Shown piece after piece: positions 1-64,000 of a stretch of 64,000 nucleotides of DNA. Each line of letters starts with the position of its first letter. Position 1 is the stretch's first letter. The translations under genes and the position numbers were made by a program. Source of the stretch: Lachnospiraceae bacterium AC2029 (GTDB taxonomy: Bacteria > Bacillota > Clostridia > Lachnospirales > Lachnospiraceae); assembly GCA_000703065.1 (NCBI GenBank), contig JNLK01000001.1:3432001-3496000 (forward strand), given 5' to 3'. The notes under the pieces were generated by a model. It saw only the letters and a list, made by a program, of their open reading frames with translations, was not told the DNA's origin and made no database searches.

Positions 1-1
1 T

Positions 2-133
2 ATGTGGATTGGAAATATGCTGTATACAGCACAGCACGGCGAAACAGGATTGACTGTTTCTTTTTATCATGCGTTGCGGATGAAGCGTGCACAAGTGATT
101 ATTGTATCAGAAATGGATGACCGTCGGATTTGA
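2..133 (+). CDS. C-terminal end of an unidentified protein (5' cut by window)
   Basis: An open frame enters from the window edge and stops at TGA 131-133, giving about 43 residues. It could be the tail of a longer gene or a short remnant. I do not recognise the family. The tail is polar and ends in a cluster of charged residues (EMDDRRI). About 120 bp separate it from the next gene, and I see no clear terminator in that gap. Confidence 0.35.
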   Translation: MWIGNMLYTAQHGETGLTVSFYHALRMKRAQVIIVSEMDDRRI

Positions 134-256
134 AGGGACAGTATGTCCTCTGTCAGGTTTGGCGGCCTTTTTCTATGGAGCTGCACCTGCGGGTGAAAGT
201 CAGTGAAGCCGGGCAGGCGTTATATGTGATCAGTTCATTTCTTGAGGAGACCGGTT

Positions 257-1273
257 ATGGATGGAGTAGTCAGAAGCAGAAAGGCTGTATTATACACGGT
301 TTTGGATGGAATACTGTCCACCGCCGTTTTATTGATCGCTATTTTTGACATTACCCGATATCTGGAGGGGGATTATCAGGATTATTATTTCATGATCCTT
401 TTCCTTATGGTAGCTGCCCAGAAGGTGGTTCATGCTCTTCTCAGGTATGAAAAGAAAGAAAAGAAAGTAGCACGTATATTCATGTCGGCAGGAATCTACC
501 TGCTGTCGACGGTTTTTTACATTATTTCAGACGGCTCCATAGGGTCAATGAAATTACTGGTGGTTTTTCTTTTCATGGATCTGATCATCGGCAGAGTCTA
601 TGCGACAATCAGCTGTATAAGATGGAGAACCAGGATTCTGAATATAATGATCGGTTTGTTTTGGACATATTGTGCGATATACTGCATGTTCTTCGTCAAA
701 AGTGTGGATGAGATCGCATCGCTTGTCATGGTACTGCTTGGATATATCTGCCTGCAGTGTTTGTTTCATATCATCGCAATGTCCTTCTCCCAGATCAAGC
801 TGAATATCCTGATGAAGATCATACGGAGAACCTATGCGTTGGAAATCCTGTTCGGACTGGGAATGCTGATCATTTCATTCTCCTATGTTTTGCAGTATTT
901 TGACCAGGATACATTTCACTCATTTGGGGACGGACTCTGGTACTGCTTTGCAGTTGTAACGACGATCGGATTTGGTGATATCGCAGCGGGTTCTCTTGCG
1001 GGAAGGATCCTTTCCGTGATCCTCGGGATCTATGGGATCATCGTCGTATCATTGATCACATCGATCATCATCAATTTCTATACAGAAGTAAAGAATGATA
1101 CAGATGATACGGAAGAAACAGATGACAAGGCTGAGGAGAACGAGGAACAGAAGCTGGATGCAGAGATCCTGGAACTGCGTCAGAAACTGGAACTGCTGAC
1201 TGAGAAGAAACAAAGGATCACGGGGAAGGATAAATCTCTCCTCAAAGACAATGAAGGGAGTAATGCTGAGTAA
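257..1273 (+). CDS. Two-pore-segment potassium channel-like membrane protein
   Basis: A protein of 338 aa. The C-terminal half holds a canonical pore module (Ion_trans_2 type): a transmembrane helix near residues 197-217, a pore loop with the selectivity filter TTIGFGD near 234-241, and a last helix. It is followed by a charged C-terminal tail likely to form a coiled coil (ELRQKLELLTEKKQ). Before the module are about five to six further hydrophobic segments, more than a minimal KcsA-type channel. I see no voltage-sensor arginine ladder, so this N-terminal part is unassigned. ATG at 257 is preferred over TTG at 242 because GAGGAGA (245-250) is well spaced from it. It lies 33 bp before the next membrane protein and may be cotranscribed. 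K+ selectivity is inferred from the filter; gating is unknown. Confidence 0.8.
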   Translation: MDGVVRSRKAVLYTVLDGILSTAVLLIAIFDITRYLEGDYQDYYFMILFLMVAAQKVVHALLRYEKKEKKVARIFMSAGIYLLSTVFYIISDGSIGSMKLLVVFLFMDLIIGRVYATISCIRWRTRILNIMIGLFWTYCAIYCMFFVKSVDEIASLVMVLLGYICLQCLFHIIAMSFSQIKLNILMKIIRRTYALEILFGLGMLIISFSYVLQYFDQDTFHSFGDGLWYCFAVVTTIGFGDIAAGSLAGRILSVILGIYGIIVVSLITSIIINFYTEVKNDTDDTEETDDKAEENEEQKLDAEILELRQKLELLTEKKQRITGKDKSLLKDNEGSNAE

Positions 1274-1306
1274 TACATGGGACGATAAATGGGGAGGATA
1301 TAAGTT

Positions 1307-2650
1307 ATGGGTGATGAAACAAAAACAATGACTGAGGTTGATGCCGTGACAGAGAAGGCTGAAGGAAAAGCAGAAGAGACTGCTTCAGTGGAGGAAAAGT
1401 CGGGGGAGATCGCCTCCGTAGAGGAAAAGGCGGGGGGGATCGCCTCTGTAGAAGAAAAGGATACGGTAAAGGAAGAGAAAAAGAAGAGTAAAAGGATCTC
1501 GATGTATGATGTGACTTCGGAGAATGACACCACTAAGTTCAAGGGGATCTTTTCCTATCGCCATTTCAGGATCGCAGGATGGGTATGTATGGCTATGACC
1601 GTGGCCAGTATCATGATCGGTTTGGGAATGAAAATGTCTTCACGTGTAACTGAGAAGTATTCCGGTGTTCATGAGGTATTATCCTTCTTTGCTGAATTGG
1701 GGGTTTTCCTTTTCCTCTTTGCCAACTTTGCAGTGATCATCGATAAGAAATCCGGCTATAAAAAGCTTTTCATCATGTATGGGGCTTTGGCAGGTGGATT
1801 CGTACTGCTTTTTGCTGATGTATATTATCGCTTTTTGGGCGGAATTATCGGATCGATCGGTGATGCAACAGGAAAGAGTATCAGTACTGCAGATCTGATG
1901 GGGGGAGGATTCAAGACTTTTAACGTTTTTTTGGATATGCTTCTCTGTACAGCCGTGATCTTCTTCATTGATTACAGGCCGACCAAATATTTCGTTGGAA
2001 AGAAGCTTTACATCTTCCGGGCTTTTGTGGCGATCCCGATCCTTTATGAGCTTGTATGTATCCTTCTTAAGTACTTTTCCACAGTGGATGGTTTGAAGCT
2101 TCATCCCATGGTGTCGCCCTTCCTTACCACAAAACCGGTACTCTGCTTCCTTCTGTTTGTCCGAATGGCCTTTTACATTAAGGGAAGGGAAACAAAGTTC
2201 CTGAAGCATGGAAAGACACTGGAGGATTACGATGCTTTCATGAAGACCAACAGGAACTCTCTCCAGTTTGCCAGAAAATTCGCCCTGATGACTTTTATCT
2301 ACGGTCTTATTGATCTGGTGATAGTGATTGTTCTGATAATTCTTCGGCTTGCAAATGCGGGAGTATTACAGGCTTTTCTGGATGCAGGGGCGGACAATCA
2401 GGAGGCTATGCAGCTGCTTGATTATGTGATAGAAGAAGCAAAGAGTATTGGCTTCGGTGGCGCTTTCTCGATGATCTTCATTGCACCCTTCATTCTGTTC
2501 TTCTCTTATACGAAGAGCTATAAAAAGTCCAAGGTTGATACTCTGATCCCGGTTGGGGCTATCGCAGTGATTGCTCTTGTTGCAATCGAAGTCGGCCGGA
2601 AGATCCTCATGCTGATGCCGGAAAAGATTGTTAATCTGATTGGGCTATAG
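1307..2650 (+). CDS. Polytopic membrane protein with N-terminal VEEK repeats
   Basis: A protein of 447 aa, family not recognised. Residues about 1-65 are soluble and acidic and contain a tandem repeat of the type ASVEEKxGxI, three copies around residues 25-50, encoded by near-identical 33-nt units. A lysine-rich stretch and the conserved-looking MYDVTSENDTTKFKG follow. From about residue 85 there are eight or nine hydrophobic helices. The start has GGGGAGG 9-15 nt upstream. It follows the channel gene after 33 bp and probably shares its transcript. The DNA repeat suggests copy number could vary by slippage. Function unknown; a transporter or membrane-stress role is a guess. Confidence 0.75.
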   Translation: MGDETKTMTEVDAVTEKAEGKAEETASVEEKSGEIASVEEKAGGIASVEEKDTVKEEKKKSKRISMYDVTSENDTTKFKGIFSYRHFRIAGWVCMAMTVASIMIGLGMKMSSRVTEKYSGVHEVLSFFAELGVFLFLFANFAVIIDKKSGYKKLFIMYGALAGGFVLLFADVYYRFLGGIIGSIGDATGKSISTADLMGGGFKTFNVFLDMLLCTAVIFFIDYRPTKYFVGKKLYIFRAFVAIPILYELVCILLKYFSTVDGLKLHPMVSPFLTTKPVLCFLLFVRMAFYIKGRETKFLKHGKTLEDYDAFMKTNRNSLQFARKFALMTFIYGLIDLVIVIVLIILRLANAGVLQAFLDAGADNQEAMQLLDYVIEEAKSIGFGGAFSMIFIAPFILFFSYTKSYKKSKVDTLIPVGAIAVIALVAIEVGRKILMLMPEKIVNLIGL

Positions 2651-2725
2651 ACTTTTCCCCGGTGGGAGAATAATAATATGCAGGACTAAAAACTACTCTG
2701 ACAATGAAGAAAGAAGGGAACGTAT

Positions 2726-3112
2726 ATGAAGATCACAACATTTAACCCGTTTATTTCCACATCACACGCTGATGAGACGATTCGTTTGTTTGAAGAGCTG
2801 GGCTTTGAAAGAACCCATAAAAAAGTGGGAATTGAGATAGCAGAAAGGGATGATACGGTTATCCGAATGAAGGACGCGAATGGATTCCATCTCGATATCC
2901 TGCAGCCGGAGGGTGAGTTGCCACGGGATATGGTGGGGATTCGTGTGAATGTGGACAACTTTGATGAAGCATATGAACTGCTGAAAGAGCGTGGCTTCAG
3001 GAATGCCTATGGTGATGAGACGGTGAGTACCGCTTCTTCCAAGGCTGCAATGATGATCTCTCCCTCGGGTTTCAGCATTTGCATCGTCAAGCATATCATA
3101 GAAAAGAAATAG
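2726..3112 (+). CDS. VOC/glyoxalase-fold protein (paralogue 1 of 3)
   Basis: A 128-aa single-domain protein of the vicinal oxygen chelate (glyoxalase/bleomycin-resistance) fold. It begins MKITTFNPFISTSHADETIRL, then a beta-alpha unit with LFEELGF, and ends with SPSGFSICIVKHI. Two clear paralogues lie at 24837-25211 and 36390-36761, sharing the MKIT(S/T)F start, the LFExLGFE motif, (R/V)MNVDDFxEA and the SPSGF end. GAAAGAAGGGAACG precedes the ATG. A divalent metal site is usual for the fold, but I cannot assign ligands with certainty. Substrate unknown; detoxification or antibiotic binding are the family roles. Confidence 0.75.
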   Translation: MKITTFNPFISTSHADETIRLFEELGFERTHKKVGIEIAERDDTVIRMKDANGFHLDILQPEGELPRDMVGIRVNVDNFDEAYELLKERGFRNAYGDETVSTASSKAAMMISPSGFSICIVKHIIEKK

Positions 3113-3114
3113 GA

Positions 3115-3318
3115 AGCGGCTATATCTCAGTGAATGAATTCGTTCAGGGCTAGTGGGTAGGTAAGACCGGTGCATGGACAGATCCGGTACGCTACAGCTG
3201 GCATAAGTCCGGCGGTAAGTGGTGGTACGGAACCAAGGATGGCTGGTATGCAAAGGGCAAATCCTACACCATCGACGGCAAGAAGTACACCTTTGACAAG
3301 AAGGGCTACACGAAGTAA
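3115..3318 (+). pseudogene. C-terminal remnant of a cell-wall-binding repeat protein
   Basis: In this frame the DNA reads as the end of a choline/cell-wall-binding repeat or SH3-like surface protein: Trp/Tyr/Gly-rich, with GGKWWYGTKDGWYAKGKSY, the terminal IDGKKYTFDKKGYTK, then TAA. An in-frame TAG lies near 3154 (FVQG*WVGK) and there is no start or ribosome binding site. It sits directly behind the VOC gene, so a larger secreted protein was probably lost and only its tail and terminator remain. Confidence 0.7.
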
Positions 3319-3335
3319 ACATTAAGCTTTATGGC

Positions 3336-3364
3336 AGAACCCGGCATTATACACGCCGGGTTCT
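3336..3364 (+). terminator. Hairpin terminator behind the surface-protein remnant
   Basis: Perfect 10-bp stem AGAACCCGGC / GCCGGGTTCT with a 9-nt loop. It is followed by a short T-containing stretch and lies between this transcript and the convergent flavin operon. Confidence 0.7.
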
Positions 3365-3431
3365 GTTCATTTGGAGAAAACTATAAGGGTTTCATACAAT
3401 CGCCTCTTTTCGGCAGAGTGTGTTTCCTGTT

Positions 3432-5045
3432 TTATCTTCTACGATGGTGGGAATGACCGCCTTGTTCCTGAACGGCAGGTTTTTCGTAAGTGATCCCGAG
3501 TGCGTCGGAGACGGCTTCTATGATTCCCTGCGAGCTGTAGGTGGCACCGCTGACGGTTTGAACATTTGGGCTCTGTGATGCCAGGATATCGGAGATGATG
3601 GTATTTTGTGCCTGCCGGAAGAAGCGTTCATCATCTCTGTAGGAGAGTACGGTGATATCCGTGATCTTTCCGCCGCTGACTGTCACGCTTACTTCCGTTT
3701 CACCCCGGTATCCGGTTCCTGTTCCGGTATATACACCATCTGTAAAACCATTGTTTTCGCCGGTTTCATTCGATGATGACTCTTTCTGTTCCTGGTTGGG
3801 ATCCAGAGGGGTCAGTTCGACTTCATGATCGCCTGTTTCCTTTGATGTGGACTCCGTATCATTATTGGCGGAAATGATGATATCGCCATCGTTTCCGGCC
3901 GCTGCAAGTGCGTTGGATACAGCATCTATGATTCCCCTGGAGCTGAAGGTCGCTCCACTGACAGTTGCAACATCTGTGTCCTGAGAGGCAAGTATGCTGC
4001 TGATGATCTGACTTTCGGCGAGGTTGAAATACTGCCGGTCATCCCGATAGGACAGGATCTCGATATCTGAGATATAACCATTCTCTACGTTTACGGACAC
4101 CTGGACGGCACCCCGAAAGCCCTGAGCGGAGCCGGTGTAGGAACCGTCGGTATATTTTCCCTGCATGAAAGAAGATATCTGATTCGAAGCAGATGCTGTA
4201 GTGACGGGCTCCTGTTTGATGGTTCCGACATAATACAGGCCTGTGATCATGGCAGCGGCAGCCGTTCCGGCCATCACCGGCGCGGCATTTGTGGAAAGTG
4301 ATTCTTTCGGACAGGCAGGAATACATTTCATACAATTGATGCATTCACCTGAAGCTACACGTTTGCCCTGATCTACTTCCACACCCATGCTGCATTTGTG
4401 GCTGCATGCACCGCAGGATACGCAGGTTTCAGTATTCCGCCGGATCCTGAAGATTCTGAGTAATGAAAGAACTGATAAAATGGCACCGGCCGGACAGAGG
4501 TATCGGCAGAAGAATCGTTCAACAAATGTGGAGCCGATCATGATGATCAGAAGCAGAAGACCGCCGATGCTTATGGCGGAAGTCAGTGCGTCCGTGGTTG
4601 TCGGACGGCTGAGCATTCCGAAGACATAGATCGGATTGATATCGTTGCTGATCACAACTCCGAGGTTCCATACGAAGATGAAAAGTCCAAGAAGAATTAC
4701 GTACTTTCCCCATTTCATGATGCGGTCCAGTTTCCTGCCGGGCAGCCTTCGATGCTTCATGAATTTTCCGGATACTGCGTAGATCAGATCTCCGAGGGCT
4801 CCGAACGAGCATAGGAACCCGCAGAAGAAACGTCCGAGAAGAACTGTTACGAGAACAATGGCTATGATCAGAAGGATCTCAGGTCCGTTCACTGCCCAGG
4901 TGAAGGTGCCTGCGATGACTGACATATAAACATTTTTGAAGGCTGAGTATACAGTCAGAAACAGTCCCGGGAAAAGAAGGAAGCCGACCAGCTGTATGCT
5001 GTGCCTGATGATCTGAGTGATTTGTGGTTTTCTGCGTTCGTTCAT
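3432..5045 (-). CDS. NapH-like ferredoxin membrane protein with two FMN-binding domains
   Basis: A membrane electron-transfer protein of 537 aa. Residues about 1-220 carry several transmembrane helices of the NapH/RnfD-like type, with GRFFCGFLCSFGALGD and FVERFFCRYLCPAGA. Two [4Fe-4S] motifs follow, CVSCGACSHKCSMGV and CINCMKCIPACP, then a further helix. The C-terminal half holds two FMN_bind domains with VSGATFSSRG and VSGATYSSQG, the (S/D)GA(T/S) sites where ApbE attaches FMN to Thr. The two domains look like an internal duplication (shared SYRDD motif). The open frame runs back to 5432, but the real start is ATG 5045, overlapping the apbE stop (ATGA) behind AAGGAGGTG. It probably moves electrons from cytosolic Fe-S carriers to bound flavin on the outer face. 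Confidence 0.85.
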   Translation of the reverse strand: MNERRKPQITQIIRHSIQLVGFLLFPGLFLTVYSAFKNVYMSVIAGTFTWAVNGPEILLIIAIVLVTVLLGRFFCGFLCSFGALGDLIYAVSGKFMKHRRLPGRKLDRIMKWGKYVILLGLFIFVWNLGVVISNDINPIYVFGMLSRPTTTDALTSAISIGGLLLLIIMIGSTFVERFFCRYLCPAGAILSVLSLLRIFRIRRNTETCVSCGACSHKCSMGVEVDQGKRVASGECINCMKCIPACPKESLSTNAAPVMAGTAAAAMITGLYYVGTIKQEPVTTASASNQISSFMQGKYTDGSYTGSAQGFRGAVQVSVNVENGYISDIEILSYRDDRQYFNLAESQIISSILASQDTDVATVSGATFSSRGIIDAVSNALAAAGNDGDIIISANNDTESTSKETGDHEVELTPLDPNQEQKESSSNETGENNGFTDGVYTGTGTGYRGETEVSVTVSGGKITDITVLSYRDDERFFRQAQNTIISDILASQSPNVQTVSGATYSSQGIIEAVSDALGITYEKPAVQEQGGHSHHRRR

Positions 5046-5986
5046 GCGGTCACCTCCTTTGTAAGCGGGTGATATGGTTTCAGGCGGCTTCTCAGTCCGT
5101 CCGTCACATATGTTTTGCCGCCTTTTTGAATCAGAACAGCTTCGACATTGTATTCCTGAATCAGCTTCAGTCCCTTTTCCGCACCGGAGACGATCACTGC
5201 GGTGGCAAGTGCATCCAGTTCGTTGACAAGTTTTCCGATCAGGGAAACACCGGCAAGATCCGTTTCGGCCGGCTTTAAAGTTCGTGGGTTGATGATATGC
5301 TGATAACGAATGCCATCCAATTCGAAATAGCGTTCGTAAATGCCGGAGGTTACCACTGCCTGATCTTGAATAAGGAGGCTGCCCATAGGACAGCCGGTTC
5401 CCGCAAAGGGGTTCTGTATTCCGATCCGGCACTCTCCGCCATAAACGAATACGGTTCCTCCAAAGTTCAGGAGGGCTTTCGGAACATTTTTCTGCTTCAA
5501 TATTTCCACTGCACGATCGATGGCATATCCTTTTGCAATCCCGCCGAGATCGATGCCCTGTCCTTCATTTTTCAGGAAAACGGTATGGCTTTCGGGGTTC
5601 AGTATTACTTCGCTTTTTTTGATGATATGCGATGCTTTTCGAAGTTCAGAGTGGGATGGGAGTTTTCGGGTCTCTTTTGCTTTCCGCCAGATTTGGATGA
5701 CCGGAAGAAGGCCTGCATGGAAGGCTCCGTCCGTTTTAATGCGGGCGCGTTCTGCGTGGACCAGAAGACGGAAGGTATTCGTATCTACCTTCACCTCCTG
5801 TCGGCCGGCCATGCGGTTGATCTCAGATAATTCACTACGGCTGTCGAATACATTTACCAGATCATGAAGGTTCATGGTGAATGAGCGGATGTCTTCCGCA
5901 ACATATGCAAATTCTTCAGGGATCGTTATCGTGTTTGCGGTTCCCATGGCAAAGAATGTTTTGGAAAGGACTTTTGTTCGTGTCAC
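5042..5986 (-). CDS. apbE: FAD:protein FMN transferase (ApbE family)
   Basis: A protein of 314 aa that transfers FMN from FAD to Thr in FMN_bind domains. It shows FFAMGT near the N terminus, the flavin-binding block GIDLGGIAKGYAID, NFGGTVFVYG, TSGIYERYFELDG followed by HIINPRT, and the metal-binding DALATAV. GTG at 5986 is chosen because GAGGTG (complement of 5993-5998) is correctly spaced; the longer frame to 6097 runs into the bioB operator. I see no clear signal peptide or lipobox in the chosen form, whereas many ApbE proteins are lipoproteins, so the site of action is uncertain. The downstream NapH-like gene overlaps it by 4 bp and encodes two target motifs, so the pair is self-contained. 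Confidence 0.85.
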   Translation of the reverse strand: MTRTKVLSKTFFAMGTANTITIPEEFAYVAEDIRSFTMNLHDLVNVFDSRSELSEINRMAGRQEVKVDTNTFRLLVHAERARIKTDGAFHAGLLPVIQIWRKAKETRKLPSHSELRKASHIIKKSEVILNPESHTVFLKNEGQGIDLGGIAKGYAIDRAVEILKQKNVPKALLNFGGTVFVYGGECRIGIQNPFAGTGCPMGSLLIQDQAVVTSGIYERYFELDGIRYQHIINPRTLKPAETDLAGVSLIGKLVNELDALATAVIVSGAEKGLKLIQEYNVEAVLIQKGGKTYVTDGLRSRLKPYHPLTKEVTA

Positions 5987-6083
5987 ATGAATCACCTCAT
6001 TTCCGGGGTTGAAGCTTGATTGTGATCTGATACTAATCTGCAAAACTGAAAATAAACTGAAGGACGGTAAATATTTAATTGAT

Positions 6084-6129
6084 AAATAAATTGTCAACCT
6101 ACAAGCGGTAGTAGGTTGACAATTTATTT
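6084..6129. promoter_or_regulatory. Perfect 19-bp palindrome: BirA-type biotin operator of bioB
   Basis: Arms 6084-6102 and 6111-6129 are perfect complements around an 8-nt centre. The core is TTGTCAACC (6091-6099), N14, GGTTGACAA (6114-6122). This fits the known BirA operator layout (TTGTxAACC, 14-16 nt, GGTTxACAA). It overlaps the -35 element of bioB and faces the start of apbE, so the biotin repressor should control bioB and might touch the divergent operon. Confidence 0.85.
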
Positions 6130-6144
6130 TGCCTCTGCTATAAC
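6116..6144 (+). promoter_or_regulatory. bioB promoter
   Basis: TTGACA (6116-6121), a 17-nt spacer and TATAAC (6139-6144). The -35 hexamer lies inside the right arm of the biotin operator, so a bound BirA dimer would exclude RNA polymerase. Confidence 0.8.
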
Positions 6145-6207
6145 AAACTATGGTTTATGAAAAATCATTGAAATTACTTATATGAGAAATAATATAGCGA
6201 GGGAAAA

Positions 6208-7173
6208 ATGAATATACAGAATCTAACTAACGAAATAATAGACGGAAGAAGACTTGGAAGAGAGGATGACCTAAGCTTCCTTAAAGAATGCCCACTTGAT
6301 GAACTAACAGAAGGTGCGGACAAAATACGCAAGGAACTGGTAGGCGATAGAGTTGATCTATGTACTATAATTGCTGGAAAGAGTGGCAATTGTGGTGAGA
6401 ACTGCAAGTTCTGCGCACAGTCAGCTCACAACCACACAGAGTGCGCAGTATATGGTCTTATGGATTACGACAGGATATATGCGGAAGCCAAATCTAATGA
6501 AGAAGAGGGTGTGGATAGATTTGCTATAGTTATATCTGGACACAGCCCGTCTAAGGAAGATTTTGAAAAATTGATTGAAATATATAAAAGGCTTCGAAAT
6601 GATCTCAAGATATCACTTTGCGCCTCACTTGGATTTCTGACAAAGGAGCAATTCGACAGGCTCTATGAGGCGGGAGTCAGAAGTTATCACAATAACATCG
6701 AAACATCGCGGAGATTTTTCAAACATATATGCACTACTCACACATTTGAGGACAAGATTGCAAATATAAAGAGGGCGCAGGCTGCAGGGCTTAGCGTTTG
6801 CTCAGGTGGCATCATCGGAATGGGTGAAAACATGGACGACCGAATCGATATGGCACTCGAACTTTCGGAACTGGGCATCGGGTCAATTCCAATCAACTCG
6901 CTTATCCCTATCCCTCACACACCGCTGGAAAACCTTCCAACCCTAACGGAAGATGAAATTCTCAGGACAGTTGCTATCTTCCGATACATCAATCCGAAGA
7001 GCAACATACGACTCGGAGCAGGAAGAAAATTGATAACAGAAAATGGCATCGCTGCATTTAAGGGTGGCGCCAGCGCGACAATAACCGGGAATATGCTGAC
7101 GACCTCTGGTTCAACAATTAAGAACGATCGCGAGATTCTCACGGCACTGGGACGTGAGGTGATAGCATTTTAG
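6208..7173 (+). CDS. bioB: Biotin synthase (radical SAM)
   Basis: A protein of 321 aa that inserts sulfur into dethiobiotin. The radical-SAM motif is C62-x3-C66-x2-C69 (GNCGENCKFCAQS). Typical BioB blocks follow: YHNNIETS, CSGGIIGMGE, NSLIPIPHTPLE and RLGAGRKLI near the C terminus (the auxiliary-cluster Arg). Length fits the family. The ATG follows GCGAGGG. The gene is monocistronic: no other bio genes are nearby, a hairpin follows, and a BirA-type operator precedes it. This suggests the strain makes biotin from imported or separately encoded precursors. The DNA looks somewhat more A+T-rich than the flanking operons. Confidence 0.95.
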   Translation: MNIQNLTNEIIDGRRLGREDDLSFLKECPLDELTEGADKIRKELVGDRVDLCTIIAGKSGNCGENCKFCAQSAHNHTECAVYGLMDYDRIYAEAKSNEEEGVDRFAIVISGHSPSKEDFEKLIEIYKRLRNDLKISLCASLGFLTKEQFDRLYEAGVRSYHNNIETSRRFFKHICTTHTFEDKIANIKRAQAAGLSVCSGGIIGMGENMDDRIDMALELSELGIGSIPINSLIPIPHTPLENLPTLTEDEILRTVAIFRYINPKSNIRLGAGRKLITENGIAAFKGGASATITGNMLTTSGSTIKNDREILTALGREVIAF

Positions 7174-7203
7174 TGATAATCGACAGATTCTAATTTATAA
7201 ACT

Positions 7204-7237
7204 AAAAGTCTCCCTGTGAACATACAGAGAGACTTTT
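7204..7237 (+). terminator. bioB terminator
   Basis: Near-perfect hairpin AAAAGTCTCCCTGT / ACAGAGAGACTTTT (one mismatch) about 30 bp after the bioB stop, ending in TTTT. Confidence 0.75.
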
Positions 7238-7247
7238 ATAATATGTA

Positions 7248-7561
7248 GCATCAATTCTCTATTGCAAATACTACTCAGAACTTCTTGACAAGGAGACCAT
7301 CCATGCCTATACCTATACGAAGAACTATGGACGGCAGGCAGGTTCCTCCGGCAGGAGCAGTTGATCGAGCATGATCTCATGAAACCTGATGAAGTTCGGG
7401 CACTGCCGAAAAAGGAATGTGTGCTTTATCTTATGATGTTTGCTGTTGGTGCGCTCTTCCTGTTCCTGAACAAATTGGCGCACAAGAATAAACAAAGACC
7501 TATTAATCAATGTACTGACGTGTTGGAACATAAAAACGGAATTCGAAAGAGTGCTTTCTGA
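7248..7561 (+). pseudogene. Frameshifted TraG/VirD4 coupling-protein remnant
   Basis: One frame (7248 to about 7362) reads ELLDKETIHAYTYTKNYGR followed by QAGSSG. It then shifts to the next frame for EQLIEHDLMKPDEVRALPKK and ECVLYL. This matches the C-terminal part of TraG/VirD4 DNA-transfer ATPases (GRQAGSSG and LMxPDEVRxLP..ECxL). The last stretch (MMFAVGALFLFLNK) is not typical and may be unrelated joined DNA. There is no start, Walker motif or ribosome binding site. It is evidence that a conjugative element was once here. Confidence 0.65.
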
Positions 7562-7617
7562 TAGCTCTTATATGGTGTTAAAAGGACACGCCAAAATAGG
7601 TGTCGTGTTTACCCTGA

Positions 7618-7623
7618 TATAAT
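7618..7623 (+). promoter_or_regulatory. Possible -10 element upstream of the YoaP-like gene
   Basis: TATAAT about 60 bp before the start at 7684. No convincing -35 is visible at the expected distance. A weak hairpin (GACACGCC / GGTGTC) lies just upstream. Confidence 0.35.
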
Positions 7624-7683
7624 CTATTTGGAGCGAGGGCAGAATGAAGATGAAGAGAAGGATCTGACGGAGAGATAAAGGCT

Positions 7684-8430
7684 ATGGATTACATCAGAGT
7701 TACCAAAGACAATCTGGAAAAGGAGCACATTTGCTGCGCCATTTCCAACAATAAGGATGTGCAGGTTTCTTCAAAGAAGGCGTGGCTGGCTGACCGCTTT
7801 GAAGAAGGTCTTGTGTTCTTAAAAAGCGTGGAGCGGGGGAAATGCTTTATCGAATATATTCCGGCGGAGAATGCATGGAATCCCATCGAGGCACCCGGGT
7901 ATATGTATATCGACTGCCTGTGGGTGTCCGGTTCCTTTAAGGGGCATGGGTATTCCAATGATCTGCTTTCCGCGTGTATCAATGACAGTAAAGAGAAGGG
8001 GAAGAAGGGGCTTTGTATCTTGGCAGCTGCAAAGAAGAAACCGTTCTTGGCGGACCCGAAGTTCCTGAAATACAAGGGCTTTGAGGTATGTGACGAGGTA
8101 GATAACGGGATCCAGTTTTGGTATCTGCCATTTGAAAGAGGGACTGAGCCTCCGTCTTTCAAAGAGTGCGCAAAGCATCCGCATATTGATGAGAAGGGAT
8201 ATGTGCTTTACTATACGAACCAGTGTCCGTTCAATGCAAAGTATGTGCCTGTTCTGGAAGAGACTGCGGAGAAGAACGGTATACCCTTCAAGGCAGTGAA
8301 GATTGAGAGCAGGAAGGATGCGCAGAATGCTCCGACTCCGATCACCACATATGCTCTGTTCTGTGAAGGAGAGTATGTCACGAACGAACAGATGAACGAT
8401 AAGAAGTTCCTGAAGCTGGTGAACGGGTAA
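7684..8430 (+). CDS. GNAT acetyltransferase with YoaP domain
   Basis: A protein of 248 aa. Residues about 1-150 form a GNAT fold: the YMYIDCLWVSGSFKGHGYSN region resembles the acetyl-CoA loop (R/Q-x-x-G-x-G/A type). The C-terminal ~95 residues match the YoaP-like domain (YVLYYTNQCPFNAKYVPVL then the ITTYALFCEGEYVTNEQM region), which has a thioredoxin-like CPF motif. The ATG follows GGAGAGATAAAGGCT. Acetyl acceptor unknown. It stands alone, with remnants upstream and small membrane genes downstream. Confidence 0.75.
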   Translation: MDYIRVTKDNLEKEHICCAISNNKDVQVSSKKAWLADRFEEGLVFLKSVERGKCFIEYIPAENAWNPIEAPGYMYIDCLWVSGSFKGHGYSNDLLSACINDSKEKGKKGLCILAAAKKKPFLADPKFLKYKGFEVCDEVDNGIQFWYLPFERGTEPPSFKECAKHPHIDEKGYVLYYTNQCPFNAKYVPVLEETAEKNGIPFKAVKIESRKDAQNAPTPITTYALFCEGEYVTNEQMNDKKFLKLVNG

Positions 8431-8549
8431 AAGCGGGTGTATCAAGATAAAAAACAACTCCCCATGCAAAAGGGTGCATGCAAGGCTGTGACAATTCTGT
8501 GACGGATGAAATGATAGAATGAGGACATCATCAACAGGAGGTACACAAT

Positions 8550-9026
8550 ATGAATCGTTTTGCAAAGTTTATGCGTGACTATAGTGTGGCCAGATTCCTG
8601 ATCCCCCTGGGAGTTGTCCTGATCGCGTTCGGTGCGGTTATGTTCGGCATAATCGCAAAGCAGATTGGGTATAAGAAGGTGGATTCCACCATAAGCCGGA
8701 TTGAACTCTACGAAGAGGAGCATACAGAAGACGACACCCATTACGATACAACCTATACAACCTATGTGAAATACACGGTTGACGGGAAGGAATATGAGGC
8801 AGAACTCGGACAGTACGAGGGAGTAAAGGTAGGAGATAAGAAGACGATCATTTACAATCCGAAGAATCCGACGGAGATCTCTGAGAAGGTCAACATCATC
8901 GTTCCGATCGCGATCATAGCAGCAGGAGCTGTATCTTTCATCGGTGCGATCATCAGTATCATGAGAACCAGAAAGAAGAATAAAGCATTGAGGAAGCAAG
9001 AGGAGGAATGGACGTATGGAAGGTAG
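8550..9026 (+). CDS. DUF3592-type membrane protein
   Basis: A protein of 158 aa with a helix at about residues 15-37, an extracytoplasmic beta domain with repeated TTYTTYVKYTVDGKEYEAEL and a YNPKNP turn, then a second helix (residues about 110-132) and a short basic tail. This is the usual DUF3592 arrangement. Start follows ACAGGAGGTACACA. It overlaps the next start by 11 bp, so the two are translationally coupled. Function unknown. Confidence 0.75.
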   Translation: MNRFAKFMRDYSVARFLIPLGVVLIAFGAVMFGIIAKQIGYKKVDSTISRIELYEEEHTEDDTHYDTTYTTYVKYTVDGKEYEAELGQYEGVKVGDKKTIIYNPKNPTEISEKVNIIVPIAIIAAGAVSFIGAIISIMRTRKKNKALRKQEEEWTYGR

Positions 9027-9543
9027 AACATATAAGCTGCAGCCGGATAAAAACCTTATGCGGCAGGGATACTATATGGCAGACGAGAACGGAGAGATCG
9101 TTTATGAGGCAAAGGTTTTAAAGAACCCGATCTTCGGTGCGGCACAGGTGGATTTCATCAACCATAAGACCGGTCAGACCACACAGCATAAGATCGGCAA
9201 GGTGGTTACGAGTTCTATGTCCACGGGTATCGGCGGACTTGACTTTACGGATTTCCTGTCCATCAAGTCATCCTATAAGTATGACGGGGAGAAGATATGG
9301 GACTATCTTCATGCACAGGGTGTGCGTCTGAACTCACACATGAGTTCCGAAAAGATCGGAATGACCTATGAACTCAGTGTGAAAGGACAACCGATCGCAA
9401 CGATCGCTTCCTCTACCCCGAAGGGAAAGAGTATGGTCAGATTCAGCCATGTATATGATGTGACAGTAGCGGATGAAAATATCGATATGGCTTTTCTGGT
9501 TGCATTCTCCATTGCAAGAACCGAGCAGGTTTACTACAGCTGA
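9016..9543 (+). CDS. Small beta-rich protein, possibly LURP-one/Tubby-like fold
   Basis: A protein of 175 aa with no signal peptide or helices. It is rich in short beta strands, with repeated phrases such as GYYMADENGEIVYEAK and MTYELSVKGQPIATIASS, and ends in a segment like the C terminus of the LURP-one/scramblase fold. That assignment is tentative. It is coupled by overlap to the DUF3592 protein, so the two probably act together at the membrane. Confidence 0.65.
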   Translation: MEGRTYKLQPDKNLMRQGYYMADENGEIVYEAKVLKNPIFGAAQVDFINHKTGQTTQHKIGKVVTSSMSTGIGGLDFTDFLSIKSSYKYDGEKIWDYLHAQGVRLNSHMSSEKIGMTYELSVKGQPIATIASSTPKGKSMVRFSHVYDVTVADENIDMAFLVAFSIARTEQVYYS

Positions 9544-9772
9544 TGCGGAGTTTGCGAAAAAACACAATCTACTTCATGTGTTGCCGCTTATGTGCAACTG
9601 TGATTTCTTTGGAATTGAGCAGCTTCATGGGACTTTACTCCGTTGCGGAACCTGCGGCAATAGTGATATTTGCGATTACTGTGTTGTTGGCGATAAAAAA
9701 CCGCTTGCAGACAGATATGAAATTAAGACCGATGACAGCGGTTTTCTTGTCAGTGTAGAAAAAGAGAGATAA
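9533..9772 (+). pseudogene. C-terminal fragment resembling an ATC hydrolase-type protein
   Basis: This frame starts inside or next to the end of the preceding gene and reads EFAKKHNLLHVLPLMCNCDF then LLRCGTCGNSDICDYCVVGDK and a short acidic tail. The spacing of the C..D and ICDYC motifs resembles the end of L-2-amino-thiazoline-4-carboxylate hydrolase family proteins. No start codon or ribosome binding site fits, so I read it as a truncated gene. The Cys cluster could also indicate a small metal-binding protein. Confidence 0.45.
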
Positions 9773-9813
9773 AACATTATCTCGGAAGATAAAATGAGAA
9801 GGAGGAACCCCAA

Positions 9814-9996
9814 ATGAATGAAAAGGAACAGATTCTTGAAGCAATGAAGAAGGCAGGAGAGCCGCTCAATGCAGGAAAGATTGCAGAACTGACTGGGCTT
9901 GACCGTAAGGTGGTAGATAAGACGATGACTGCCATGAAGAAGGACGGATCCATCGTTTCTCCGGTTCGCTGCAAATGGGAGCCTGCGGAGAAATAA
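9814..9996 (+). CDS. Small winged-helix-like DNA-binding protein
   Basis: A 60-aa protein that is essentially one helix-turn-helix. It has EQILEAMKKAGEPLNAGKIA, ELTGLDRKVVDKTMTAMKKD, then GSIVSPVRCKW as the wing. GAAGGAGGAACCCC precedes the ATG. Such mini-wHTH proteins often act as standalone regulators. It precedes a strong terminator and has no obvious partner. Confidence 0.7.
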   Translation: MNEKEQILEAMKKAGEPLNAGKIAELTGLDRKVVDKTMTAMKKDGSIVSPVRCKWEPAEK

Positions 9997-10058
9997 TGCG
10001 TTAGAAACTGAATACTGAACCAGAAGGAACTGATCACCGCATCGGTTCCTTTTAATAT

Positions 10059-10080
10059 GCCCGGATAACCGGGCTTTTTT
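10059..10080 (+). terminator. Intrinsic terminator
   Basis: GCCCGG-ATAA-CCGGGC followed directly by TTTTTT. A second weaker hairpin (GGAACTGAT / ATCGGTTCC, about 10028-10050) lies just before it. Confidence 0.85.
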
Positions 10081-10196
10081 AACCCTATAAGCAAGAAGTC
10101 CCCCGCCTCCAAGGCGGTGGGATGAATTGCCAATCAGCGCTTGAAAGTCGAACACGTGTTTGGTATAATGAATGTATGAATAAAGCACTCAAATAC

Positions 10197-10209
10197 AGAT
10201 TATACCCAA
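10197..10209 (+). repeat. Target-site duplication (left copy) of IS30 element 1
   Basis: AGATTATACCCAA, identical to 11899-11911 on the other side of the insertion. At 13 bp it is long for this family. Confidence 0.8.
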
Positions 10210-11898
10210 AGTTGAGTGCTAATTTAAATTCCGCATTGCAATAGTAAATTCAGGTTGAACTGACTTTACCTTTGCACATCTTTTCGAGTATACTAATCAG
10301 GCTGCTGATTACCTGGCCTGTGCAGAAAGAGAGGAAAGATGAATACGCCTAAAGGTAATCAGAAACACCTGACATTGTCTGACCGGATCAACATTGAAAA
10401 GGGATTAAATAATGGAGACTCCTTTGCAACTATAGCAAGAGTGGTGAATAAGGATGCTACTACTATTTCAAAAGAAGTGAGAAAGCATTCTAAAGTCAAG
10501 GAGTATAAAGGCTTTGCCAATACGCCATGTGAAGCCAACAAAGATATACACTCGCCCTGTGGTATAAAACATGTATGTGGAGATATAGAATGTAACCGCA
10601 CTTGTCGACTGTGTAAGAAATACAGATGTAGTGATGTATGTAAGGCCTATCAGCCACAGCAATGCCCGAAGCTAAAGAAAGCCCCTTATGTATGTAATGG
10701 ATGCGGCAAACGTGTGAATTGTATGATGGAAAAGAAGATTTATTCTTCGAAGTATGCAGAGGACTGTTATCGCGAAACATTAAGTTCAAGTCGCGAGGGC
10801 ATCAATCAGACACCTGAAAGCATACAGAAGATGAATGATATTCTTACTCCACTTATTAAAAAAGGGCAATCAATATCACATATATACGCAACGCATGCAG
10901 AGGAACTTGGATGCTCTAAAAGAACAACCTATACGTATATTGATTCCGGTGTGTTTGATGTCAGGAACATTGATCTAAGGCGAAAAGTAAAATATAAGAA
11001 ACGCAAGAAATCAACGAGTACAAGCGCTAAAAGCCGTGCATACCGTATCAACCATAACTATGAAGATTTTCAAAAATATATTGAAAAGAAAACCGATGTA
11101 AGCATCGTAGAAATGGATTGCGTTGAAGGAAATAAAGACGGCCATAAAGTTCTGCTGACTCTGACATTTCGCAAGACTAACCTGATGCTGATATTTCTTT
11201 TGGAGAATCAAACGCAGGAAGAGGTACTGAAAGTATTTAGCTGGCTTGAAGAAAAGCTTGGTACAGATCGGTTTAAAAGTCTTTTTGAAGTTATCCTTAC
11301 TGATGGAGGCAGTGAATTCTCTGACCGTGAAGGAATGGAAACTTCACAAGATGGAAAAAAACAGAGGACAATAGTATTTTACTGTGATCCGTATTCCTTT
11401 TGGCAGAAAGGATGCTGCGAAAAGAACCATGAGTATATCAGATATGTTCGTAAAAAGGGATCAACGTTTGATGACCTGGATCAGAAGAAAATGACTATTC
11501 TGGCCAATCATATTAATAGCACAAAAAGAGACAGCCTGAACGGTCATAGCCCATTCGAACTGTCTCAGTTGCTTCTGGATAATAAGCTGTTATCGGTCAT
11601 GAGATATAAGCTCATTGCTCCGGATGACGTTATACTTACTCCAGAATTATTAAAATAAAAAAGTTAGTGCACAGGCAGGTATTACGCATTTTGAATTGCA
11701 GAAGTAAATTCAGATATGCGGAACTTAGTCTCGCACTCTAAGCCCGGATATCCTTTTAGCATACTCAAAATCCGGAAAAAACCGTTCTGTAGGAACAATT
11801 ATAACAGAAAAATCAAGAAAAACAAATGCGAAAGCAGACGTTAGTATCACACATTTATTGGATCCGCACGTATGCGGAAGTTAATTCCGCATTCAAGT
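10210..11898 (+). mobile_element. IS30-family insertion sequence 1
   Basis: About 1.69 kb flanked by a 13-bp direct repeat. The ends form an imperfect inverted repeat: left AGTTGAGTGCTAATTTAAAT, right (reverse complement) ACTTGAATGCGGAATTAACT, each followed by TTCCGCAT. One transposase gene fills the element. It interrupts tnpB in the sense orientation. Confidence 0.8.
10339..11658 (+). CDS. IS30-family transposase
   Basis: A protein of 439 aa. The N-terminal HTH (LTLSDRINIEKGLNNGDSFA, ATTISKEVRKH) binds the ends. A Cys-rich segment at residues about 66-130 (CGIKHVCGD, CRLCKKYRC, CNGCGKRVNC) probably binds zinc. The DDE integrase core has D in VEMDCVEG, D in ILTDGGSEF, E in GCCEKNHEYIRY. All three are present, so the enzyme looks active. 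GAAAGAGAGGAAAG precedes the ATG. It belongs to the same subgroup as the transposase at 47.4-50.4 kb but is clearly diverged. Confidence 0.9.
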   Translation: MNTPKGNQKHLTLSDRINIEKGLNNGDSFATIARVVNKDATTISKEVRKHSKVKEYKGFANTPCEANKDIHSPCGIKHVCGDIECNRTCRLCKKYRCSDVCKAYQPQQCPKLKKAPYVCNGCGKRVNCMMEKKIYSSKYAEDCYRETLSSSREGINQTPESIQKMNDILTPLIKKGQSISHIYATHAEELGCSKRTTYTYIDSGVFDVRNIDLRRKVKYKKRKKSTSTSAKSRAYRINHNYEDFQKYIEKKTDVSIVEMDCVEGNKDGHKVLLTLTFRKTNLMLIFLLENQTQEEVLKVFSWLEEKLGTDRFKSLFEVILTDGGSEFSDREGMETSQDGKKQRTIVFYCDPYSFWQKGCCEKNHEYIRYVRKKGSTFDDLDQKKMTILANHINSTKRDSLNGHSPFELSQLLLDNKLLSVMRYKLIAPDDVILTPELLK

Positions 11899-11911
11899 AG
11901 ATTATACCCAA
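11899..11911 (+). repeat. Target-site duplication (right copy) of IS30 element 1
   Basis: AGATTATACCCAA, identical to 10197-10209. Removing one copy plus the element restores the tnpB frame exactly. Confidence 0.8.
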
Positions 11912-12979
11912 CAAAAACACAGATGCAGATGTTTGCCAAGACCTTCGGCTGTTGCCGAAAGGTTTGGAATCTTATGCTGTCAGAAAAAGTAGAAGCCTAT
12001 AGGAATACCGGTAAGTTTGTCGTTGTAACTCCTGCCAAGTATAAGACAGATTACCCATTTCTAAAGGAAGTAGACAGCCTGGCATTGGCCAATACTCAGC
12101 TGAATCTGCAGAAGGCATTTCGCAACTGTTTCAGTAAAACACGGAAGAAACGTAATGCTTTCCCAAAGTATAAGTCAGCAAAACGCAGTCGTAAGTCGTA
12201 CACCACGAATAATCAGAAAGGAACTGTTGCTATCCTTGAAAACTCTATACGATTACCGAAGGTTGGTGTTGTAAGTGCGGTGATCCATCGTATGCCGGAT
12301 CCGCATTGGAGACTGAAGTCCGCAACTATATCACAGGATTGTGACGGTAAGTATTTCGCGTCTGTGTTGTTTGAGTATGAATCTACATCGGTGGAACCAG
12401 TACTATGCACTGAAAATGCTATAGGGTTGGATTATTCATCAAAATCTCTATATGTGGATAGTGATGGAAATCATGGCAGCCACCATAAGTATTATCAGGA
12501 AAGTCAAAAGCGTCTTGCAAAAGAACAACGCAGATTATCTCGTAGGATTGGTTCGAGAAAAGGTGAATCCAAATCATCCAATTATCTGAAACAGTTGCAT
12601 AAAATAAACAAAATGCACAAACATATATCCAACCAGCGGAAAGATCAGCTGCACAAACTGTCAACAGGGATAGCCAACCGGTATGACATCGTCTGTGTCG
12701 AATCGTTGAACATGAAGTCTCTGGCTAATAGGAGCTTTGGCAACGGCAGATCTACGTTGGATAATGGTTATGGGATGTTTCTCAGCATGTTGGAATACAA
12801 GCTGTCTGATCGTGGGAAATGTCTGGTGCGAGTAGACAAATGGTTTCCAAGTAGTCAGTTTTGCCATTGTTGTGGGACCATAAATCCGTTGACCAAAAAG
12901 CTTGATGTTCGGAAATGGACATGTCCTGCTTGTGGTGAAACGCATGATCGCGATATCAATGCAGCCAAAAACATCCTAA

Positions 12980-13161
12980 CGGAAGGCCTGCGAATCTATA
13001 AACAACAGTTTGTCGCCTAATGCGATAAATGAACGGTAGGGATGGAATAGCCCGAACTTACGCCTGTGGACATCGTGTAAGACTTCTATAACGAATATCG
13101 TTGACGAAGCTGTGGTGGTTGAAACAGGAAGCTCCGACCTCTATAGGTCGGGGTAGTTCAC
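12980..13161 (+). ncRNA. Probable omega RNA of tnpB element 1
   Basis: In tnpB elements the guide RNA covers the 3' end of tnpB and the right end. Here the segment from the last tnpB codons through the right-end hairpin has several hairpins and ends with GGTCGGGGTAGTTCAC. The guide would begin just outside, near 13162 (TGAAAGAGAGG...). Boundaries are estimated by position only. Confidence 0.5.
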
Positions 13162-13280
13162 TGAAAGAGAGGTAAAGCAACATGATGAAAAAAGGCGCCA
13201 TTTCAGGAGATGGGAGAGCAGGTCGATGTCTGCAACGATTTCTAAAACAACAGACCCTCTTGCGGCACGTTCTCACCATA

Positions 13281-13555
13281 CCGGCAAAAATCAGGGTAGA
13301 TTCGTTTAACAAGGTATATTATAATCATAACAGATACAAGGGGGCGGCCGGTTTATTCGCCCTCCGGATCGCTTACAAGATCCGTGAGCGTGAAAAAACA
13401 AAGGGGTCTGGAAGAATGGCGGACAGCGTAGAATATCAGATATTTATCGGATGCAAGGATTCGCAATTTCAGGAAGAGGTTGTGGCAGAACAGGAACTGA
13501 TCCGTGTGATAACCGATTATTTCGAACGAAAGAGGATGGATTTTTCGTTGATGAC
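13281..13555 (+). repeat. Copy 1 of a 275-bp near-identical repeat
   Basis: Aligns without gaps to 41408-41682 with about five substitutions by eye. It covers an upstream leader (with GGTATATTATAATC and a GGGCG/CGCCC hairpin) and the first ~47 codons of the gene A family described at 41543. Confidence 0.9.
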
Positions 13556-13648
13556 GAGGTGTACCATCTGGCGGATGAACTGAAGCGGATCATCAATACA
13601 GATGTGGTGCTGATCCCGAAAACGGAAATTGAGTATTGCTATATATAA
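13416..13648 (+). pseudogene. Collapsed hybrid of two tandem small genes
   Basis: The first ~47 codons (MADSVEYQIFIGCKDSQF...) equal gene A at 41543. After GATGAC (13555) the sequence jumps to the last ~35 codons of a gene B-like sequence (LADELKRIINTDVVLIPKTE, IEYCY) in another frame. The result is a 55-aa frame ending at 13583, with the B tail unread. A deletion between two paralogous neighbours explains this. The A part is almost identical to the intact copy, while the B tail is more diverged. Confidence 0.75.
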
Positions 13649-13671
13649 AATGAGGGAAAGGAATAGCGAAA

Positions 13672-14949
13672 ATGACGGAACCGATAGACTATAGTTTAAA
13701 TGTGACCCGCAGCGATGCATTGATGTTATATGCAACCTCCCAGGGAGGGTATACGGTGAGGCTTCATCTCAGGTTGGATGAACCGATCCGGCCGGATGCC
13801 ATGCGGAAAGCGCTGGATCTTACGGCGAAAAGATATCCGTACTTTTGCGTTTCGCTGAAGCGGAATGAGCGGGAGGCATATTATGTAAGAAATGATTCCC
13901 CTGTAGCGCTTCTTCACACGGATCAAATGATCACATTGGGATCGGAAGATACAAATGGACAAATCTGGGCGGTTTGCTACAGTGAGGAGCATCTCTATCT
14001 GGATTTCTTTCATGGCCGTGCCGACGGCACCGGGATGTACCGGGTGCTGGCAACCCTTCTTTATTACTATTTTCATGAACTATACGGGCTTACGGACAGC
14101 AGCGGGATCCGGACGCTGGAAACGCCCGTGACAAATGCGGAGACGGTGGATCCGCTGGAGGCATTTCCCCTGATCGATCTTTCCACACTGCAGATTCCGC
14201 CCCTGCCTCGGGCGCTCAACTTGATGGAAAGTCTTGGACTGGAACGGGGAGAGGGGAAAGGCTATATCCGGAAGCTGTCCATACCGGAGGATGTGCTGAT
14301 TCCCTTTATTAAGGGAAATGATGCAAGTCCGGGAATTCTGGCATGTGTCTTGATGGCCAGAGCCATAGAACGGGTTATTCCGGAGCATACACTTCCCATC
14401 ATCAATCATTATGTGATCAACGCACGTCCTATGCTGAATGCCCCGGATACCTTCCATAACTGCCTGGGAAGAGCGCTTCTGGATTTCAGCGATGCGATCC
14501 GGAGGATGCCGCTGGATAAGCAATGTACGGCATATCGTGGGAAAACAATCCTTCAAAGCGATGAGAGCACTGTCAGAAAGCTGCTCACCGTTTCTGCCTC
14601 GAACAGTCAGCGAATCCTCGACCTTCCGGATTTTGACGCGAAGGTTATGGCGGCAAGACGCTCCATGGAAAATGCTTTTTCGGCATTCTCCTATACGGTC
14701 AGTTATGTAGGACGGTGGGCGTATCCGCAGCTGGGGGAGCATATCCGGGAGTTCTGGACGGAGACCCCGGGAGGACCCTTCCCTCTTCTGGAGCTTTCCG
14801 CGATCAACGGAAATGTGTATATCTCCATGATCCAGACCTTTCGTGAGGATGTCTATTATCAGGTATTCTTAAAGGAGCTGGAGGAGAATGGCATAACCGT
14901 TAATGAATACGGGATGACTCCGATTCAGACAGCGGAGGTTAGATTCTAA
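13672..14949 (+). CDS. Condensation-fold / alcohol acetyltransferase-like protein
   Basis: A protein of 425 aa. It has the HxxxDG motif of CoA-dependent acyltransferases and NRPS condensation domains in FFHGRADGTGMYR near residue 110. The overall order fits a standalone acyltransferase of the same fold: an N-terminal YSLNVTRSDALMLYA segment, a central QIPPLPRALN linker, and C-terminal FSYTVSYVGRW. No carrier-protein or adenylation domain is nearby, so assembly-line synthesis is unlikely. ATG follows GGGAAAGGAATAGCGAAA. Possible roles are acylation of an alcohol, lipid or sugar. Confidence 0.7.
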   Translation: MTEPIDYSLNVTRSDALMLYATSQGGYTVRLHLRLDEPIRPDAMRKALDLTAKRYPYFCVSLKRNEREAYYVRNDSPVALLHTDQMITLGSEDTNGQIWAVCYSEEHLYLDFFHGRADGTGMYRVLATLLYYYFHELYGLTDSSGIRTLETPVTNAETVDPLEAFPLIDLSTLQIPPLPRALNLMESLGLERGEGKGYIRKLSIPEDVLIPFIKGNDASPGILACVLMARAIERVIPEHTLPIINHYVINARPMLNAPDTFHNCLGRALLDFSDAIRRMPLDKQCTAYRGKTILQSDESTVRKLLTVSASNSQRILDLPDFDAKVMAARRSMENAFSAFSYTVSYVGRWAYPQLGEHIREFWTETPGGPFPLLELSAINGNVYISMIQTFREDVYYQVFLKELEENGITVNEYGMTPIQTAEVRF

Positions 14950-15110
14950 ACTACGGATATGGGCAGCAGACTGGATAATCCATTCCCGGATTCCTACGAT
15001 GTGGATTTAGCTGAAATCAGGATAGCTGAAAAGCTGGTTATAGGATAGTTGAGACCCCCGGTTTTTACCGGCGGACAGGTACTGAAGACTGATCAAAGGA
15101 AAGCTTGGAA

Positions 15111-15935
15111 ATGAAGAAAAAGATCGGCATGATCAACAGGATCATGGTAATAAGTGTGATGGCATTAACGGTCGGCATTATTTCGGCCGGCTGTGTAAAA
15201 ACAGGTTCATCTTCGGAATCGGCTGCGGGGAATGCGGTAATAGGCATCATCGGAGCTATGGATTCGGAAGTTACTTCGCTTAAGGAGCATACAAGCGATA
15301 AAAAAACAACCGTTATTGCCGGTATGGAATTCATAGAAGGGACGCTCCGGGGCAGATCTGTTGTAATAGTTAAATGCGGCGTGGGCAAAGTGAATGCAGG
15401 CATATGTGCCAATACACTTATCAATAATTTTGGCTGTACCAGGATTATTAATACAGGCGTAGCCGGTTCGCTTAATAACGATATCAATATAGGTGATATA
15501 GTTGTATCGGTTGATGCGGTCCAGCATGATATGGATGCTACTGCTCTTGGTTTTGAGAAGGGCGAGATACCATATACGGATATGCGTGTATTTTCCGCGG
15601 ATGCGGGTCTCAGACAGGCAGCTGTGAGGGCTGCGAAGGAATCCGCGCCGGATATCAATGTTTATGAAGGCAGGATCTGTTCAGGAGATCAGTTTGTTGC
15701 GACCCGTGAACAGAAGGATGAGATAATATCCGGTTTTGGCGGCATGTGCACCGAGATGGAGGGCGCAGCCATGGCGCAGGCCTGCTGTCTGAACGATACC
15801 CCGTTTGTTATCATACGTGCCATTTCGGATAAAGAAGACGGGTCCCAGCACGTTCAGTTTGAGACATTTCAAGCTGATGCTGCCAGAAACTGCGCCAACA
15901 TCGTAGAATATATGGTTGAACATCTTGCGGACTGA
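15111..15935 (+). CDS. Lipoprotein 5'-methylthioadenosine/S-adenosylhomocysteine nucleosidase (copy 1)
   Basis: A protein of 274 aa with a signal sequence ending in a lipobox (ISAGC, Cys about residue 25) and a complete MTAN/Pfs domain: IGIIGAMDSEV at the start, the GVGKVNA loop, TGVAGSLN, ICSGDQFVA, CTEMEGAAMA (ribose-binding Glu) and IRAISDKEDG (catalytic Asp). It cleaves adenine from MTA or SAH, here outside the membrane. ATG 15111 is preferred over TTG 15105 because AAAGGA is better placed. A second lipoprotein MTAN lies at 58788-59600. It stands alone between unrelated genes. Confidence 0.85.
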   Translation: MKKKIGMINRIMVISVMALTVGIISAGCVKTGSSSESAAGNAVIGIIGAMDSEVTSLKEHTSDKKTTVIAGMEFIEGTLRGRSVVIVKCGVGKVNAGICANTLINNFGCTRIINTGVAGSLNNDINIGDIVVSVDAVQHDMDATALGFEKGEIPYTDMRVFSADAGLRQAAVRAAKESAPDINVYEGRICSGDQFVATREQKDEIISGFGGMCTEMEGAAMAQACCLNDTPFVIIRAISDKEDGSQHVQFETFQADAARNCANIVEYMVEHLAD

Positions 15936-15993
15936 TCGTATTCGGGTGTTTCTCTTCGGAATATCAGTCGTAGAATGTCTGCTCTGTCCTTGC

Positions 15994-16137
15994 GATAGCG
16001 AATACAGTCAGGAAGGTGAGACTCAGATCCTAATCAGCGATGGCGCGCTCGTCGCAATTACACTTATGATTGCTGAATCAAGACCGGAAGAAAAGGATAT
16101 AATGGTAGCGCTTGTTATGAATTATCTGACGATTTAG
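15994..16137 (+). pseudogene. Remnant of cysteine synthase C terminus
   Basis: In this frame the sequence reads ILISDGALVAITLMIAESRP then EEKDIMVALVMNYLTI and stops. It resembles the end of CysK-type PLP enzymes (ISSGAAxAAAxxxAxRPENxGKxIVVxLPD..ERYLST), with the SGA and RPE blocks visible but GERYLS lost. No start is present. Its assignment rests on this short match only. Confidence 0.45.
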
Positions 16138-16189
16138 ATATGGAATTAGCAAATCAAATCGTAGTTTACTGAAAAGAGGATGAATGAAA

Positions 16190-17323
16190 ATGTCTAAAGA
16201 AAAAGCCTTTGCGCCGAAGAATTACGTAGTTGGAAAGTACGCTGTGGGGACTTCATGTTTTTCCATTGTTGATATCGGTCGTAAAGAAGTACTTGGAGAT
16301 GGCGAAGGGGATCGGAAGATCTCAGTGCTCATGTATTATCCGGCTGCAAAGGAAGATGTAGAAGGAAGAAAGCGGGCCGCGATCTTTTCAGATGCAAAGA
16401 AAACTGCCATCATGAAAGCGTATCATATCAGAAAAGTCAGTGATGAGATGAATTATGCGGACTACTATGAAAATGTTCCTGTTGCTCAAGGGACAAAGTT
16501 TCCGCTGATCATGTTCAGCATGGGATATAATTCTTATGTGGAATCCAATACCTACCTGCTCTGTGCGCTTGCCAGTTCCGGTTACATCGTAGCTTCTGTT
16601 GGGCATGCTTATGAAGCAGTGGAGAACGATTATGAAGACGGAAGCTATGATCTGTATGATAAGAAAATCAATAAGCGTATGTATAACGGAAAATGGAAGA
16701 AGGCTCATAAAAACCTGCTGAAGAAAGGCTTCCCCAGGAATGAGGATGAATATGTGGCCGCACTCACTGAATTTGAAGCTTTTCAGAATGAGTATACACC
16801 CTACATCATGAATCGTGTAAAGGAATGGGAGGCGGATATCCTAAAGGCATTGGGAGAGGTGAAGATCCGGTATGGCGAACATTTGGATCTCAGCAGAGGA
16901 GTCGGAGCATCCGGACATTCTCTGGGAGGGTGTCTTGCTTATTTCCTGTGCCGATACAACGATGAATTCAGCTGCGGTATCAATATGGATGGCGGACTCT
17001 TCGGTAATTATCCGGAGAAGATCATGGAGAAGCCATTCTGTCAGATCAGCTGTAAGGAAAATGTGAATGTGGAAACCCGTCCATTGGTTCAGACGAAGGC
17101 AGATACGTATCTTGTGATTTTTGAGGATATGAAACATATGGGCTTTACAGATGCCAAGTTTTATATCCCCATCAAGATGCTGTCCGGTAAACTGGATTCA
17201 GAAGAAATGTTCAGGCATCTGATGTATTGCCATATCCGATTCTTTGACCAGTACCTGAAGGGGAAGGATGTCACATTTAAGGGTATGACATCAGATAAGG
17301 TCCATTACAAAAAGATTAACTGA
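16190..17323 (+). CDS. Alpha/beta hydrolase, PAF-acetylhydrolase-like
   Basis: About 377 aa. The nucleophile elbow is GASGHSLGGCLA (Ser about residue 235). FPLIMFSMGYNS (about residue 105) resembles the oxyanion strand, and the MKHMGFTD region likely supplies the His. The layout matches the platelet-activating-factor acetylhydrolase/dienelactone hydrolase group. No signal peptide, so cytosolic. ATG 16190 lies 9 nt after AGAGGA; ATG 16184, two codons earlier, is possible. Substrate unknown, probably a short-chain ester. Confidence 0.75.
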   Translation: MSKEKAFAPKNYVVGKYAVGTSCFSIVDIGRKEVLGDGEGDRKISVLMYYPAAKEDVEGRKRAAIFSDAKKTAIMKAYHIRKVSDEMNYADYYENVPVAQGTKFPLIMFSMGYNSYVESNTYLLCALASSGYIVASVGHAYEAVENDYEDGSYDLYDKKINKRMYNGKWKKAHKNLLKKGFPRNEDEYVAALTEFEAFQNEYTPYIMNRVKEWEADILKALGEVKIRYGEHLDLSRGVGASGHSLGGCLAYFLCRYNDEFSCGINMDGGLFGNYPEKIMEKPFCQISCKENVNVETRPLVQTKADTYLVIFEDMKHMGFTDAKFYIPIKMLSGKLDSEEMFRHLMYCHIRFFDQYLKGKDVTFKGMTSDKVHYKKIN

Positions 17324-17478
17324 TAAATCGGAGTAAAGTCACATGGTTAAAAAATGAGGGCAAATTCACAGTTATGTTAACCACATGACAATGGGTTCAA
17401 CCCTCTTTTTTTGTTCCTCGAAATCCTTTATAATATCATTTGACGGTTTCTGTGTTTTTCCTGAAAAATATCTATTTC

Positions 17479-17697
17479 TTAACATAGGTCAATGCAATGC
17501 CACAAATAAAATGATACAGTTGGAGTGAGTGCGGCACCCTTGCCGTTCCTTTCAAATATCTTAAAGCCGACCTCATCTTCCAGCAGTTTTACCTGATAGG
17601 AAAATGTGGGCTGGCTTACAAAGGCATTCTCTGCAGCGCGACTGAAGTTAAGTGTTCGCGCCGGTTCTATACAGTAATCGATCTGTTTGGTGGTCAT
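17479..17697 (-). pseudogene. Truncated LysR-type regulator (HTH only)
   Basis: Reads MTTKQIDYCIEPARTLNFSR, AAENAFVSQPTFSYQVKLLE, then DEVGFKIFERNGKGAALTP, the complete HTH of a LysR protein. It then leaves the family sequence and stops after 72 aa, so the effector domain is missing. It faces away from the aldo/keto reductase remnant at 17902, a common LysR/target arrangement, so both seem to have decayed together. Confidence 0.75.
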
Positions 17698-17901
17698 CGA
17701 AAAATCCCCCAGAATCAGTTATTTAAAAATTAAATCAATTATAGGATATTTGAATTGGAGATTTCAAGCGCTTCATGCAATAATTATATCAACGAAGCGA
17801 AACACACAGGAATGATCAAACAGATAATGAATAAACAAAACGGAACATGGAAACTGACGAGTTCAAAGGCTTCAACCTATTAATGAATGGAGGATCATGC
17901 A

Positions 17902-18114
17902 ATGGAATATGTAACACTTAATAACAAACTGGAATGTCCTGTAGTCGGGATCGGAACATTTATGCTTTCGCCTGCCGATGCGGAAAACAGTGTAAGAGAA
18001 GCACTTAGGATGGCTAAGATCGCGGAGCTTGATAAAAATGAGAGATACTATCACAGGACAGATGAGCAGCTTGTCCAGTTTGCAGGCTGGAGGCCCGATT
18101 TTGAAAAAGGTTGA
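17902..18114 (+). pseudogene. Aldo/keto reductase with large internal deletion
   Basis: The first ~36 codons (MEYVTLNNKLECPVVGIGTF, MLSPADAENSVREALR) are the N terminus of an aldo/keto reductase. They join in frame to ~34 codons of its C terminus (IAELDKNERYYHRTDEQLVQ, FAGWRPDFEKG). The catalytic Asp, Tyr, Lys and His segments are absent. GGAGG precedes the ATG, so a 70-aa peptide could still be made. Confidence 0.75.
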
Positions 18115-18121
18115 GGTGAGC

Positions 18122-18158
18122 AGAGGCAGTCACTTAAAATAGTGGCCGCCTCTTTTTT
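18122..18158. terminator. Terminator between the AKR remnant and the convergent tetR gene
   Basis: Interrupted stem AGAGGC-AG-TCACT / AGTG-GC-CGCCTCT followed by TTTTTT on the + strand. It may serve both directions. Confidence 0.65.
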
Positions 18159-18161
18159 GGA

Positions 18162-18728
18162 CTAAAGGATAGAAGATATACCGTTTAAAAACAACTTTCC
18201 CGATAAATCAATCAGAGAATCAAGGGGAATTATCTTACCATCGGTAACCCACTGACGGTAGATATTGGAACTTGTCAGTGCCAGAAAAGTATTGATGATA
18301 TTCTGTTCTTCCGGGGAGAAAACTGCATAAGGATTGTGGCGGCTCCGGTTGTGCCGGAGCATTGACATAAAGAATTTGTCGGCAAACTCACGGTAACTTG
18401 CTGAACAGACAATCTTTTCCATATATGGCTCCTGATCAGCCATGAAAGTAAAGAATACACGGTTTACCTCCGTGAATGGCGCATCAGGAGGTACCTGATC
18501 GATTGCTTCATAGTATTTTTCTGACAGTTCTGAAAACATGTCTTCATATAAAGCTTCGATGCAGGTATAGTGCAGGTAGAAGGTTTTTCTGTGGATCATG
18601 GCGCGATTAGTTAGTTCTTTGATGGTGATCTCAGACGCATCCATCTCACAGATCATCTTTTTGAAAGTCTCCTTGATGGCATTTTTCGTCTTTTGTATGC
18701 GGAGATCTGTTTTTCTTTCGATAGGCAT
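18162..18728 (-). CDS. TetR-family regulator
   Basis: A protein of 188 aa. The N-terminal HTH is RIQKTKNAIKETFKKMICEM, ITIKELTNRAMIHRKTFYLH. The rest is the all-helical ligand/dimer domain. ATG 18728 follows AAGGAGG; the frame extends further but has no signal there. It is divergent from the redox operon starting at 18875. CCACA/TGTGG dyads lie between them, so it probably represses that operon and itself. Confidence 0.85.
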   Translation of the reverse strand: MPIERKTDLRIQKTKNAIKETFKKMICEMDASEITIKELTNRAMIHRKTFYLHYTCIEALYEDMFSELSEKYYEAIDQVPPDAPFTEVNRVFFTFMADQEPYMEKIVCSASYREFADKFFMSMLRHNRSRHNPYAVFSPEEQNIINTFLALTSSNIYRQWVTDGKIIPLDSLIDLSGKLFLNGISSIL

Positions 18729-18747
18729 GGGATCCTCCTTGAAATGT

Positions 18748-18793
18748 CCACATTTAAAAATATGTGGCTTACTCGCCACAATGAACAATGTGG
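18748..18793. promoter_or_regulatory. Two CCACA/TGTGG dyads, candidate TetR operators
   Basis: CCACAT-N8-ATGTGG at 18748-18767 and CCACA-N8-TGTGG at 18776-18793, in the gap between tetR and the redox operon. A further ACGTGGATA half-site lies near 18848. Confidence 0.6.
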
Positions 18794-18874
18794 AAATGGC
18801 TTTTATAATTGTTTTTTATTATACTGTCCACAGAACGAAAAATCAACACGTGGATATTTATACAGGAGGCTATT

Positions 18875-19207
18875 ATGGCAGAGAAAATCGTACAGACAGC
18901 AGGAAGAGATGCGCTTGGTACTTTCGCACCGGAGTTCGCTCATTATAACGATGACATTCTCTTTGGAGAGAACTGGAATAATGAGGATATTGATCTGAAG
19001 ACAAGATGTATTATTACTGTAGTGTCGCTGATGTCTCAGGGGGTTACCGATAGTTCCCTAAAGTATCATCTGACAAATGCGAAGAATCATGGCGTAACGA
19101 AGAAGGAGATGGCGGCTATCATTACTCATACTGCTTTCTACTGTGGTTGGCCCCATTCCTGGGCTACATTTAACTTGGCTAAGGAAATATATGCAGACGA
19201 GGAATAA
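18875..19207 (+). CDS. Carboxymuconolactone decarboxylase-family protein
   Basis: A 110-aa protein of the CMD/AhpD fold: TRCIITVVSLMSQGVTDSSL, YHLTNAKNHGVTKKEMAAII, then HTAFYCGWPHSWATF. It has a single Cys in the helix where AhpD has CxxC. Conserved Glu (KKEMAAII) and His (HTAFYCGWP) match the family. ATG follows ACAGGAGGCTATT. It is the first gene of the operon; CMD proteins often sit beside aldo/keto reductases and flavodoxins in Clostridia. Exact reaction unknown; probably redox or lactone chemistry. Confidence 0.8.
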   Translation: MAEKIVQTAGRDALGTFAPEFAHYNDDILFGENWNNEDIDLKTRCIITVVSLMSQGVTDSSLKYHLTNAKNHGVTKKEMAAIITHTAFYCGWPHSWATFNLAKEIYADEE

Positions 19208-19211
19208 AACC

Positions 19212-19565
19212 ATGAAGAATGTCATTATCACGGATGGAAGTGTAAGAATCCGGGCGACACTTAATGACACTCTGGCTGCGAGGGATTTTGAAAAAAGACT
19301 GCCGTTTACATGCAGCGGATACGACTCAGGAATTGACTACTGCTGCAGTGCGGCAAACGGACTTTACGATCCTTTGGAAACGCAGGTCGGATGGAAGAAC
19401 GGAGATATCAGCCTTGGAGGTGGATGGTTCGCGCTTCTGTATGGCGGAGAGGAAGCATCCGGAAAGTATAAGGATATGATGATCATCGGCCATATCCATG
19501 ACGGTGATCTTAAGCTGGTAGGACAGATGCCGGAGCGTGTGACGCTGACGGTATCGGAAGAATAA
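19212..19565 (+). CDS. Cyclophilin-like fold protein (cytosolic)
   Basis: A 117-aa protein. It shows SVRIRATLNDTLAARDFEKR, LPFTCSGY, the GDISLGGGWFALLYGG turn and IGHIHDGDLKLVGQMPE. This is the cyclophilin-like domain common beside flavodoxins. It lacks the prolyl-isomerase residues of true cyclophilins, so catalysis is doubtful. The start is 4 bp after the CMD stop, using GAGGAATAAAACC. A lipoprotein paralogue is at 21604. Confidence 0.7.
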   Translation: MKNVIITDGSVRIRATLNDTLAARDFEKRLPFTCSGYDSGIDYCCSAANGLYDPLETQVGWKNGDISLGGGWFALLYGGEEASGKYKDMMIIGHIHDGDLKLVGQMPERVTLTVSEE

Positions 19566-19580
19566 AGGAGGCAGATCAAC

Positions 19581-20291
19581 ATGAAGAGAAGGATATCGAT
19601 ACTGGCATTTATCCTGCTGGCTTTTGGACTGACTGCCTGTGGGAAGAACGACGGACAGGCAACGACAGGCGCGGCAGTGACCGTACAGACGGAGAGTTCA
19701 CAGGAGAAGAAAACCGAGAATAACAGCGGTAATGAGAAGGATCAGACCACATCCGCGGCAACGGAAGCGGTTCCGGGAGACAAGTCGTCGGAAAAAACAG
19801 ACAATACAGAGAAGAAGAGCGGGACTCTCGTAGTTTATTTCTCTGCAACCGGAACCACTAGGGATATCGCGGACAAGATCGCAGGCATCACGGGAGCGGA
19901 CGTATATGAGATCAAGGCGGCACAGGCATATTCGGATGCGGATCTTAACTGGAACGATTCCGACAGCCGCTCAACGAAGGAACAGAATGACCCCTCCGTA
20001 AGACCGGAGATCGGCAGTGAGACCATATCCCTTGAGGGATATACAAAGATCTACATCGGATATCCCATCTGGTGGGGAGAAGAGCCCCGCATCATGGATA
20101 CATTTGTGGAGAGCTATAAATTCGACGGTATCACCATGATCCCCTTCTGCACCTCCAGCAGCAGCGGGATAGGCAGGAGCGGACAGAACCTTGCAGACAA
20201 TGCAGGAAGCGGAAACTGGCTGGATGGAGAGCGCTTCGGAGCCGGCGCGTCAGAGGATGAGATCAGATCCTGGATCGATGGTCTGCTGTAA
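19581..20291 (+). CDS. Lipoprotein flavodoxin (copy 1)
   Basis: A protein of 236 aa. A signal peptide ends in the lipobox LTACG (Cys about residue 20), then a low-complexity Ser/Thr/Lys/Glu linker to about residue 78. The flavodoxin domain has TLVVYFSATGTTRDIADKIA (FMN phosphate loop), IGYPIWWGEEPRI and FCTSSSSGIGRS. It is anchored outside the membrane, unlike classical flavodoxins, so it probably carries electrons or acts as a quinone-reductase-like enzyme at the cell surface. GGAGG precedes the ATG. It sits between the cyclophilin-like gene and the DUF4405-type gene. Confidence 0.85.
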   Translation: MKRRISILAFILLAFGLTACGKNDGQATTGAAVTVQTESSQEKKTENNSGNEKDQTTSAATEAVPGDKSSEKTDNTEKKSGTLVVYFSATGTTRDIADKIAGITGADVYEIKAAQAYSDADLNWNDSDSRSTKEQNDPSVRPEIGSETISLEGYTKIYIGYPIWWGEEPRIMDTFVESYKFDGITMIPFCTSSSSGIGRSGQNLADNAGSGNWLDGERFGAGASEDEIRSWIDGLL

Positions 20292-20317
20292 ACAGTAAGG
20301 AAAGAGAGGACGGATCC

Positions 20318-21415
20318 ATGCTGAAAAAACATAATACGATGATAAGAAGAACAGTGGATGTCTGCATGACCGCCCTCTTACTATGCCTGATGGCGTATCA
20401 GGTGACAGGCGAAACACTTCATGAGTGGATCGGGATAGGCATGACGGTCCTGGTGATCCTCCACCAGATCCTGAACAGGAAATGGTACGGGGCGATGTTC
20501 AAGGGAAAGTATAAGTCGTACCGGATGATCACAACGGTGATCAGTGTCCTTCTTATTATATCCTTTGCACTTACGGCATTCTGCGGAATGGCCATGAGCG
20601 GCCATGCAGTACCGTTTATGTATGGCATGGTAAAGGTTTCCTTTGCAAGAAGCATGCATCTGTCCATGTCACATTGGTCGTTTGTGTTAATGGGGCTGCA
20701 CCTCGGACTGCATATCCCGGTAATGTTTGCGAAGCTTTCGATCGCGGATAAAATAAAGACGGCCATATCCGTGGTATTCTGCATCATAGCAGGTACAGGG
20801 CTGTTTTTATTCATAAAAAACGGGGTGCCGGATTATCTCTTCTTCCAGGTTCCCTTTGCATCTCTTGATTACGAGAAATCCGGCATCCTTGTTTTTCTGG
20901 AAAATATCCTGCAGCTTACATTTTGGGGATATATCGGGACAGAGACCGCCGTACTGTGCAGGAATTCACAGAGGAAGAAAGAGGAGAAGAAGAATCCGCT
21001 GCTGCCTGTGGTCCTGATCATGGGTGCAGTGTTACTGGGGGTGATCATTCATATGTTAGCAGGAAATAGAGACAAAAAGGGATCCGCCGGGGCAGGATGG
21101 AGTAGCTTCGGTAAAACGGTAAAAACATCATCATCCGAAAAGACGGATAAAACAGAAAAAACGGAGTCAACAACCGAAAGTCGGGCAGGACAGACAGCGG
21201 AGCCTTCGGCAAAAGCAGATCCGGCAAAGGTGCAGGACGGATTTATTCTGGTTGGAAGCGGGACATTTCTCATGGGAAGTCCCGAGTCCGAGAACTGGCG
21301 AATCGATGATGAGGTGCAGCATGAAGTAAATGTATCGGCATTTTATATCGATCCCTATGAGACAACTCAGGAAGATATTCAGGCCTGGCTCGATGTGAAC
21401 GGGATCGCCAGATAG
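20318..21415 (+). CDS. DUF4405-type membrane protein fused to a truncated FGE/SUMF1 domain
   Basis: A protein of 365 aa. Residues about 1-250 carry six or seven helices with His pairs (HEWIGIG, VILHQIL, MHLSMSHWSFVLMGLHLGLH) that could bind heme b. A Lys/Ser/Thr linker follows. At about 305-360 comes the start of a formylglycine-generating-enzyme-like domain (DGFILVGSGTFLMGSPESEN, VNVSAFYIDPYETTQED). The domain then breaks off after about 55 of its usual ~230 residues. The protein is likely the quinol or heme side of the surface flavodoxin system; the FGE part should be inactive. Confidence 0.7.
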   Translation: MLKKHNTMIRRTVDVCMTALLLCLMAYQVTGETLHEWIGIGMTVLVILHQILNRKWYGAMFKGKYKSYRMITTVISVLLIISFALTAFCGMAMSGHAVPFMYGMVKVSFARSMHLSMSHWSFVLMGLHLGLHIPVMFAKLSIADKIKTAISVVFCIIAGTGLFLFIKNGVPDYLFFQVPFASLDYEKSGILVFLENILQLTFWGYIGTETAVLCRNSQRKKEEKKNPLLPVVLIMGAVLLGVIIHMLAGNRDKKGSAGAGWSSFGKTVKTSSSEKTDKTEKTESTTESRAGQTAEPSAKADPAKVQDGFILVGSGTFLMGSPESENWRIDDEVQHEVNVSAFYIDPYETTQEDIQAWLDVNGIAR

Positions 21416-21603
21416 AGAAACCCAATGATCCGATTACGTATAGAAGAATCTTAGTACTCTGATCTCCATACAGGTCACCTCCATAGATATTCTAATAAAG
21501 AATAACTAATAATGCAATATAGATATTGGACATTTCTTGTCTGCGAGAATAAACTGTAGGAAGAGTAGGATGTGAAGCAACGCACTTGAAGGGAGAAAAA
21601 GAG

Positions 21604-22218
21604 ATGAAAAAAACGATAGCTTTATTACTGGCAGTTATTATGTGCGTTTCTGTTACGGCTTGCGGTACAGGAAATACGGAAACAGAGACAGTACAGGAGC
21701 AGATTCAGCCACAGCCTGCTGAAGAGGTTGCAGCTATACAGGAAGACTCATCAGAGGTTTCAGAGACAGATAACACATCAGATGTAAAAGTTGCAAAGGA
21801 TGGAGCTGATATGCAGACCGAGGACAAATCAATGCCCACAAGGATACCGATGGAGGGCGGCACAAAGATCAATATGTATTTTGGGGATACGCTCATCACC
21901 GGAGTGTTGAACGATTGTGATACAGCAAAGGCATTCATTGAAAAGCTTCCCATGACGCAGCATGTGAGCAGGTATTCACACGATTTTTGCGGAGTGACAG
22001 AAGATCTGCCATACAATGCGGACGAAGTACATTACGGATGGCTGAACGGGGATATAGATTATGCGATCAATGCGCCATACTTTACGATCCTGTTTGAAGA
22101 TGAGGATAAATCGGAGCAGTATGGTGACCAGGTAAATATCGGTGTCATCACCGTTCCGCTCAGTGAGATCGCTGCATTGGAAGGATCCTATGACGTTCGT
22201 ATAGAGCTGGCTGAGTAA
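21604..22218 (+). CDS. Lipoprotein with cyclophilin-like domain
   Basis: A protein of 204 aa. Signal peptide with lipobox SVTACG, a Glu/Gln/Thr-rich linker to about residue 75, then a cyclophilin-like domain (TKINMYFGDTLITGVLNDCD, TAKAFIEKLPM, VHYGWLNGDIDYAINAPYF, NIGVITVPLSEI). It is related to the cytosolic 19212 protein but secreted. ATG 21604 follows GAAGGGAGAAAAA. The next flavodoxin starts 17 bp after its stop, so the cyclophilin-flavodoxin order repeats that at 19212-20291. Confidence 0.75.
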   Translation: MKKTIALLLAVIMCVSVTACGTGNTETETVQEQIQPQPAEEVAAIQEDSSEVSETDNTSDVKVAKDGADMQTEDKSMPTRIPMEGGTKINMYFGDTLITGVLNDCDTAKAFIEKLPMTQHVSRYSHDFCGVTEDLPYNADEVHYGWLNGDIDYAINAPYFTILFEDEDKSEQYGDQVNIGVITVPLSEIAALEGSYDVRIELAE

Positions 22219-22234
22219 GGAGGATACATCAGAT

Positions 22235-22921
22235 ATGAAGAAAAAAAGATGGATAGGGATGCTGCTTGTTTTCGTTCTGCTCTTTGCTTTGGCGGGATGC
22301 GGAGCAACGGGGCAGGCACAGAATGAAAAGAAAAATGAAACTGAAGCAACGCCTCAAACGGAAGCTGCCAAAACGGAGACAGTCGAAACAGAGGCTGCAG
22401 ATGCGGTAGAAAAAAATACAGGAGACGGTAAAACACTTGTTGTGTATTTCTCATACACAGGTCATCTGGACAGCATGGCTCACTGGATCGCAGATGAATC
22501 GGGTGCAGATCTTGTAAGGGTAATGGCAAAGGAAGCATATCCCGAGGATTATGATGAAACGGTAGACAGAGCCAAGAAGGAACAGGATGATGATGCCAGA
22601 CCGGAGATCGACATTGATCTGACGGAGGAACAGATGGCGGAATATGATACGGTGTTCTTTGGGTTCCCGGTATGGTGGTATGACATACCCATGCCGATGT
22701 ACACCTTCCTCGATTCATATGATCTTTCCGGAAAAACCATTATCCCTTTCCTGTCACATGAGGGAAGCTCAAACGGGGCAAACGCGAGAAAGACGATAGA
22801 AGAGCATGCAGTAGGTTCCACGGTAAGATTTGATGATGCGCTTTCCATACGGGGCAGTGAAGTGGATTCTTCTGAACAGGCTGTCAGGGACTGGGTGGAT
22901 GGTCTGGGCTTTGGTAAATAA
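22235..22921 (+). CDS. Lipoprotein flavodoxin (copy 2)
   Basis: A protein of 228 aa. Signal peptide with lipobox LAGCG (Cys about residue 22), an Glu/Thr linker to about 65, then a flavodoxin domain with TLVVYFSYTGHLDSMAHWIA, FFGFPVWWYDIPMPM and IIPFLSHEGSSNG. Paralogous to the 19581 product. GTAAGGAGG precedes the ATG by 9 nt. The duplicated cyclophilin/flavodoxin pair suggests an FMN-based surface electron chain. Confidence 0.85.
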   Translation: MKKKRWIGMLLVFVLLFALAGCGATGQAQNEKKNETEATPQTEAAKTETVETEAADAVEKNTGDGKTLVVYFSYTGHLDSMAHWIADESGADLVRVMAKEAYPEDYDETVDRAKKEQDDDARPEIDIDLTEEQMAEYDTVFFGFPVWWYDIPMPMYTFLDSYDLSGKTIIPFLSHEGSSNGANARKTIEEHAVGSTVRFDDALSIRGSEVDSSEQAVRDWVDGLGFGK

Positions 22922-22980
22922 TAAAAGAACGATGGAGGGAGTCTTTATTCGTATAGCTTAAAACGAAAGGAGAAATAACC

Positions 22981-24147
22981 ATGTTAGGTAATTTTAGCTA
23001 CAAGAATGCAACAAAACTTTATTTTGGAGATGATTCTCTTAAGTATCTGAATGAAGAACTTCCCAAGTATGGAAAAAACGTTCAGCTGATCTATGGAGGA
23101 GGCTCCATAAAGAAGAACGGTATTTATGATGAGATCATAAAGATCTTAAAGGACAACGGGAAAAATATAATAGAAGATCCGGGTGTAATGCCGAATCCTA
23201 CTATCGAGAAGCTTCGCGAGGGTATTAAGATCGCAAGGGATAATAAAACAGATCTGCTTCTGGCAGTGGGCGGAGGTTCCTGCTGCGATTATGCAAAGGC
23301 GGTTTCCGTATCGGTGAACTGTGATGAGGATCCATGGGATAAATACTATATCAGGTTCGAGGAACCTACATGCGATATCCTTCCGGTAGGATGTATCCTT
23401 ACTATGGCCGGGACAGGATCTGAGATGAACGCAGGTGCCGTAATAACCAATCATGAGCAGAAGCTGAAGATCGGGCATGTTTTCGGAGAAGAGGTAATGC
23501 CCAGGTTTTCAATCCTTAATCCCAGGTTTACCTTCTCGCTCCCCAAAAGGCAGATGGTAGCAGGCATTTATGATATCTTCAATCACATATGCGAACAGTA
23601 TTTCTCCGGAGAAGATGACAATACGAGCGACTATATCGCAGAAGCTCTTATGAAGTCACTGATCCACAGCTCACTCATAGCGGTTGAGGATCCGGAGAAT
23701 TATGAAGCAAGATCCAATATCATGTGGACGGCAACATGGGCATTAAATACGCTCATCTCCAGAGGCAAGTCTACAGACTGGATGGTGCATATGATCGGTC
23801 AGGCAGTCGGTGCGTATACGGATGCCACACATGGCATGACGTTATCGGCGGTATCGTTGCCGTATTATCGTTACGTAATGCCCTATGGATTGAAGAAATT
23901 CAAGAGATTTGCTGAAGAAGTGTGGAATATATCATCTAATGGATTATCCGATGATCAGGTGGCCAATGAAGGGCTTAAAGCTATGGAGAACTGGATGAAA
24001 AAGATTGGCGTTGCTATGAACATATCCGAGCTTGGTGCTACAGAGGATATGATCGACGGAATCACAGAAGGAACACTGATCCTCGAAGGCGGATATAAAG
24101 TGCTTACAAAGGATGAGATAAGACAGATTCTCAAAAAATCACTGTAG
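22981..24147 (+). CDS. Iron-containing alcohol dehydrogenase (butanol-dehydrogenase type)
   Basis: A protein of 388 aa, cytosolic, reducing aldehydes with NAD(P)H. Nucleotide-binding segment LLAVGGGSCCDYAKAV, the TMAGTGSEMN block, and Fe ligands in GIYDIFNHICEQY, DWMVHMIGQAV and DATHGMTLSA (Asp and three His). Length and order match the BDH/YqhD group. AAAGGAGAAATAACC precedes the ATG. It is in the redox operon, 59 bp after the flavodoxin stop. Confidence 0.9.
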   Translation: MLGNFSYKNATKLYFGDDSLKYLNEELPKYGKNVQLIYGGGSIKKNGIYDEIIKILKDNGKNIIEDPGVMPNPTIEKLREGIKIARDNKTDLLLAVGGGSCCDYAKAVSVSVNCDEDPWDKYYIRFEEPTCDILPVGCILTMAGTGSEMNAGAVITNHEQKLKIGHVFGEEVMPRFSILNPRFTFSLPKRQMVAGIYDIFNHICEQYFSGEDDNTSDYIAEALMKSLIHSSLIAVEDPENYEARSNIMWTATWALNTLISRGKSTDWMVHMIGQAVGAYTDATHGMTLSAVSLPYYRYVMPYGLKKFKRFAEEVWNISSNGLSDDQVANEGLKAMENWMKKIGVAMNISELGATEDMIDGITEGTLILEGGYKVLTKDEIRQILKKSL

Positions 24148-24194
24148 TACATTCTACGATGCAGGGTAAATATAGACAAAGGAGGACTTAAGAA

Positions 24195-24758
24195 ATGAAA
24201 CAGGAGATCAAGACAACAGAAGCGATTTTTCCGATGCCGGTACTTATGATATCGACATTCAATGAGGATGGCAGCGTGGACGTTATGAACGCAGCCTGGG
24301 GAACCATGCTCGACAGGGATAAGGTTGCCCTTAACCTTACGGAGACTCACAAGACTGTTGAGAACATCAAAGCAAGAAAAGGCTTCGTGGTTCATATCGC
24401 CGATGCAAAGCATGTGGTTGAGGCAGATTACTTTGGCATCGCAAGCGGAAATACCGAAAAGGAGAAGTTCGCAAAGAGTGGGATGACCTTTACAACGTCT
24501 GATCTTGTGGATGCACCGGTTATCAATGAATTCCCGATTGCCATGGAGTGTGAGTTTATAGAGTATCAGAGCGATGATACCGGCCTTGGTGTTATCGGAA
24601 AGGTTTTAAGAACGTCTGTTGAGGAAGCCAACATGAAAGACGGCAAGGTGGATATTGATTCACTGGAGGCTATCGCCTTTGATCCATATACCCATGGATA
24701 CTACAAAGTAAGCGGCAGAGTCGGAGAGGCATTTAAGGACGGCGCCAAGCTGAAATAA
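24195..24758 (+). CDS. Flavin reductase-like FMN-binding split-barrel protein
   Basis: A protein of 187 aa of the flavoredoxin group: FPMPVLMISTFNEDGSVDVM, NAAWGTMLDRDKVALNLTET, HKTVENIK, and GYYKVSGRVGEAFKDG at the end. It probably binds FMN and uses NAD(P)H. CAAAGGAGG precedes the ATG. It is the last gene of the operon, before a 25-bp inverted repeat. Confidence 0.85.
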   Translation: MKQEIKTTEAIFPMPVLMISTFNEDGSVDVMNAAWGTMLDRDKVALNLTETHKTVENIKARKGFVVHIADAKHVVEADYFGIASGNTEKEKFAKSGMTFTTSDLVDAPVINEFPIAMECEFIEYQSDDTGLGVIGKVLRTSVEEANMKDGKVDIDSLEAIAFDPYTHGYYKVSGRVGEAFKDGAKLK

Positions 24759-24769
24759 AGAAAATAGAA

Positions 24770-24824
24770 GGCTCTTCAGGGGTGAAGGTGGGTGAAAAGC
24801 ACCCACCTTCACCCCTGAAGAGCC
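24770..24824. terminator. Perfect 25-bp inverted repeat between convergent genes
   Basis: Arms 24770-24794 and 24800-24824 pair without a mismatch around AAAAG. It ends the redox operon and the convergent VOC gene. There is no T run on either side, so it may be a bidirectional transcript stabiliser rather than a classical terminator. Confidence 0.7.
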
Positions 24825-24836
24825 TAGTATGTCATG

Positions 24837-25211
24837 TTATTTGATATGTTTCACGATAGAGATGCGGAATCCTGACGGAGATTCCATGACCGCTGACTTG
24901 GAACTCTTAACATCGTAGGTTTTATCGCCGTTGACATTTTTGAATCCGCGTGAAGTCAGGATCTCATACGCTTCCTCAAAGTCATCTACATTCATTCGGA
25001 TCAGCATATGGTCTTGCTGGAGATCTGCTGAGGTCGATATAACATCCAAATGATATCCTTCCGGGTGCTTCATTCGGTTGGATATCACATCGTTTCCGTT
25101 GAGTGTATGTGAGGGTGCGTGCGTTTTTTCGAACCCGAGGGATTCAAAAAGGCTGACAATGGAATCTGCATCCGGGGAAACGATGACAGGGTCAAATGAC
25201 GTAATCTTCAT
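24837..25211 (-). CDS. VOC/glyoxalase-fold protein (paralogue 2 of 3)
   Basis: A 124-aa protein beginning MKITSFDPVIVSPDADSIVS with SLFESLGFEKTH, LIRMNVDDFEEAYEIL and ending ESPSGFRISIVKHIK. It aligns along its length to the proteins at 2726 and 36390. GGAGG (complement of about 25220) precedes the ATG. It is monocistronic and ends at the 25-bp inverted repeat. Substrate unknown. Confidence 0.75.
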   Translation of the reverse strand: MKITSFDPVIVSPDADSIVSLFESLGFEKTHAPSHTLNGNDVISNRMKHPEGYHLDVISTSADLQQDHMLIRMNVDDFEEAYEILTSRGFKNVNGDKTYDVKSSKSAVMESPSGFRISIVKHIK

Positions 25212-25479
25212 GGTTTATTCCTCCTTGATCTAAATGAGATCCTTGATACTCTGCCCTATAATCATGGGGAAACTTCATTTGTTCCAGAGTTTTGATCTCT
25301 GACTCGATTGAAACGTCTATATTATATCAAATTGTAATGATTTTCACCACAACAAAGATCTTTCGATACCTTTACGCCATTAAATGAATGCATGATTTTT
25401 CTGATTTTGTTTGCTATAATCCAGAATATAGTTACGAACTGTGAGTATAAAATAACGTAAAAGAGGTGATATCCTGGAA

Positions 25480-26418
25480 GTGACTGGTTTTACCGATCTT
25501 CTGGATGTAAAGAAAAAGTTAAGAGAGGTTTCGGTTGAAAACTGTGCACTCATCGGAAAGGGGGGAAACGGAAGCGTGTACCGTATCTCGGAGGATGAGA
25601 TCATTAAGGTGTTTACTCAGAATACATCTGTAGAGAGTATCGATCAGGAAAGGAAGCTGGCGCGAAGTGCATTTGTGTCCGGTGTGCCCACAGCCATACC
25701 ATATGATATGGTAAAAGTGGGAGATAGCTACGGACTTATCTTTGAGATGGTGAAAGCGGATGTGATCGCACGGAAGTTTACAGGTGAACCGGAGCATTTT
25801 GATGAATATGCAAAGAAGTATGCGGAACTTTTCAAGAAGATACATTCGGTCAGTCTTGCAGGAAAAGGACTTCCCTCAACAAGCAGTCTTTATCTTGACT
25901 ATCTGGATCGGCTAAGCGGCTGGTATGATGAAAAAGAGACAGAGCGTCTCAGATGGTTTATCGAACAGATCCCGGAGAGAGACACGATGGTTCATGGGGA
26001 TTTCCATACCAATAATATTATGGTGCAGGGAGATGAACTGCTGATTATAGACATGGCAGAAATCAGTTACGGGAATCCAATCTATGACCTGGCAGCGGCT
26101 TATTTCGTCCATGTGCTGAATCCGAAAAGGGATCCGGACAGCGTGATGCGTTATCTGAATGTTTCAGCGGAAATCGCGATGAAGCTTTGGGATGTGATGA
26201 TGAAGGAGTATTTCCACACAGGGGACAGGGAAAAGCTTGACCGCATTAACCGTACGATTGAGGGCTTCTGCATGCTGAAATCCGCGCTTATCCCGGCAAT
26301 CTGGATCAATATGCCGGAGGAAGCTAAGAAAACATTTGTGGAAGCGGCAAGAAGATACTTCTTCCCGCGGATGGAACAGCTGCTCGACGAGCTGAATGAG
26401 CTGATGTCTATCCGGTAA
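25480..26418 (+). CDS. Aminoglycoside phosphotransferase-like kinase
   Basis: A protein of 312 aa with a protein-kinase-like fold: Gly-rich loop LIGKGGNGSVYRI, Lys in DEIIKVF, catalytic MVHGDFHTNNIMV and metal-binding LLIIDMAEISYGNP. This layout fits the putative aminoglycoside phosphotransferase family found as accessory genes in Firmicutes, which often phosphorylates other small molecules. GTG 25480 is the given start; CTG 25474 is better spaced to AGAGGTG and also possible. It stands alone and is followed by a good terminator. Confidence 0.75.
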   Translation: MTGFTDLLDVKKKLREVSVENCALIGKGGNGSVYRISEDEIIKVFTQNTSVESIDQERKLARSAFVSGVPTAIPYDMVKVGDSYGLIFEMVKADVIARKFTGEPEHFDEYAKKYAELFKKIHSVSLAGKGLPSTSSLYLDYLDRLSGWYDEKETERLRWFIEQIPERDTMVHGDFHTNNIMVQGDELLIIDMAEISYGNPIYDLAAAYFVHVLNPKRDPDSVMRYLNVSAEIAMKLWDVMMKEYFHTGDREKLDRINRTIEGFCMLKSALIPAIWINMPEEAKKTFVEAARRYFFPRMEQLLDELNELMSIR

Positions 26419-26457
26419 GGAAGGTTAACGGAAATCATTGTCATACTGTTTTGAAGA

Positions 26458-26481
26458 AACCCGGAATCCCCGGGTTTTTTT
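26458..26481 (+). terminator. Intrinsic terminator of the kinase gene
   Basis: AACCCGG-AATC-CCCGGGTT followed by a run of T. Confidence 0.85.
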
Positions 26482-26502
26482 CATGCTTGGAAGGTGAAGC
26501 GT

Positions 26503-26616
26503 ATGGAAAAACTTACTACAAAAGAAAAGGTACAGATCGCCCTTGACCGGTTGGACGATGGAATCCATGCGCTTCAGTTGTTTTTATACCGGCGTTTTGG
26601 TATAATATCTCTGTAG
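26503..26616 (+). CDS. Possible 37-aa micro-ORF
   Basis: ATG 26503 follows GGAAGGTGAAGCGT and reads MEKLTTKEKVQIALDRLDDG, IHALQLFLYRRFGIISL. It has a helical, amphipathic start. Its 3' third overlaps the promoter elements at 26578-26606, so it is more likely a remnant of a longer gene than a functional product. Confidence 0.3.
   Translation: MEKLTTKEKVQIALDRLDDGIHALQLFLYRRFGIISL
26578..26606 (+). promoter_or_regulatory. Promoter of the first partner-switching operon
   Basis: TTGTTT (26578-26583), 17-nt spacer, TATAAT (26601-26606), about 200 bp upstream of the STAS gene. The leader in between contains a hairpin at 26742-26762. Confidence 0.55.
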
Positions 26617-26741
26617 TATATTCATTTGATAAAGGAAGAACGGAAGGGTTTGTCGGTGCTTCCATTTGGACTTTTAAAAGGGATAGAAAGCCAATGATGA
26701 CGGAGAAATGTTGTCTGCATTAGAAATGATCGTTGGAGCTT

Positions 26742-26783
26742 CCGGGGGACGGTCGTCCCCGGTGGTTTCGACGTATTTTTTTT
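26742..26783 (+). promoter_or_regulatory. Leader hairpin with T run before the STAS gene
   Basis: CCGGGGGAC-GGTC-GTCCCCGG (26742-26762) is followed 12 nt later by TTTTTTTTT-CA. It lies in the transcribed leader and could be an attenuator; the gap between stem and T run makes it a poor simple terminator. Confidence 0.4.
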
Positions 26784-26810
26784 TCACTTTACTAATACAG
26801 GAGGATCGTT

Positions 26811-27107
26811 ATGAACATCAACATGAAGAAAAACGGAACAGAGCTTACGGTAGAGGTTGTGGGAAGACTGGATTCCCTTACCGCTCCGGAACTGGAGGAG
26901 GCGCTGGAGGAGTCCTATGACGGACTTGAGAAGCTGATCCTGGATCTGGCAAAGCTGGAATATATCTCCAGTGCGGGTCTTCGTGTGCTTCTTGGAGCGT
27001 CTCAGGTTATGGACGAACAGGGGGAGATGGTAGTGCGAAATCTGACCCGGCCGGTACGGGATGTGATCGAGCTGGTTGGATTCGACAGCGCGCTGAATAT
27101 CGAATAG
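26811..27107 (+). CDS. STAS-domain anti-anti-sigma factor
   Basis: A 98-aa SpoIIAA/RsbV-like protein: VEVVGRLDSLTAPELEEALE, LILDLAKLEYISSAGLRVLL with the phosphorylatable Ser in ISSAGLR near residue 53. In such systems an RsbW-like kinase phosphorylates this Ser and a PP2C phosphatase reverses it; the unphosphorylated form traps the kinase. ATG follows AGGAGGATCGTT. The partner HATPase is at 27598, separated by a decayed LanM segment. A second STAS gene is at 34825. Confidence 0.9.
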   Translation: MNINMKKNGTELTVEVVGRLDSLTAPELEEALEESYDGLEKLILDLAKLEYISSAGLRVLLGASQVMDEQGEMVVRNLTRPVRDVIELVGFDSALNIE

Positions 27108-27140
27108 AGGAGGGACAGAGCCTATGGCGGAAGAGAAGAA

Positions 27141-27563
27141 ACAGATATTCAGACAGAATATACCGGGCTCTCGGGCGTGGCGGTATTCTTCGCGGCCATG
27201 ACCGCCTGCGCGAAGGATACGGAGGCAGGCGCTCATGCGAAGGAGTGTCTGGATTCCTGCCTTGGCATGATCTCGCGTCTCCTTTATTCTAAGGATGCAG
27301 AGAAGATCCTGAATGATCCTTATGCTTTCGGCGCCGGGGATCGCGGAAGCGCTTCTCATGGCCGGCCGGCTGCTTCAGACGGACGATTTTGCACCCGCCG
27401 CCGCAGACGCGCTTACCTTTGAGGCGGAAAGCTACTGTGAGCCTTTGGGAAACTGGCTGGACAGGAGAGTGCCCGGAGTAAAAAAAAGTGCAAAGGGAAA
27501 CTGTTACGGGACCGAAGGCTTTCCTGCCTGCAGGATATCGCTTAAGACGAATGGCATCTGTGG
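27141..27563 (+). pseudogene. Decayed LanM-type lanthipeptide synthetase C-terminal domain
   Basis: Two frames give a LanC-like domain: EYTGLSGVAVFFAAMTACAK (as DGLAGVALFFAAL in LanM), then after a shift near 27333 IAEALLMAGRLLQTDDFAPA, LTFEAESYCEPLGNWLDRR (as the FDPExGNWPDLR block) and GNCYGTEGFPACRISLKT (as the zinc-ligand W-C-H/Y-G block). The Trp before CYG is lost, and several internal glycine repeats are missing. The N-terminal dehydratase and any precursor peptide are absent. It lies inside the partner-switching operon without a start. Confidence 0.6.
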
Positions 27564-27597
27564 AACAAGAAATATGCATAAAAAAGGGGAAGAACGA

Positions 27598-28029
27598 ATG
27601 AAGGAGTTAATAACGGAAGCAAAGAGAGAGAATCTTCCCAAGGTACTTGCGTTTGTTGACGGGCAGCTGGAGGCTGTGGATTGCCCTATGCTTACCCAGA
27701 CATCCATCGATGTGGCGGTGGAAGAACTCTTTATCAACATCGCCAGCTACGCGTATGACATGGAAAACGGAACAGCCGTGGTTCAGGTGACGGTACTGGA
27801 AGATCCGCTGTCGGTGGAGATCACATTTATCGACAACGGACAGCAGTATGACCCGCTGGCCAGGGAGGATCCGGATATCACTTTGCCGAAGCAGAAGAGA
27901 AAGAAGGGCGGGCTTGGTATCTTTATGGTGAAGAAGACCATGGATGATGTCCATTACGAATATAAGGATGGGAGAAATATTCTTACCATACGGAAGAATC
28001 TGAACGAAGGGCATAAGGGAAATATATGA
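27598..28029 (+). CDS. RsbW-like anti-sigma factor / serine kinase (HATPase_c)
   Basis: A 143-aa protein of the SpoIIAB/RsbW GHKL ATPase group: N-box DVAVEELFINIASYAY, G1 box ITFIDNGQQYDPL, G2-like GGLGIFMVKKTMDDVHYEY. It should bind and phosphorylate the STAS protein at 26811. ATG follows AAAAGGGGAAGAACGA. Its stop overlaps the start of the MATE fusion gene (ATGA at 28026-28029). The paralogue at 35815 shares the GGLGxFxV and MDD(V/L)xYEYKD blocks. No sigma factor gene is nearby, so the target is probably another protein. Confidence 0.9.
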   Translation: MKELITEAKRENLPKVLAFVDGQLEAVDCPMLTQTSIDVAVEELFINIASYAYDMENGTAVVQVTVLEDPLSVEITFIDNGQQYDPLAREDPDITLPKQKRKKGGLGIFMVKKTMDDVHYEYKDGRNILTIRKNLNEGHKGNI

Positions 28030-29753
28030 ATAACAGATTCTGCGAAAAGAAATTTGCATCTATGTTTATTTCAGGAACCTTTACCAAGGCGGTGATGTAC
28101 CTTACGCTTCTGAGTGACAGTATTATCGCAGGTTATTTTATCGGCGAGTCGGGAGTGGCGGCCATCAATGCCATCAACCCGGTAACAGGGATCGTGACCT
28201 TCTTCGGAGATCTTGTATCCGCAGGGGTCGGGATCGTCTTTACCAGAGAAGTGGGAGCGATGCGTAAGAAGCGGGCGGATGAGATCTACGGTCAGGGGTT
28301 GATCATCAGCATTGCCATCGGACTCATTTCCGCGGTTACGATCCTTCTGATCAAGAATGTGTATTTCAGCGCAAACGGGATCACGGGAGAGATCCTGGAT
28401 AATGCACTGAAGTATTATCGATTTGTCCCGATCAATGCTTTTCTTACCATTGTGATCTTCTATATGGAGCAGATGGTCTACAGTGATGGAGACGAGCTGT
28501 GCAATAATCTTTGCTATGTATTTCAGATCGGCGGAAATGTGGTTCTCTCCATCGTTCTTGCAAAGTTCTACGGAATGACCGGTATCATACTCGGCTCCGT
28601 GATCGGAAACGGGCTTGGGATCCTGGTATGCTGCTGGCATTTCTTCCGGAAGGGGAATACGTTGCATTTCGTATGGCATTTCTCCTTCAAGGACTTCCTT
28701 CTTACCTCACGCTACAGCATCGTGGACTCCTCGGTCGACCTGTGTTGGGCCTTGATGGATTACGTGATGATCGGATTTGTTTCCGCCCGGTATGGGGACT
28801 CCGGTCTGGTCACCCTTTCTGTCGTTGTCAGTCTGATCGAATTCAGTGTCGTTCTGGACGGAGTGGGTATGGCGATGCAGCCCCTTATGGGAACCTACTA
28901 CGGAGAGAAGAATCATGTGCTGATCAGGAGGGTCATGGGGGCCGGGATCAAGGCGGCGCTGGCCGAGGGCGTGATCGCCACCGCGCTGATATGGATCTTC
29001 TCGAAGCAGTTCTGCGGACTGTTTGGGATTTCCGGCGGAGCGTCGCTGGAGCCGTCCATCACCGCAATCCGGATCGTATCTCTGGGATTTACCTTCTGCA
29101 GCGCGGTTTCCCTGATGACATCCTACTATATGCTGATCGACCGGATCGGCATGGCAACCTGTTTCGCATGCCTTCATAACGGCCTGCTTTATATCCTGCT
29201 TCCGGTACTCGGGGGGCTTTGCTTTGGAACCGGTGGTATGTGGTCGGGCTTTGTCATCGCTCCGATCCTGACGCTTGGCCTATCGCTCCTGTTCGTATAT
29301 CTGAAGTTTGGAAAGGAGGATTTCCCCTATCTGCTGAAGGATATGGATTCGGAGATCGAGGTAATGGACGATACCCTGTCGGTTGCTGCGGCTGCCACTC
29401 TGTCAGAGCGGGTCGTTGACAGCATGGTGGCTCATGGTTTTGTTAGAGAGGAAGCCAATCATGCAGCCCTTTTTGTTGAGGAAATCGGACTTACCATCCT
29501 GGAGAAGAATAAGCAGGCGAAAAAATCTGTTCTGATCGAGCTTTCGCTCTTTTATGAAGAAAACTCGGTTCTAATTGTGGAACGGGATTCCGGAGAACTG
29601 TTCGATCTGACCGATTCCTATAGTCAGGTTAAGGGACTCAGCAGTTTCGTCCTGAACGGCCTTATGAAATCTCATGATGAGAAGAAATACCTGGTGACTA
29701 CGGGCTATAACCGCAATATGGTCCGGTTTGCAAAGAACGGGTATGCCGGCTGA
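28026..29753 (+). CDS. MATE-family transporter fused to an RsbW-like C-terminal domain
   Basis: A protein of 575 aa. Residues about 1-440 hold 12 helices of a MATE/MOP exporter (TKAVMYLTLLSDSIIAGYFI, INAINPVTGIVTFFGDL). From about 455 a soluble domain follows: LSERVVDSMVAHGFVREEAN, ALFVEEIGLTILEKNK, LIVERDSGELFDL, GLSSFVLNGLMKSHDEKKYL. It follows the order of a GHKL anti-sigma fold (helix, N-box with EE, G1-like D-SG, C-terminal strand), but Asn and Gly of the ATP site are changed, so it may bind rather than hydrolyse ATP. It overlaps the RsbW-like gene by 4 bp, so transport is probably controlled by the STAS/RsbW pair. Substrate unknown. Confidence 0.75.
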   Translation: MNNRFCEKKFASMFISGTFTKAVMYLTLLSDSIIAGYFIGESGVAAINAINPVTGIVTFFGDLVSAGVGIVFTREVGAMRKKRADEIYGQGLIISIAIGLISAVTILLIKNVYFSANGITGEILDNALKYYRFVPINAFLTIVIFYMEQMVYSDGDELCNNLCYVFQIGGNVVLSIVLAKFYGMTGIILGSVIGNGLGILVCCWHFFRKGNTLHFVWHFSFKDFLLTSRYSIVDSSVDLCWALMDYVMIGFVSARYGDSGLVTLSVVVSLIEFSVVLDGVGMAMQPLMGTYYGEKNHVLIRRVMGAGIKAALAEGVIATALIWIFSKQFCGLFGISGGASLEPSITAIRIVSLGFTFCSAVSLMTSYYMLIDRIGMATCFACLHNGLLYILLPVLGGLCFGTGGMWSGFVIAPILTLGLSLLFVYLKFGKEDFPYLLKDMDSEIEVMDDTLSVAAAATLSERVVDSMVAHGFVREEANHAALFVEEIGLTILEKNKQAKKSVLIELSLFYEENSVLIVERDSGELFDLTDSYSQVKGLSSFVLNGLMKSHDEKKYLVTTGYNRNMVRFAKNGYAG

Positions 29754-29849
29754 GAATCTTTTTTTCAAACACTTACAGGGGGAAAATCATCTGATGCAGA
29801 GAAAGATGTTCAGCTTTCACAGAGCAGACATTCTATAATTGAGGTGGCT

Positions 29850-30860
29850 CTAGGTCAAACCTACGGACTTCAGCCACATGATCTCATCCCGGATGGTTTC
29901 TCTGTATGGCCGTGCGGTGTATCCCAGTTCGCGGTTTGCCTTGCCAGAATCGAAGCGGTTGTTCCTCGCCAGATTATATACGGAAAATGTGGTCATGAGG
30001 GGTTTTTCTCCGGCCCTTTTTGCCTTACGCTCCAGGATCCTTGCAAGGAAATTAGCCACACGGATCGGAAGAAATATCTTCATTTTCTTACAGCCGCTTT
30101 CTTCTGCAACCAGGCGGGTGAAGTCCCTGAAGCTCACCGGTTCGTTTCCAAGAATATAGCATTCCCCACGTTTCCCGGATCTTGCAGCTCGGATCACACC
30201 ATCAGCAAGATCCCGGACATCGCAGAGGTTGAAGCTCCCGTTGATACCTGCAGGCATTTTGCCGTTAATGATCTCAATCAGGGTTTTTGTCGTTTCTCCC
30301 ATGGCATAGTCCTCCGGGCCCATGATTCCGGAGGGGTGGACCACGCAGGCATTAAGCCCATCTTCGGCTGCTTTCAGCGTCAGATTCGTTGCCAGGGCCT
30401 TGGACAGGGAATAGCATCCGCGAATCCTGTTCGGATCGATGGGGATGGCGCCTTCACATTCACGAATGAACCCGTTTTTTTCTTCCGGGATCGCGCCGGT
30501 AGAGGAACAGTAAACAAGCTTGGCCACGTTTCTTTCCTTACAGAGAGCGATCAGATTCTCTGTGCCGCCTACATTTACATCCATAACCTTCTGACTGTAA
30601 TCCGGATTCACGGTTACGATACTCGCAATATGCAAAACGATCGCTTCGGTTTCATCAGGGATGTCAAAGAAATGAGAGAGGTCATTCCGACTGCAAAGGT
30701 CACCATATACGATCTCTGTTTCACTCGGGAGATAATCTGCAGATCTGTCACCCGGAAGAACAAAAGCTCTTACCCTTTCCCCTTGATTGATCAGTTGTCT
30801 GACTACTGTACTTCCAAGAAAACCTGCCGCACCTGTTACCAGATAGATTCTGTTCGTCAT
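29850..30860 (-). CDS. NAD-dependent epimerase/dehydratase (extended SDR)
   Basis: A protein of 336 aa. Rossmann motif YLVTGAAGFLGSTVVRQLIN (GxxGxxG), LHIASIV, YCSSTGAIP, catalytic YSLSKAL (YxxxK) and HPSGIMGPED. It is of the group acting on nucleotide sugars, sterols or flavonoid-like carbonyls; the substrate is not evident. ATG 30860 follows GGAGG. The gene is downstream of tetR (31008) on the same strand with an operator dyad in the 147-bp gap, so it is likely that regulator's target. Confidence 0.85.
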   Translation of the reverse strand: MTNRIYLVTGAAGFLGSTVVRQLINQGERVRAFVLPGDRSADYLPSETEIVYGDLCSRNDLSHFFDIPDETEAIVLHIASIVTVNPDYSQKVMDVNVGGTENLIALCKERNVAKLVYCSSTGAIPEEKNGFIRECEGAIPIDPNRIRGCYSLSKALATNLTLKAAEDGLNACVVHPSGIMGPEDYAMGETTKTLIEIINGKMPAGINGSFNLCDVRDLADGVIRAARSGKRGECYILGNEPVSFRDFTRLVAEESGCKKMKIFLPIRVANFLARILERKAKRAGEKPLMTTFSVYNLARNNRFDSGKANRELGYTARPYRETIRDEIMWLKSVGLT

Positions 30861-30926
30861 ATTCGTTCCTCCTGTTCCAAATTGTTGATCTGATAACAGT
30901 GTACGTAACCGGAGAGAAAAAAAGAA

Positions 30927-30993
30927 CAACACCTTTTTTGAAATGTGTTGATTTCGGCGGACAAGGTCCCGACACGTTTCAAAAAAAGTGTTG
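30927..30993. promoter_or_regulatory. Large inverted repeat, candidate TetR operator
   Basis: Arms 30927-30948 and 30972-30993 are complementary over 22 nt with two mismatches. Each contains CAACAC and GTGTTG-like half-sites separated by a T- or A-run. It lies between tetR (31008) and the epimerase start (30860). Confidence 0.7.
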
Positions 30994-31007
30994 AACAGAA
31001 GCTTTCG

Positions 31008-31595
31008 TCAAGGCTTTATGATACATTTCCGGATGATAGCGATCATTTCTTCGATGGGCATCTCGCAATCCGTTTGGACCCATTCGGTAACCACACCCAG
31101 AAGTCCCTTCAGAAAGAAGATCATGATGAAGGGCTGTTCCGTATCCGATACGCCGAACCTGGTAAGGATTGGCCTGAAAATCTCACGAAACCAATTTGTG
31201 TACATTTTCTCAGCGCCCATAAGATCATGCTTGTCATACATAAGGCAGAAGAGTTTTCGGTTATCCCGAACAAAGGTCAGGTAGGGAACCAGGTACTTGC
31301 TTTGGATAAAGAATAATTCGTCTTCCGTCCGTTCATCGATTTTCATCTTCTCCAGGTTAAGATTCCCGTACCGATGAAAGAAATCCTGATAGGTGGCTTC
31401 CATGGTCTCTGTCAGAAGCTCATTCACATTATTATAGTGAAGGTAAAATGTTGAGCGGTTTACACCGGCCTTCTCACAGATTTCCTTCACTGTGATATGG
31501 GTAAACTCCTTCCTATCTAGCAGTAAGATCAGGGCATCCTGCATTTTCTTCGCAGATTGATTGTATTTGTATTCATTTTTATTATTCGCGTTCAT
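31008..31595 (-). CDS. TetR-family regulator
   Basis: A protein of 195 aa. The HTH is FTHITVKEICEKAGVNRSTF then YLHYNNVNELL. The C-terminal ligand domain is of the TetR_C_8-like kind common in Firmicutes. The start is an ATG at 31595; GGAG (complement of about 31601) precedes it. The epimerase at 29850 lies downstream with a large dyad between, suggesting local repression. Confidence 0.85.
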   Translation of the reverse strand: MNANNKNEYKYNQSAKKMQDALILLLDRKEFTHITVKEICEKAGVNRSTFYLHYNNVNELLTETMEATYQDFFHRYGNLNLEKMKIDERTEDELFFIQSKYLVPYLTFVRDNRKLFCLMYDKHDLMGAEKMYTNWFREIFRPILTRFGVSDTEQPFIMIFFLKGLLGVVTEWVQTDCEMPIEEMIAIIRKCIIKP

Positions 31596-31778
31596 ACTCT
31601 GCTCCCAAATGCTAATACTGATCAGATTTTATCAAAGAAGAACAAAAAAGTAAATTGGCTCTCACGAGGATATATGGCGAGGCATCTTCCGAATAAATTC
31701 AATTATGCAAATGCAAAAACATATGTTAAAATAAAGTATATTTTTGAACCCTGACACTGGCTGAGGGAGCATCCGACA

Positions 31779-33371
31779 ATGTATACAATCATCTATGATT
31801 TCGGCACAAGCAGCGTAAAAACCTGTCTTTTTGACATAAATAAAACAATACGTCTCATCGCGGGGAACTCTGCCAATTATTCCCTGTATACAAGTGATGA
31901 CGGCGGAGTGGAGCAGGATACGGATGAATGGTGGGATGCCATATGCTCCACCACAAAAAAAGTCTTTCAGCTCTGTGATGTGAAACCCGAAGAGATCAGC
32001 GGGATTGCATTCTGCACGCAGATACAGGGTTCCGTTTTCGTAGACAGACAGGGAAATGCACTGAGGCGTCCTATGAACTATCTGGACCAAAGAGGCGTGA
32101 ATGAATATAAGAAATGCATGTGCAGCGGGCCGATACGGGTATCCGGCTGCAACCTGTTCAAGCTCGTACGGAATCTGTCCGTAAACTATGCTGCATCTAC
32201 CAGTGCCAAGGATCCGGTCTGGAAATACAAATGGGTAGAAAAAAACGAACCGGAGATTTTTAATAAAGTCTATAAATGGCTGGATATCAATGATTACCTG
32301 GCCGCGCGTTGTACGGGAAATATCTTTCGAACCGCGGACTCGGCCTTTGCCACCTTCCTCTATGATACCCGAAAGGGCCGGGAGGGCTGGAACAAAGGCT
32401 TACTGAAAATGTATGGCATAAACCCACGGCATCTGCCAAAGATCATCGACTGTACAGATCTTGCCGGTGAACTGACGGAAAAAGCAGCCTCGGAGCTGGG
32501 ACTGGTACCGGGAACTCCCGTATATGCAGGGGGCGGCGACACAACCTTCGTAAGCATCGGAGCGGGCGCAACAAGAGTCGGAGATACACACATCTATGTC
32601 GGAACCTCCGGATGGGTCTCCACCTTTTTAGATCATCAGGTGGTGGATATAAATGCGATGATCACAGGCGTCCTCTCCGCCTGTCGTGGCTACTACAATT
32701 ATTATGCGGAACTGGAAACAGCAGGCAAGTGCATCGACTGGGTAAAGGACAATCTCATACTGGATGAGCTAAGCGACTATATAAAACCCTCAGAGAATTC
32801 GTCGGATTTTGAACATCTGTTCAAGAACATTTATATGTACATCTCTGATGCGATCAGCAAGGTTCCTCCCGGTGCGAACGGTGTTATCTTCACTCCCTGG
32901 CTTCACGGAAACCGATGTCCCTTTGAGGACTCCAAAGCCGCAGGGATCTTCTTCAATATAGGAATTGATACCACCAACAAGGATCTGCTCCGCGCCATAT
33001 TCGAAGGTATCTGCTATCACCTCAGGTGGTTACTGGAGTGTGAAGACAGAAAAGTGAAAACCTCCGATTCCATCCGGTTTGTGGGAGGCGGTGCTCTCTC
33101 TCCGGAATTTAGCCAGATGCTGGCCGATATCACCGGGCGAAGGATTGAAACCATAAGCAACTCACAGGAAGCAGGAGCCATCGGCGCCGCTTTGGTTGTG
33201 GCGGCCGGCATTCGCGGATGCGATGTCCGAAAGCTGGCCCGGAAGCTGGTGAAGCCCGTGCATACCTATGTTCCGGATTTAAGGAACCGGAAAATATACG
33301 AGAGGAATTACCGAGTATTTAAGCGACTTTACAGGACCAATTCCGGGAATTTTAAAAAGATCAACGCATGA
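31779..33371 (+). CDS. FGGY-family carbohydrate kinase (xylulokinase-like)
   Basis: A protein of 530 aa. N-terminal ATPase loop YDFGTSSVKTCLFD, GGVEQDTDEWWD, catalytic-region VYAGGGDTTFVSIG, adenine-binding RFVGGGALSPEFSQML and SNSQEAGAIGAALVV. It phosphorylates a sugar or polyol such as xylulose; the exact substrate cannot be read. Unusually, a SpoIIE phosphatase follows 22 bp after its stop, behind AAATAAGGAGGC, so sugar phosphorylation and the partner switch appear to share one transcript. Confidence 0.85.
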   Translation: MYTIIYDFGTSSVKTCLFDINKTIRLIAGNSANYSLYTSDDGGVEQDTDEWWDAICSTTKKVFQLCDVKPEEISGIAFCTQIQGSVFVDRQGNALRRPMNYLDQRGVNEYKKCMCSGPIRVSGCNLFKLVRNLSVNYAASTSAKDPVWKYKWVEKNEPEIFNKVYKWLDINDYLAARCTGNIFRTADSAFATFLYDTRKGREGWNKGLLKMYGINPRHLPKIIDCTDLAGELTEKAASELGLVPGTPVYAGGGDTTFVSIGAGATRVGDTHIYVGTSGWVSTFLDHQVVDINAMITGVLSACRGYYNYYAELETAGKCIDWVKDNLILDELSDYIKPSENSSDFEHLFKNIYMYISDAISKVPPGANGVIFTPWLHGNRCPFEDSKAAGIFFNIGIDTTNKDLLRAIFEGICYHLRWLLECEDRKVKTSDSIRFVGGGALSPEFSQMLADITGRRIETISNSQEAGAIGAALVVAAGIRGCDVRKLARKLVKPVHTYVPDLRNRKIYERNYRVFKRLYRTNSGNFKKINA

Positions 33372-33393
33372 GCCAAGGAAATAAGGAGGCAAA

Positions 33394-34797
33394 ATGGATA
33401 CTAACAGGATCCTGAAGGAAAATGAAATCGAGGCAAATCGTGTCCTGACACGAATTCTCCTCGTCACCCTGGGCATAGTTGTGATAACATGGATCCTTTT
33501 CGAGACCGGTTTTTTCTATATTCGCGTTCAATTTCGCGAGCTGATGATATCCAACATTCTGCTGTTGGCTCTAGCCGCTGCGGCAAGTATATGTTTCAAG
33601 TACGAAAAGCCCTGGATCAAGTATATCCTGATGGGTGCGATGACCATCGTTTTTGCGGTGACCACATCAGCGCTCACCTACAATGTCCCCCTGCTGATCA
33701 CCATTCCGATCCTGCTGTCCATTCGGTATTTCAACAAAAAATATACCATCTTTATCGCAATCCTTTCGATCATCGTATTCTATCTTGCTTATCTGTATGG
33801 CGCCAATCATGGTATGCTGGATATGAATTTTGTCCAGTATTCCCCCGGCACAACCATTGTAACAAATGACAAAATGTGGTTAGATGATGCCGTGAGAGAC
33901 ATCCCTTACGACAGCAATCTCATGCTTTTTAACACCTCTGTTTCTGACTATTTTGTCAAACTTCTGCAGTATATCATCATTTCCGTGGCAAGCGTTGCCC
34001 TGGTAGGCTGCTGCCAGAAGCTGATGCAGAAGCAAAAAGAGCTTACGGAAAGCACAGCAAGGATCGGTGCTGAACTGGAGCTTGCAGAGAAGATCCAGCG
34101 CGATATGCTTCCCAGTATCTTTCCTACATTTTCAGAGCAGAAGGAGTTTGACCTGTATGCCTCTATGACCACCGCAAGAGAAGTAGGCGGAGATTTCTAC
34201 GATTTCTTTATGATAGATGATGACCATCTGGTTCTGGTGATCGCCGATGTCTCCGGTAAGGGCATCCCTGCTGCGATGTTTATGATGACTGCAAAGACCA
34301 CCATCAAGGATTATGCCCTGACAAACAAAGACACAGCAGAGATTTTCACCATAGCCAATCAGCGTCTCTGCGAGAATAATGAAGCCGAAATGTTTGCCAC
34401 AGCATGGATCGGGATCCTGAATATCAAAACCATGATCCTGCAGTATACCAACGCCGGGCACAACTACCCCCTTCTCATGCGGAAAAACAGCCCTTCTGAT
34501 TTTTTGGCAGATACACACGGACTCTTTCTGGCCGGTCTTGATGATACAGAATATGAAAAAAGCGAGATCAGGCTCTCCTCCGGAGACCGCCTGCTCCTTT
34601 ATACGGACGGCGTAACCGAAGCTCACGGTCAGAACAAGGCCATATATGGAGATGACCGATTGAAAAAGGTCTTAAACGAAACTGCCTCTGAAAGCGGCGA
34701 GACCGTACTCGCCCGCATTCTTGAGAATGTAAATCGTTTTTCGGAAGGGATCGATCAGTTTGATGACATTACCATGACGATACTCACCATAAAATAA
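33394..34797 (+). CDS. Membrane-bound PP2C phosphatase (SpoIIE/RsbU type)
   Basis: A protein of 467 aa. Residues about 1-210 have five or six helices, residues 210-240 a signalling helix (TARIGAELELAEKIQRDMLP), and the rest a SpoIIE-type phosphatase: TTAREVGGDFYDF, VIADVSGKGIPAAMFM, LLLYTDGVTEA and FDDITMTIL, supplying the metal-binding Asp residues. It should dephosphorylate the STAS protein encoded next. RBS GGAGG is at 33382. The membrane part is the likely sensor. Confidence 0.9.
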   Translation: MDTNRILKENEIEANRVLTRILLVTLGIVVITWILFETGFFYIRVQFRELMISNILLLALAAAASICFKYEKPWIKYILMGAMTIVFAVTTSALTYNVPLLITIPILLSIRYFNKKYTIFIAILSIIVFYLAYLYGANHGMLDMNFVQYSPGTTIVTNDKMWLDDAVRDIPYDSNLMLFNTSVSDYFVKLLQYIIISVASVALVGCCQKLMQKQKELTESTARIGAELELAEKIQRDMLPSIFPTFSEQKEFDLYASMTTAREVGGDFYDFFMIDDDHLVLVIADVSGKGIPAAMFMMTAKTTIKDYALTNKDTAEIFTIANQRLCENNEAEMFATAWIGILNIKTMILQYTNAGHNYPLLMRKNSPSDFLADTHGLFLAGLDDTEYEKSEIRLSSGDRLLLYTDGVTEAHGQNKAIYGDDRLKKVLNETASESGETVLARILENVNRFSEGIDQFDDITMTILTIK

Positions 34798-34824
34798 CCA
34801 CTCATGAATAAGGAGGACTTAAAA

Positions 34825-35136
34825 ATGGAAAATGAACTGGAACTGAAAACCCAAAAAGAAGGAGATGCGCTGACCATATTCTTGATCGGAGAGGTCAACA
34901 CCATGACCGCACCGCAGCTGAAGGAGATCCTGGATCCGGAACTACCGAGCCTGAATGCTGTAACCTTCGATTTTGAAAAATGCGATTTTGTATCCTCCGC
35001 CGGTCTCCGTATCCTGCTTGCCACATTTAAAACACTGAAGAAAAAGAAGGGCAAGATGAATATCCTCAACATCGGTCCTACTTTTAAAGAAACCCTTAAC
35101 ATTACCGGTCTGGATAAAGTATTCGGGTGCAAATAA
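34825..35136 (+). CDS. STAS-domain anti-anti-sigma factor (second)
   Basis: A 103-aa RsbV-like protein with LTIFLIGEVNTMTAPQLKEI and FVSSAGLRILLATFKTL, the phosphorylatable Ser in VSSAGLR. ATG 34825 is chosen because AAGGAGG is well spaced from it; the ATG at 34804 lies before this signal. It lies 27 bp after the phosphatase and 1 bp before the HAD gene. Confidence 0.9.
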   Translation: MENELELKTQKEGDALTIFLIGEVNTMTAPQLKEILDPELPSLNAVTFDFEKCDFVSSAGLRILLATFKTLKKKKGKMNILNIGPTFKETLNITGLDKVFGCK

Positions 35137-35137
35137 T

Positions 35138-35764
35138 ATGAATGTATATGATTTTGACGGAACTATATATCATCCTGACTGTGCCATAAGCTTTGCTCTC
35201 TGGTGCATGAACAGACAGCCCTCTCTTTGGTTTACATTTTTCCCAAAAGCACTGGCGTCTATGATTTCACATAAGCTCGGGAGGTCGCCCCGATATGTCA
35301 TGGAACGCACCTTCTTCAGTTATTTATGCAAGGTAAAGGATTTTGATGTGAAGATCGAACGCTTCTGGGACAAGCATGAGAAAAGGATTTCCGAATGGTA
35401 CCTTGCTCAGAAACGGCCGGATGATCTGATTATCAGCGCTTCTCCGAAATGTATCATTGAACCGATTGCGAGAAGACTCGGTGTAAACTGCGTGGCGTCG
35501 GAATATGACCGGGAGGTGGGAGCCTTTGTGGATAATCTGATGTACGCCCGGGAGAAGGCGGCTTACATCTTCGATCACGATTTCCCGGAGATTGAAAACT
35601 TCTATTCAGACTCACTTGCGGACACCCCTTTGGCATTATGCGCCGAGAAGGCTCACCTGATCACGAACAAAGCCAGAACAGTAAATGACTGGCCGGAGCT
35701 GGATGAGGAAACATTACAGAAAATACATGAAAAGATCGACACCGGATGGTCGGTCCATTTATGA
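35138..35764 (+). CDS. HAD-superfamily IB phosphatase
   Basis: A protein of 208 aa: motif I YDFDGTIYHPD, a helical cap (residues about 20-95), motif II IISASPKCIIEPIARRLG, and motif III FYSDSLADTPLAL. This is the PSPase/PGPase C-like HAD-IB group. Substrate unknown; a phospholipid or phosphosugar is possible given the sugar kinase in the operon. It starts 1 bp after the STAS stop, so translation is coupled. Confidence 0.8.
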   Translation: MNVYDFDGTIYHPDCAISFALWCMNRQPSLWFTFFPKALASMISHKLGRSPRYVMERTFFSYLCKVKDFDVKIERFWDKHEKRISEWYLAQKRPDDLIISASPKCIIEPIARRLGVNCVASEYDREVGAFVDNLMYAREKAAYIFDHDFPEIENFYSDSLADTPLALCAEKAHLITNKARTVNDWPELDEETLQKIHEKIDTGWSVHL

Positions 35765-35814
35765 TGCATTTATGCTGCACCTATCACATCTTTACTCCAA
35801 GAGGTGACGTGAAT

Positions 35815-36222
35815 ATGAAAAATCTGGAAATCGAGTCAACGATCGATAATTATTCAACCATCATAAAATTCATAAATTCCGAGCTGGATACTCTTGGCTG
35901 CTCCGATCAAACCAGATCCCAGATAAAGCTTGCGATCGACGAAATATACGGCAATATCTGTTTCTATGCCTATGACTCTGAGCCAGGGCCGGTCACCGTC
36001 TGTGTGGAAAGTGAAAAAGAACCGCCTGCCATAATCATCACCTTTATGGATAAAGGAAATCCCTTCGATCCATTAGAGGTAGAAGAACCTGACCTGGAGC
36101 TCAGCGGTGAGGACCGTCCCATAGGCGGGCTGGGGCTTTTTCTGGTACAGAGTACCATGGATGACCTTAGCTATGAATATAAAGATGAGCAAAATATACT
36201 GACTCTAAAAAAAATACTATGA
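35815..36222 (+). CDS. RsbW-like anti-sigma factor / serine kinase (second)
   Basis: A 135-aa GHKL ATPase: N-box IKLAIDEIYGNICFYAYD, G1 IITFMDKGNPFDPL, G2 IGGLGLFLVQSTMDDLSYEY. ATG 35815 follows AGAGGTGACGTGAAT; the longer frame has no signal. It closes the operon kinase-phosphatase-STAS-HAD-RsbW. It could also talk to the STAS/MATE set at 26.8-29.8 kb, as both RsbW-like proteins are close relatives. Confidence 0.9.
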   Translation: MKNLEIESTIDNYSTIIKFINSELDTLGCSDQTRSQIKLAIDEIYGNICFYAYDSEPGPVTVCVESEKEPPAIIITFMDKGNPFDPLEVEEPDLELSGEDRPIGGLGLFLVQSTMDDLSYEYKDEQNILTLKKIL

Positions 36223-36299
36223 AATAAAGCATCCGGTTCATCAAGCGATAGCGCTCTGTCACTCCTGATGTTTATAAATTCCATCACTTCTTCTACTGA

Positions 36300-36346
36300 A
36301 ACGATTGGGGACGGTTCTGGAACGCTCAGAACCGTCCCCAATCGTT
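36300..36346. repeat. Perfect 19-bp inverted repeat
   Basis: Arms 36300-36318 and 36328-36346 pair exactly around 9 nt (GGAACGCTC). It lies about 80 bp after the RsbW gene. There is no T run on the + strand. The same core, CCGTCCCCAATCGTTCC, looks like an intergenic repeat unit. Confidence 0.65.
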
Positions 36347-36348
36347 CC

Positions 36349-36383
36349 ATAAAAAATCCGCCCAGCCACATAGTGCTGAGCGG
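36349..36383 (-). terminator. Terminator of the VOC gene (minus strand)
   Basis: On the minus strand CCGCTCAGC-ACTATGTG-GCTGGGCGG is followed by ATTTTTT, just downstream of the stop at 36390. Confidence 0.75.
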
Positions 36384-36389
36384 TTTGAG

Positions 36390-36761
36390 TCAATTCTTGA
36401 TATGCTGAACCAGACTAAATGAAAAACCTGATGGAGAATACATACCAATAGACTTTGAAGAAGAATCCGTGACAATCCCTGCCGGCGAAGGCTTGAAGCC
36501 ATGGCTCTCAAGCATTTCCCGTGCCTCATCAAAATCATCGACATTCATGCGGATTGTTATCATATCCTGTTTTGCATTCTCACTTTTAACGATGTCTACA
36601 TAAAAGCCGTTTGCGTCTTTCATACGAATTCCAACTAGGTCTTCACGACCATCCAGATCATCTTTTGTATGACGCTTCTCAAAGCCGAGTTCTTCAAACA
36701 GTTTTATGGTCTTCTCAGGATCGGTCGTAACAATAAGCGGATTGAATGATGTGATTTTCAT
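36390..36761 (-). CDS. VOC/glyoxalase-fold protein (paralogue 3 of 3)
   Basis: A 123-aa protein beginning MKITSFNPLIVTTDPEKTIK with LFEELGFEKRH, TIRMNVDDFDEAREML and SPSGFSFSLVQHIKN. It is closer to the 2726 copy in the RMKDANGF segment. GGAGG precedes the ATG on the minus strand. Monocistronic, with its own terminator. Function unknown. Confidence 0.75.
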   Translation of the reverse strand: MKITSFNPLIVTTDPEKTIKLFEELGFEKRHTKDDLDGREDLVGIRMKDANGFYVDIVKSENAKQDMITIRMNVDDFDEAREMLESHGFKPSPAGIVTDSSSKSIGMYSPSGFSFSLVQHIKN

Positions 36762-37046
36762 TATGTTTTCCTCCTTGTTTTTTCAAGATATACCAATTTT
36801 ATCAGATGAATGAAATTAGTGTCAAACGGAAAAAAAGAAATAAAATGTTACGGTTGTGTATCTGATGGCAGTATTGATTACGGAAAAACAACATGATAAA
36901 ATCAAGGGGCAGTTGACTCCGGCAATTGAAAGAGAATATTCGGGTTTTCAGCCTGGGGGAGTATGTCTGTGTATATCAGCCGAACCATTGTAATGGAATT
37001 ATGAAAGAACATTTGTCGGGAGAATTCTGACAGGGAGAAAACGGGA

Positions 37047-37829
37047 ATGGAATGCATTAATGGCGAGTGGATTATGACAGGTTGTTCTCCGGAAGATCCG
37101 GATCGGTTGAAATCCTTGGATGAGCTAATACGTTTAATTAGACGTATCGGTTTTCTTCCGCTGTTTTCAAATTCCATCCCCGGATTTTCCGTGGAAGAGC
37201 GAGTGACAGCGGATCAGTGGTGGACAGAAGAGGAAAAAACAGATCCCTGGCGTTGGCGGGAAATCCTTTCCAGTCATCCCGATATAACCTATGGAAAGTT
37301 TTTTAACCGGTCTGCCGGGTTTGTCAGTAAGGAATGGTTTCCTGTATTTGCAAACTACCGCAGGAATGGCTACGATTTCGATTCCTTATATGAAGATGAT
37401 CTGGCATCCACTAGGTCAAAGAAGATCATGGATGCATTTGAACTGAATGACGCATGTGTTGGCAGATCACTGTTAACCTCTGAGCTTCGGAGCATAGCCG
37501 GTAAAGATGAGAGTACGCTGGTACATTTGCAGATGCAGACATATCTTGTCATTTCCGGCTTCCAGCAGAAAAAGAATAAAAAAGGTGAGGATTATGGTTG
37601 GCGTCTCGCGGTGTATGAAACTCCGGAGACCAAATGGGGACAAGCTCATGTTACATCTTCCTACAGTGAGGATCCCGGGAAATCATGGGAACGGATTTTC
37701 ACGCAGATAAAGAAAAATAACCCTGATGCAGATGATAAAAGCATTCGTAAGATGCTTGGAATCAAATGGCCGGGTGTATCCGTTGAACCAGTGAAGAAAC
37801 AGGAAAAAAGAAAAGGGAAAGGAAAATAG
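37047..37829 (+). CDS. AlkZ-related protein
   Basis: A protein of 260 aa. LIRLIRRIGFLPLFSNSIPG, FSVEERVTADQWW, WRWREILSSHPDITYGKFFN and AGFVSKEWFPVFANYRRNGY are typical of the family annotated as AlkZ-related in Firmicutes, named after DNA-crosslink glycosylases. The C terminus is Lys-rich (KKQEKRKGKGK), which would suit nucleic acid contact. Catalysis is not shown. ATG follows CAGGGAGAAAACGGGA. Separated from neighbours by 285 bp upstream, where I see no features. Confidence 0.65.
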   Translation: MECINGEWIMTGCSPEDPDRLKSLDELIRLIRRIGFLPLFSNSIPGFSVEERVTADQWWTEEEKTDPWRWREILSSHPDITYGKFFNRSAGFVSKEWFPVFANYRRNGYDFDSLYEDDLASTRSKKIMDAFELNDACVGRSLLTSELRSIAGKDESTLVHLQMQTYLVISGFQQKKNKKGEDYGWRLAVYETPETKWGQAHVTSSYSEDPGKSWERIFTQIKKNNPDADDKSIRKMLGIKWPGVSVEPVKKQEKRKGKGK

Positions 37830-37873
37830 TTCGGCCGCAGGAATTAGAGATTACTACATTGGAGGTGATTATA

Positions 37874-38461
37874 ATGCAAAAAAAAGGATCTGTTACAGTG
37901 TTTCATCTGGTCATGATGTTTCTTATGATGTTCGGTACCATAGGTGGTGCGGTAAAATTCATTATCGATGCAGTCGGCTCTGAAACGTCATCGGCGTTGC
38001 TCTCAAATATCACGAATATCGTTTTGATGGTTGTGATCTTTTCAATGCTGATGATGGGCGCAGTGTATATTATAAAAGATTACAGCAAGCAGGCTTCGGT
38101 CTTCTATAAGGCTTTTCTGTTCCTGCATGTCGGAGTGTGTGTCCTGTCAATTATCGTCAATCTGGTTTACTATACCGTGAATCCGTTGATGATCGCCATT
38201 TGCATCCTGTATGGTTTTAAAGCGTTAGATCTTCTGATCCTTGTCTTCTGGAAGGATCTTGGGCAAATGAGAACCTGGATTCTTTTTTATGTCATACTCG
38301 GATTGGATATAGTGGCATTGATCCTGGCGGTTATCAATATGGTGAATATCGGTTTTGATTTCAGCTTTACAGGATACGTTACCGCGTTGATCGCAGATGG
38401 AACAATCGGCCTTTCCGTGAGAGGTAAATATGAGAACAAAGCTTCTCGCGGCAGCAAATAG
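37874..38461 (+). CDS. Small integral membrane protein
   Basis: A protein of 195 aa with five or six hydrophobic helices separated by short polar turns and a basic C terminus (RGKYENKASRGSK). ATG 37874 follows GGAGGTGATTATA. No motif recognised. It is 44 bp after the AlkZ-like gene and probably in the same transcript, with a shared terminator. Confidence 0.65.
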   Translation: MQKKGSVTVFHLVMMFLMMFGTIGGAVKFIIDAVGSETSSALLSNITNIVLMVVIFSMLMMGAVYIIKDYSKQASVFYKAFLFLHVGVCVLSIIVNLVYYTVNPLMIAICILYGFKALDLLILVFWKDLGQMRTWILFYVILGLDIVALILAVINMVNIGFDFSFTGYVTALIADGTIGLSVRGKYENKASRGSK

Positions 38462-38508
38462 ACGGGAGAATCTATAATTCCGCATGGCTATTTTCAGATT
38501 TACCAAAG

Positions 38509-38554
38509 GAGCCCCGATTCATCAGTAGTGGACTGATGGATAGGGGCTTCTTTT
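38509..38554 (+). terminator. Long-stem terminator
   Basis: AGCCCC-GATTCATCAGT / ACTGATGGAT-AGGGGCT stem with small bulges, followed by TTCTTTT. Confidence 0.7.
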
Positions 38555-38718
38555 GCCGTTTTTTGTCCTGCACTCTCGGGCAAGCGTTCGGCGCATTCGT
38601 CCGGTTATTCGTTTTTGGGGATATGATGTAAGGAAGCTCTTGTTATGATCGACGTGTTGATTTAAAATTGATATCATGCACAAAACTGAAAGCGTTATGC
38701 GGTTTGACAGGAGGAAAA

Positions 38719-39993
38719 ATGAGTAGAGAATATGCTGAAAAAATACTGAAGCTTATTGATAAATCACCGACGGCATTTCATGTTATAGATAATATCAAAT
38801 GCATTCTGGATGCGGCTGATTTTACCGGACTTAAGGAAACGGATGTATGGAAGCTTAAAGAGGGTGGGAAGTATTATGTTGCCAGAAATGATTCGTCGAT
38901 CATAGCATTTTCCATTCCGAAGACGGATTATAAAGGATTTAAGATAATAGCAAGTCACTCGGATTCGCCATGTCCGAAACTTAAGGAGAATGCGGAAATC
39001 AATAAAAACAGCTATGTGCGTCTCAATGTTGAAAAGTACGGAGGGATGCTTCTGGCGCCGTGGTTTGACCGGCCGCTTTCGGTGGCGGGAAGAATACTTG
39101 TAAGAGACGGTGAGGATATAAGGTCTATCCTTGTTGATCTGGATAAGGATGTGGCGGTTATTCCTTCGCTTGCCATACATATGAACAGAGAAGCCAATAA
39201 AGGTTATTCTTATAGCTTCCAGAAAGACATGCTTCCGGTAGTAAGTACATCAAAGGAGGAGAAGACGATTATGTCCCTTGTTGCTGCTGCGGCAGGAGTG
39301 AGAGAAGACAGTATTATCGGCAGGGATTTATTTATGTATATACGTGACAGAGGTGTGATCTGGGGAGTAGGTGACGAGTTCATAGGATCTTCCAGACTGG
39401 ATGACCAGGAATGTGTTTGGACGACACTTTCCGGCTTTACAGAATCTGAACATACGGAACATGTAAAGATGCTATGTGTATTCGACAATGAGGAAGTGGG
39501 ATCGAGAACCAGGCAGGGAGCCGATTCTGATTTTCTGGAAAACCTGATCAGCAGGATAAATGATAATCTGGGACGAAGCAGAGAAGAGTATTATACAGCG
39601 TATGCCAACAGCTTTATGATATCGGCAGACAATGCTCATGCACTTCATCCGGCACATACAGATAAATATGACCCGGCACAGGCTCCGATAATGAACGGAG
39701 GAATAGTGCTTAAGTTTAGTGCAAGACAGAGCTATACCACAGATGCCATATCATCAGCATATGTAAGGAAAATCTGTGAGGACAGTAATATTCCGTATCA
39801 GATATTTGTGAATCATTCGGATGAACCCGGCGGCAGCACATTGGGAAATATTTCAAATTCTCATGTATCAATCAGAACAGCGGATATAGGTCTGGCACAG
39901 CTGGCGATGCATTCATCATACGAAGTGGCAGGAATTGAAGATATAAAGGCGTTAAGAGCATTTGCAAAGGCTTTTTATGAGGACAGGATATAG
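38719..39993 (+). CDS. apeB: M18-family aminopeptidase
   Basis: A protein of 424 aa, a dodecameric zinc aminopeptidase releasing acidic or neutral N-terminal residues. Metal ligands are visible in FKIIASHSDSPCPKLK (His), SSRLDDQECVW (Asp), CVFDNEEVGSRT (Glu-Glu) and MISADNAHALHP (Asp), with the final His in SNSHVSIRTADIG. ATG 38719 follows GACAGGAGG; the longer frame to 38668 has no signal. It lies between two terminators and is probably a single-gene housekeeping unit. Confidence 0.9.
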   Translation: MSREYAEKILKLIDKSPTAFHVIDNIKCILDAADFTGLKETDVWKLKEGGKYYVARNDSSIIAFSIPKTDYKGFKIIASHSDSPCPKLKENAEINKNSYVRLNVEKYGGMLLAPWFDRPLSVAGRILVRDGEDIRSILVDLDKDVAVIPSLAIHMNREANKGYSYSFQKDMLPVVSTSKEEKTIMSLVAAAAGVREDSIIGRDLFMYIRDRGVIWGVGDEFIGSSRLDDQECVWTTLSGFTESEHTEHVKMLCVFDNEEVGSRTRQGADSDFLENLISRINDNLGRSREEYYTAYANSFMISADNAHALHPAHTDKYDPAQAPIMNGGIVLKFSARQSYTTDAISSAYVRKICEDSNIPYQIFVNHSDEPGGSTLGNISNSHVSIRTADIGLAQLAMHSSYEVAGIEDIKALRAFAKAFYEDRI

Positions 39994-40107
39994 AGAGGCT
40001 GAAGTAAGAAGGACAGCTTCCGGCGGATCGCTTTGATTACGGAAAATGATGAGGCTTCGGCAAGGGGCTCTATGATTATAAATACGGATTTAGGGGGGAG
40101 GAAGGAA

Positions 40108-40986
40108 ATGAACAAAAAGATTTATCTGCTGTTAGGTATAGCTTCTTTAATGTTGCTGTGCGGGTGCGGCAATACAAATGCCGCCGTCACCTATAAGCTG
40201 GTGGAAACGCATCCGGTGGGGGGACGGCAGGGAATATGTACTGAGGGAGGCAATTATTGGGTAAGCGGATCCGGGAAGCTGGAAAAGTATGACAGCAACT
40301 GGAAGCTGATTGCGGAAAACACGGATCCCTTTGCAGGATATTCCCTTGAGGTTAATCATATCGGAGATATTGATGTGTACAACAACGAATTGTATCTGGG
40401 CGTGGAATACTTTATGGATGGCGAAGGGAAAAATATCCAGGTCGCGGTCTATGACGGGGATACCCTGAAGCTGAAAAAGGTCTTCCCCTTCCGGGCAGAT
40501 ACCGGACAGCTGGAATGCAGCGGGATCGCGGTGGACCCGGATTCCGGAACGGTATATATGTCCTCGTGGATTGATGACGAATCCAGCGAATACCTGTATA
40601 TGTATGATCTTGATACCGGGGATTACAAAGGAAAGCTTAAGATGCAGTCAGCCCCCAAATGGATACAGGGCGTGGCTTACCATGAAGGGAAGCTGTATGT
40701 TACATGCGATGACGGAAATGCTGATGACAATGCGCCGGATCATATGTACAGGATAGACATTTCCGAAAACCGGGAAACAGGACAGATCAGCCCGGAAAAG
40801 GTATTTGATGATGTGATAAGGCAGGGCGAGATCGAAGGTCTTTCCTTCTGCAGGGAGTCCGGAAGGCTGCTCCTTCTTTACAATAGAGGGGCAAGAATCA
40901 TTGCCGGAATGCCGTCAGGCTTTTATGAAGGATATGAAGAGGAAATCCATGAGGTATTTGTATATGATATAACCGAAGGTGAATAA
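40108..40986 (+). CDS. Lipoprotein with beta-propeller-like repeats
   Basis: A protein of 292 aa. Signal peptide with lipobox LLCGCG (Cys about residue 19). The mature part is beta-rich with repeated propeller-like phrases: GICTEGGNYWVSGSGKLEKY, DVYNNELYLGVEYF, SGIAVDPDSGTVYMSSWI, GVAYHEGKLYVTCDD, EGLSFCRESGRLLLLY. This resembles NHL/SMP-30-type surface proteins. The ATG follows GGGGGAGGAAGGAA. Ligand unknown. It is convergent with 41014-41376. Confidence 0.7.
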   Translation: MNKKIYLLLGIASLMLLCGCGNTNAAVTYKLVETHPVGGRQGICTEGGNYWVSGSGKLEKYDSNWKLIAENTDPFAGYSLEVNHIGDIDVYNNELYLGVEYFMDGEGKNIQVAVYDGDTLKLKKVFPFRADTGQLECSGIAVDPDSGTVYMSSWIDDESSEYLYMYDLDTGDYKGKLKMQSAPKWIQGVAYHEGKLYVTCDDGNADDNAPDHMYRIDISENRETGQISPEKVFDDVIRQGEIEGLSFCRESGRLLLLYNRGARIIAGMPSGFYEGYEEEIHEVFVYDITEGE

Positions 40987-41013
40987 TAGAAACAGCAAAA
41001 CCATGCTGAGCCG

Positions 41014-41376
41014 TCAGAAGATCAGTGCGCATCCTTGCTCCGGATGGCTCTCTATACCGTCGGTCCAGATATTGTCATTGATCTCTTCCAGAGACATTTC
41101 CTTATTCCCCATGACTTCACCGAGAGCGGAATGCAGTACCGAGGAGATCACCTTGCCGCCGGGGACGTATTCTTCAAGTGCTACGAATGCGGCGTCGATC
41201 CCGGTATTCGCCAGCTTCTTCAGTTCTTCTGTAGTCTGTTCCTGGGTAACGGATGCTGCGTTTACCGTCCATCCCTGGGACAGAACTCCGGCAGGAAACA
41301 TCATTCCCATTGAAAGGACTCCTGCGATCACTCTGAGTTTCCATTTTCCTGTTGTTTTTTCCTTCATCTTTGTCAT
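41014..41376 (-). CDS. Short secreted protein, probably truncated
   Basis: A 120-aa protein with a signal peptide (VIAGVLSMGMMFPAGVLSQG, cleavage near TVNAAS) and a helical stretch SVTQEQTTEELKKLANTGID, EEYVPGGKVISSVLHSALGE, SLEEINDNIW. The last ~18 residues look unlike the rest, so the gene probably lost its 3' part. AAAGGAGG precedes the ATG. The style recalls N termini of large secreted toxin-like proteins in Clostridia, but this is a weak impression. Confidence 0.5.
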   Translation of the reverse strand: MTKMKEKTTGKWKLRVIAGVLSMGMMFPAGVLSQGWTVNAASVTQEQTTEELKKLANTGIDAAFVALEEYVPGGKVISSVLHSALGEVMGNKEMSLEEINDNIWTDGIESHPEQGCALIF

Positions 41377-41407
41377 AGTCGTTTCCTCCTTTATTGATAG
41401 ATCTTAC

Positions 41408-41682
41408 CCGGCAAAAATCGGGGTAGATTCATTTCACAAGGTATATTATAATCATAACAGATACAAGGGGGCGGCCGGTTTATTCGCCCTCCGGATCGCT
41501 TACAGGATCCGTGAGCGTGAAAAAACAAAGGGGTCTGGAAGAATGGCGGACAGCGTAGAATATCAGATATTTATCGGATGCAAGGATTCGCAATTTCAGG
41601 AAGAGGTTGTGGCAGAACAGGAACTGATCCGTGTGATAACCGATTATTTCGAACGAAAGAGGATAGATTTTTCGTTGATGAC
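41408..41682 (+). repeat. Copy 2 of the 275-bp near-identical repeat
   Basis: Matches 13281-13555 without gaps. It supplies the leader and first ~47 codons of gene A, which is intact here. Confidence 0.9.
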
Positions 41683-41860
41683 TATGAGGGGCGGGTATCA
41701 TTACGAAGCGGGATGGTTTGATACGGAGGATACGTTGTGTATCAGTATCATAGGCGATTCTGAGACTGATATCCTACGGATTGCCGGAAGTATCTCCATG
41801 TTCATGAATCAGGAATGCACGATGGTCGTGAAGAAACCCGTGAAAAAGGATATCCGCTGA
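41543..41860 (+). CDS. Small protein of unknown function (gene A of a tandem pair)
   Basis: A 105-aa protein: VEYQIFIGCKDSQFQEEVVA, ITDYFERKRIDFSLM, GGYHYEAGWFDTEDTLCISI, IGDSETDILRIAGSIS. It aligns to gene B at 41869 (YxxFxGxKD, IDFSLxxxxGGYxxxxG, IxIIGxxExxI). The plan (ferredoxin-like beta-alpha-beta, 100-110 aa) resembles DUF3574-type proteins, an uncertain comparison. The leader with TATAAT (41442-41447) sits in the duplicated 275-bp segment, so it may be expressed from both sites. Confidence 0.7.
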   Translation: MADSVEYQIFIGCKDSQFQEEVVAEQELIRVITDYFERKRIDFSLMTMRGGYHYEAGWFDTEDTLCISIIGDSETDILRIAGSISMFMNQECTMVVKKPVKKDIR

Positions 41861-41868
41861 GGGATACT

Positions 41869-42198
41869 ATGGATGAATATAAGTTTGAAAAGGGAATAAG
41901 GTATGAGGTCTTTGTGGGGATAAAGGACAAGGACAGTTATATAGAACATCTGGATGTCAGTGATTTCAAAAGGATACTGACAGAGATCTGCACTGAGAAG
42001 AAGATCAGTTTTTCTCTGATAAAGCAGATGGGAGGCTACACCCACAGCAAGGGCTATACAACGGAGACAAGTCTCAGGGTGATCCTGATCGGGATCAGAG
42101 AGGAAGAGGTGCATCGCCTGGCGGATGAACTGAAACGCATCATAAACACGGATGCGGTGCTTATCACGAAATCGGACATAGAGTATTGCTATGTCTGA
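41869..42198 (+). CDS. Small protein of unknown function (gene B of a tandem pair)
   Basis: A 109-aa protein paralogous to gene A: IRYEVFVGIKDKDSYIEHLD, ICTEKKISFSLIKQMGGYTH, SLRVILIGIREEEVHRLADE, LKRIINTDAVLITKSDIEY. ATG 41869 follows GCTGAGGGATACT, 8 bp after the gene A stop. Its C-terminal half is the source type for the hybrid remnant at 13556-13648. Confidence 0.7.
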   Translation: MDEYKFEKGIRYEVFVGIKDKDSYIEHLDVSDFKRILTEICTEKKISFSLIKQMGGYTHSKGYTTETSLRVILIGIREEEVHRLADELKRIINTDAVLITKSDIEYCYV

Positions 42199-42286
42199 AA
42201 TGTGGTCAGACAGGATATTGCAGTAAACAAACGCCTTACCGCTGTTTCTGTAGTTTATAAAGTGATACGAATGCGAGGGTGAAGAT

Positions 42287-43402
42287 ATGGGTGATGAGGG
42301 AGGACACGTGGAATCGATCGTACAAATAAAGGAAAGACGATTTGAACTGGATGCAGTAAAGTTTTTTGCCATCTTTTTTATGGTGACGATCCATGTATAT
42401 GAGTATTTGGGTCCCTACGACACGGATCATGTGATGCCGGATTCTGCATTCCGGAATATCATAGAATTTTTGGGAGGACCACTGGTAGCTCCGGTGCTGA
42501 TGTTTTGTATGGGGATCGGTATGGTTTATACAAAACATAATGCTCCCGTTGATTTCATTCGGCGTGGGATCAAACTCATGATCATGGGATATGCGCTGAA
42601 TTTCTTCAAGTTGACATTACCGCAGTTGATCGGAAAAATGATGGGAATGGAGGACGATTTCGACATCATCGGAGGATTCCTGCTTGTTGATATTCTCACC
42701 TTTGCCGGGGCAGCGTTTATCACGATCGGTTTGATGAGAAAGGTGCACTTATCCATATTTGCCATGTGCATGATCGCTTGCCTGCTGCAGGCTGTCGGTA
42801 TTTGGGCCGTGAACTGGAACATAGAATCCGATGTCCTGCGGGGGGTGGCTGGTGTCCTGCTGCCGGTCGGGTTTTGGGCGGCATTTCCGCTTACCTTATG
42901 GTTGGTCTATCCTACATTTGGAATGGCATTTGGAGAGTTCCTGAAAAAGACAGCTGATAAGAGGGAAATGTATAAGAAGCTGATGATCATTTCGGCTGTG
43001 TTATTTACTGCATGTACAGTCGGATTGGTTTATGTCGGATATGATCTCCGGCACTCCTATGTCGTATGCGATAACTTGTACTATTTTCAGACCTTTATCA
43101 GCACTATTTGGTCTCTTCCGCTGATCCTGCTTGCGATTTCCGCATGTTTCTTCCTGTTTGGTCCTCTGGAGAATACGAAGTTCGGAAGACTGGTGAGCTT
43201 TTCAGGTACCAACCTGAATACGATATTTATCGTTCAGTGGCTCTTAGTTTCCGCTGCTAATTCAACGGTAGCGGCAACGGAGACTGAGCTTGATCTTCAT
43301 CCGTCAGTGATCGTTCTTCTTGGATTCATTTTTGTGGCTGCGGCGATTGGGATTACCGGGGGGATCAAAGCGATTTCTCTTCGTAGAAAAGGTTACCGAT
43401 GA
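42287..43402 (+). CDS. Membrane acyltransferase, DUF1624/heparan-type
   Basis: A protein of 371 aa with about ten helices. It opens with the typical RRFELDAVKFFAIFFMVTIH (conserved Arg, Asp and His as in acyltransferase-3-like and DUF1624 proteins) and GGPLVAPVLMFCMGIGM, and ends with a Lys/Arg tail. Such proteins transfer acyl groups to glycans across the membrane. GGTGAAGATATG provides a moderate ribosome binding site. The target glycan cannot be inferred. It is followed directly by a SRAP remnant. Confidence 0.7.
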   Translation: MGDEGGHVESIVQIKERRFELDAVKFFAIFFMVTIHVYEYLGPYDTDHVMPDSAFRNIIEFLGGPLVAPVLMFCMGIGMVYTKHNAPVDFIRRGIKLMIMGYALNFFKLTLPQLIGKMMGMEDDFDIIGGFLLVDILTFAGAAFITIGLMRKVHLSIFAMCMIACLLQAVGIWAVNWNIESDVLRGVAGVLLPVGFWAAFPLTLWLVYPTFGMAFGEFLKKTADKREMYKKLMIISAVLFTACTVGLVYVGYDLRHSYVVCDNLYYFQTFISTIWSLPLILLAISACFFLFGPLENTKFGRLVSFSGTNLNTIFIVQWLLVSAANSTVAATETELDLHPSVIVLLGFIFVAAAIGITGGIKAISLRRKGYR

Positions 43403-43411
43403 AAGATATGA

Positions 43412-43720
43412 AAAAAAACAGGGTACAAATATGCAATCCAGCCGGAGAACAGCATCATTACATGGCTGTGCGGCCTGTACCGCTTTGAGAATGACCTTCC
43501 CTTCTTTGTCATCCTCACAAGGGAGCCAGGGGAGCAAATACGTTTCATCCATGACCGGATGCCGCTGATCCTGCCGGAGCATCTGGTAGATGCATGGATC
43601 AATCCGGATGCGGACCCGGCGGAGCTGGTCAGGGAAGCCGTGACGGATGTGGTGGCAGAGAAAGCCGTGACGGACGTGGCGGCAGAGAAAGCAGGATACA
43701 GAATAGAGAGCGAGAGGTAA
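43412..43720 (+). pseudogene. C-terminal fragment of a SRAP (YedK/HMCES-type) protein
   Basis: The frame, open from 43412 without start or ribosome binding site, reads YKYAIQPENSIITWLCGLYR, FENDLPFFVILTREPGEQIR, FIHDRMPLILPEHLVDAWIN. This is the C-terminal half of SOS-response-associated peptidases, including the conserved HDRMP with its active-site His. The N-terminal Cys2 catalytic half is gone. Near the end a nine-codon unit is duplicated (AVTDVVAEK / AVTDVAAEK). Confidence 0.75.
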
Positions 43721-43722
43721 CT

Positions 43723-44016
43723 ATGGCACAGGATCAGCAGGAATGGAGCTTCGCCAAAAAGGAAATGGTGGACAGCCTCACAGCATTAGGCTATCCGAAG
43801 GAGCTTGGTGATGAAATAGCAAAGAATCTCGGAAGTCCGAAGGCCATTTGGCGGATGACCTCTTATCTGGATAAGGTGAAACCGGGACGGGTGGAAGAGG
43901 TAGTGGATGAGATGCTCGCAATCCGGACGGAAATCGAGAGCTGGCGCAGCAAGAAGGAAAGCCAGGAGGCGAACGCAAAATATAATGAGATGCTGAACAG
44001 CAGATCATTTGAATAA
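43723..44016 (+). CDS. Small helical protein of unknown function
   Basis: A 97-aa protein, mostly alpha-helical, reading AKKEMVDSLTALGYPKELGD, LGSPKAIWRMTSYLDKVKPG and RTEIESWRSKKESQ with a coiled-coil-like C terminus. The start is 2 bp after the SRAP-remnant stop behind CGAGAGGTAACT. It looks coupled to the ancestral SRAP gene and could be a partner in abasic-site or crosslink handling. No family recognised. Confidence 0.6.
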   Translation: MAQDQQEWSFAKKEMVDSLTALGYPKELGDEIAKNLGSPKAIWRMTSYLDKVKPGRVEEVVDEMLAIRTEIESWRSKKESQEANAKYNEMLNSRSFE

Positions 44017-44050
44017 TTTGGCGGCAGAGATCCTGGAGCTGGCCAAGAAT

Positions 44051-44078
44051 GCCCGGTAGTGACATACCGGGCTATTTT
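44051..44078 (+). terminator. Intrinsic terminator
   Basis: GCCCGGTA-GTGACA-TACCGGGC, a perfect 8-bp stem, followed by TATTTTAT. Confidence 0.8.
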
Positions 44079-44217
44079 ATCCTCTCTCAGCAAGAAGACC
44101 CCCTCCTCTAAGGTGGGGGATGAATTGCGCACAAATTTGCTGAATGTTCACATGACAATTACATGAAAATGTGCTATAATATAATCAGTCGAATTCTTCT
44201 ATAGAGGTATAATATAT

Positions 44218-44649
44218 ATGGATTTAGACAACAATGCACATTCAGTATTTTTGCTTCACTATCATCTTGTTCTGGTTGTAAAGTATCGGAGAAGAGTTTT
44301 CAATAAATCAATATCAAACAGGGCGAAAGAGATATTTGAGTATATCGCTCCCCGATATAACATTTCCCTTGAGGAATGGAATCATGATGCCGATCATGTA
44401 CACATTCTCTTTAGGGCACATCCAAATACCGAGATCAGCAAATTCATAAACGCATATAAAAGTGCGAGCAGCAGGTTGTTGAAGAAGGAGTTTCCTGAAA
44501 TCAGGTCGAAATTATGGGAAGAGTATTTCTGGAGTCAGAGCTTCTGTCTGCTTACCACGGGCGGTGCACCGATCGAGGTGATCCGAAAGTATATTGAAAG
44601 TCAGGGGCAGAAGAAACGAAGCGGAGATACCGGTAAAGCGAAGAAATGA
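44218..44649 (+). CDS. tnpA: TnpA, Y1 HUH transposase
   Basis: A 143-aa single-strand transposase. The HUH motif is His60-Val-His62 (DADHVHILF), and the nucleophile Tyr125 lies in VIRKYIESQGQ. FLLHYHLVLVVKYRRRVF is the typical N terminus. It cuts and joins single-stranded DNA at the element's subterminal hairpins. The start has no perfect ribosome binding site (AGAGGTATAATATAT). tnpB follows 16 bp after its stop. Confidence 0.9.
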   Translation: MDLDNNAHSVFLLHYHLVLVVKYRRRVFNKSISNRAKEIFEYIAPRYNISLEEWNHDADHVHILFRAHPNTEISKFINAYKSASSRLLKKEFPEIRSKLWEEYFWSQSFCLLTTGGAPIEVIRKYIESQGQKKRSGDTGKAKK

Positions 44650-44665
44650 TACAGAAAGGTATTAT

Positions 44666-45784
44666 ATGGCTAACAAAGCGTTCAAATTTCGTCTCTATCC
44701 CAATCAGGAGCAGTCGGTTCTGCTATCGAAGACATTCGGATGCGTAAGATTTGTATATAATCGATGGCTGGATCGGAAGATCAAACAGTACGAGGAAGAC
44801 AAGACAACCGTTACATATACAATGTGCGCCGGGGAGATGGCAGAACTGAAGAACGAAGAAGGCTACACATTCTTGAAGGAGGTTGACAGCATAGCACTTC
44901 AGCAGGCGCTGAGGCATCTTGATACAGCCTTCCAAAACTTTTTTCACCTGCCGCAGACAGGATTTCCGAGATTCAAATCTAAAAAAAGCAATCGAAACAG
45001 TTATTCAACCGTATGCGTTAATGGGAATATAAACATTGCAGACGGTTTTTTAAAGTTGCCGAAGATCGGAAGGGTGAAAGTGAAAATGCACCGTGTCATT
45101 CCGGAGGGATACATACTGAAATCCGTGACGATCAGCAAAACACCCTGCGGAAAGTATTATGCCAGCATATTATATGCGTATGAACTGAATACTGTCGAAA
45201 AGAAAATGGATAGATATCTTGGGATGGATTATTCCATGCACGAATTATATATTGACAGTAATGGAAATGAACCGGAATATCCGGGATACTACAGACAGGC
45301 AGAGAAGAAGCTGAAAAGGGAGCAAAGGAAGCTTTCTCTGATGCAGAAAGGATCAAATAATCGGAATAAACAGCGGGTCAAAATTGCAAGACTCCATGAA
45401 AGAATCGCCAATCAGAGAAAAGACTTTCTTCACAAGCAGTCCAGACAGATAACCAATGGCTATGACTGCGTGTGCGTGGAAGATCTTGATATGAAGAAAA
45501 TGTCGCAGACAATGAAATTTGGTAAATCGGTTTCGGATAATGGATGGGGGATGTTTGTATCATTTTTGCAATATAAACTGGAGGAGCAGGGAAAAAAGCT
45601 CGTAAAGGTAGACAAGTATTATGCCAGCAGTCAGATCTGTTCGTGTTGCGGCTATGTAAATGAGGAAGTGAAAAACCTTTCAGTCAGACAGTGGATTTGT
45701 CCGGATTGTGGGGCTCATCATGACCGAGACATAAACGCGGCGATTAATATCAGAAATGAAGGCATGAGGATTGTTTCTGTATAA
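44666..45784 (+). CDS. tnpB: TnpB RNA-guided nuclease
   Basis: A protein of 372 aa. RuvC residues are present: Asp in YLGMDYSMHELYID, Glu in CVEDLDMKKM, Asp in HDRDINAAINIRNEG. The zinc ribbon has CSCCGYVN and CPDCGAHH. N-terminal KAFKFRLYPNQEQS. ATG 44666 is chosen (AGAAAGG upstream); the frame extends back into tnpA. TnpB cleaves the empty donor site using the omega RNA, aiding retention of the element. About 30-40 percent similar by eye to the tnpB at 10.2-13.0 kb. Confidence 0.9.
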   Translation: MANKAFKFRLYPNQEQSVLLSKTFGCVRFVYNRWLDRKIKQYEEDKTTVTYTMCAGEMAELKNEEGYTFLKEVDSIALQQALRHLDTAFQNFFHLPQTGFPRFKSKKSNRNSYSTVCVNGNINIADGFLKLPKIGRVKVKMHRVIPEGYILKSVTISKTPCGKYYASILYAYELNTVEKKMDRYLGMDYSMHELYIDSNGNEPEYPGYYRQAEKKLKREQRKLSLMQKGSNNRNKQRVKIARLHERIANQRKDFLHKQSRQITNGYDCVCVEDLDMKKMSQTMKFGKSVSDNGWGMFVSFLQYKLEEQGKKLVKVDKYYASSQICSCCGYVNEEVKNLSVRQWICPDCGAHHDRDINAAINIRNEGMRIVSV

Positions 45785-45928
45785 TATATAGAAAAGCAAA
45801 GAATGAACCGTGGGGCACACGGGGATAGCTCGCTTATGCTTAGCACATTAGTGCTATCGAACGAGAACCGACAGCTCGCCGGCAGGCGAGAGGAAGCCCC
45901 CACCTCTTCAGGTGGGGGAGGATGTCAC
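45700..45928 (+). ncRNA. Probable omega RNA of the IS605-type element
   Basis: The 3' end of tnpB and the 145 nt after it contain several hairpins, including CTATCGAACGAGAA, AGCTCGCCGGCAGGCGAG and the terminal CCCCCACC/GGTGGGGG. Its last bases lead straight into the flanking DNA from 45929, which would be the guide (AGTTTCTGATAATC...). Boundaries estimated. Confidence 0.55.
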
Positions 45929-46034
45929 AGTTTCTGATAATCTTATGGTCGAATCTATGGAGACCATCAATGAAGACTTTGTCCATTCGGATCATAATCC
46001 TGTCAGGATCACACTTACCATACCTGAATTATGA
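45924..46034 (+). pseudogene. C-terminal tail of an endonuclease/exonuclease/phosphatase-family protein
   Basis: Frame 45924-46034 reads LMVESMETINEDFVHSDHNP then VRITLTIPEL and stops. SDHNPV is the catalytic C-terminal motif of EEP-fold hydrolases (exonuclease III, DNase I-like). The frame begins inside the IS605-type right end and nothing similar precedes the element, so the gene is lost except for this tail. Confidence 0.6.
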
Positions 46035-46202
46035 GCTTGTGAATGCATCCTTGGAATACTTTGAGGTCCAGTATTCCGTGAAGAAAATCCATATCATCGC
46101 GGAGGTTGTCCATATGCTCTGAGACTAATCATTGAAGAGTAAATAAAAGAGTAAGACGGATCCGGGGGCGAAAGCTCCCGAATCTGTTCATGAGGAGAGG
46201 GA

Positions 46203-46976
46203 ATGAAGAGGAAAGTGAAGAGGAAAATCATAGCACTGCTTCTTATGATCTTCCTGGTAATGCTTCCGGCATGTGGATCCGGAAGTGAGGCGGAAAACAA
46301 GCGGGAAGTGACATTTGAGGAGATAGAGAAGCTTGCTGCGACGGGAGTGTTCAATGTTACATGGTCCACAACAGAAGGAGAGTATTCCGCCGGGACATCA
46401 TATCTGATTGACTCTGAGAAGACAGGCGGAAAGCTGCTGGTGACGGCATTTCACTATCTGTGGCCGGACAATGCACAGACATTTACCGGACCGGAGCTTC
46501 CGGGATATGTGAAGGGTGGAAAGCTCTTCTATGCGCAGTCCGGGAAGGATGCGGGAGCATCGCTGAAATGTAATCTGATCATTCCGGATGCAGATGCCGT
46601 ACCGAATATCGCAAAGGACGTTGCCGCATTTACGCTGAAGGATGCGGAGGGCCTTGCTACATTGAAGCTGTCGAGCAGAATGCCGGAACCCGGGGAGAAG
46701 ATATATCTGCTTGCCCGGCTGTGGGACGGGGAAGTTCTGAATGACAACTGTGTCTATGAATGCCAGGTTGTGCGCTGCAGTGAGCATCAGATCGTGTACA
46801 CACTGGATAAGAAATACGGCAGCACCATGGGAGCCAGTGGCGGTCCTCTGGTAGATAAATATGGAGAAGTGATCGGAATGCATATGGCCGGCGACGACAG
46901 CTACTATTACGGACACACGGCGGCAAGCTTCGCAAAGCAGATCGACGGAGGATACCTGTCGGATGTGACATACTGA
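46203..46976 (+). CDS. Lipoprotein trypsin-like serine protease
   Basis: A protein of 257 aa. Signal peptide with lipobox MLPACG (Cys about residue 25). The domain has a trypsin-like triad order: His in LLVTAFHYLW, Asp in KDVAAFTL, and Ser in TMGASGGPLVDKYGEVIGMH, a variant of GDSGGP with Ala. It is anchored on the cell surface; substrate unknown. ATG follows GAGGAGAGGGA. A strong terminator follows. The preceding gap holds a GGGGGC-GAAA-GCTCCC hairpin (46167-46182). Confidence 0.7.
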   Translation: MKRKVKRKIIALLLMIFLVMLPACGSGSEAENKREVTFEEIEKLAATGVFNVTWSTTEGEYSAGTSYLIDSEKTGGKLLVTAFHYLWPDNAQTFTGPELPGYVKGGKLFYAQSGKDAGASLKCNLIIPDADAVPNIAKDVAAFTLKDAEGLATLKLSSRMPEPGEKIYLLARLWDGEVLNDNCVYECQVVRCSEHQIVYTLDKKYGSTMGASGGPLVDKYGEVIGMHMAGDDSYYYGHTAASFAKQIDGGYLSDVTY

Positions 46977-46997
46977 CGGATTTGGTTACGCAAAGGG

Positions 46998-47029
46998 AAG
47001 CACCTCTTTTTGAAAGGAGGTGCTTTTTT
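46998..47029 (+). terminator. Intrinsic terminator of the protease gene
   Basis: AAGCACCTC-N10-GAGGTGCTT followed by TTTT. Confidence 0.85.
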
Positions 47030-47178
47030 GATGCTGTAAGCCCTTATTTTATAAAGGATTCGGAATCGGACCCGCATAAACTATGGGGTTGTGGGATATA
47101 AAATGCTTAAAACCCAATAAGATCAGGCGTTTGAGCGGGTGACTCTAAGGGACATCTTACTTGTTAGAATTAATCATG

Positions 47179-47193
47179 GGAGTTACTTCCAAA
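47179..47193 (+). repeat. Target-site duplication (left copy) of IS30 element 2
   Basis: GGAGTTACTTCCAAA, identical to 50613-50627. Confidence 0.75.
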
Positions 47194-47685
47194 CTTTAAT
47201 TGAAAAATTTAACGCAACAAAAATCCCATTAAATAGAAAAATGCGTTGCAATAACTTTTGCAGAAAGGTGTATTTTAGAATACTCTTTCGTCGGAGTGGG
47301 AACGGAGTCACGGGTCTGTAGCGCCCTTGCGGGTCTGGGCAGCGCCCGGCTATTGCATCTACATTGTATTATGTGGATGTACTTGTGTTATTATTTCGTT
47401 TGATTACTATCTGCGGTTAGGAGTCAAATGAACAAATACAACAGAATAACATATAAAGAAAGATTGAGGATCGAAGCAGGTATCTATGCAGGTAAAAGCT
47501 TTGCTCAAATCGCTAAGGAGATTGGAAGAAGTACATCCAGTATTACAAGAGAAGTAAAGAATAATCGTATTAGGGTTAGATAATATGAAGTGACCTCACA
47601 TTTGCAGCAACGTGGATTTACCTGTATACTTTGATTGTCAAGATCATTGGTAACAGGGATTACCGCATACAAAAGGAGGTCACCT

Positions 47686-48849
47686 ATGAATAGAATACTC
47701 AAAATTGGAATGGATGTCCATAGTACAAATTTCACATTATGCGCAATGGAGCCTACTATCGGATCCGAAGACCGTATCTTTGGAGAGGTGCAGGTTGCAC
47801 CGGACTACAAAGAAGTCATCTATTTTATTGAAACTCTGAAACAGAAGCTTGGTCTTAATGATGATTATTCTATTGAATGCGGTTACGAGGCGGGTTGCCT
47901 CGGATATACTCTCTATCACCAGCTTACCAATGCCGGAATCAAGTGTGTTATTCTTGCACCGACAACTATGCTTACTCAACAGGGACAGCGCATCAAAACA
48001 GACAAACGTGATGCACGTTTAATCGCTCATTGTCTGTGTTATGGTGGATACCATCCGGTTTATATTCCTACCGGCGAAGATGATGCGGTAAAGGAATATC
48101 TCCGGATGAGAGATGACCATAAGCTTGCACTGAAAAAACTGAAACAACAAATCAACGCATTTGTACTTCGACACGGATACCAGTATACAGGAACCAAATG
48201 GACTATTAAGCATGTTGCCTGGCTGAGAAAGCTGGATCTTAATCCGATGTATAGGGAAACTCTCGATGAATACATGGCTTCATATGAGGAGCAGGAGGCA
48301 AAGATCGAGCGTTACGATAAAAGGATTGAAGAAATCTCTGCTGAGATGCGTTACAAGGAAAAAGCCGAAAAATTGGGATGCTTCCTTGGGATCCGGACAC
48401 ACACAGCATTATCTCTGATCGTTGAAACAGGTGATTTCAAGCGCTTTGCCAAAGGGAATATCTACGCGGCATTCCTGGGGCTTGCACCTGGTGAACATTC
48501 CAGTTCGTCAAATGTAAATCGACTTGGTATTTCCAAGGCAGGGAATGCACATCTCCGCTGCTTGTTAATTGAAGCAGCAAAGGGCATCTGCAAAGGCGCA
48601 ATCGGTCATAAGTCCAAAGCACTCCGTTCCAGGCAGAACGGACAGTCAGCTGAAGTTATTGCTTATGCCGACAAAGCGAATACCAGGCTTCGTAGCAAGT
48701 ATTATAAAATGATTCGCCATGGAAAAAAGAAAAATGTGGCAGTGGCTGCAGTTGCAAGGGAACTTGCATGTTTCATATGGGGCATGATGACCGGAAATAT
48801 CAACATAGCCTCTGGAGGTACATCAGCTCCGGCTGTCAGTCAAGGGTAA
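47686..48849 (+). CDS. IS110-family DEDD recombinase (IS1111 type)
   Basis: A protein of 387 aa. The N-terminal RuvC-like DEDD domain has Asp10 in KIGMDVHSTNF, Glu in YSIECGYEAG and Asp residues in IKTDKRDARLIA. The C-terminal Tnp domain has LGCFLGIRTHTALSLIVETG, FAAFLGLAPGEHSS-like residues (IYAAFLGLAPGEHSSS) and SNVNRLGISKAGNAHLRCLL, where a conserved Ser acts with the DEDD site. AAAGGAGGTCACCT precedes the ATG. These recombinases are directed by a bridge RNA, here probably encoded downstream. Confidence 0.9.
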   Translation: MNRILKIGMDVHSTNFTLCAMEPTIGSEDRIFGEVQVAPDYKEVIYFIETLKQKLGLNDDYSIECGYEAGCLGYTLYHQLTNAGIKCVILAPTTMLTQQGQRIKTDKRDARLIAHCLCYGGYHPVYIPTGEDDAVKEYLRMRDDHKLALKKLKQQINAFVLRHGYQYTGTKWTIKHVAWLRKLDLNPMYRETLDEYMASYEEQEAKIERYDKRIEEISAEMRYKEKAEKLGCFLGIRTHTALSLIVETGDFKRFAKGNIYAAFLGLAPGEHSSSSNVNRLGISKAGNAHLRCLLIEAAKGICKGAIGHKSKALRSRQNGQSAEVIAYADKANTRLRSKYYKMIRHGKKKNVAVAAVARELACFIWGMMTGNINIASGGTSAPAVSQG

Positions 48850-48963
48850 AATGCACCGCTTCGCGGCCCTTGACAGTCAACCGTCCCTGATGTAAATCAC
48901 AATCAAGCAGCAATCAGCAGTAAACTGCAGCTTGCTGCCTAAACAAAAAGTAACTGAATATCT

Positions 48964-49160
48964 GTCAGTATCTGTAAGAAGCTGTGATCACTGTAGGGTT
49001 TGAGTGATCTGCGACACCTCTATGTTGGCACTTCGGTGAACCACGCTTTTAGATCGCAGCGCTCTCGGCGAAACCATTAGCCTGTCGGTAGCCAATCCAC
49101 GAATAACAGAGTGGCCATATGCCGGGAACTGTTAAATCAGAGCTTCTTACAGGTGCTGAC
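48964..49160 (+). ncRNA. Candidate bridge RNA of the IS1111-type element
   Basis: Arms 48964-48988 and 49136-49160 pair over 25 nt with about three mismatches and enclose a further set of hairpins: GATCACT/AGTGATC (loop GTAGGGTTTG), CTGCGA/TCGCAG, and CCAC/GTGG (loop GAATAACAGA). TAGGGTT at 48994-49000 equals the left target flank 47571-47577. CACCTCT at 49015-49021 is the complement of the right flank AGAGGTG at 49238-49244. ATAACAGA at 49103-49110 occurs again at the right element boundary. These are the polarities expected of left and right target guides. Confidence 0.6.
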
Positions 49161-50612
49161 AGAAACAAACAAATGTGACCGTCAAGAAAAAGTTTCCGGA
49201 TGAGAAATTTACCCCTTGACAAAGGTCACTTCATAACAGAGGTGCGTACCTTTTACAAAAAGACTGCATCCTTGCAGCTCATTGCAGCGTAAAAGGAGTT
49301 TGTGGTGATGAGGAATGTGGAATACGCTGTCGTACATGTAGGGACTTTAATTGTACGGAGTACTGTAGCGAACACAAAACGCATACTTGCCCTAAAACAG
49401 AAAAGCCTCCGTTTGTATGCGATAATTGCAGCGAAAAGAAGAAAAAATCATGTCGTTACGACAAGTATTATTACTTCGCTGAAAAAGCTGATGCAAAAGC
49501 CAAGAAGCTCCGTTCTGAATCCAGAGAAGGACCGAGATTGAGTAAGTCAGAGCTTAAGGAATTGGATGAAATCCTATCCCCTCTGATCCGTCAGGGACAG
49601 CCTTTATCACATATCTGTAAAATACATGGTGATGAGATAAAGGTTTCTGAGAGGAGTATCTATAATTATATAGATTCTGGGGAACTGACAATCTGCAATC
49701 TGGATTTAAGGCGCAAGGTGAAATATAAACGGCGTCGAAAGAAACAGAGTGAGATTAAATGTAACAAGCAAAGCTATCGGCAGGGGAGAACGTATGATGA
49801 CTTCCAGAAGTATATGGAGGAGCATCCAGATACGCCGGTTGTTGAGATGGATACCGTAAAAGGAAAGCTTAAAAAAGAACAGGTTCTTCTGACGATCATG
49901 TTTAATAAAAACTCTGTTATGTTAATGATTTTATTGGAAGAAGAGACGATAGAGCAAGTACTTAAAGTGTTTGATGGACTGACTAAAAACTTGGGGATCC
50001 GAAGATTCAGAAAACTCTTCCCGGTGATTTTAACGGATAATGGAGGCTGTTTCAAAGATGCATTAGGAATGGAGTATACCAAGCGTGGATCTCCAAGAAC
50101 AAAAGTGTTTTATTGTGATCCACAAGCCTCCTGGCAGAAACCTCACATAGAGAAGAATCATGAGTTTATAAGGTATGTAATACCAAAAGGGAAAACTCTA
50201 AGCGTTTACACCCAAGAAGAAATGACGCTGACCGCAAATCATATCAACAGTACAGTGAGACCAGGGCTTGGTTATAAAAGTCCATATGATCTTGCCACAA
50301 TTGAAGAAATGAAAAAACTGTTGGAAGTGCTTAACATGTCACCAGTCCCCGCAGACGAGATATGTTTAAGTCCAAAACTTCTAGGTAATAAATAAGAATG
50401 AAAAGCAGATAGTTAATCATCCATAAATATCACCAGGTGGGTTGCATTAACTTTTGCAGAAGAAAATGCAAGTCGCAGTTTTGGCATGTAAACGATTAAG
50501 CGTTTTTCAACAGTTTTAAACGGATTATATCATAAAAAACACTCTGAAAATAGAAAAAACATGAATTTGAATTGAGATAATTTACAGATTTTGCAATGAG
50601 TTTTTCATTCAA

Positions 50613-50627
50613 GGAGTTACTTCCAAA
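50613..50627 (+). repeat. Target-site duplication (right copy) of IS30 element 2
   Basis: GGAGTTACTTCCAAA, identical to 47179-47193. Confidence 0.75.
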
Positions 50628-50692
50628 ACTGTCAGGAGACAGCCGGCATTTCAGGCGAGGCTACAGAGAATTTGTTGAGGAGGAGAAAGACT

Positions 50693-50764
50693 ATGTCAAA
50701 ACGTAAATGGGTTGTAATTACATGTCCGGCATGTATCTATATAAAGGCAGGTGAAATGGAATGA
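50693..50764 (+). CDS. 23-aa micro-ORF coupled to the serpin gene
   Basis: ATG 50693 follows GAGGAGGAGAAAGACT, the best ribosome binding site in this area. It reads MSKRKWVVITC then PACIYIKAGEME and stops at TGA 50762-50764, overlapping the serpin ATG at 50761. It could be a leader peptide that couples translation, a small CPAC-containing protein, or the remnant of a gene cut by the IS30 insertion 65 bp upstream. Confidence 0.5.
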   Translation: MSKRKWVVITCPACIYIKAGEME

Positions 50765-51912
50765 AAGAAGTAAAGGAACTAATTGAAGCATATGCAGACA
50801 AATATAACGAATTCACATCTGAAACCTTGAAACGGTTTTCGAATGGAGAGAATCTGGTGTTCTCACCGTTTTCCATCTTCATGCTTCTATCCATGGCTGC
50901 GGATTCTGTAAATGGGACTGCCCGGCAGGAGATCCTGGATGTGATCGGATCTGAACGCTTATCCGAGAGTTATGGAGATATGATATCCAAAATCCAGAGG
51001 CTTTTTACGGACGGGACTTCTTCAGAGGGAAAGAAAGAGGGTAAAGGATCCCTGGTTTCTGCCAATGCTGTATGCGTCAGAAATGATCTGAAGGAAAAGG
51101 TCAATCCTGAGTATCTCCGAAACTTGAAGAAATACAATTCAGAGCTTTTTGTATCGGAGAATATGATCGGGGATGTCAATGCCTGGGTGAAAAACAATAC
51201 CAAGGGGATGATAGAGTCGATTGTAGATGATTCAATGCGAAAGATGGTTATGTGCCTGTTGAATGCGTTGGCTTTTGATGCGGAGTGGAACAATAAATAT
51301 GACGAGGATGATATCTACGATTCGGATTTCACGAATGTGGATGGTTCGATCAGCGAAGTTCAGATGTTGGATAGTAAGGAGCAAATGTACGTCGAGAATG
51401 ACCGAATGATCGGTTTCATCAAGCCATACAAAGATCCGGAGTATGAATTCATGGCTCTACTTCCTAAAAGAAAAGCAAAGAGCGCCATGACTCACGCTAC
51501 CAGATTCCTGAATATTTCCGAATTGTATAGCAGTATGTCCTATAAAAAGGTTATTGTTTCCATGCCGGAGTTTTGCTGTGACAGCAAGCTCAATCTAAAG
51601 GAATACTGCAAGGAACTTGGCATAAACACGCTTTTTACCGATGACGCTGACTTTTCTTCGGCATCCAGAGAGAGGCTAAAGGTGGATGCGATTCTTCACA
51701 AGGCTCATGTTGAAGTGGACCGGAAGGGCACGAAAGCGGCAGCTGTAACCATGGCAGGAGTGGTTTGCGCCGGAGCTGCGGTTATGGAGGAAGCTAAGAT
51801 CGTTCGCCTGGATAGACCATTTATCTATGCGGTCATGCATAAGGAGACAAAACTCCCTGTGTTTGTAGGTATCATGAATAAAGGTAACTGTTCACATTAC
51901 GGCGATCTGTGA
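50761..51912 (+). CDS. Serpin-family protease inhibitor
   Basis: A protein of 383 aa with no signal peptide, so intracellular unless exported otherwise. FSPFSIFMLLSMAADSVNGT is the typical first helices, and FIYAVMHKETKLPVFVGIMN the C-terminal strand. The hinge is VEVDRKGTKAAAVTMAG (about residues 319-335), with the small residues of inhibitory serpins. The reactive loop continues VVCAGAAVMEEAK, putting P1 near Cys-Ala-Gly by standard spacing and hinting at an elastase- or subtilisin-like target. Bacterial serpins are uncommon. The ATG overlaps the stop of the micro-ORF. Confidence 0.85.
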   Translation: MKEVKELIEAYADKYNEFTSETLKRFSNGENLVFSPFSIFMLLSMAADSVNGTARQEILDVIGSERLSESYGDMISKIQRLFTDGTSSEGKKEGKGSLVSANAVCVRNDLKEKVNPEYLRNLKKYNSELFVSENMIGDVNAWVKNNTKGMIESIVDDSMRKMVMCLLNALAFDAEWNNKYDEDDIYDSDFTNVDGSISEVQMLDSKEQMYVENDRMIGFIKPYKDPEYEFMALLPKRKAKSAMTHATRFLNISELYSSMSYKKVIVSMPEFCCDSKLNLKEYCKELGINTLFTDDADFSSASRERLKVDAILHKAHVEVDRKGTKAAAVTMAGVVCAGAAVMEEAKIVRLDRPFIYAVMHKETKLPVFVGIMNKGNCSHYGDL

Positions 51913-52019
51913 GTTGTGAGTTGAAGAAGGACTAAAATCTACGGAAATTGAATAATAACGAATCTGCTTTATGGGACACTGCTTCGGTGCAACATAATGT
52001 GGCTTTAACAGGCAATTTA

Positions 52020-52028
52020 TGCTATAAT
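52020..52028 (+). promoter_or_regulatory. Extended -10 promoter of the WYL remnant
   Basis: ATGCTATAAT-type extended -10 (TGC then TATAAT at 52023-52028), 45 bp before ATG 52073. The -35 position holds a poor TGGCTT. Confidence 0.5.
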
Positions 52029-52072
52029 ACATAGGGGTTATGCCATCATTCAAAATGGGGGAAGAATGTATT

Positions 52073-52850
52073 ATGGCAAGGGGAAGAAAGCAGAAGCTCT
52101 TCTACCTGTACAAGGTTTTCATAATTCATATCCGAAAAGGAAACAAAGGTCCTGATCCGGAAGCTGCTATTTCTCGTAGGAGAGAATGACGCCAGGCTCC
52201 TGGAACGGGATGTTCATGTGCCGGGGCGGATCAAGAATATGTCGGAAAGCGTCTACCACGCAGTAGATGTTATTTTCCGTGCGCAGGAACTTGATCATCA
52301 GCTCCGGTTTCATTATTTTCGGTAGGATCTGCAAGGCAAAAAGGAACTCCGTCGGAATGGGGAATATTATAACGTGAGTCCATGGAATCTCATTTATGAT
52401 GATGAGAAATATTATTTGGTGGGGTACGACCATCTTCATAAGGAGATCCGCCACTACCGGGTAGATAAGATGCTGGATGTGGAAGAAGTTGAACTGAAGC
52501 GGAAAGGTGTTACGAAATTCCGGCAGGTCAATAAAGCAAAGTATACACAGCAGCATTTCCGGATGTATGGTGGAGAGATTCAGACTGTAACTCTGATCTG
52601 TGAAAATGAAATGTCGAATGTCATCGTGGATCAGTTCGGACATAAGGTGAAGATGGTGCCGGTGGATGATGAGCGTTTTATGGTGGACATAGAAGTGGCG
52701 GTGAGCCTGCAATTCTTTGGATGGCTGATTGCTCTCGGTGACGGTGTGAAGATCGTCGGATCGGAGGATGTGATTATGAGGATGAAGGAGATTGTGACGG
52801 AAATGAGGAAACAATATAAGGATTTTTCCTTGGGGAATCTGTTCCCGTAA
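52073..52850 (+). pseudogene. WYL-domain transcriptional regulator, deleted and stopped
   Basis: ATG 52073 gives MARGRKQKLFYLYKVFI, the start of a WYL/DeoR-like regulator, and stops at 52189. The middle of the gene is missing. From 52188 another frame resumes VHVPGRIKNMSESVYHAVDV with an in-frame TAG at 52323, then VSPWNLIYDDEKYYLVGYDH and RHYRVDKMLDVEEVEL (the WYL effector domain) to TAA 52850. A 158-aa C-terminal piece could be made from GTG 52374. WYL regulators often guard defence islands. Confidence 0.8.
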
Positions 52851-53362
52851 ACCAGAAATTATCGGATATCTTCCTGCAACTGCATATTAGCGAGCGTTCA
52901 GGACAGGGAGTGCCGTCCATAGTGGATGTGTATGGAAGGGAAGCATACGAGTTCAGGGAAAACTCGATTGTTGCGAGCATACCGTATGAAAGGCTTGATA
53001 CTGCCTGGATCAGTAGCAGAAAGCCGGCAATTGAAAATGAAAAGCCAGATTTTGAAGGCGAAAAGTTGGCTATTGAAGGTGAAAAGACAAGTTCCGGGCA
53101 TCAAAAGGTGGCTATCGAGAGAATATATGAGCTATGCAAAGGGCAGAATTACAACAGGCCTACTTTGGAGACTATTCTGAAGGTGTATGATAACACGGAT
53201 GTTGATGTGGTGGTCTCCGCACCTGACATAGAGAGAATAACGCATTGCTCAACATCAACATCAAAAAATATTATGAATAAGTTGAAAAAGATAAATGTAT
53301 TGGTTGCCGTAAGCGGGCAGGGAAAAGGCAAGTACCGGTTCAAATACGACAATGAAGAATAA
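52847..53362 (+). pseudogene. C-terminal part of an AlbA_2/RecG-like ATP-binding regulator
   Basis: The open frame overlaps the WYL stop and has no start. It reads NQKLSDIFLQLHISERSGQG then VPSIVDVYGREAYEFRENSI, the GHKL-like end of the AlbA_2 (Schlafen-like) DNA-binding ATPases. A linker of short EKP/EGEK repeats follows (residues about 60-95), then a winged helix (VVSAPDIERITHCSTSTSKN). The N-terminal AlbA_2 domain is missing. It likely fused with the WYL remnant by deletion. Confidence 0.65.
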
Positions 53363-53383
53363 AGATTTACGGGAGGGTAAGCA

Positions 53384-53748
53384 ATGATTCCTTTAGTTTT
53401 AGCGAGGAAGATACAAAGTGGCCTAAAAGATTATATCGATACGACATTTCCGATTACGAATCTGGTATTTAAGAGCTACAGTTATGGTGTATTCATTAGA
53501 TTTCGTATTGGAAGCAAAGCGTGATCCGAAGGTGATGAGAGAACTCAAGGCAACTTTATCCGAAGAAAAAGATGTAGAACTAATTATTGGTGAATATCGG
53601 CTTGCATTTGATTCCGGAATACGAACGTGACATATATGATAACAGAATTATTATAGCTCTCAAAGCATTACTGGATTCGCCACTGGATGATGTGGCGAAT
53701 GATATGATGAGCCAGATTCTCAGAACTATCAACGTTTTGAAAGGATAA
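53384..53748 (+). pseudogene. Short overlapping fragments of broken genes
   Basis: ATG 53384 behind GGGAGGGTAAGCA gives MIPLVLARKIQSGLKDYIDT then TFPITN, like the N terminus of DEAD/DEAH helicases of defence loci. It then leaves the family and stops at 53524. A second frame (53484-53630) reads SLDFVLEAKRDPKVMRELKA and ELIIGEYRLAFDSG. A third (to TAA 53748) reads LHLIPEYERDIYDNRIIIAL and KALLDSPLDDVANDMMSQIL. The last two read as parts of one frameshifted protein I do not recognise. Confidence 0.45.
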
Positions 53749-53786
53749 GATATGACTAAGCGTTTTAAGCAACGGGGGTGGTGGTA

Positions 53787-54731
53787 ATGAGATTTGAAGA
53801 CTACTTAAAAGGAATGATGTCCGGGGATACAAATAAAATGGCCGAAACCATGAGTCAGTTTACTTCTGATCTGTATGATGACCAGTTGGACAGTTATGAT
53901 CGGGATGGGGTGGGAGCATATGGTGAGAAACTGACTGTAGAGATGATAAAGCAAAGCGTAACGGGGTATTATCGTTTAATTCAAAATTTGATTTTACCAA
54001 TTAATGGAACCGCTACGGAAATTGATATAGTATTGATTCACGAAAAGGGAATCTTCGTGATAGAGAGTAAAAACTATAGTGGATGGATCTTTGGAGATAA
54101 GAATCAAAAGACATGGACGCAAACACTGGCAGGCGGAAAGAAGAATCACTTTTATAACCCGATCATGCAGAACAGAACTCATTGTAATGCCATCTGTGAC
54201 CTGACGAAAGTTCCAAGACCATATGTAATGTCATATATTGTCTTTTCTGAAAGATGCACATTAAAAGTGGTTCCAGAAAACGAAATGTATCTTACGATTG
54301 TTCAAAGACAGAACTTGGTAAATGAACTAAATAAGGATTTCTCAGTTAGAAGTGATGTTTTTACACGAGAGGTCGTAGATTCGTATTATCAAGGATTTCA
54401 GTACTACATAGGGAATGAAGAACTGAAAAAGAAGCATGAGAGGGAAATCCATCGAGAAGGAGAAACCAGATCGTCAAGGCTTTGTCCAAAATGTGGCAGA
54501 AGGTTAAGACTAACAGGTTATAATGGACCAGTTGTGATGATGTGTCCAGACCTGAATCGCTGTGGGTTTAAACGAAAAGCAACGCAGGAAGAAATAGATG
54601 CAAATAAGGAACATCTCATGAACGAGCAGAGGGAAAAACAGATCAATAACATATTATTTGGACCGCATCAAGTGAACTTTAATGAATTCCGTGTGGAATC
54701 GGAGTTTGATCCATTCCGGAAGAAGTCGTGA
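53787..54731 (+). CDS. NERD-domain nuclease with zinc finger
   Basis: A protein of 314 aa. The NERD (nuclease-related) domain spans about residues 40-190, with GAYGEKLTVEMIK, TEIDIVLIHEKGIFVIESKN (D-x(n)-E-x-K, the PD-(D/E)xK-like core) and YSGWIFG. A topoisomerase-type zinc finger lies near 232-262 (CPKCGRRLRLTG ... CPDLNRCGF). ATG 53787 is used; GTG codons precede it in the purine-rich GGGGGTGGTGGT, which may serve as ribosome binding site. It is the first gene of a four-gene operon with 54797, 55441 and 56480, after a string of gene remnants. Confidence 0.8.
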   Translation: MRFEDYLKGMMSGDTNKMAETMSQFTSDLYDDQLDSYDRDGVGAYGEKLTVEMIKQSVTGYYRLIQNLILPINGTATEIDIVLIHEKGIFVIESKNYSGWIFGDKNQKTWTQTLAGGKKNHFYNPIMQNRTHCNAICDLTKVPRPYVMSYIVFSERCTLKVVPENEMYLTIVQRQNLVNELNKDFSVRSDVFTREVVDSYYQGFQYYIGNEELKKKHEREIHREGETRSSRLCPKCGRRLRLTGYNGPVVMMCPDLNRCGFKRKATQEEIDANKEHLMNEQREKQINNILFGPHQVNFNEFRVESEFDPFRKKS

Positions 54732-54796
54732 GGATATATGCATGCAGGTAAATTGTAGATGTTACTCGTTGGAATAAGTGTAAGGAGGATAGTACA

Positions 54797-55438
54797 TTGG
54801 AGGTTAGTAAGTTTATTTTAGGGACAGTAAAAGAAATGAATGAGTCCTGTTTTGAGGAGCTAAAGGGTAAGTTGATAGGAGAATATATCACGTTTTCGAT
54901 CATGGATGAAAAAACGGTAAACGTAGATATTTTTTCAGAGAAACTATGCGATTATTTTGAAAAGCTTGAATTGAAAACATCAGATGGTTTTGAGAAGCTG
55001 ATTAAAAAATATATATCTGATTGGGATACCCTTGTGGAGAATAAGATTGTAAAGGAAGTATCAGATGGAAAGGAAGGGTCAGCAGCAACCACTTCCCGTG
55101 CTAGGAAGTATTATTCTCATGCGGAAGGGATTAATGAATCCAGAAGCATAACCTTGAAACAACTGACAGATTATTCCCGGATTATCATGTGTCTTTATAT
55201 GGCTATCATAGAAAAGAAATATCAGGAAATTGAAGACTTCGAGTATTCGGCTAAATGTCTGGATATTGACAGAATTATTAGAGCTATGAGGCTAAAAAGG
55301 TCAAGCGGTTTTTTGGGGATTGGCAGTGGGGCGATGTTTGATACGTCTGATTTGTATAGCTCAGATACAGGCATGTTTATTGTGACGATCATTATGTATT
55401 ATTACATCAAATCCAAAGTGGTGGAAGGAGAGTATTAA
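54797..55438 (+). CDS. Unknown protein in the NERD-AAA operon (1)
   Basis: A protein of 213 aa, not recognised. It is largely helical and acidic (FILGTVKEMNESCFEELKGK, FSEKLCDYFEKLEL) with a hydrophobic stretch near the C terminus (MFIVTIIMYYYIKSK, residues about 193-208) that could be a membrane anchor or buried helix. The start is TTG 54797 behind TAAGGAGGATAGTACA. It lies 65 bp after the NERD gene and 2 bp before the next gene. Confidence 0.7.
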   Translation: MEVSKFILGTVKEMNESCFEELKGKLIGEYITFSIMDEKTVNVDIFSEKLCDYFEKLELKTSDGFEKLIKKYISDWDTLVENKIVKEVSDGKEGSAATTSRARKYYSHAEGINESRSITLKQLTDYSRIIMCLYMAIIEKKYQEIEDFEYSAKCLDIDRIIRAMRLKRSSGFLGIGSGAMFDTSDLYSSDTGMFIVTIIMYYYIKSKVVEGEY

Positions 55439-55440
55439 AG

Positions 55441-56466
55441 ATGGCAGGTATTTTAAATCTGGAGCATATTACACAGTTATTACCATTCGCGAACGAAAAA
55501 GGTATTGTTGAGATTGCCCTAAGAGGTGAAAAAAAACGTTTTAGCGCTTTTCAAAAGATGACGATAAGCAATCTGGCACAGAGCGGAGCAAAGAAATCAA
55601 TGCTCGATAACGCCTTGGACTTTATGAACAATAATAATTCGTTGTTGAAGGGCGGATTGAATAAGCTGAATAGTATCATGAGTCTTCAGCAGCTGTCTGT
55701 AATCCTGAATGGGGTGAATCTTTGTGCAACATGTGCAGGTTTTGCAATTATGTATGCCAAACTTGATAAGATAAGTGGTCAGATCAGTCAGCTGATGAGT
55801 GTAGTAAAACAAGGAAATGAAGTACAGACGGATTATGAATTCAAGAAGGTTTTATCTGAGCATTCCAATATGCTTGATGCAAGAAAAAGGCAGAAACCAT
55901 ATACAGAAGAACAGATGAGAAAATTGGTTGATGATGAATATAATGTTTTAAACATGTTGATAGATGTTTACTCCAGAGATCTCACGGAGGATTCGGATAA
56001 TCTCGTTGTATCCATTTTCTCGTTGGCAGCGATGCTGGCAGTGGCACTGAGGTATTTTGACGAATTGTATTATTATAATAATCGGGAAGTAATTGGTGAT
56101 GGAGATAAATGGCATTCGTCCCATGATAACTGGATGTCAGTTTTCGACAAGCTTACGGATACGGAATTCATTAAGAGGATACAGGACCATGCCATTTTTG
56201 ATCTGAACTTGTCAACGGAGGATGCGGATATTTACTATATCAGTCTCAATGATCAGATTATGGAAATGGTTGAAAGCATCCGAGATAACCAATCTTTGAT
56301 TGAAGCATTTGATAGTCCGGAAAGAATGGCTGATTTTGAAGAAAGTATAAAGAAAGAAATGGCCGATGAAATCCAAAAAGCGTTTGATGAAACGGATGGT
56401 GCTATGGATGATCCTGAAATTGTAGAGGCATATCAATCAGCAATGAAGCAGGTGGGTATCGCATAA
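55441..56466 (+). CDS. Unknown protein in the NERD-AAA operon (2)
   Basis: A protein of 341 aa, not recognised. Two hydrophobic regions, LSVILNGVNLCATCAGFAIM (about residues 85-110) and VSIFSLAAMLAVALRYFDEL (about 195-215), are separated by a charged coiled-coil-like helix (LDKISGQISQLMSVVKQGNE). The C-terminal third is acidic and ends in a helical tail. This shape fits a membrane-associated effector or scaffold. ATG 55441 follows GGAAGGAGAGTATTAAAG. Confidence 0.7.
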   Translation: MAGILNLEHITQLLPFANEKGIVEIALRGEKKRFSAFQKMTISNLAQSGAKKSMLDNALDFMNNNNSLLKGGLNKLNSIMSLQQLSVILNGVNLCATCAGFAIMYAKLDKISGQISQLMSVVKQGNEVQTDYEFKKVLSEHSNMLDARKRQKPYTEEQMRKLVDDEYNVLNMLIDVYSRDLTEDSDNLVVSIFSLAAMLAVALRYFDELYYYNNREVIGDGDKWHSSHDNWMSVFDKLTDTEFIKRIQDHAIFDLNLSTEDADIYYISLNDQIMEMVESIRDNQSLIEAFDSPERMADFEESIKKEMADEIQKAFDETDGAMDDPEIVEAYQSAMKQVGIA

Positions 56467-56479
56467 AGGCAGGTGTCAA

Positions 56480-57859
56480 ATGGATGTTGATGTAAAGAAT
56501 GCATTCAGAAATGTCATTAAGCAGTATGATAAAGAAGAATTGTGCGCATTTATACGGGAAATCTATAGTTTTATCTCATACATTTCCGATGCTGAAGCTG
56601 ATAATCGATTTGCGGCATTTCGAAAAACCTATATTCAGAACGATGAAATAAAAGAATCGTATGATTTTCGTGCGTCAGGGAAAGCGGATGAGAGTGAGAA
56701 TCTCTATAAAAAGAATGGGGAAGATATTTTGTCATTCTACACTGTGCTTGGAAGACACTACATATTTAGTCAATTCGATAAAAGAGACATCGATAAGAAT
56801 AAATATGTTGATTACATCCGGAGACTACAGAGCTTTTTAATGAAATCCTCACAAGGAACTGATTCAGATCCGTGTGGGAAGGCCACAAATTCTGATACCT
56901 CTAAACCGAATAAAGGAGAGGTTCCTTCACCTAAAGTAGTACGTTCGACCGGGAAGGATGATGTATCGTTGGCAAAGAAAGAAAGTGTATCAGCAGATAC
57001 TGAGAATTCTGAGCCGGAAGAGTCCTTGGAAGAATTGCTGAGCCGACTGAATACATTGGTAGGATTAGAGGGTGTGAAAAATGAGGTAAGGCAGATCATA
57101 AATCTGATCCGACTTCAAAAAAAGGCAGAAGAGATAGGGGAAAAGAAGATACCACTATCTTTGCATATGGTTTTTTATGGTAATCCGGGAACAGGAAAAA
57201 CCACAGTGGCGAGATTACTTGCGAAGATATATAAAGCATTAGGTGTTTTATCCGGCGGACAACTTGTTGAAGTTGATCGGGGAGGCTTGGTAGGCGGTTA
57301 TGTGGGCCAGACCGCAATTAAAACTCAGGAAGTGATAGACAGTGCTATGGGAGGTATCCTCTTTATTGACGAGGCGTATGCACTGACTCATGGAAAAGGT
57401 GAAAGTGATTTTGGCCAGGAAGCTGTGGATACGATTCTGAAGGCTATGGAGGATCATCGAGATGATTTTATTGTAATAGTTGCAGGATATCCGGATTTGA
57501 TGAAGGAGTTCATCAGCTCCAACCCCGGACTAAAATCAAGGTTTAATCAATACATCAACTTTGAAGATTATACACCGGAAGAATTGATAGAAATATTCAT
57601 GTTATATTGTGATGATCAGCACCTTGTATTGGATGAAGGATGTGAGGATACTCTGAAAAACTATTTTTCAGACATGTATACTAATCGTGGCGAGGACTAT
57701 GCAAATGGTCGTGATGTAAGAAACTTCTTTGAGAAGGTGATTCGGACACGCGCAGACCGACTTGAACCTGTGTTGGACACGATATCCGTTGCTGATTTTC
57801 GAAGGATTACTTCAGAGGACTTATCTAATGCTCGTCAAATGAAAAACAGTGATTGGTAG
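56480..57859 (+). CDS. AAA+ ATPase of the CbxX/CfxQ (SpoVK-like) type
   Basis: A protein of 459 aa. Residues about 1-115 form a helical domain of the TerB-like sort (uncertain), about 120-185 a Ser/Lys linker, then the AAA+ module: LVGLEGVKNEVRQIINLIRL, Walker A FYGNPGTGKTTVARLLAKIY (about 233-242), GLVGGYVGQTA pore/sensor region, Walker B GGILFIDEAYAL (about 293-300), NPGLKSRFNQYINF (arginine finger) and a C-terminal lid. This is the hexameric remodelling ATPase type. It closes the operon, 13 bp after the previous gene. Its target is probably one of the other three proteins. Confidence 0.85.
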   Translation: MDVDVKNAFRNVIKQYDKEELCAFIREIYSFISYISDAEADNRFAAFRKTYIQNDEIKESYDFRASGKADESENLYKKNGEDILSFYTVLGRHYIFSQFDKRDIDKNKYVDYIRRLQSFLMKSSQGTDSDPCGKATNSDTSKPNKGEVPSPKVVRSTGKDDVSLAKKESVSADTENSEPEESLEELLSRLNTLVGLEGVKNEVRQIINLIRLQKKAEEIGEKKIPLSLHMVFYGNPGTGKTTVARLLAKIYKALGVLSGGQLVEVDRGGLVGGYVGQTAIKTQEVIDSAMGGILFIDEAYALTHGKGESDFGQEAVDTILKAMEDHRDDFIVIVAGYPDLMKEFISSNPGLKSRFNQYINFEDYTPEELIEIFMLYCDDQHLVLDEGCEDTLKNYFSDMYTNRGEDYANGRDVRNFFEKVIRTRADRLEPVLDTISVADFRRITSEDLSNARQMKNSDW

Positions 57860-57946
57860 TGGTTAAGGGGAAGAAAGAACGGAAGCTGGGGTGAGGGCGT
57901 TGACCTATTATTATGGTGATTTGGTCATTCTGATCGCCCTGGCAAA

Positions 57947-58259
57947 ATGAATCATAGGAAAAAGTGGATGAATAATATAGGGGTGGAATACGCTCCGGGT
58001 ATGCGGATCATTGTCCGCGGTGAGGAGTGGATGGTAAAGCGAGTAGAGACTAATAGTCTGGGAAATCAGACCCTTCAAGTGGTTGGTATCTCCAATCTCG
58101 TGAAGGATTATGAATCCCGCTTTTTGACTGATCTCGAAAAAAATAGAAATTGTTGATCCGACAAAAGTAAAACAGATACCGGATGATTCTGCGTTCTTCA
58201 AAAAGTCCAAACTCTGTATTGAGAGTCATGCCTTGTGGCTAGGACTCATAAGTGTATGA
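57947..58259 (+). pseudogene. N-terminal remnant of a SNF2/DISARM-type helicase
   Basis: The first frame reads YAPGMRIIVRGEEWMVKRVE then TNSLGNQTLQVVGISNLVKD and ESRFLTDLE, the N terminus of large SNF2-like helicases (GSRIVIRDEEWLVxxIExTxxG type). At a run of seven A (58137-58143) it shifts to the next frame (IEIVDPTKVKQIPDDSAFFK, KSKLCIES), then stops at 58259. The helicase motor is absent. The 58160-58415 stretch holds no other recognisable gene. Confidence 0.6.
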
Positions 58260-58415
58260 AGAACACGGTTATTTACGCGCTCTTTGCTAAAAGATAAGGA
58301 TAAAAATAACCTGAGCATAAGCTGGCCGAGTTGTCGATGGGAACATTTCCGTCATCGAGAAATACCTTCAGGTATAAGGAGCAATGGGTAAAGCGTGGAG
58401 TGGAGGAACAATATC

Positions 58416-58748
58416 TTGGTAAATGAAGTTAATGAGAAAGACTGGAAACTATACAGGAAGCGTCTTCCGGATTGGCAGGAGAAGTATATGGACAGGTTAA
58501 ACCATGAATACATCCAGCTGTTGTGTGACACGAAGAAGAATGCCTTGGACAGATTCTGGGAACTTGAGAGAAGAATCAAACAGGACAAGTATGCGGTAGG
58601 CGTCAGTGCCGAAATGCGTCGATCCAAGATGTATCAGAACCTTATTTCACTGATTGATGAAGGTGCAATTACTATAGATGATTTAGAAGGGTTCAGTGAG
58701 GAACTTATCGAAAAACTCAAATGGCGATTCGGTGAAATTGCCATGTAA
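58416..58748 (+). CDS. Small TnpV-like helical protein
   Basis: A 110-aa protein: KDWKLYRKRLPDWQEKYMDR, DRFWELERRIKQDKYAVGVS, AEMRRSKMYQNLISLIDEGA, ITIDDLEGFSEELIEKLKWR. This pattern is common in small accessory proteins of Clostridia related to TnpV of Tn4451-type elements. TTG 58416 fits GGAGGA (58402-58407); GTG 58395 is an alternative. It probably belonged to a mobile element now lost; role unknown. Confidence 0.6.
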   Translation: MVNEVNEKDWKLYRKRLPDWQEKYMDRLNHEYIQLLCDTKKNALDRFWELERRIKQDKYAVGVSAEMRRSKMYQNLISLIDEGAITIDDLEGFSEELIEKLKWRFGEIAM

Positions 58749-58787
58749 TAGTAAAGCATGTCAACACCATTACAAAGAATAGAGCCG

Positions 58788-59600
58788 TTATGGGCTGCTT
58801 TTCATTTGATCCAGCATATTAAGGACGATCCTGCTGGAATGATTTGCGGCCCGGTCCGCGAAATCTTCATAGCTGTCGTGGGCATTTCCGTCCGCTTTAT
58901 CCGACAGCGAGCGGATCACCACAAAGGGCTTTCCATAGTTGAGGCAGATCGCGGCGATCGCTGCGCCCTCCATTTCACAAGCGTAGGCGTCATGTTGTTC
59001 CTTCAATAGTCTTACATAATCCTCCGAAGCGACAAACTGATCACCTGTCGCAACTGTACCTTTATGCGTATGCTCTTTACCCACTACCTGAACAGAAGCT
59101 TCATATGCCAGGTCCACCAGCTGCGGATCACAGGCATAATACTCGCCATCTTTGTTTCCGTATCCCGGATCGCCTGAACGCCACTTAAATCCATCGTTTG
59201 TGAGGATTCCATAATCGTGCTCCAAAAGACGTGTAGCGACGACTACATCCAGTACCTTTGCTTCATCCGCCACACCGCCGGCGATACCGGTAAAGATAAC
59301 CTTCGATATGGGATAATTGTCTACCAGAGTTGTGATCCCGGACGAAGCACGTATCTTTCCGATCCCCGACCGTGTGATGATGACCGGCTGTTGATGAAGT
59401 GTTCCGATATGGTATTCCACTCCCGCCACGGTATCCACCCGTTCGATCGTTGCTTCTTTCAGCAAAATGTCTATTTCATTGTCCATGGCGGAAATGATGC
59501 CGATATACTCTTTCTGTTCCGCACCTTTGTCATCACACCCGCAGAGCAGCACCGACAGGAGGGTGATCACCAATATCGCTAATAACCTCTTTCTTTTCAT
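58788..59600 (-). CDS. Lipoprotein 5'-methylthioadenosine/S-adenosylhomocysteine nucleosidase (copy 2)
   Basis: A protein of 270 aa. Signal peptide with lipobox LLCGCD (Cys about residue 22), then a full MTAN domain: IGIISAMDNEIDIL, RSGIGKIRAS, TGIAGGVADEAKV, VATGDQFVASEDY, ACEMEGAAIAA and IRSLSDKADGN with the catalytic Asp. ATG 59600 is chosen because AGGTGAG is correctly spaced; ATG 59606 lies inside that signal. It follows the thiaminase-like gene by 11 bp, so the two are cotranscribed. It differs substantially from the 15111 copy. Confidence 0.85.
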   Translation of the reverse strand: MKRKRLLAILVITLLSVLLCGCDDKGAEQKEYIGIISAMDNEIDILLKEATIERVDTVAGVEYHIGTLHQQPVIITRSGIGKIRASSGITTLVDNYPISKVIFTGIAGGVADEAKVLDVVVATRLLEHDYGILTNDGFKWRSGDPGYGNKDGEYYACDPQLVDLAYEASVQVVGKEHTHKGTVATGDQFVASEDYVRLLKEQHDAYACEMEGAAIAAICLNYGKPFVVIRSLSDKADGNAHDSYEDFADRAANHSSRIVLNMLDQMKSSP

Positions 59601-59611
59601 ATGCATCTCAC

Positions 59612-60619
59612 CTAACTGTTCAGAATTTCCATGATTTTTTTCTCTCGTTCCGGGAATATCTCGTAGAAGTGCTTCCCGAATCTCAGAATGCCATTATTTT
59701 CATCGTTCATAAATTCGAAAAAGTCGTTATATATGGGGTCCAGCTCGGCAAGGCGTGGGTAGAGTGTCTGATCTGCCGGAAGCATATACTGAAGCTTTCC
59801 GTCCACGCAGCAGATATCATAGATAAAATCACTATCGGAAATGATCTCCATCAGGTCCAGACAATCCAGCAGCTTATCCCCCGAAACATTTCTGCCGAGA
59901 GATGCAAGGTCCACAGGATAGAGCGGCATTTCATTGGTTGGGTTGTCGGACAGGTTCAGGGTCCGGACCTTGTATTTGCCGGTATCAAAGCGCCGGATAT
60001 CCTCGGTAAATCCAATGATATATTTGCAATCACCGTTCATAAACCGGGTAAAGCCGTCATAAGTCGCAAAGTGTGAATTCTCATAGGTGTCGTTGTTCAT
60101 GAGAAGCCTAAGCTGCTTGATCGTGCGGTTGACGGTATCCTGCTGCCCCTGAATGGTGCAAAATGCATAGAGATAATAAAAGGGCGCCATAGACTTCAGC
60201 GGCGCGGCAAGCCCCTCCGGGATATCGAAAATGTTGGTCATGGGGAAATCATCCTCTTCCCTGAAGATGAGAACATTGGAGCAGGCCATTAGCGGGATGC
60301 CGTAGATCTTATTATGGATACGGCTCCGATCGAGGATCCAGGGGAAGACCCTGCCGGTGTCAATGATATCCGGCAGCACGCGCAGATATCCTTCATCCAC
60401 CAGAGTTGACATGACGATGGCATCATAACAGTAGACGTCACCGTCATACCCCGGTTTCTCATTGTAGCAGTTCCAATTGCGGAATTCCAGCGGACGCGTG
60501 TGACCGCTGTCGCGGAACCGCTTCTCAAGTCTTGAACAGAAAGCTTTCGTATCGGAAAGATCGAAATAGTAATATACGATTATCGGCGATTCTTCCGATC
60601 CATTCTTTATATTCTCCAT
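59612..60619 (-). CDS. Thiaminase-I-like / solute-binding-fold protein
   Basis: A protein of 335 aa. It lacks a signal peptide (MENIKNGSEESPIIVYYYFD). YDGDVYCYDAIVMSTLVDEG, IHNKIYGIPLMACSNVLIFR and MNNDTYENSHFATYDGFTRF resemble thiamine pyridinylase (thiaminase I), which has a periplasmic-binding fold and a catalytic Cys in the GIPxxxC block. Here that is Cys in IPLMACSN, about residue 128. If so it swaps the thiazole of thiamine for another base. A sugar-binding protein is the alternative. ATG 60619 follows AAGGAGGTTCT. The MTAN lipoprotein is the next gene. Confidence 0.5.
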   Translation of the reverse strand: MENIKNGSEESPIIVYYYFDLSDTKAFCSRLEKRFRDSGHTRPLEFRNWNCYNEKPGYDGDVYCYDAIVMSTLVDEGYLRVLPDIIDTGRVFPWILDRSRIHNKIYGIPLMACSNVLIFREEDDFPMTNIFDIPEGLAAPLKSMAPFYYLYAFCTIQGQQDTVNRTIKQLRLLMNNDTYENSHFATYDGFTRFMNGDCKYIIGFTEDIRRFDTGKYKVRTLNLSDNPTNEMPLYPVDLASLGRNVSGDKLLDCLDLMEIISDSDFIYDICCVDGKLQYMLPADQTLYPRLAELDPIYNDFFEFMNDENNGILRFGKHFYEIFPEREKKIMEILNS

Positions 60620-60655
60620 AGAACCTCCTTGATATAGCTCCGGTCCGACGGTCAT

Positions 60656-61066
60656 GAATGCTTATCTGAACGTGAGCCACGCGCTCATTTGATTTAGAGC
60701 CACTTCCGCTCACCTGAAAGACCAACATTTTCCTTGGATTTTTCCCTGAATTTTCAGGCAATAAGAAAGGCATAGACCCCGTGCTTATGGTATAATTGAG
60801 TTGTTGAGACAAATACGCCAAAGGGAGTTCCTGTGCCTGGTTCGATTATACCACAGGATCAGGATGGAAAGAACATTTTTACGCGATTATACAGTCGTCT
60901 TATCGTATTGTGAAGCGGGCAAATGTGGACTATGTGTATCAATCCATTTTCGAGATAACAAGTAACTGTCTTTTGAAGCTTTTATAAATGTATGAAGCTC
61001 AGTCATCCGGCTGCAAGCGACGACACAAAATCAGCTTAACGAAATTTACTGAACAGGAGGGCATGC
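60656..61066. other. Intergenic region without identified gene
   Basis: The region between the divergent thiaminase-like and aldo/keto reductase genes. It contains GGTATAATTG near 60788, a possible -10 on the + strand, and an open stretch reading MERTFLRDYTVVLSYCEAGK that I cannot assign. No riboswitch-like structure or clear terminator seen. Confidence 0.4.
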
Positions 61067-61070
61067 GGTG

Positions 61071-62126
61071 ATGAAATATACAAGACTCGGAAATTCTGAA
61101 TTAAATGTATCCCGTATCTGTATGGGCTGTATGGGATTTGGCGATGCGACAAAGGGGCAGCACAGCTGGACGATAGATGAGGAGCATTCCAGAGAGATCA
61201 TAAAGCGAGGTCTTGATCTCGGAGTGAATTTCTATGATACAGCGATAGCTTATCAGAGCGGTACCAGCGAGCAATATGTCGGACGTGCGCTAAGGGATTA
61301 TACAAAGCGAGAGGATGTAGTTGTTGCTACAAAATTCCTTCCAAGGACGCCGGAAGAGATAGAAAATGGGATCACGGGTCAGCAGCATATCGAAAATATG
61401 ATAAACACGAGTCTTCGGAATCTTGGCATGGACTATGTGGATCTTTATATCTATCATATGTGGGACTGGAATACAGATCTGTATGATATCATGGACGGCC
61501 TGAACCGAATCGTGAAAGCGGGTAAGGCAAGATATATCGGCATTTCCAACTGTTTTGCATGGCAGATCGCAAAGGCAAATGCGCTGGCGGAAAAAGAAGG
61601 CTTTGCCCGGTTTATTTCCATCCAGGGGCATTATAATCTGATCTTCCGTGAAGAAGAGCGTGAGATGGTACCATATTGCGAGGAAGAAAATATCGCGCTC
61701 ACTCCTTACAGCGCATTGGCAAGCGGAAGGCTTTCGCGAAAGCCGGGCGAAGGGGATACCAGGAGAGCGGCCGAGGATTCCTATGCAAAGTTTAAATATG
61801 ATGCTACCGCTGAGCAGGATAATGTGATCATAGGTCGTGTGGCAGAACTTGCCGAGAAACGCGGCGTGACCATGACGGAGGTATCTCTGGCGTGGCTTCT
61901 TACCAAAGTGACATCTCCGGTGGTTGGAGCAACCAGGCTGCATCACATCGAAGGAGCCGCAAAGGCTGTAGATCTGGAGCTAACGGATGATGAAATGAAA
62001 CTCCTTGAGGAGCCCTATTTGCCTCATCCTCTTGCAGGTGTCATGGCGCAGAATAAGAGGAGCGATGCATCGAAGAAGCACGTATGGACCACAGGAGCGC
62101 AGAAGATCATAGGAGGTGACAAATGA
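61071..62126 (+). CDS. Aldo/keto reductase
   Basis: A protein of 351 aa. Tetrad segments: Asp/Tyr in GVNFYDTAIAYQSGTSEQYV, Lys in VVVATKFLPR, His in VDLYIYHMWDWNTDLYDIMD; the NADPH-binding C terminus has SLAWLLTKVTSPVVGATRLH. The N terminus YTRLGNSELNVSRICMGCMG is the YhdN/GRP type. ATG 61071 (GTG 61068 possible) follows AACAGGAGGGC. A flavodoxin remnant overlaps its stop by 4 bp, the same AKR-flavodoxin neighbourhood seen decayed at 17.9 kb. Confidence 0.9.
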   Translation: MKYTRLGNSELNVSRICMGCMGFGDATKGQHSWTIDEEHSREIIKRGLDLGVNFYDTAIAYQSGTSEQYVGRALRDYTKREDVVVATKFLPRTPEEIENGITGQQHIENMINTSLRNLGMDYVDLYIYHMWDWNTDLYDIMDGLNRIVKAGKARYIGISNCFAWQIAKANALAEKEGFARFISIQGHYNLIFREEEREMVPYCEEENIALTPYSALASGRLSRKPGEGDTRRAAEDSYAKFKYDATAEQDNVIIGRVAELAEKRGVTMTEVSLAWLLTKVTSPVVGATRLHHIEGAAKAVDLELTDDEMKLLEEPYLPHPLAGVMAQNKRSDASKKHVWTTGAQKIIGGDK

Positions 62127-62266
62127 GTAAAGCATTAGTAGCATATTTCAGCGCAAGCGGAGTGACAAAAAGAGCAGCCACGGGTTCTAAGGCAGCTGAT
62201 TCCAAGGACGCAGTAAAAAAATGGTTTGCAGCAAACGGATTGATCCTAAAGGCCTCGGTTCGATGA
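62123..62266 (+). pseudogene. Flavodoxin with internal deletion
   Basis: ATGA overlap with the reductase and GGAGGTG upstream. It reads MSKALVAYFSASGVTKRAA (the FMN-loop start of a flavodoxin) and then joins directly to a C-terminal-like SKDAVKKWFAANGL and stops at 47 aa. Some 100 central residues are gone, so no FMN fold can form. Confidence 0.75.
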
Positions 62267-62283
62267 ACTGGGGCCTTTTTTGG
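62248..62283 (+). terminator. Terminator of the aldo/keto reductase operon
   Basis: AAAGGCC-TCGGTT ... AACTGG-GGCCTTT hairpin followed by TTTT, overlapping the end of the flavodoxin remnant. Confidence 0.8.
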
Positions 62284-62289
62284 TTTTAC

Positions 62290-62328
62290 AAAAAGGCTCC
62301 CTGCATCAAAGGAAAATGCAGGGAGGCC
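62290..62328 (-). terminator. Terminator of the alcohol dehydrogenase gene (minus strand)
   Basis: On the minus strand GGCCTCCCTGCAT-N9-ATGCAGGGAGCC followed by TTTTTGT, 55-90 bp after the dehydrogenase stop. Confidence 0.8.
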
Positions 62329-62382
62329 GGAGTTATGAGATGTTACGATTATATTAGTTCGTGTTTTTGGATGAGAACTGCT

Positions 62383-63528
62383 TTACATGAGTTTCTTAAA
62401 CATGTCTCTGAATTGATCGAGGGTGGCCGGTTTGGGATTTCCCGGGGCGCATGCATCAGCAGCTGCGGATTCGCACAGGAAATCAAGATCTTCCTCTTTC
62501 AGTTTATCAAGTTTGGTCGGGATTCCGACATCAACAGAAAGCTGGCGTACTGCATCGATGGCAGCCTTTCTGTAAGCGTTCTGATCCATACCGGTGGTAT
62601 CAACGCCAAATGCTTCAGCGATGTACTTGAACTTCTCACCGGTTGCTTCGGCATTGAATTCCATTACGATCGGAAGCATCATAGCGCAGGCAACTCCGTG
62701 AGGTGTATCATATACGGCACCTAAGGTATGGGCCATGGAGTGTGCGATTCCAAGACCGACATTCGAATATGCCATAGCTGTGACATACTGAGCGAGAGCC
62801 ATTCCTTCACGTCCATCGGGATCGTTATCTACAGCTTTACGCAGGTTCTTTGCGATCAGTTGGATCGCTTCAAGGTTCAGGCAGTCGGACAGTTCCCAGG
62901 CTGCTGCCGTGGTGTACCCTTCGATGGCATGAGTCAGTGCATCCATACCGGTTGAAGCGGTAAGTCCCTTCGGCATGGTTGACATCATATCCGGGTCAAC
63001 AACAGCCACATCTGGGATGTCGTTGGGATCTACACAGACGAATTTCCGTTTCTTTTCCACGTCAGTGATGACATAGTTGATGGTAGACTCAGCACCGGTT
63101 CCGCCGGTTGTCGGGACTGCGATGGTAAACACAGTGCGCTGTTTGGTGGGAGCTACGCCCTCCAGAGAGCGGACATCCGCGAATTCCGGATTGTTCACGA
63201 TGATTCCGATGCCTTTTCCGGTATCCATGGAAGAGCCGCCTCCGATGGTGATCATAAAATCTGCACCGGATGCCTTATAAGCGGCAACACCACTCTGAAC
63301 ATTTTCAATGGTAGGATTCGGTTTGATGTCGGAATAGACTTCAAAATCAATGCCGTTTTCCTTCAGAAGATCGGTTACTTTTGCGGTCACACCGAACTTG
63401 ACCAGATCCGGGTCGGAAGCGACAAATGCCTTTTTGAAACCTTTGGATTTCACAATCCCGGGAATCTCTTTGATAGCACCGTGTCCGTGATAGGAAACAC
63501 CATTCAGTACAAAACGATTAACAGCCAT
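62383..63528 (-). CDS. fucO: Iron-containing alcohol dehydrogenase (lactaldehyde reductase/FucO type)
   Basis: A protein of 381 aa. It has the FMITIGGGSSMDTGKGIGII NAD-binding loop, VPTTGGTGAESTINYVIT, and Fe ligands in STGMDALTHAIEGY (Asp, His) and GIAHSMAHTLGAVYDTPHGV (His, His). Length and blocks match FucO/1,3-propanediol dehydrogenase. It reduces lactaldehyde-like substrates; with no fucose or rhamnose genes nearby the exact substrate is open. AAGAGGAGGTATAGTTAA precedes the ATG. A possible flavodoxin tail lies just upstream. Confidence 0.85.
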   Translation of the reverse strand: MAVNRFVLNGVSYHGHGAIKEIPGIVKSKGFKKAFVASDPDLVKFGVTAKVTDLLKENGIDFEVYSDIKPNPTIENVQSGVAAYKASGADFMITIGGGSSMDTGKGIGIIVNNPEFADVRSLEGVAPTKQRTVFTIAVPTTGGTGAESTINYVITDVEKKRKFVCVDPNDIPDVAVVDPDMMSTMPKGLTASTGMDALTHAIEGYTTAAAWELSDCLNLEAIQLIAKNLRKAVDNDPDGREGMALAQYVTAMAYSNVGLGIAHSMAHTLGAVYDTPHGVACAMMLPIVMEFNAEATGEKFKYIAEAFGVDTTGMDQNAYRKAAIDAVRQLSVDVGIPTKLDKLKEEDLDFLCESAAADACAPGNPKPATLDQFRDMFKKLM

Positions 63529-63560
63529 TTAACTATACCTCCTCTTTTTGATTTGTAATC

Positions 63561-63642
63561 TTACTCCTGAACGATTTTTGCATCAGGAGCATTCTTCTTG
63601 ATGCTGGCAATGCCCTTCTTGCAGGACGGCTTTCTGTGAAAT
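63561..63642 (-). pseudogene. Possible C-terminal remnant upstream of the dehydrogenase
   Basis: On the minus strand the frame ending at 63561-63563 reads KPSCKKGIASIKKNAPDAKI then VQE and stops, 30 bp before the dehydrogenase start. The shape (amphipathic helix with APDAKIV end) resembles flavodoxin tails, but this is a weak match and the rest of the gene is missing. Confidence 0.35.
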
Positions 63643-63837
63643 AACCCCGCGCGCGGTTAGTCGCGCCTATACGATTTCATTGTAATGGATGTAATGGAGG
63701 AGTACAAGTAGATTTTAACCATATAGTTACTCAAGAAAAGATTATTAGGGTAAATGAGCAAAAACTTTAGATTACAAAAGAAAATAAAGAAAAGATAAGA
63801 ACTGAATAAAAACGAAATATGAAGTAGCCAGAAATAA

Positions 63838-63864
63838 TTAGCACTCACCTCTTGACAGTGCTAA
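63838..63864. promoter_or_regulatory. CIRCE element (HrcA operator)
   Basis: TTAGCACTC-N9-CAGTGCTAA, differing from the consensus TTAGCACTC-N9-GAGTGCTAA at one base. It overlaps the promoter at 63852-63880, so the HrcA repressor should control the next gene in response to heat. Confidence 0.9.
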
Positions 63865-63880
63865 CAATTTGTGCTATAAC
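63852..63880 (+). promoter_or_regulatory. Heat-shock promoter within the CIRCE element
   Basis: TTGACA (63852-63857), a 17-nt spacer, TATAAC (63875-63880). The -35 lies in the centre of the CIRCE palindrome. Confidence 0.85.
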
Positions 63881-63989
63881 ATAGTCAGAACAAAGGAATA
63901 GAGAAGATTCCGGGTAAGAATCCAAACGCTCCTTCCATTGCTCATGAAACTTATTAAATAATATTTTTCTTGAGAAGGAGGAATGACTT

Positions 63990-64000
63990 ATGTTACTACC
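63990..64000 (+). CDS. Start of a heat-shock gene, probably Hsp20 (3' cut by window)
   Basis: ATG 63990 follows GAAGGAGGAATGACTT and begins MLLP. Only three complete codons and part of a fourth are inside the window. A CIRCE-controlled promoter precedes it by about 110 bp. Small heat-shock proteins of Lachnospiraceae often begin M-L-x-P-S, which suits the visible start, whereas GroES and DnaK do not. The identification rests on this and the operator. Confidence 0.5.

What the first reader, a model, noticed from the sequence alone, without database searches (positions are those of the whole stretch)
48964..49160. Bridge RNA of an IS1111-type element with readable target guides
The 3' non-coding region folds into a 197-nt unit closed by a 25-nt stem. 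TAGGGTT in a hairpin loop is identical to the left target flank, and CACCTCT is the reverse complement of the right target flank. Those are the polarities described for left and right target guides of IS110-family bridge RNAs. The target, an IS30 transposase gene, is preserved on both sides, so guide and target can be compared directly.
Basis: partly seen in the sequence, partly recalled or inferred. Interest (0 to 1): 0.8.

Follow-up and report, generated by a model that had tools for sequence, protein, structure and literature searches.

The report
RNA-guided insertion sequence, one guide misread
This is a jumping gene of gut bacteria that appears to carry a small RNA telling it where to insert; the RNA and one of its two guide segments were read correctly, the other guide is a different stretch, and among relatives one guide seems to change much faster than the rest of the RNA.

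Summary
The finding is real and of a known kind. The element (47580-49239, 1660 bp, core AG) is an IS1111-like IS110-family insertion sequence with 13-bp subterminal inverted repeats and a structured RNA 3' of its transposase; 23 of 35 consensus pairs show compensatory changes in 42 aligned RNAs. The right guide CACCTCT is confirmed: RNA 49019-49013 complements the right flank (z 11.4, permutation maximum 4.3). The covarying left guide is CTTTT+AG at 49046-49052 (z 7.0). Right guide 5', left guide 3' is the order published for IS1111 seekRNAs, reversed from IS621. Donor guides follow the element ends (110 of 117). A relative in a 62-bp tandem repeat has intact empty sites beside it. Added here: the right guide turns over fast (51% different at 6-10% transposase-DNA divergence, RNA scaffold 2.5%, 12 pairs), and one genome has four close copies with three right guides. 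No expression or activity data.

The parts
47580..49239 (+). IS1111-like element, 1660 bp counted with the right-hand core copy
   Evidence: Core AG at both junctions. Same junction structure at DNA level in relative L021. IS30 protein pieces lie consecutively on intact homologues L132 and L118.
47578..47579 (+). core dinucleotide AG, left junction
49238..49239 (+). core dinucleotide AG, right junction
47584..47596 (+). subterminal inverted repeat, left arm TATGAAGTGACCT
   Evidence: 13 of 13 complementary; in 60 elements with both ends the arm sequence varies but stays inverted, median 12 bp, range 3-16, the shortest (L007, L056, L173) likely from misplaced or cut ends
49223..49235 (+). subterminal inverted repeat, right arm AGGTCACTTCATA
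47686..48849 (+). IS110-family DEDD transposase/recombinase, 387 aa
   Evidence: PF01548 and PF02371; NF033542 198 bits against cut-off 140
48964..49160 (+). bridge RNA / seekRNA, predicted
   Evidence: fold z -4.24; 23 of 35 consensus pairs with compensatory change; covariance model R1 finds it in 32 of 397 family genomes, the own genome among them
48976..48987 (+). closing stem, conserved part, 5' arm (pairs with 49137-49148)
   Evidence: 11 of 11 pairs with changes on both sides
49137..49148 (+). closing stem, 3' arm
49003..49012 (+). stem at the base of the target-binding loop, 5' arm (pairs with 49056-49063)
   Evidence: 7 of 8 pairs with changes on both sides, 99.7% of cells paired
49056..49063 (+). 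stem at the base of the target-binding loop, 3' arm
49015..49021 (+). right target guide CACCTCT (5 guide nt 49015-49019 plus core complement CT)
   Evidence: covariation scan z 11.4 at 49019 downward; validation on 66 further pairs
49046..49052 (+). left target guide CTTTT plus core AG
   Evidence: covariation scan z 7.0; validation on 31 further pairs
48994..49000 (+).
   Evidence: z -1.7 to 0.2 against the left flank at the five offsets tested; AAGG there in 35 of 48 RNAs
49074..49084 (+). right donor guide CCATTAGCCTG
   Evidence: ATTA/ATTG goes with left end ATAAT/ACAAT in 81 of 85
49103..49109 (+). left donor guide ATAACAG
   Evidence: equals the last 7 nt of the right end in 110 of 117 elements, four sequence variants
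49216..49221 (+). TTGACA, -35-like; with GATAAT of the left end it would form a promoter only in the circle
   Evidence: spacer 17 in the window junction; TTGACA begins 22 nt (82) or 23 nt (24) before the core in 106 of 117 elements
47194..50614 (+). IS30-family element interrupted by the IS1111-like element; second copy elsewhere in the genome
   Evidence: 99.8% identical over 3421 bp, each copy between its own 14-bp direct repeat (read by eye)

Best explanation
It is an IS1111-like, RNA-guided insertion sequence. The excised circle joins right end to left end and creates a TTGACA-17-GATAAT promoter, which drives the transposase and the downstream RNA (inferred). The RNA forms a target loop whose 5' side (49015-49021) pairs with the top strand right of the core and whose 3' side (49046-49052) pairs with the bottom strand left of the core, and a donor part whose 5' segment pairs with the left end and 3' segment with the right end. 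The transposase holds this RNA and exchanges strands at the shared AG, placing the element precisely with one AG at each junction. Supported here by sequence: ends, core, conserved fold, guide-target and guide-donor covariation, precise insertion in a relative. Inferred: transcription, RNA-protein binding, strand exchange.
For: A scan of RNA positions against 9 flank positions per side, both senses, finds only the right and left guide diagonals above the permutation maxima (35 right, 36 left flanks). Validation on pairs whose guide and flank were not in that set: right +1..+5 match .86 .85 .85 .77 .68 (permuted .28 .27 .32 .30 .27; n 66, 51 guides); left -1..-4 match .97 .87 .58 .48 (permuted .60 .38 .27 .32; n 31, 22 guides); overall means exceed the best of 2000 permutations. 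Nine groups of identical RNAs with 25 different flank strings, a few cut by contig ends, match at .88 .92 .96 .76 .60. Donor guides: 110 of 117 and 81 of 85. Structure: 96.3% of cells paired, slid controls 34-50%. RNA model hits in 72 of 79 loci searched, 41 of them used to build the model and 31 of 38 not. DNA-level empty sites beside L021.
Against: No expression or activity data. In the window element the left guide matches only TT plus core. 11 of 110 rows with a usable right flank match at 2 or fewer of the first 5 positions: five have weaker RNA scores (L075, L164, L166, L167, L168), L037 is an alignment shift of a near-perfect match, but L046, L040, L044, L080 and L182 have RNA scores above 100 bits and poor right matches. 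The transposase, 387 aa, is longer than the 330-350 aa published for IS1111 transposases, and the published SG pair reads SS.
Confidence: 0.94

Rival explanations
1. Bridge RNA: TAGGGTT (48994-49000) is the left target guide and the order is that of IS110/IS621.
For: TAGGGTT equals the 7 nt before the core in this element, a longer match than that of the covarying left guide here.
Against: No covariation at that position over 36 left flanks (z -1.7 to 0.2 at the five offsets tested); another segment has z 7.0. 35 of 48 RNAs have AAGG there with unrelated left flanks. It lies outside the guide loop of the covariation-supported fold.
Confidence: 0.03
2. The structure is only a DNA or mRNA feature (transposase-binding repeats or a terminator-like hairpin), and matches to flanks are chance or hitchhiking.
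For: Both strands fold well; no transcript evidence exists.
Against: Guide-flank covariation far above permutations in two sets, in the strand sense expected of each half-site, and donor guides that follow the element ends.
Confidence: 0.02
3. Guide-flank match arises after insertion: the element lands loosely and the guide then adapts to its flanks.
For: Right guides diverge much faster than the RNA scaffold. One Lactimicrobium copy (L080) matches its own right flank at 2 of 5 positions, while a sibling's guide would match at 3 of 5 (hand count).
Against: Identical RNAs with 25 different flank strings in nine groups match about as well as the whole set, so in those groups the guide came before the sites.
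Confidence: 0.08

Closest known systems
seekRNA of IS1111-family elements (ISEc11, ISPa11, ISKpn4, ISPst6; PMC11187229: abstract, sections 6, 9, 10, 13, 14 and passages read)
   Same: Non-coding region downstream of the transposase gene; subterminal inverted repeats; top-strand match 5' of bottom-strand match; natural re-direction by exchange of the target-matching bases.
   Different: Transposase 387 aa against 330-350; SG motif reads SS in the window and close kin; long RNA form there 145-170 nt. Re-direction there was shown for one pair with 72% identical transposases; here right guides can differ at 2-6% transposase-DNA divergence and within one genome.
Bridge RNA of IS621 and the IS110 group (PMC11208160: passages and section 12 read)
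   Same: Bispecific RNA with left/right target and left/right donor guides, 2-nt core inside the pairings, discontiguous right-donor pairing, circle-junction promoter.
   Different: There the RNA is in the left end and the left guide is 5' of the right guide; here it is in the right end and the order is reversed in the target loop and in the donor part.
IS110-family transposase of Butyrivibrio proteoclasticus B316 plasmid pCY186
   Same: 55.6% identical over 99% of the protein; best-ranked record of the plasmid collection.
   Different: Its RNA and target were not analysed here.

Membership tests
IS110 superfamily | DEDD RuvC-like domain plus Transposase_20 domain | tested here: met
   PF01548, PF02371, NF033542 above cut-off
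IS110 superfamily | guide RNA with target and donor guides that covary with sites and ends | tested here: met
IS1111 group | subterminal inverted repeats of 7-17 bp (range from PMC11208160) | tested here: met
   13 bp
IS1111 group | guide RNA in the right (3') end | tested here: met
   72 of 72 loci with a hit, the window's element among them
IS1111 group | top-strand match 5' of bottom-strand match in the RNA | tested here: met
   49015-49021 precedes 49046-49052; published rule in PMC11187229
IS1111 group | transposase of about 330-350 aa with GL-P----S(T)G motif | tested here: not met
   387 aa; motif GLAPGEHSSS. At the pair: SS in 32, SG in 25, other or not found in 15 of 72 loci scored, the window's two copies among them. 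The paper gives this as the usual range and consensus, with exceptions, so I speak of IS1111-like.
IS1111 group | transposase clusters with IS1111 transposases in a tree | not tested
   no named IS1111 reference sequence was used
IS110/IS1111 | RNA co-purifies with the transposase and is needed for movement | not testable with these tools
   needs a bench experiment

The most novel reading that the evidence does not exclude
The right target guide is a dedicated variable cassette: it is replaced far faster than point mutation of the element would give, perhaps by gene conversion between copies or by another process that acts on those 5-6 nucleotides, so that the element continually re-aims itself within a lineage and sibling copies in one genome can place each other in trans.
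Probability: 0.12. Interest if true: 0.85.

Novelty: new member of a known kind. Interest (0 to 1): 0.45.

Why it matters
It identifies, from sequence alone, which segments of an IS1111-type RNA are the guides, supports the published claim that guide order is reversed relative to IS621, and extends it to the donor part. The family offers many natural guide-target pairs, including close copies with different guides in one genome, so how such elements change target in nature becomes testable. It also corrects a reading that would have mutated the wrong seven bases.

Tried and rejected
Rfam: one match, below its gathering score. Empty IS30 site at DNA level: a 461-base right-flank query matched 6 of 299 family genomes, the own one included; the best other match (73% over 292 nt, L132) does not reach the junction, and in 61 genus genomes the best other IS30 protein is 51% identical. 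Replaced by protein pieces aligned apart: on L132 and L118 the two pieces are consecutive across the junction; on L116, L119, L121 and L124 the homologue is 4, 4, 2 and 1 residues longer there (positions reckoned by hand). General insertion upstream of genes: not supported overall; 24 of 101 right flanks have an ORF start 4-22 nt on, against 17.6% at control positions. Viral contigs: only 2 relatives. Plasmid records: the best is one Butyrivibrio plasmid at 55.6%, the rest listed are below 40% (98 other rows of 3187 records seen). Named families there were not placed in a tree; three small plasmid regions were fetched and not used. No paper of the held library holds IS110 with anti-Shine-Dalgarno or 'IS110 family' with Shine-Dalgarno and insertion site. 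Dropped rows: L002 (own second view) from the alignment; L038 and L071 from alignment A1 (42 of 44 distinct RNAs); L013, L014, L024 and L074 because their contigs end before or inside the RNA. My first validation count (71 right, 36 left) still held elements already seen under another locus number; one search removed them (66, 31).

Full report
The element. The window holds a 387-aa IS110-family transposase (47686-48849; PF01548 and PF02371; NF033542) between 13-bp subterminal inverted repeats. Both junctions carry AG...GGGTT-AG-ATAATATG... on the left (47578-47579) and ...CATAAC-AG-AGGTGCG... on the right (49238-49239). The own genome has a second, identical copy. The similarity runs past the element over the interrupted IS30 element: 3421 bp at 99.8%, each copy between its own 14-bp direct repeat (by eye). 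The simplest reading is one insertion into an IS30 element, which then moved with its passenger.

The RNA. The 197 nt fold better than 200 of 200 shuffles (z -4.24); the opposite strand does so too (z -3.05). From 80 loci fetched by protein and others from relatives' genomes, 48 RNAs were aligned; 42 of 44 distinct ones made alignment A1. Its consensus structure has 35 pairs, 23 with at least one change on both sides, 96.3% of cells paired; shuffles give 15.5 such pairs on average and 0 of 500 reach 23; slid structures pair 34-50% of cells. Model R1 hits 32 of 397 family genomes and 16 of 392 order genomes, the own genome among them both times and with genomes shared by the two sets. Among loci it gave 74 matches in 72 of 79 sources; 41 of these 72 helped to build the model, 31 did not. 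A second set gave 60 matches in 60 of 60, but those loci were fetched with the model or by the place of its hits. Of the seven sources without a hit, three contigs end soon after the gene (L058, L063, L076), three have a shortened gene match (L016, L068, L072); L139 was not looked into. Where found, the RNA lies 3' of the transposase on the same strand (72 of 72).

Target guides. I scanned the RNA positions 48947-49191 against 9 flank positions on each side in both senses, with flanks permuted among elements inside the AG-core and GG-core classes. For the right flank (35 pairs) the signals above the permutation maximum of 4.3 form one diagonal: RNA 49019 downward complements the right flank from +1 (z 11.4). 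For the left flank (36 pairs) one diagonal exceeds the maximum of 4.0: RNA 49046-49050 is identical to -5..-1 (z 7.0). With positions fixed, and after removing pairs already seen, 66 right pairs (51 guides) match at .86 .85 .85 .77 .68 .30 .11 for +1..+7 (permuted .28 .27 .32 .30 .27 .33 .14), and 31 left pairs (22 guides) at .97 .87 .58 .48 .29 for -1..-5 (permuted .60 .38 .27 .32 .26); here the permutation was free, not by core class. Over all 106 distinct right pairs, 71 match at the first four positions together. Effective specificity is thus about the core plus five bases right and two to four left. 11 of 110 rows match badly: five with weaker RNA scores, one alignment shift (L037), and five with RNA scores above 100 bits (L040, L044, L046, L080, L182). 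In the window element the right guide matches 5 of 5 plus core, the left guide only TT plus core.

Guide order. The right guide lies 5' of the left guide. PMC11187229 reports this order for IS1111 seekRNAs and the reverse for the IS110 type; PMC11208160 places the left guide on the 5' side in IS621. The donor part shows the same reversal: the last seven bases of the right end equal RNA 49103-49109 (aligned) in 110 of 117 elements across four variants (ATAACAG 74, ATATCAG 23, ATAACGG 11, ATAATAG 2), and left end ATAAT/ACAAT goes with RNA ATTA/ATTG in 81 of 85. Of the seven misses two show an implausible end (CCTTCAG), probably my end-finding. The right donor pairing would skip bases between core and ATTA, like the discontiguous pairing described for IS621 (passage of PMC11208160).

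Precise insertion. Relative L021 sits in a 62-bp tandem repeat. Three neighbouring places carry the uninterrupted sequence CAATT-AG-GTACAG, while the junctions read CAATTAG-ATAATATG and CATAAC-AGGTACAG: a 2-bp core, nothing lost. Its right guide region GCGCTGTACCT fits the target AGGTACAGCGG at 10 of 11 (hand count). For the window, the IS30 pieces, aligned apart, fall on consecutive residues of the intact homologues L132 and L118 when AG is counted once; four more distant homologues are 1-4 residues longer at that place.

Promoter. In the circle the right end's TTGACA and the left end's GATAAT lie 17 bp apart. TTGACA begins 22 nt before the core in 82 and 23 nt in 24 of 117 elements; 5 have no TTGA in the 27 nt scanned.

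Turnover of guides. Among 110 elements with distinct sequence, the six variable right-guide bases differ at 51% in pairs with 6-10% transposase-region divergence (12 pairs, scaffold 2.5%), at 69% with 3-6% (6 pairs from 7 elements, scaffold 2.7%), and at 72% in far pairs (30-50%). The closest pairs are few and mixed: below 1% three pairs differ at 0, 0 and 1 of 6; between 1 and 3% one pair at 6 and one at 0. So the guide is shared by near-identical copies and lost soon after. The pairs are not independent. In the Lactimicrobium massiliense genome the model finds five RNAs; the four close copies have three right guides, and L084 and L082 differ at 55 of 1649 columns overall but at 6 of 6 guide bases. 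PMC11187229 already describes natural re-direction for one pair with 72% identical transposases, so the phenomenon is known; the speed and the within-genome diversity are what I add. Copy L080 fits its own flank at 2 of 5 positions; this may mean guidance in trans by a sibling RNA, or a later guide change (single case).

Shine-Dalgarno-like targets. Several guides read like the ribosome's anti-Shine-Dalgarno (for instance CACCTCC; the comparison is from memory). A pattern for such guides fits 12 of 97 distinct guide strings; of 29 flanks that begin with such a sequence 14 have an ORF start close by, against 10 of 72 others. The guides are not phylogenetically independent, and no general preference for gene starts was seen (24 of 101 against 17.6% at control positions).

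Verdict. New member of a known kind: an IS1111-like, RNA-guided element, with one of the two guides in the finding corrected.

Noticed in passing
L075:3474-4193: Three bridge-RNA-like units in a row 3' of one transposase gene (model scores 27.5, 50.1 and 35.8 bits); the last lies next to the right end.
   Followed up: partly
window 47194-50614 and L203: Both copies of the IS30-family element are flanked by 14-bp direct repeats (GAGTTACTTCCAAA; GTGGTAGTGTTCCC), longer than the 2-3 bp I recall as usual for IS30.
   Followed up: partly
window 47596-47604 and 49170-49178: A second, inner inverted repeat pair TCACATTTG / CAAATGTGA; a second shared stretch of 7 or more bases occurs in 30 of 60 elements with both ends.
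   Followed up: partly
L009, L022, L028, L031, L032, L048, L070, L071, L144, L150, L160: Insertion directly at a Shine-Dalgarno-like sequence with an anti-Shine-Dalgarno-like right guide; in 9 of these 11 an ORF start follows.
   Followed up: partly
L080, L081, L082, L084: One genome with four close copies and three different right guides; L080 lies at a site that its own guide fits poorly.
   Followed up: partly
window 47686-48849: The published SG pair of the PF02371 region reads SS, SA or SD in 43 of 72 loci; the serine is kept in 68 of 72 (AA in L070, three not found by the pattern).
   Followed up: no
window 44594-45784; genome places: A 396-aa ORF that looks like TnpB of the IS605 family (from memory, not searched) lies 1.8 kb upstream; three more distant IS110-family genes occur elsewhere in the genome (34% identity over about 110 residues).
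   Followed up: no
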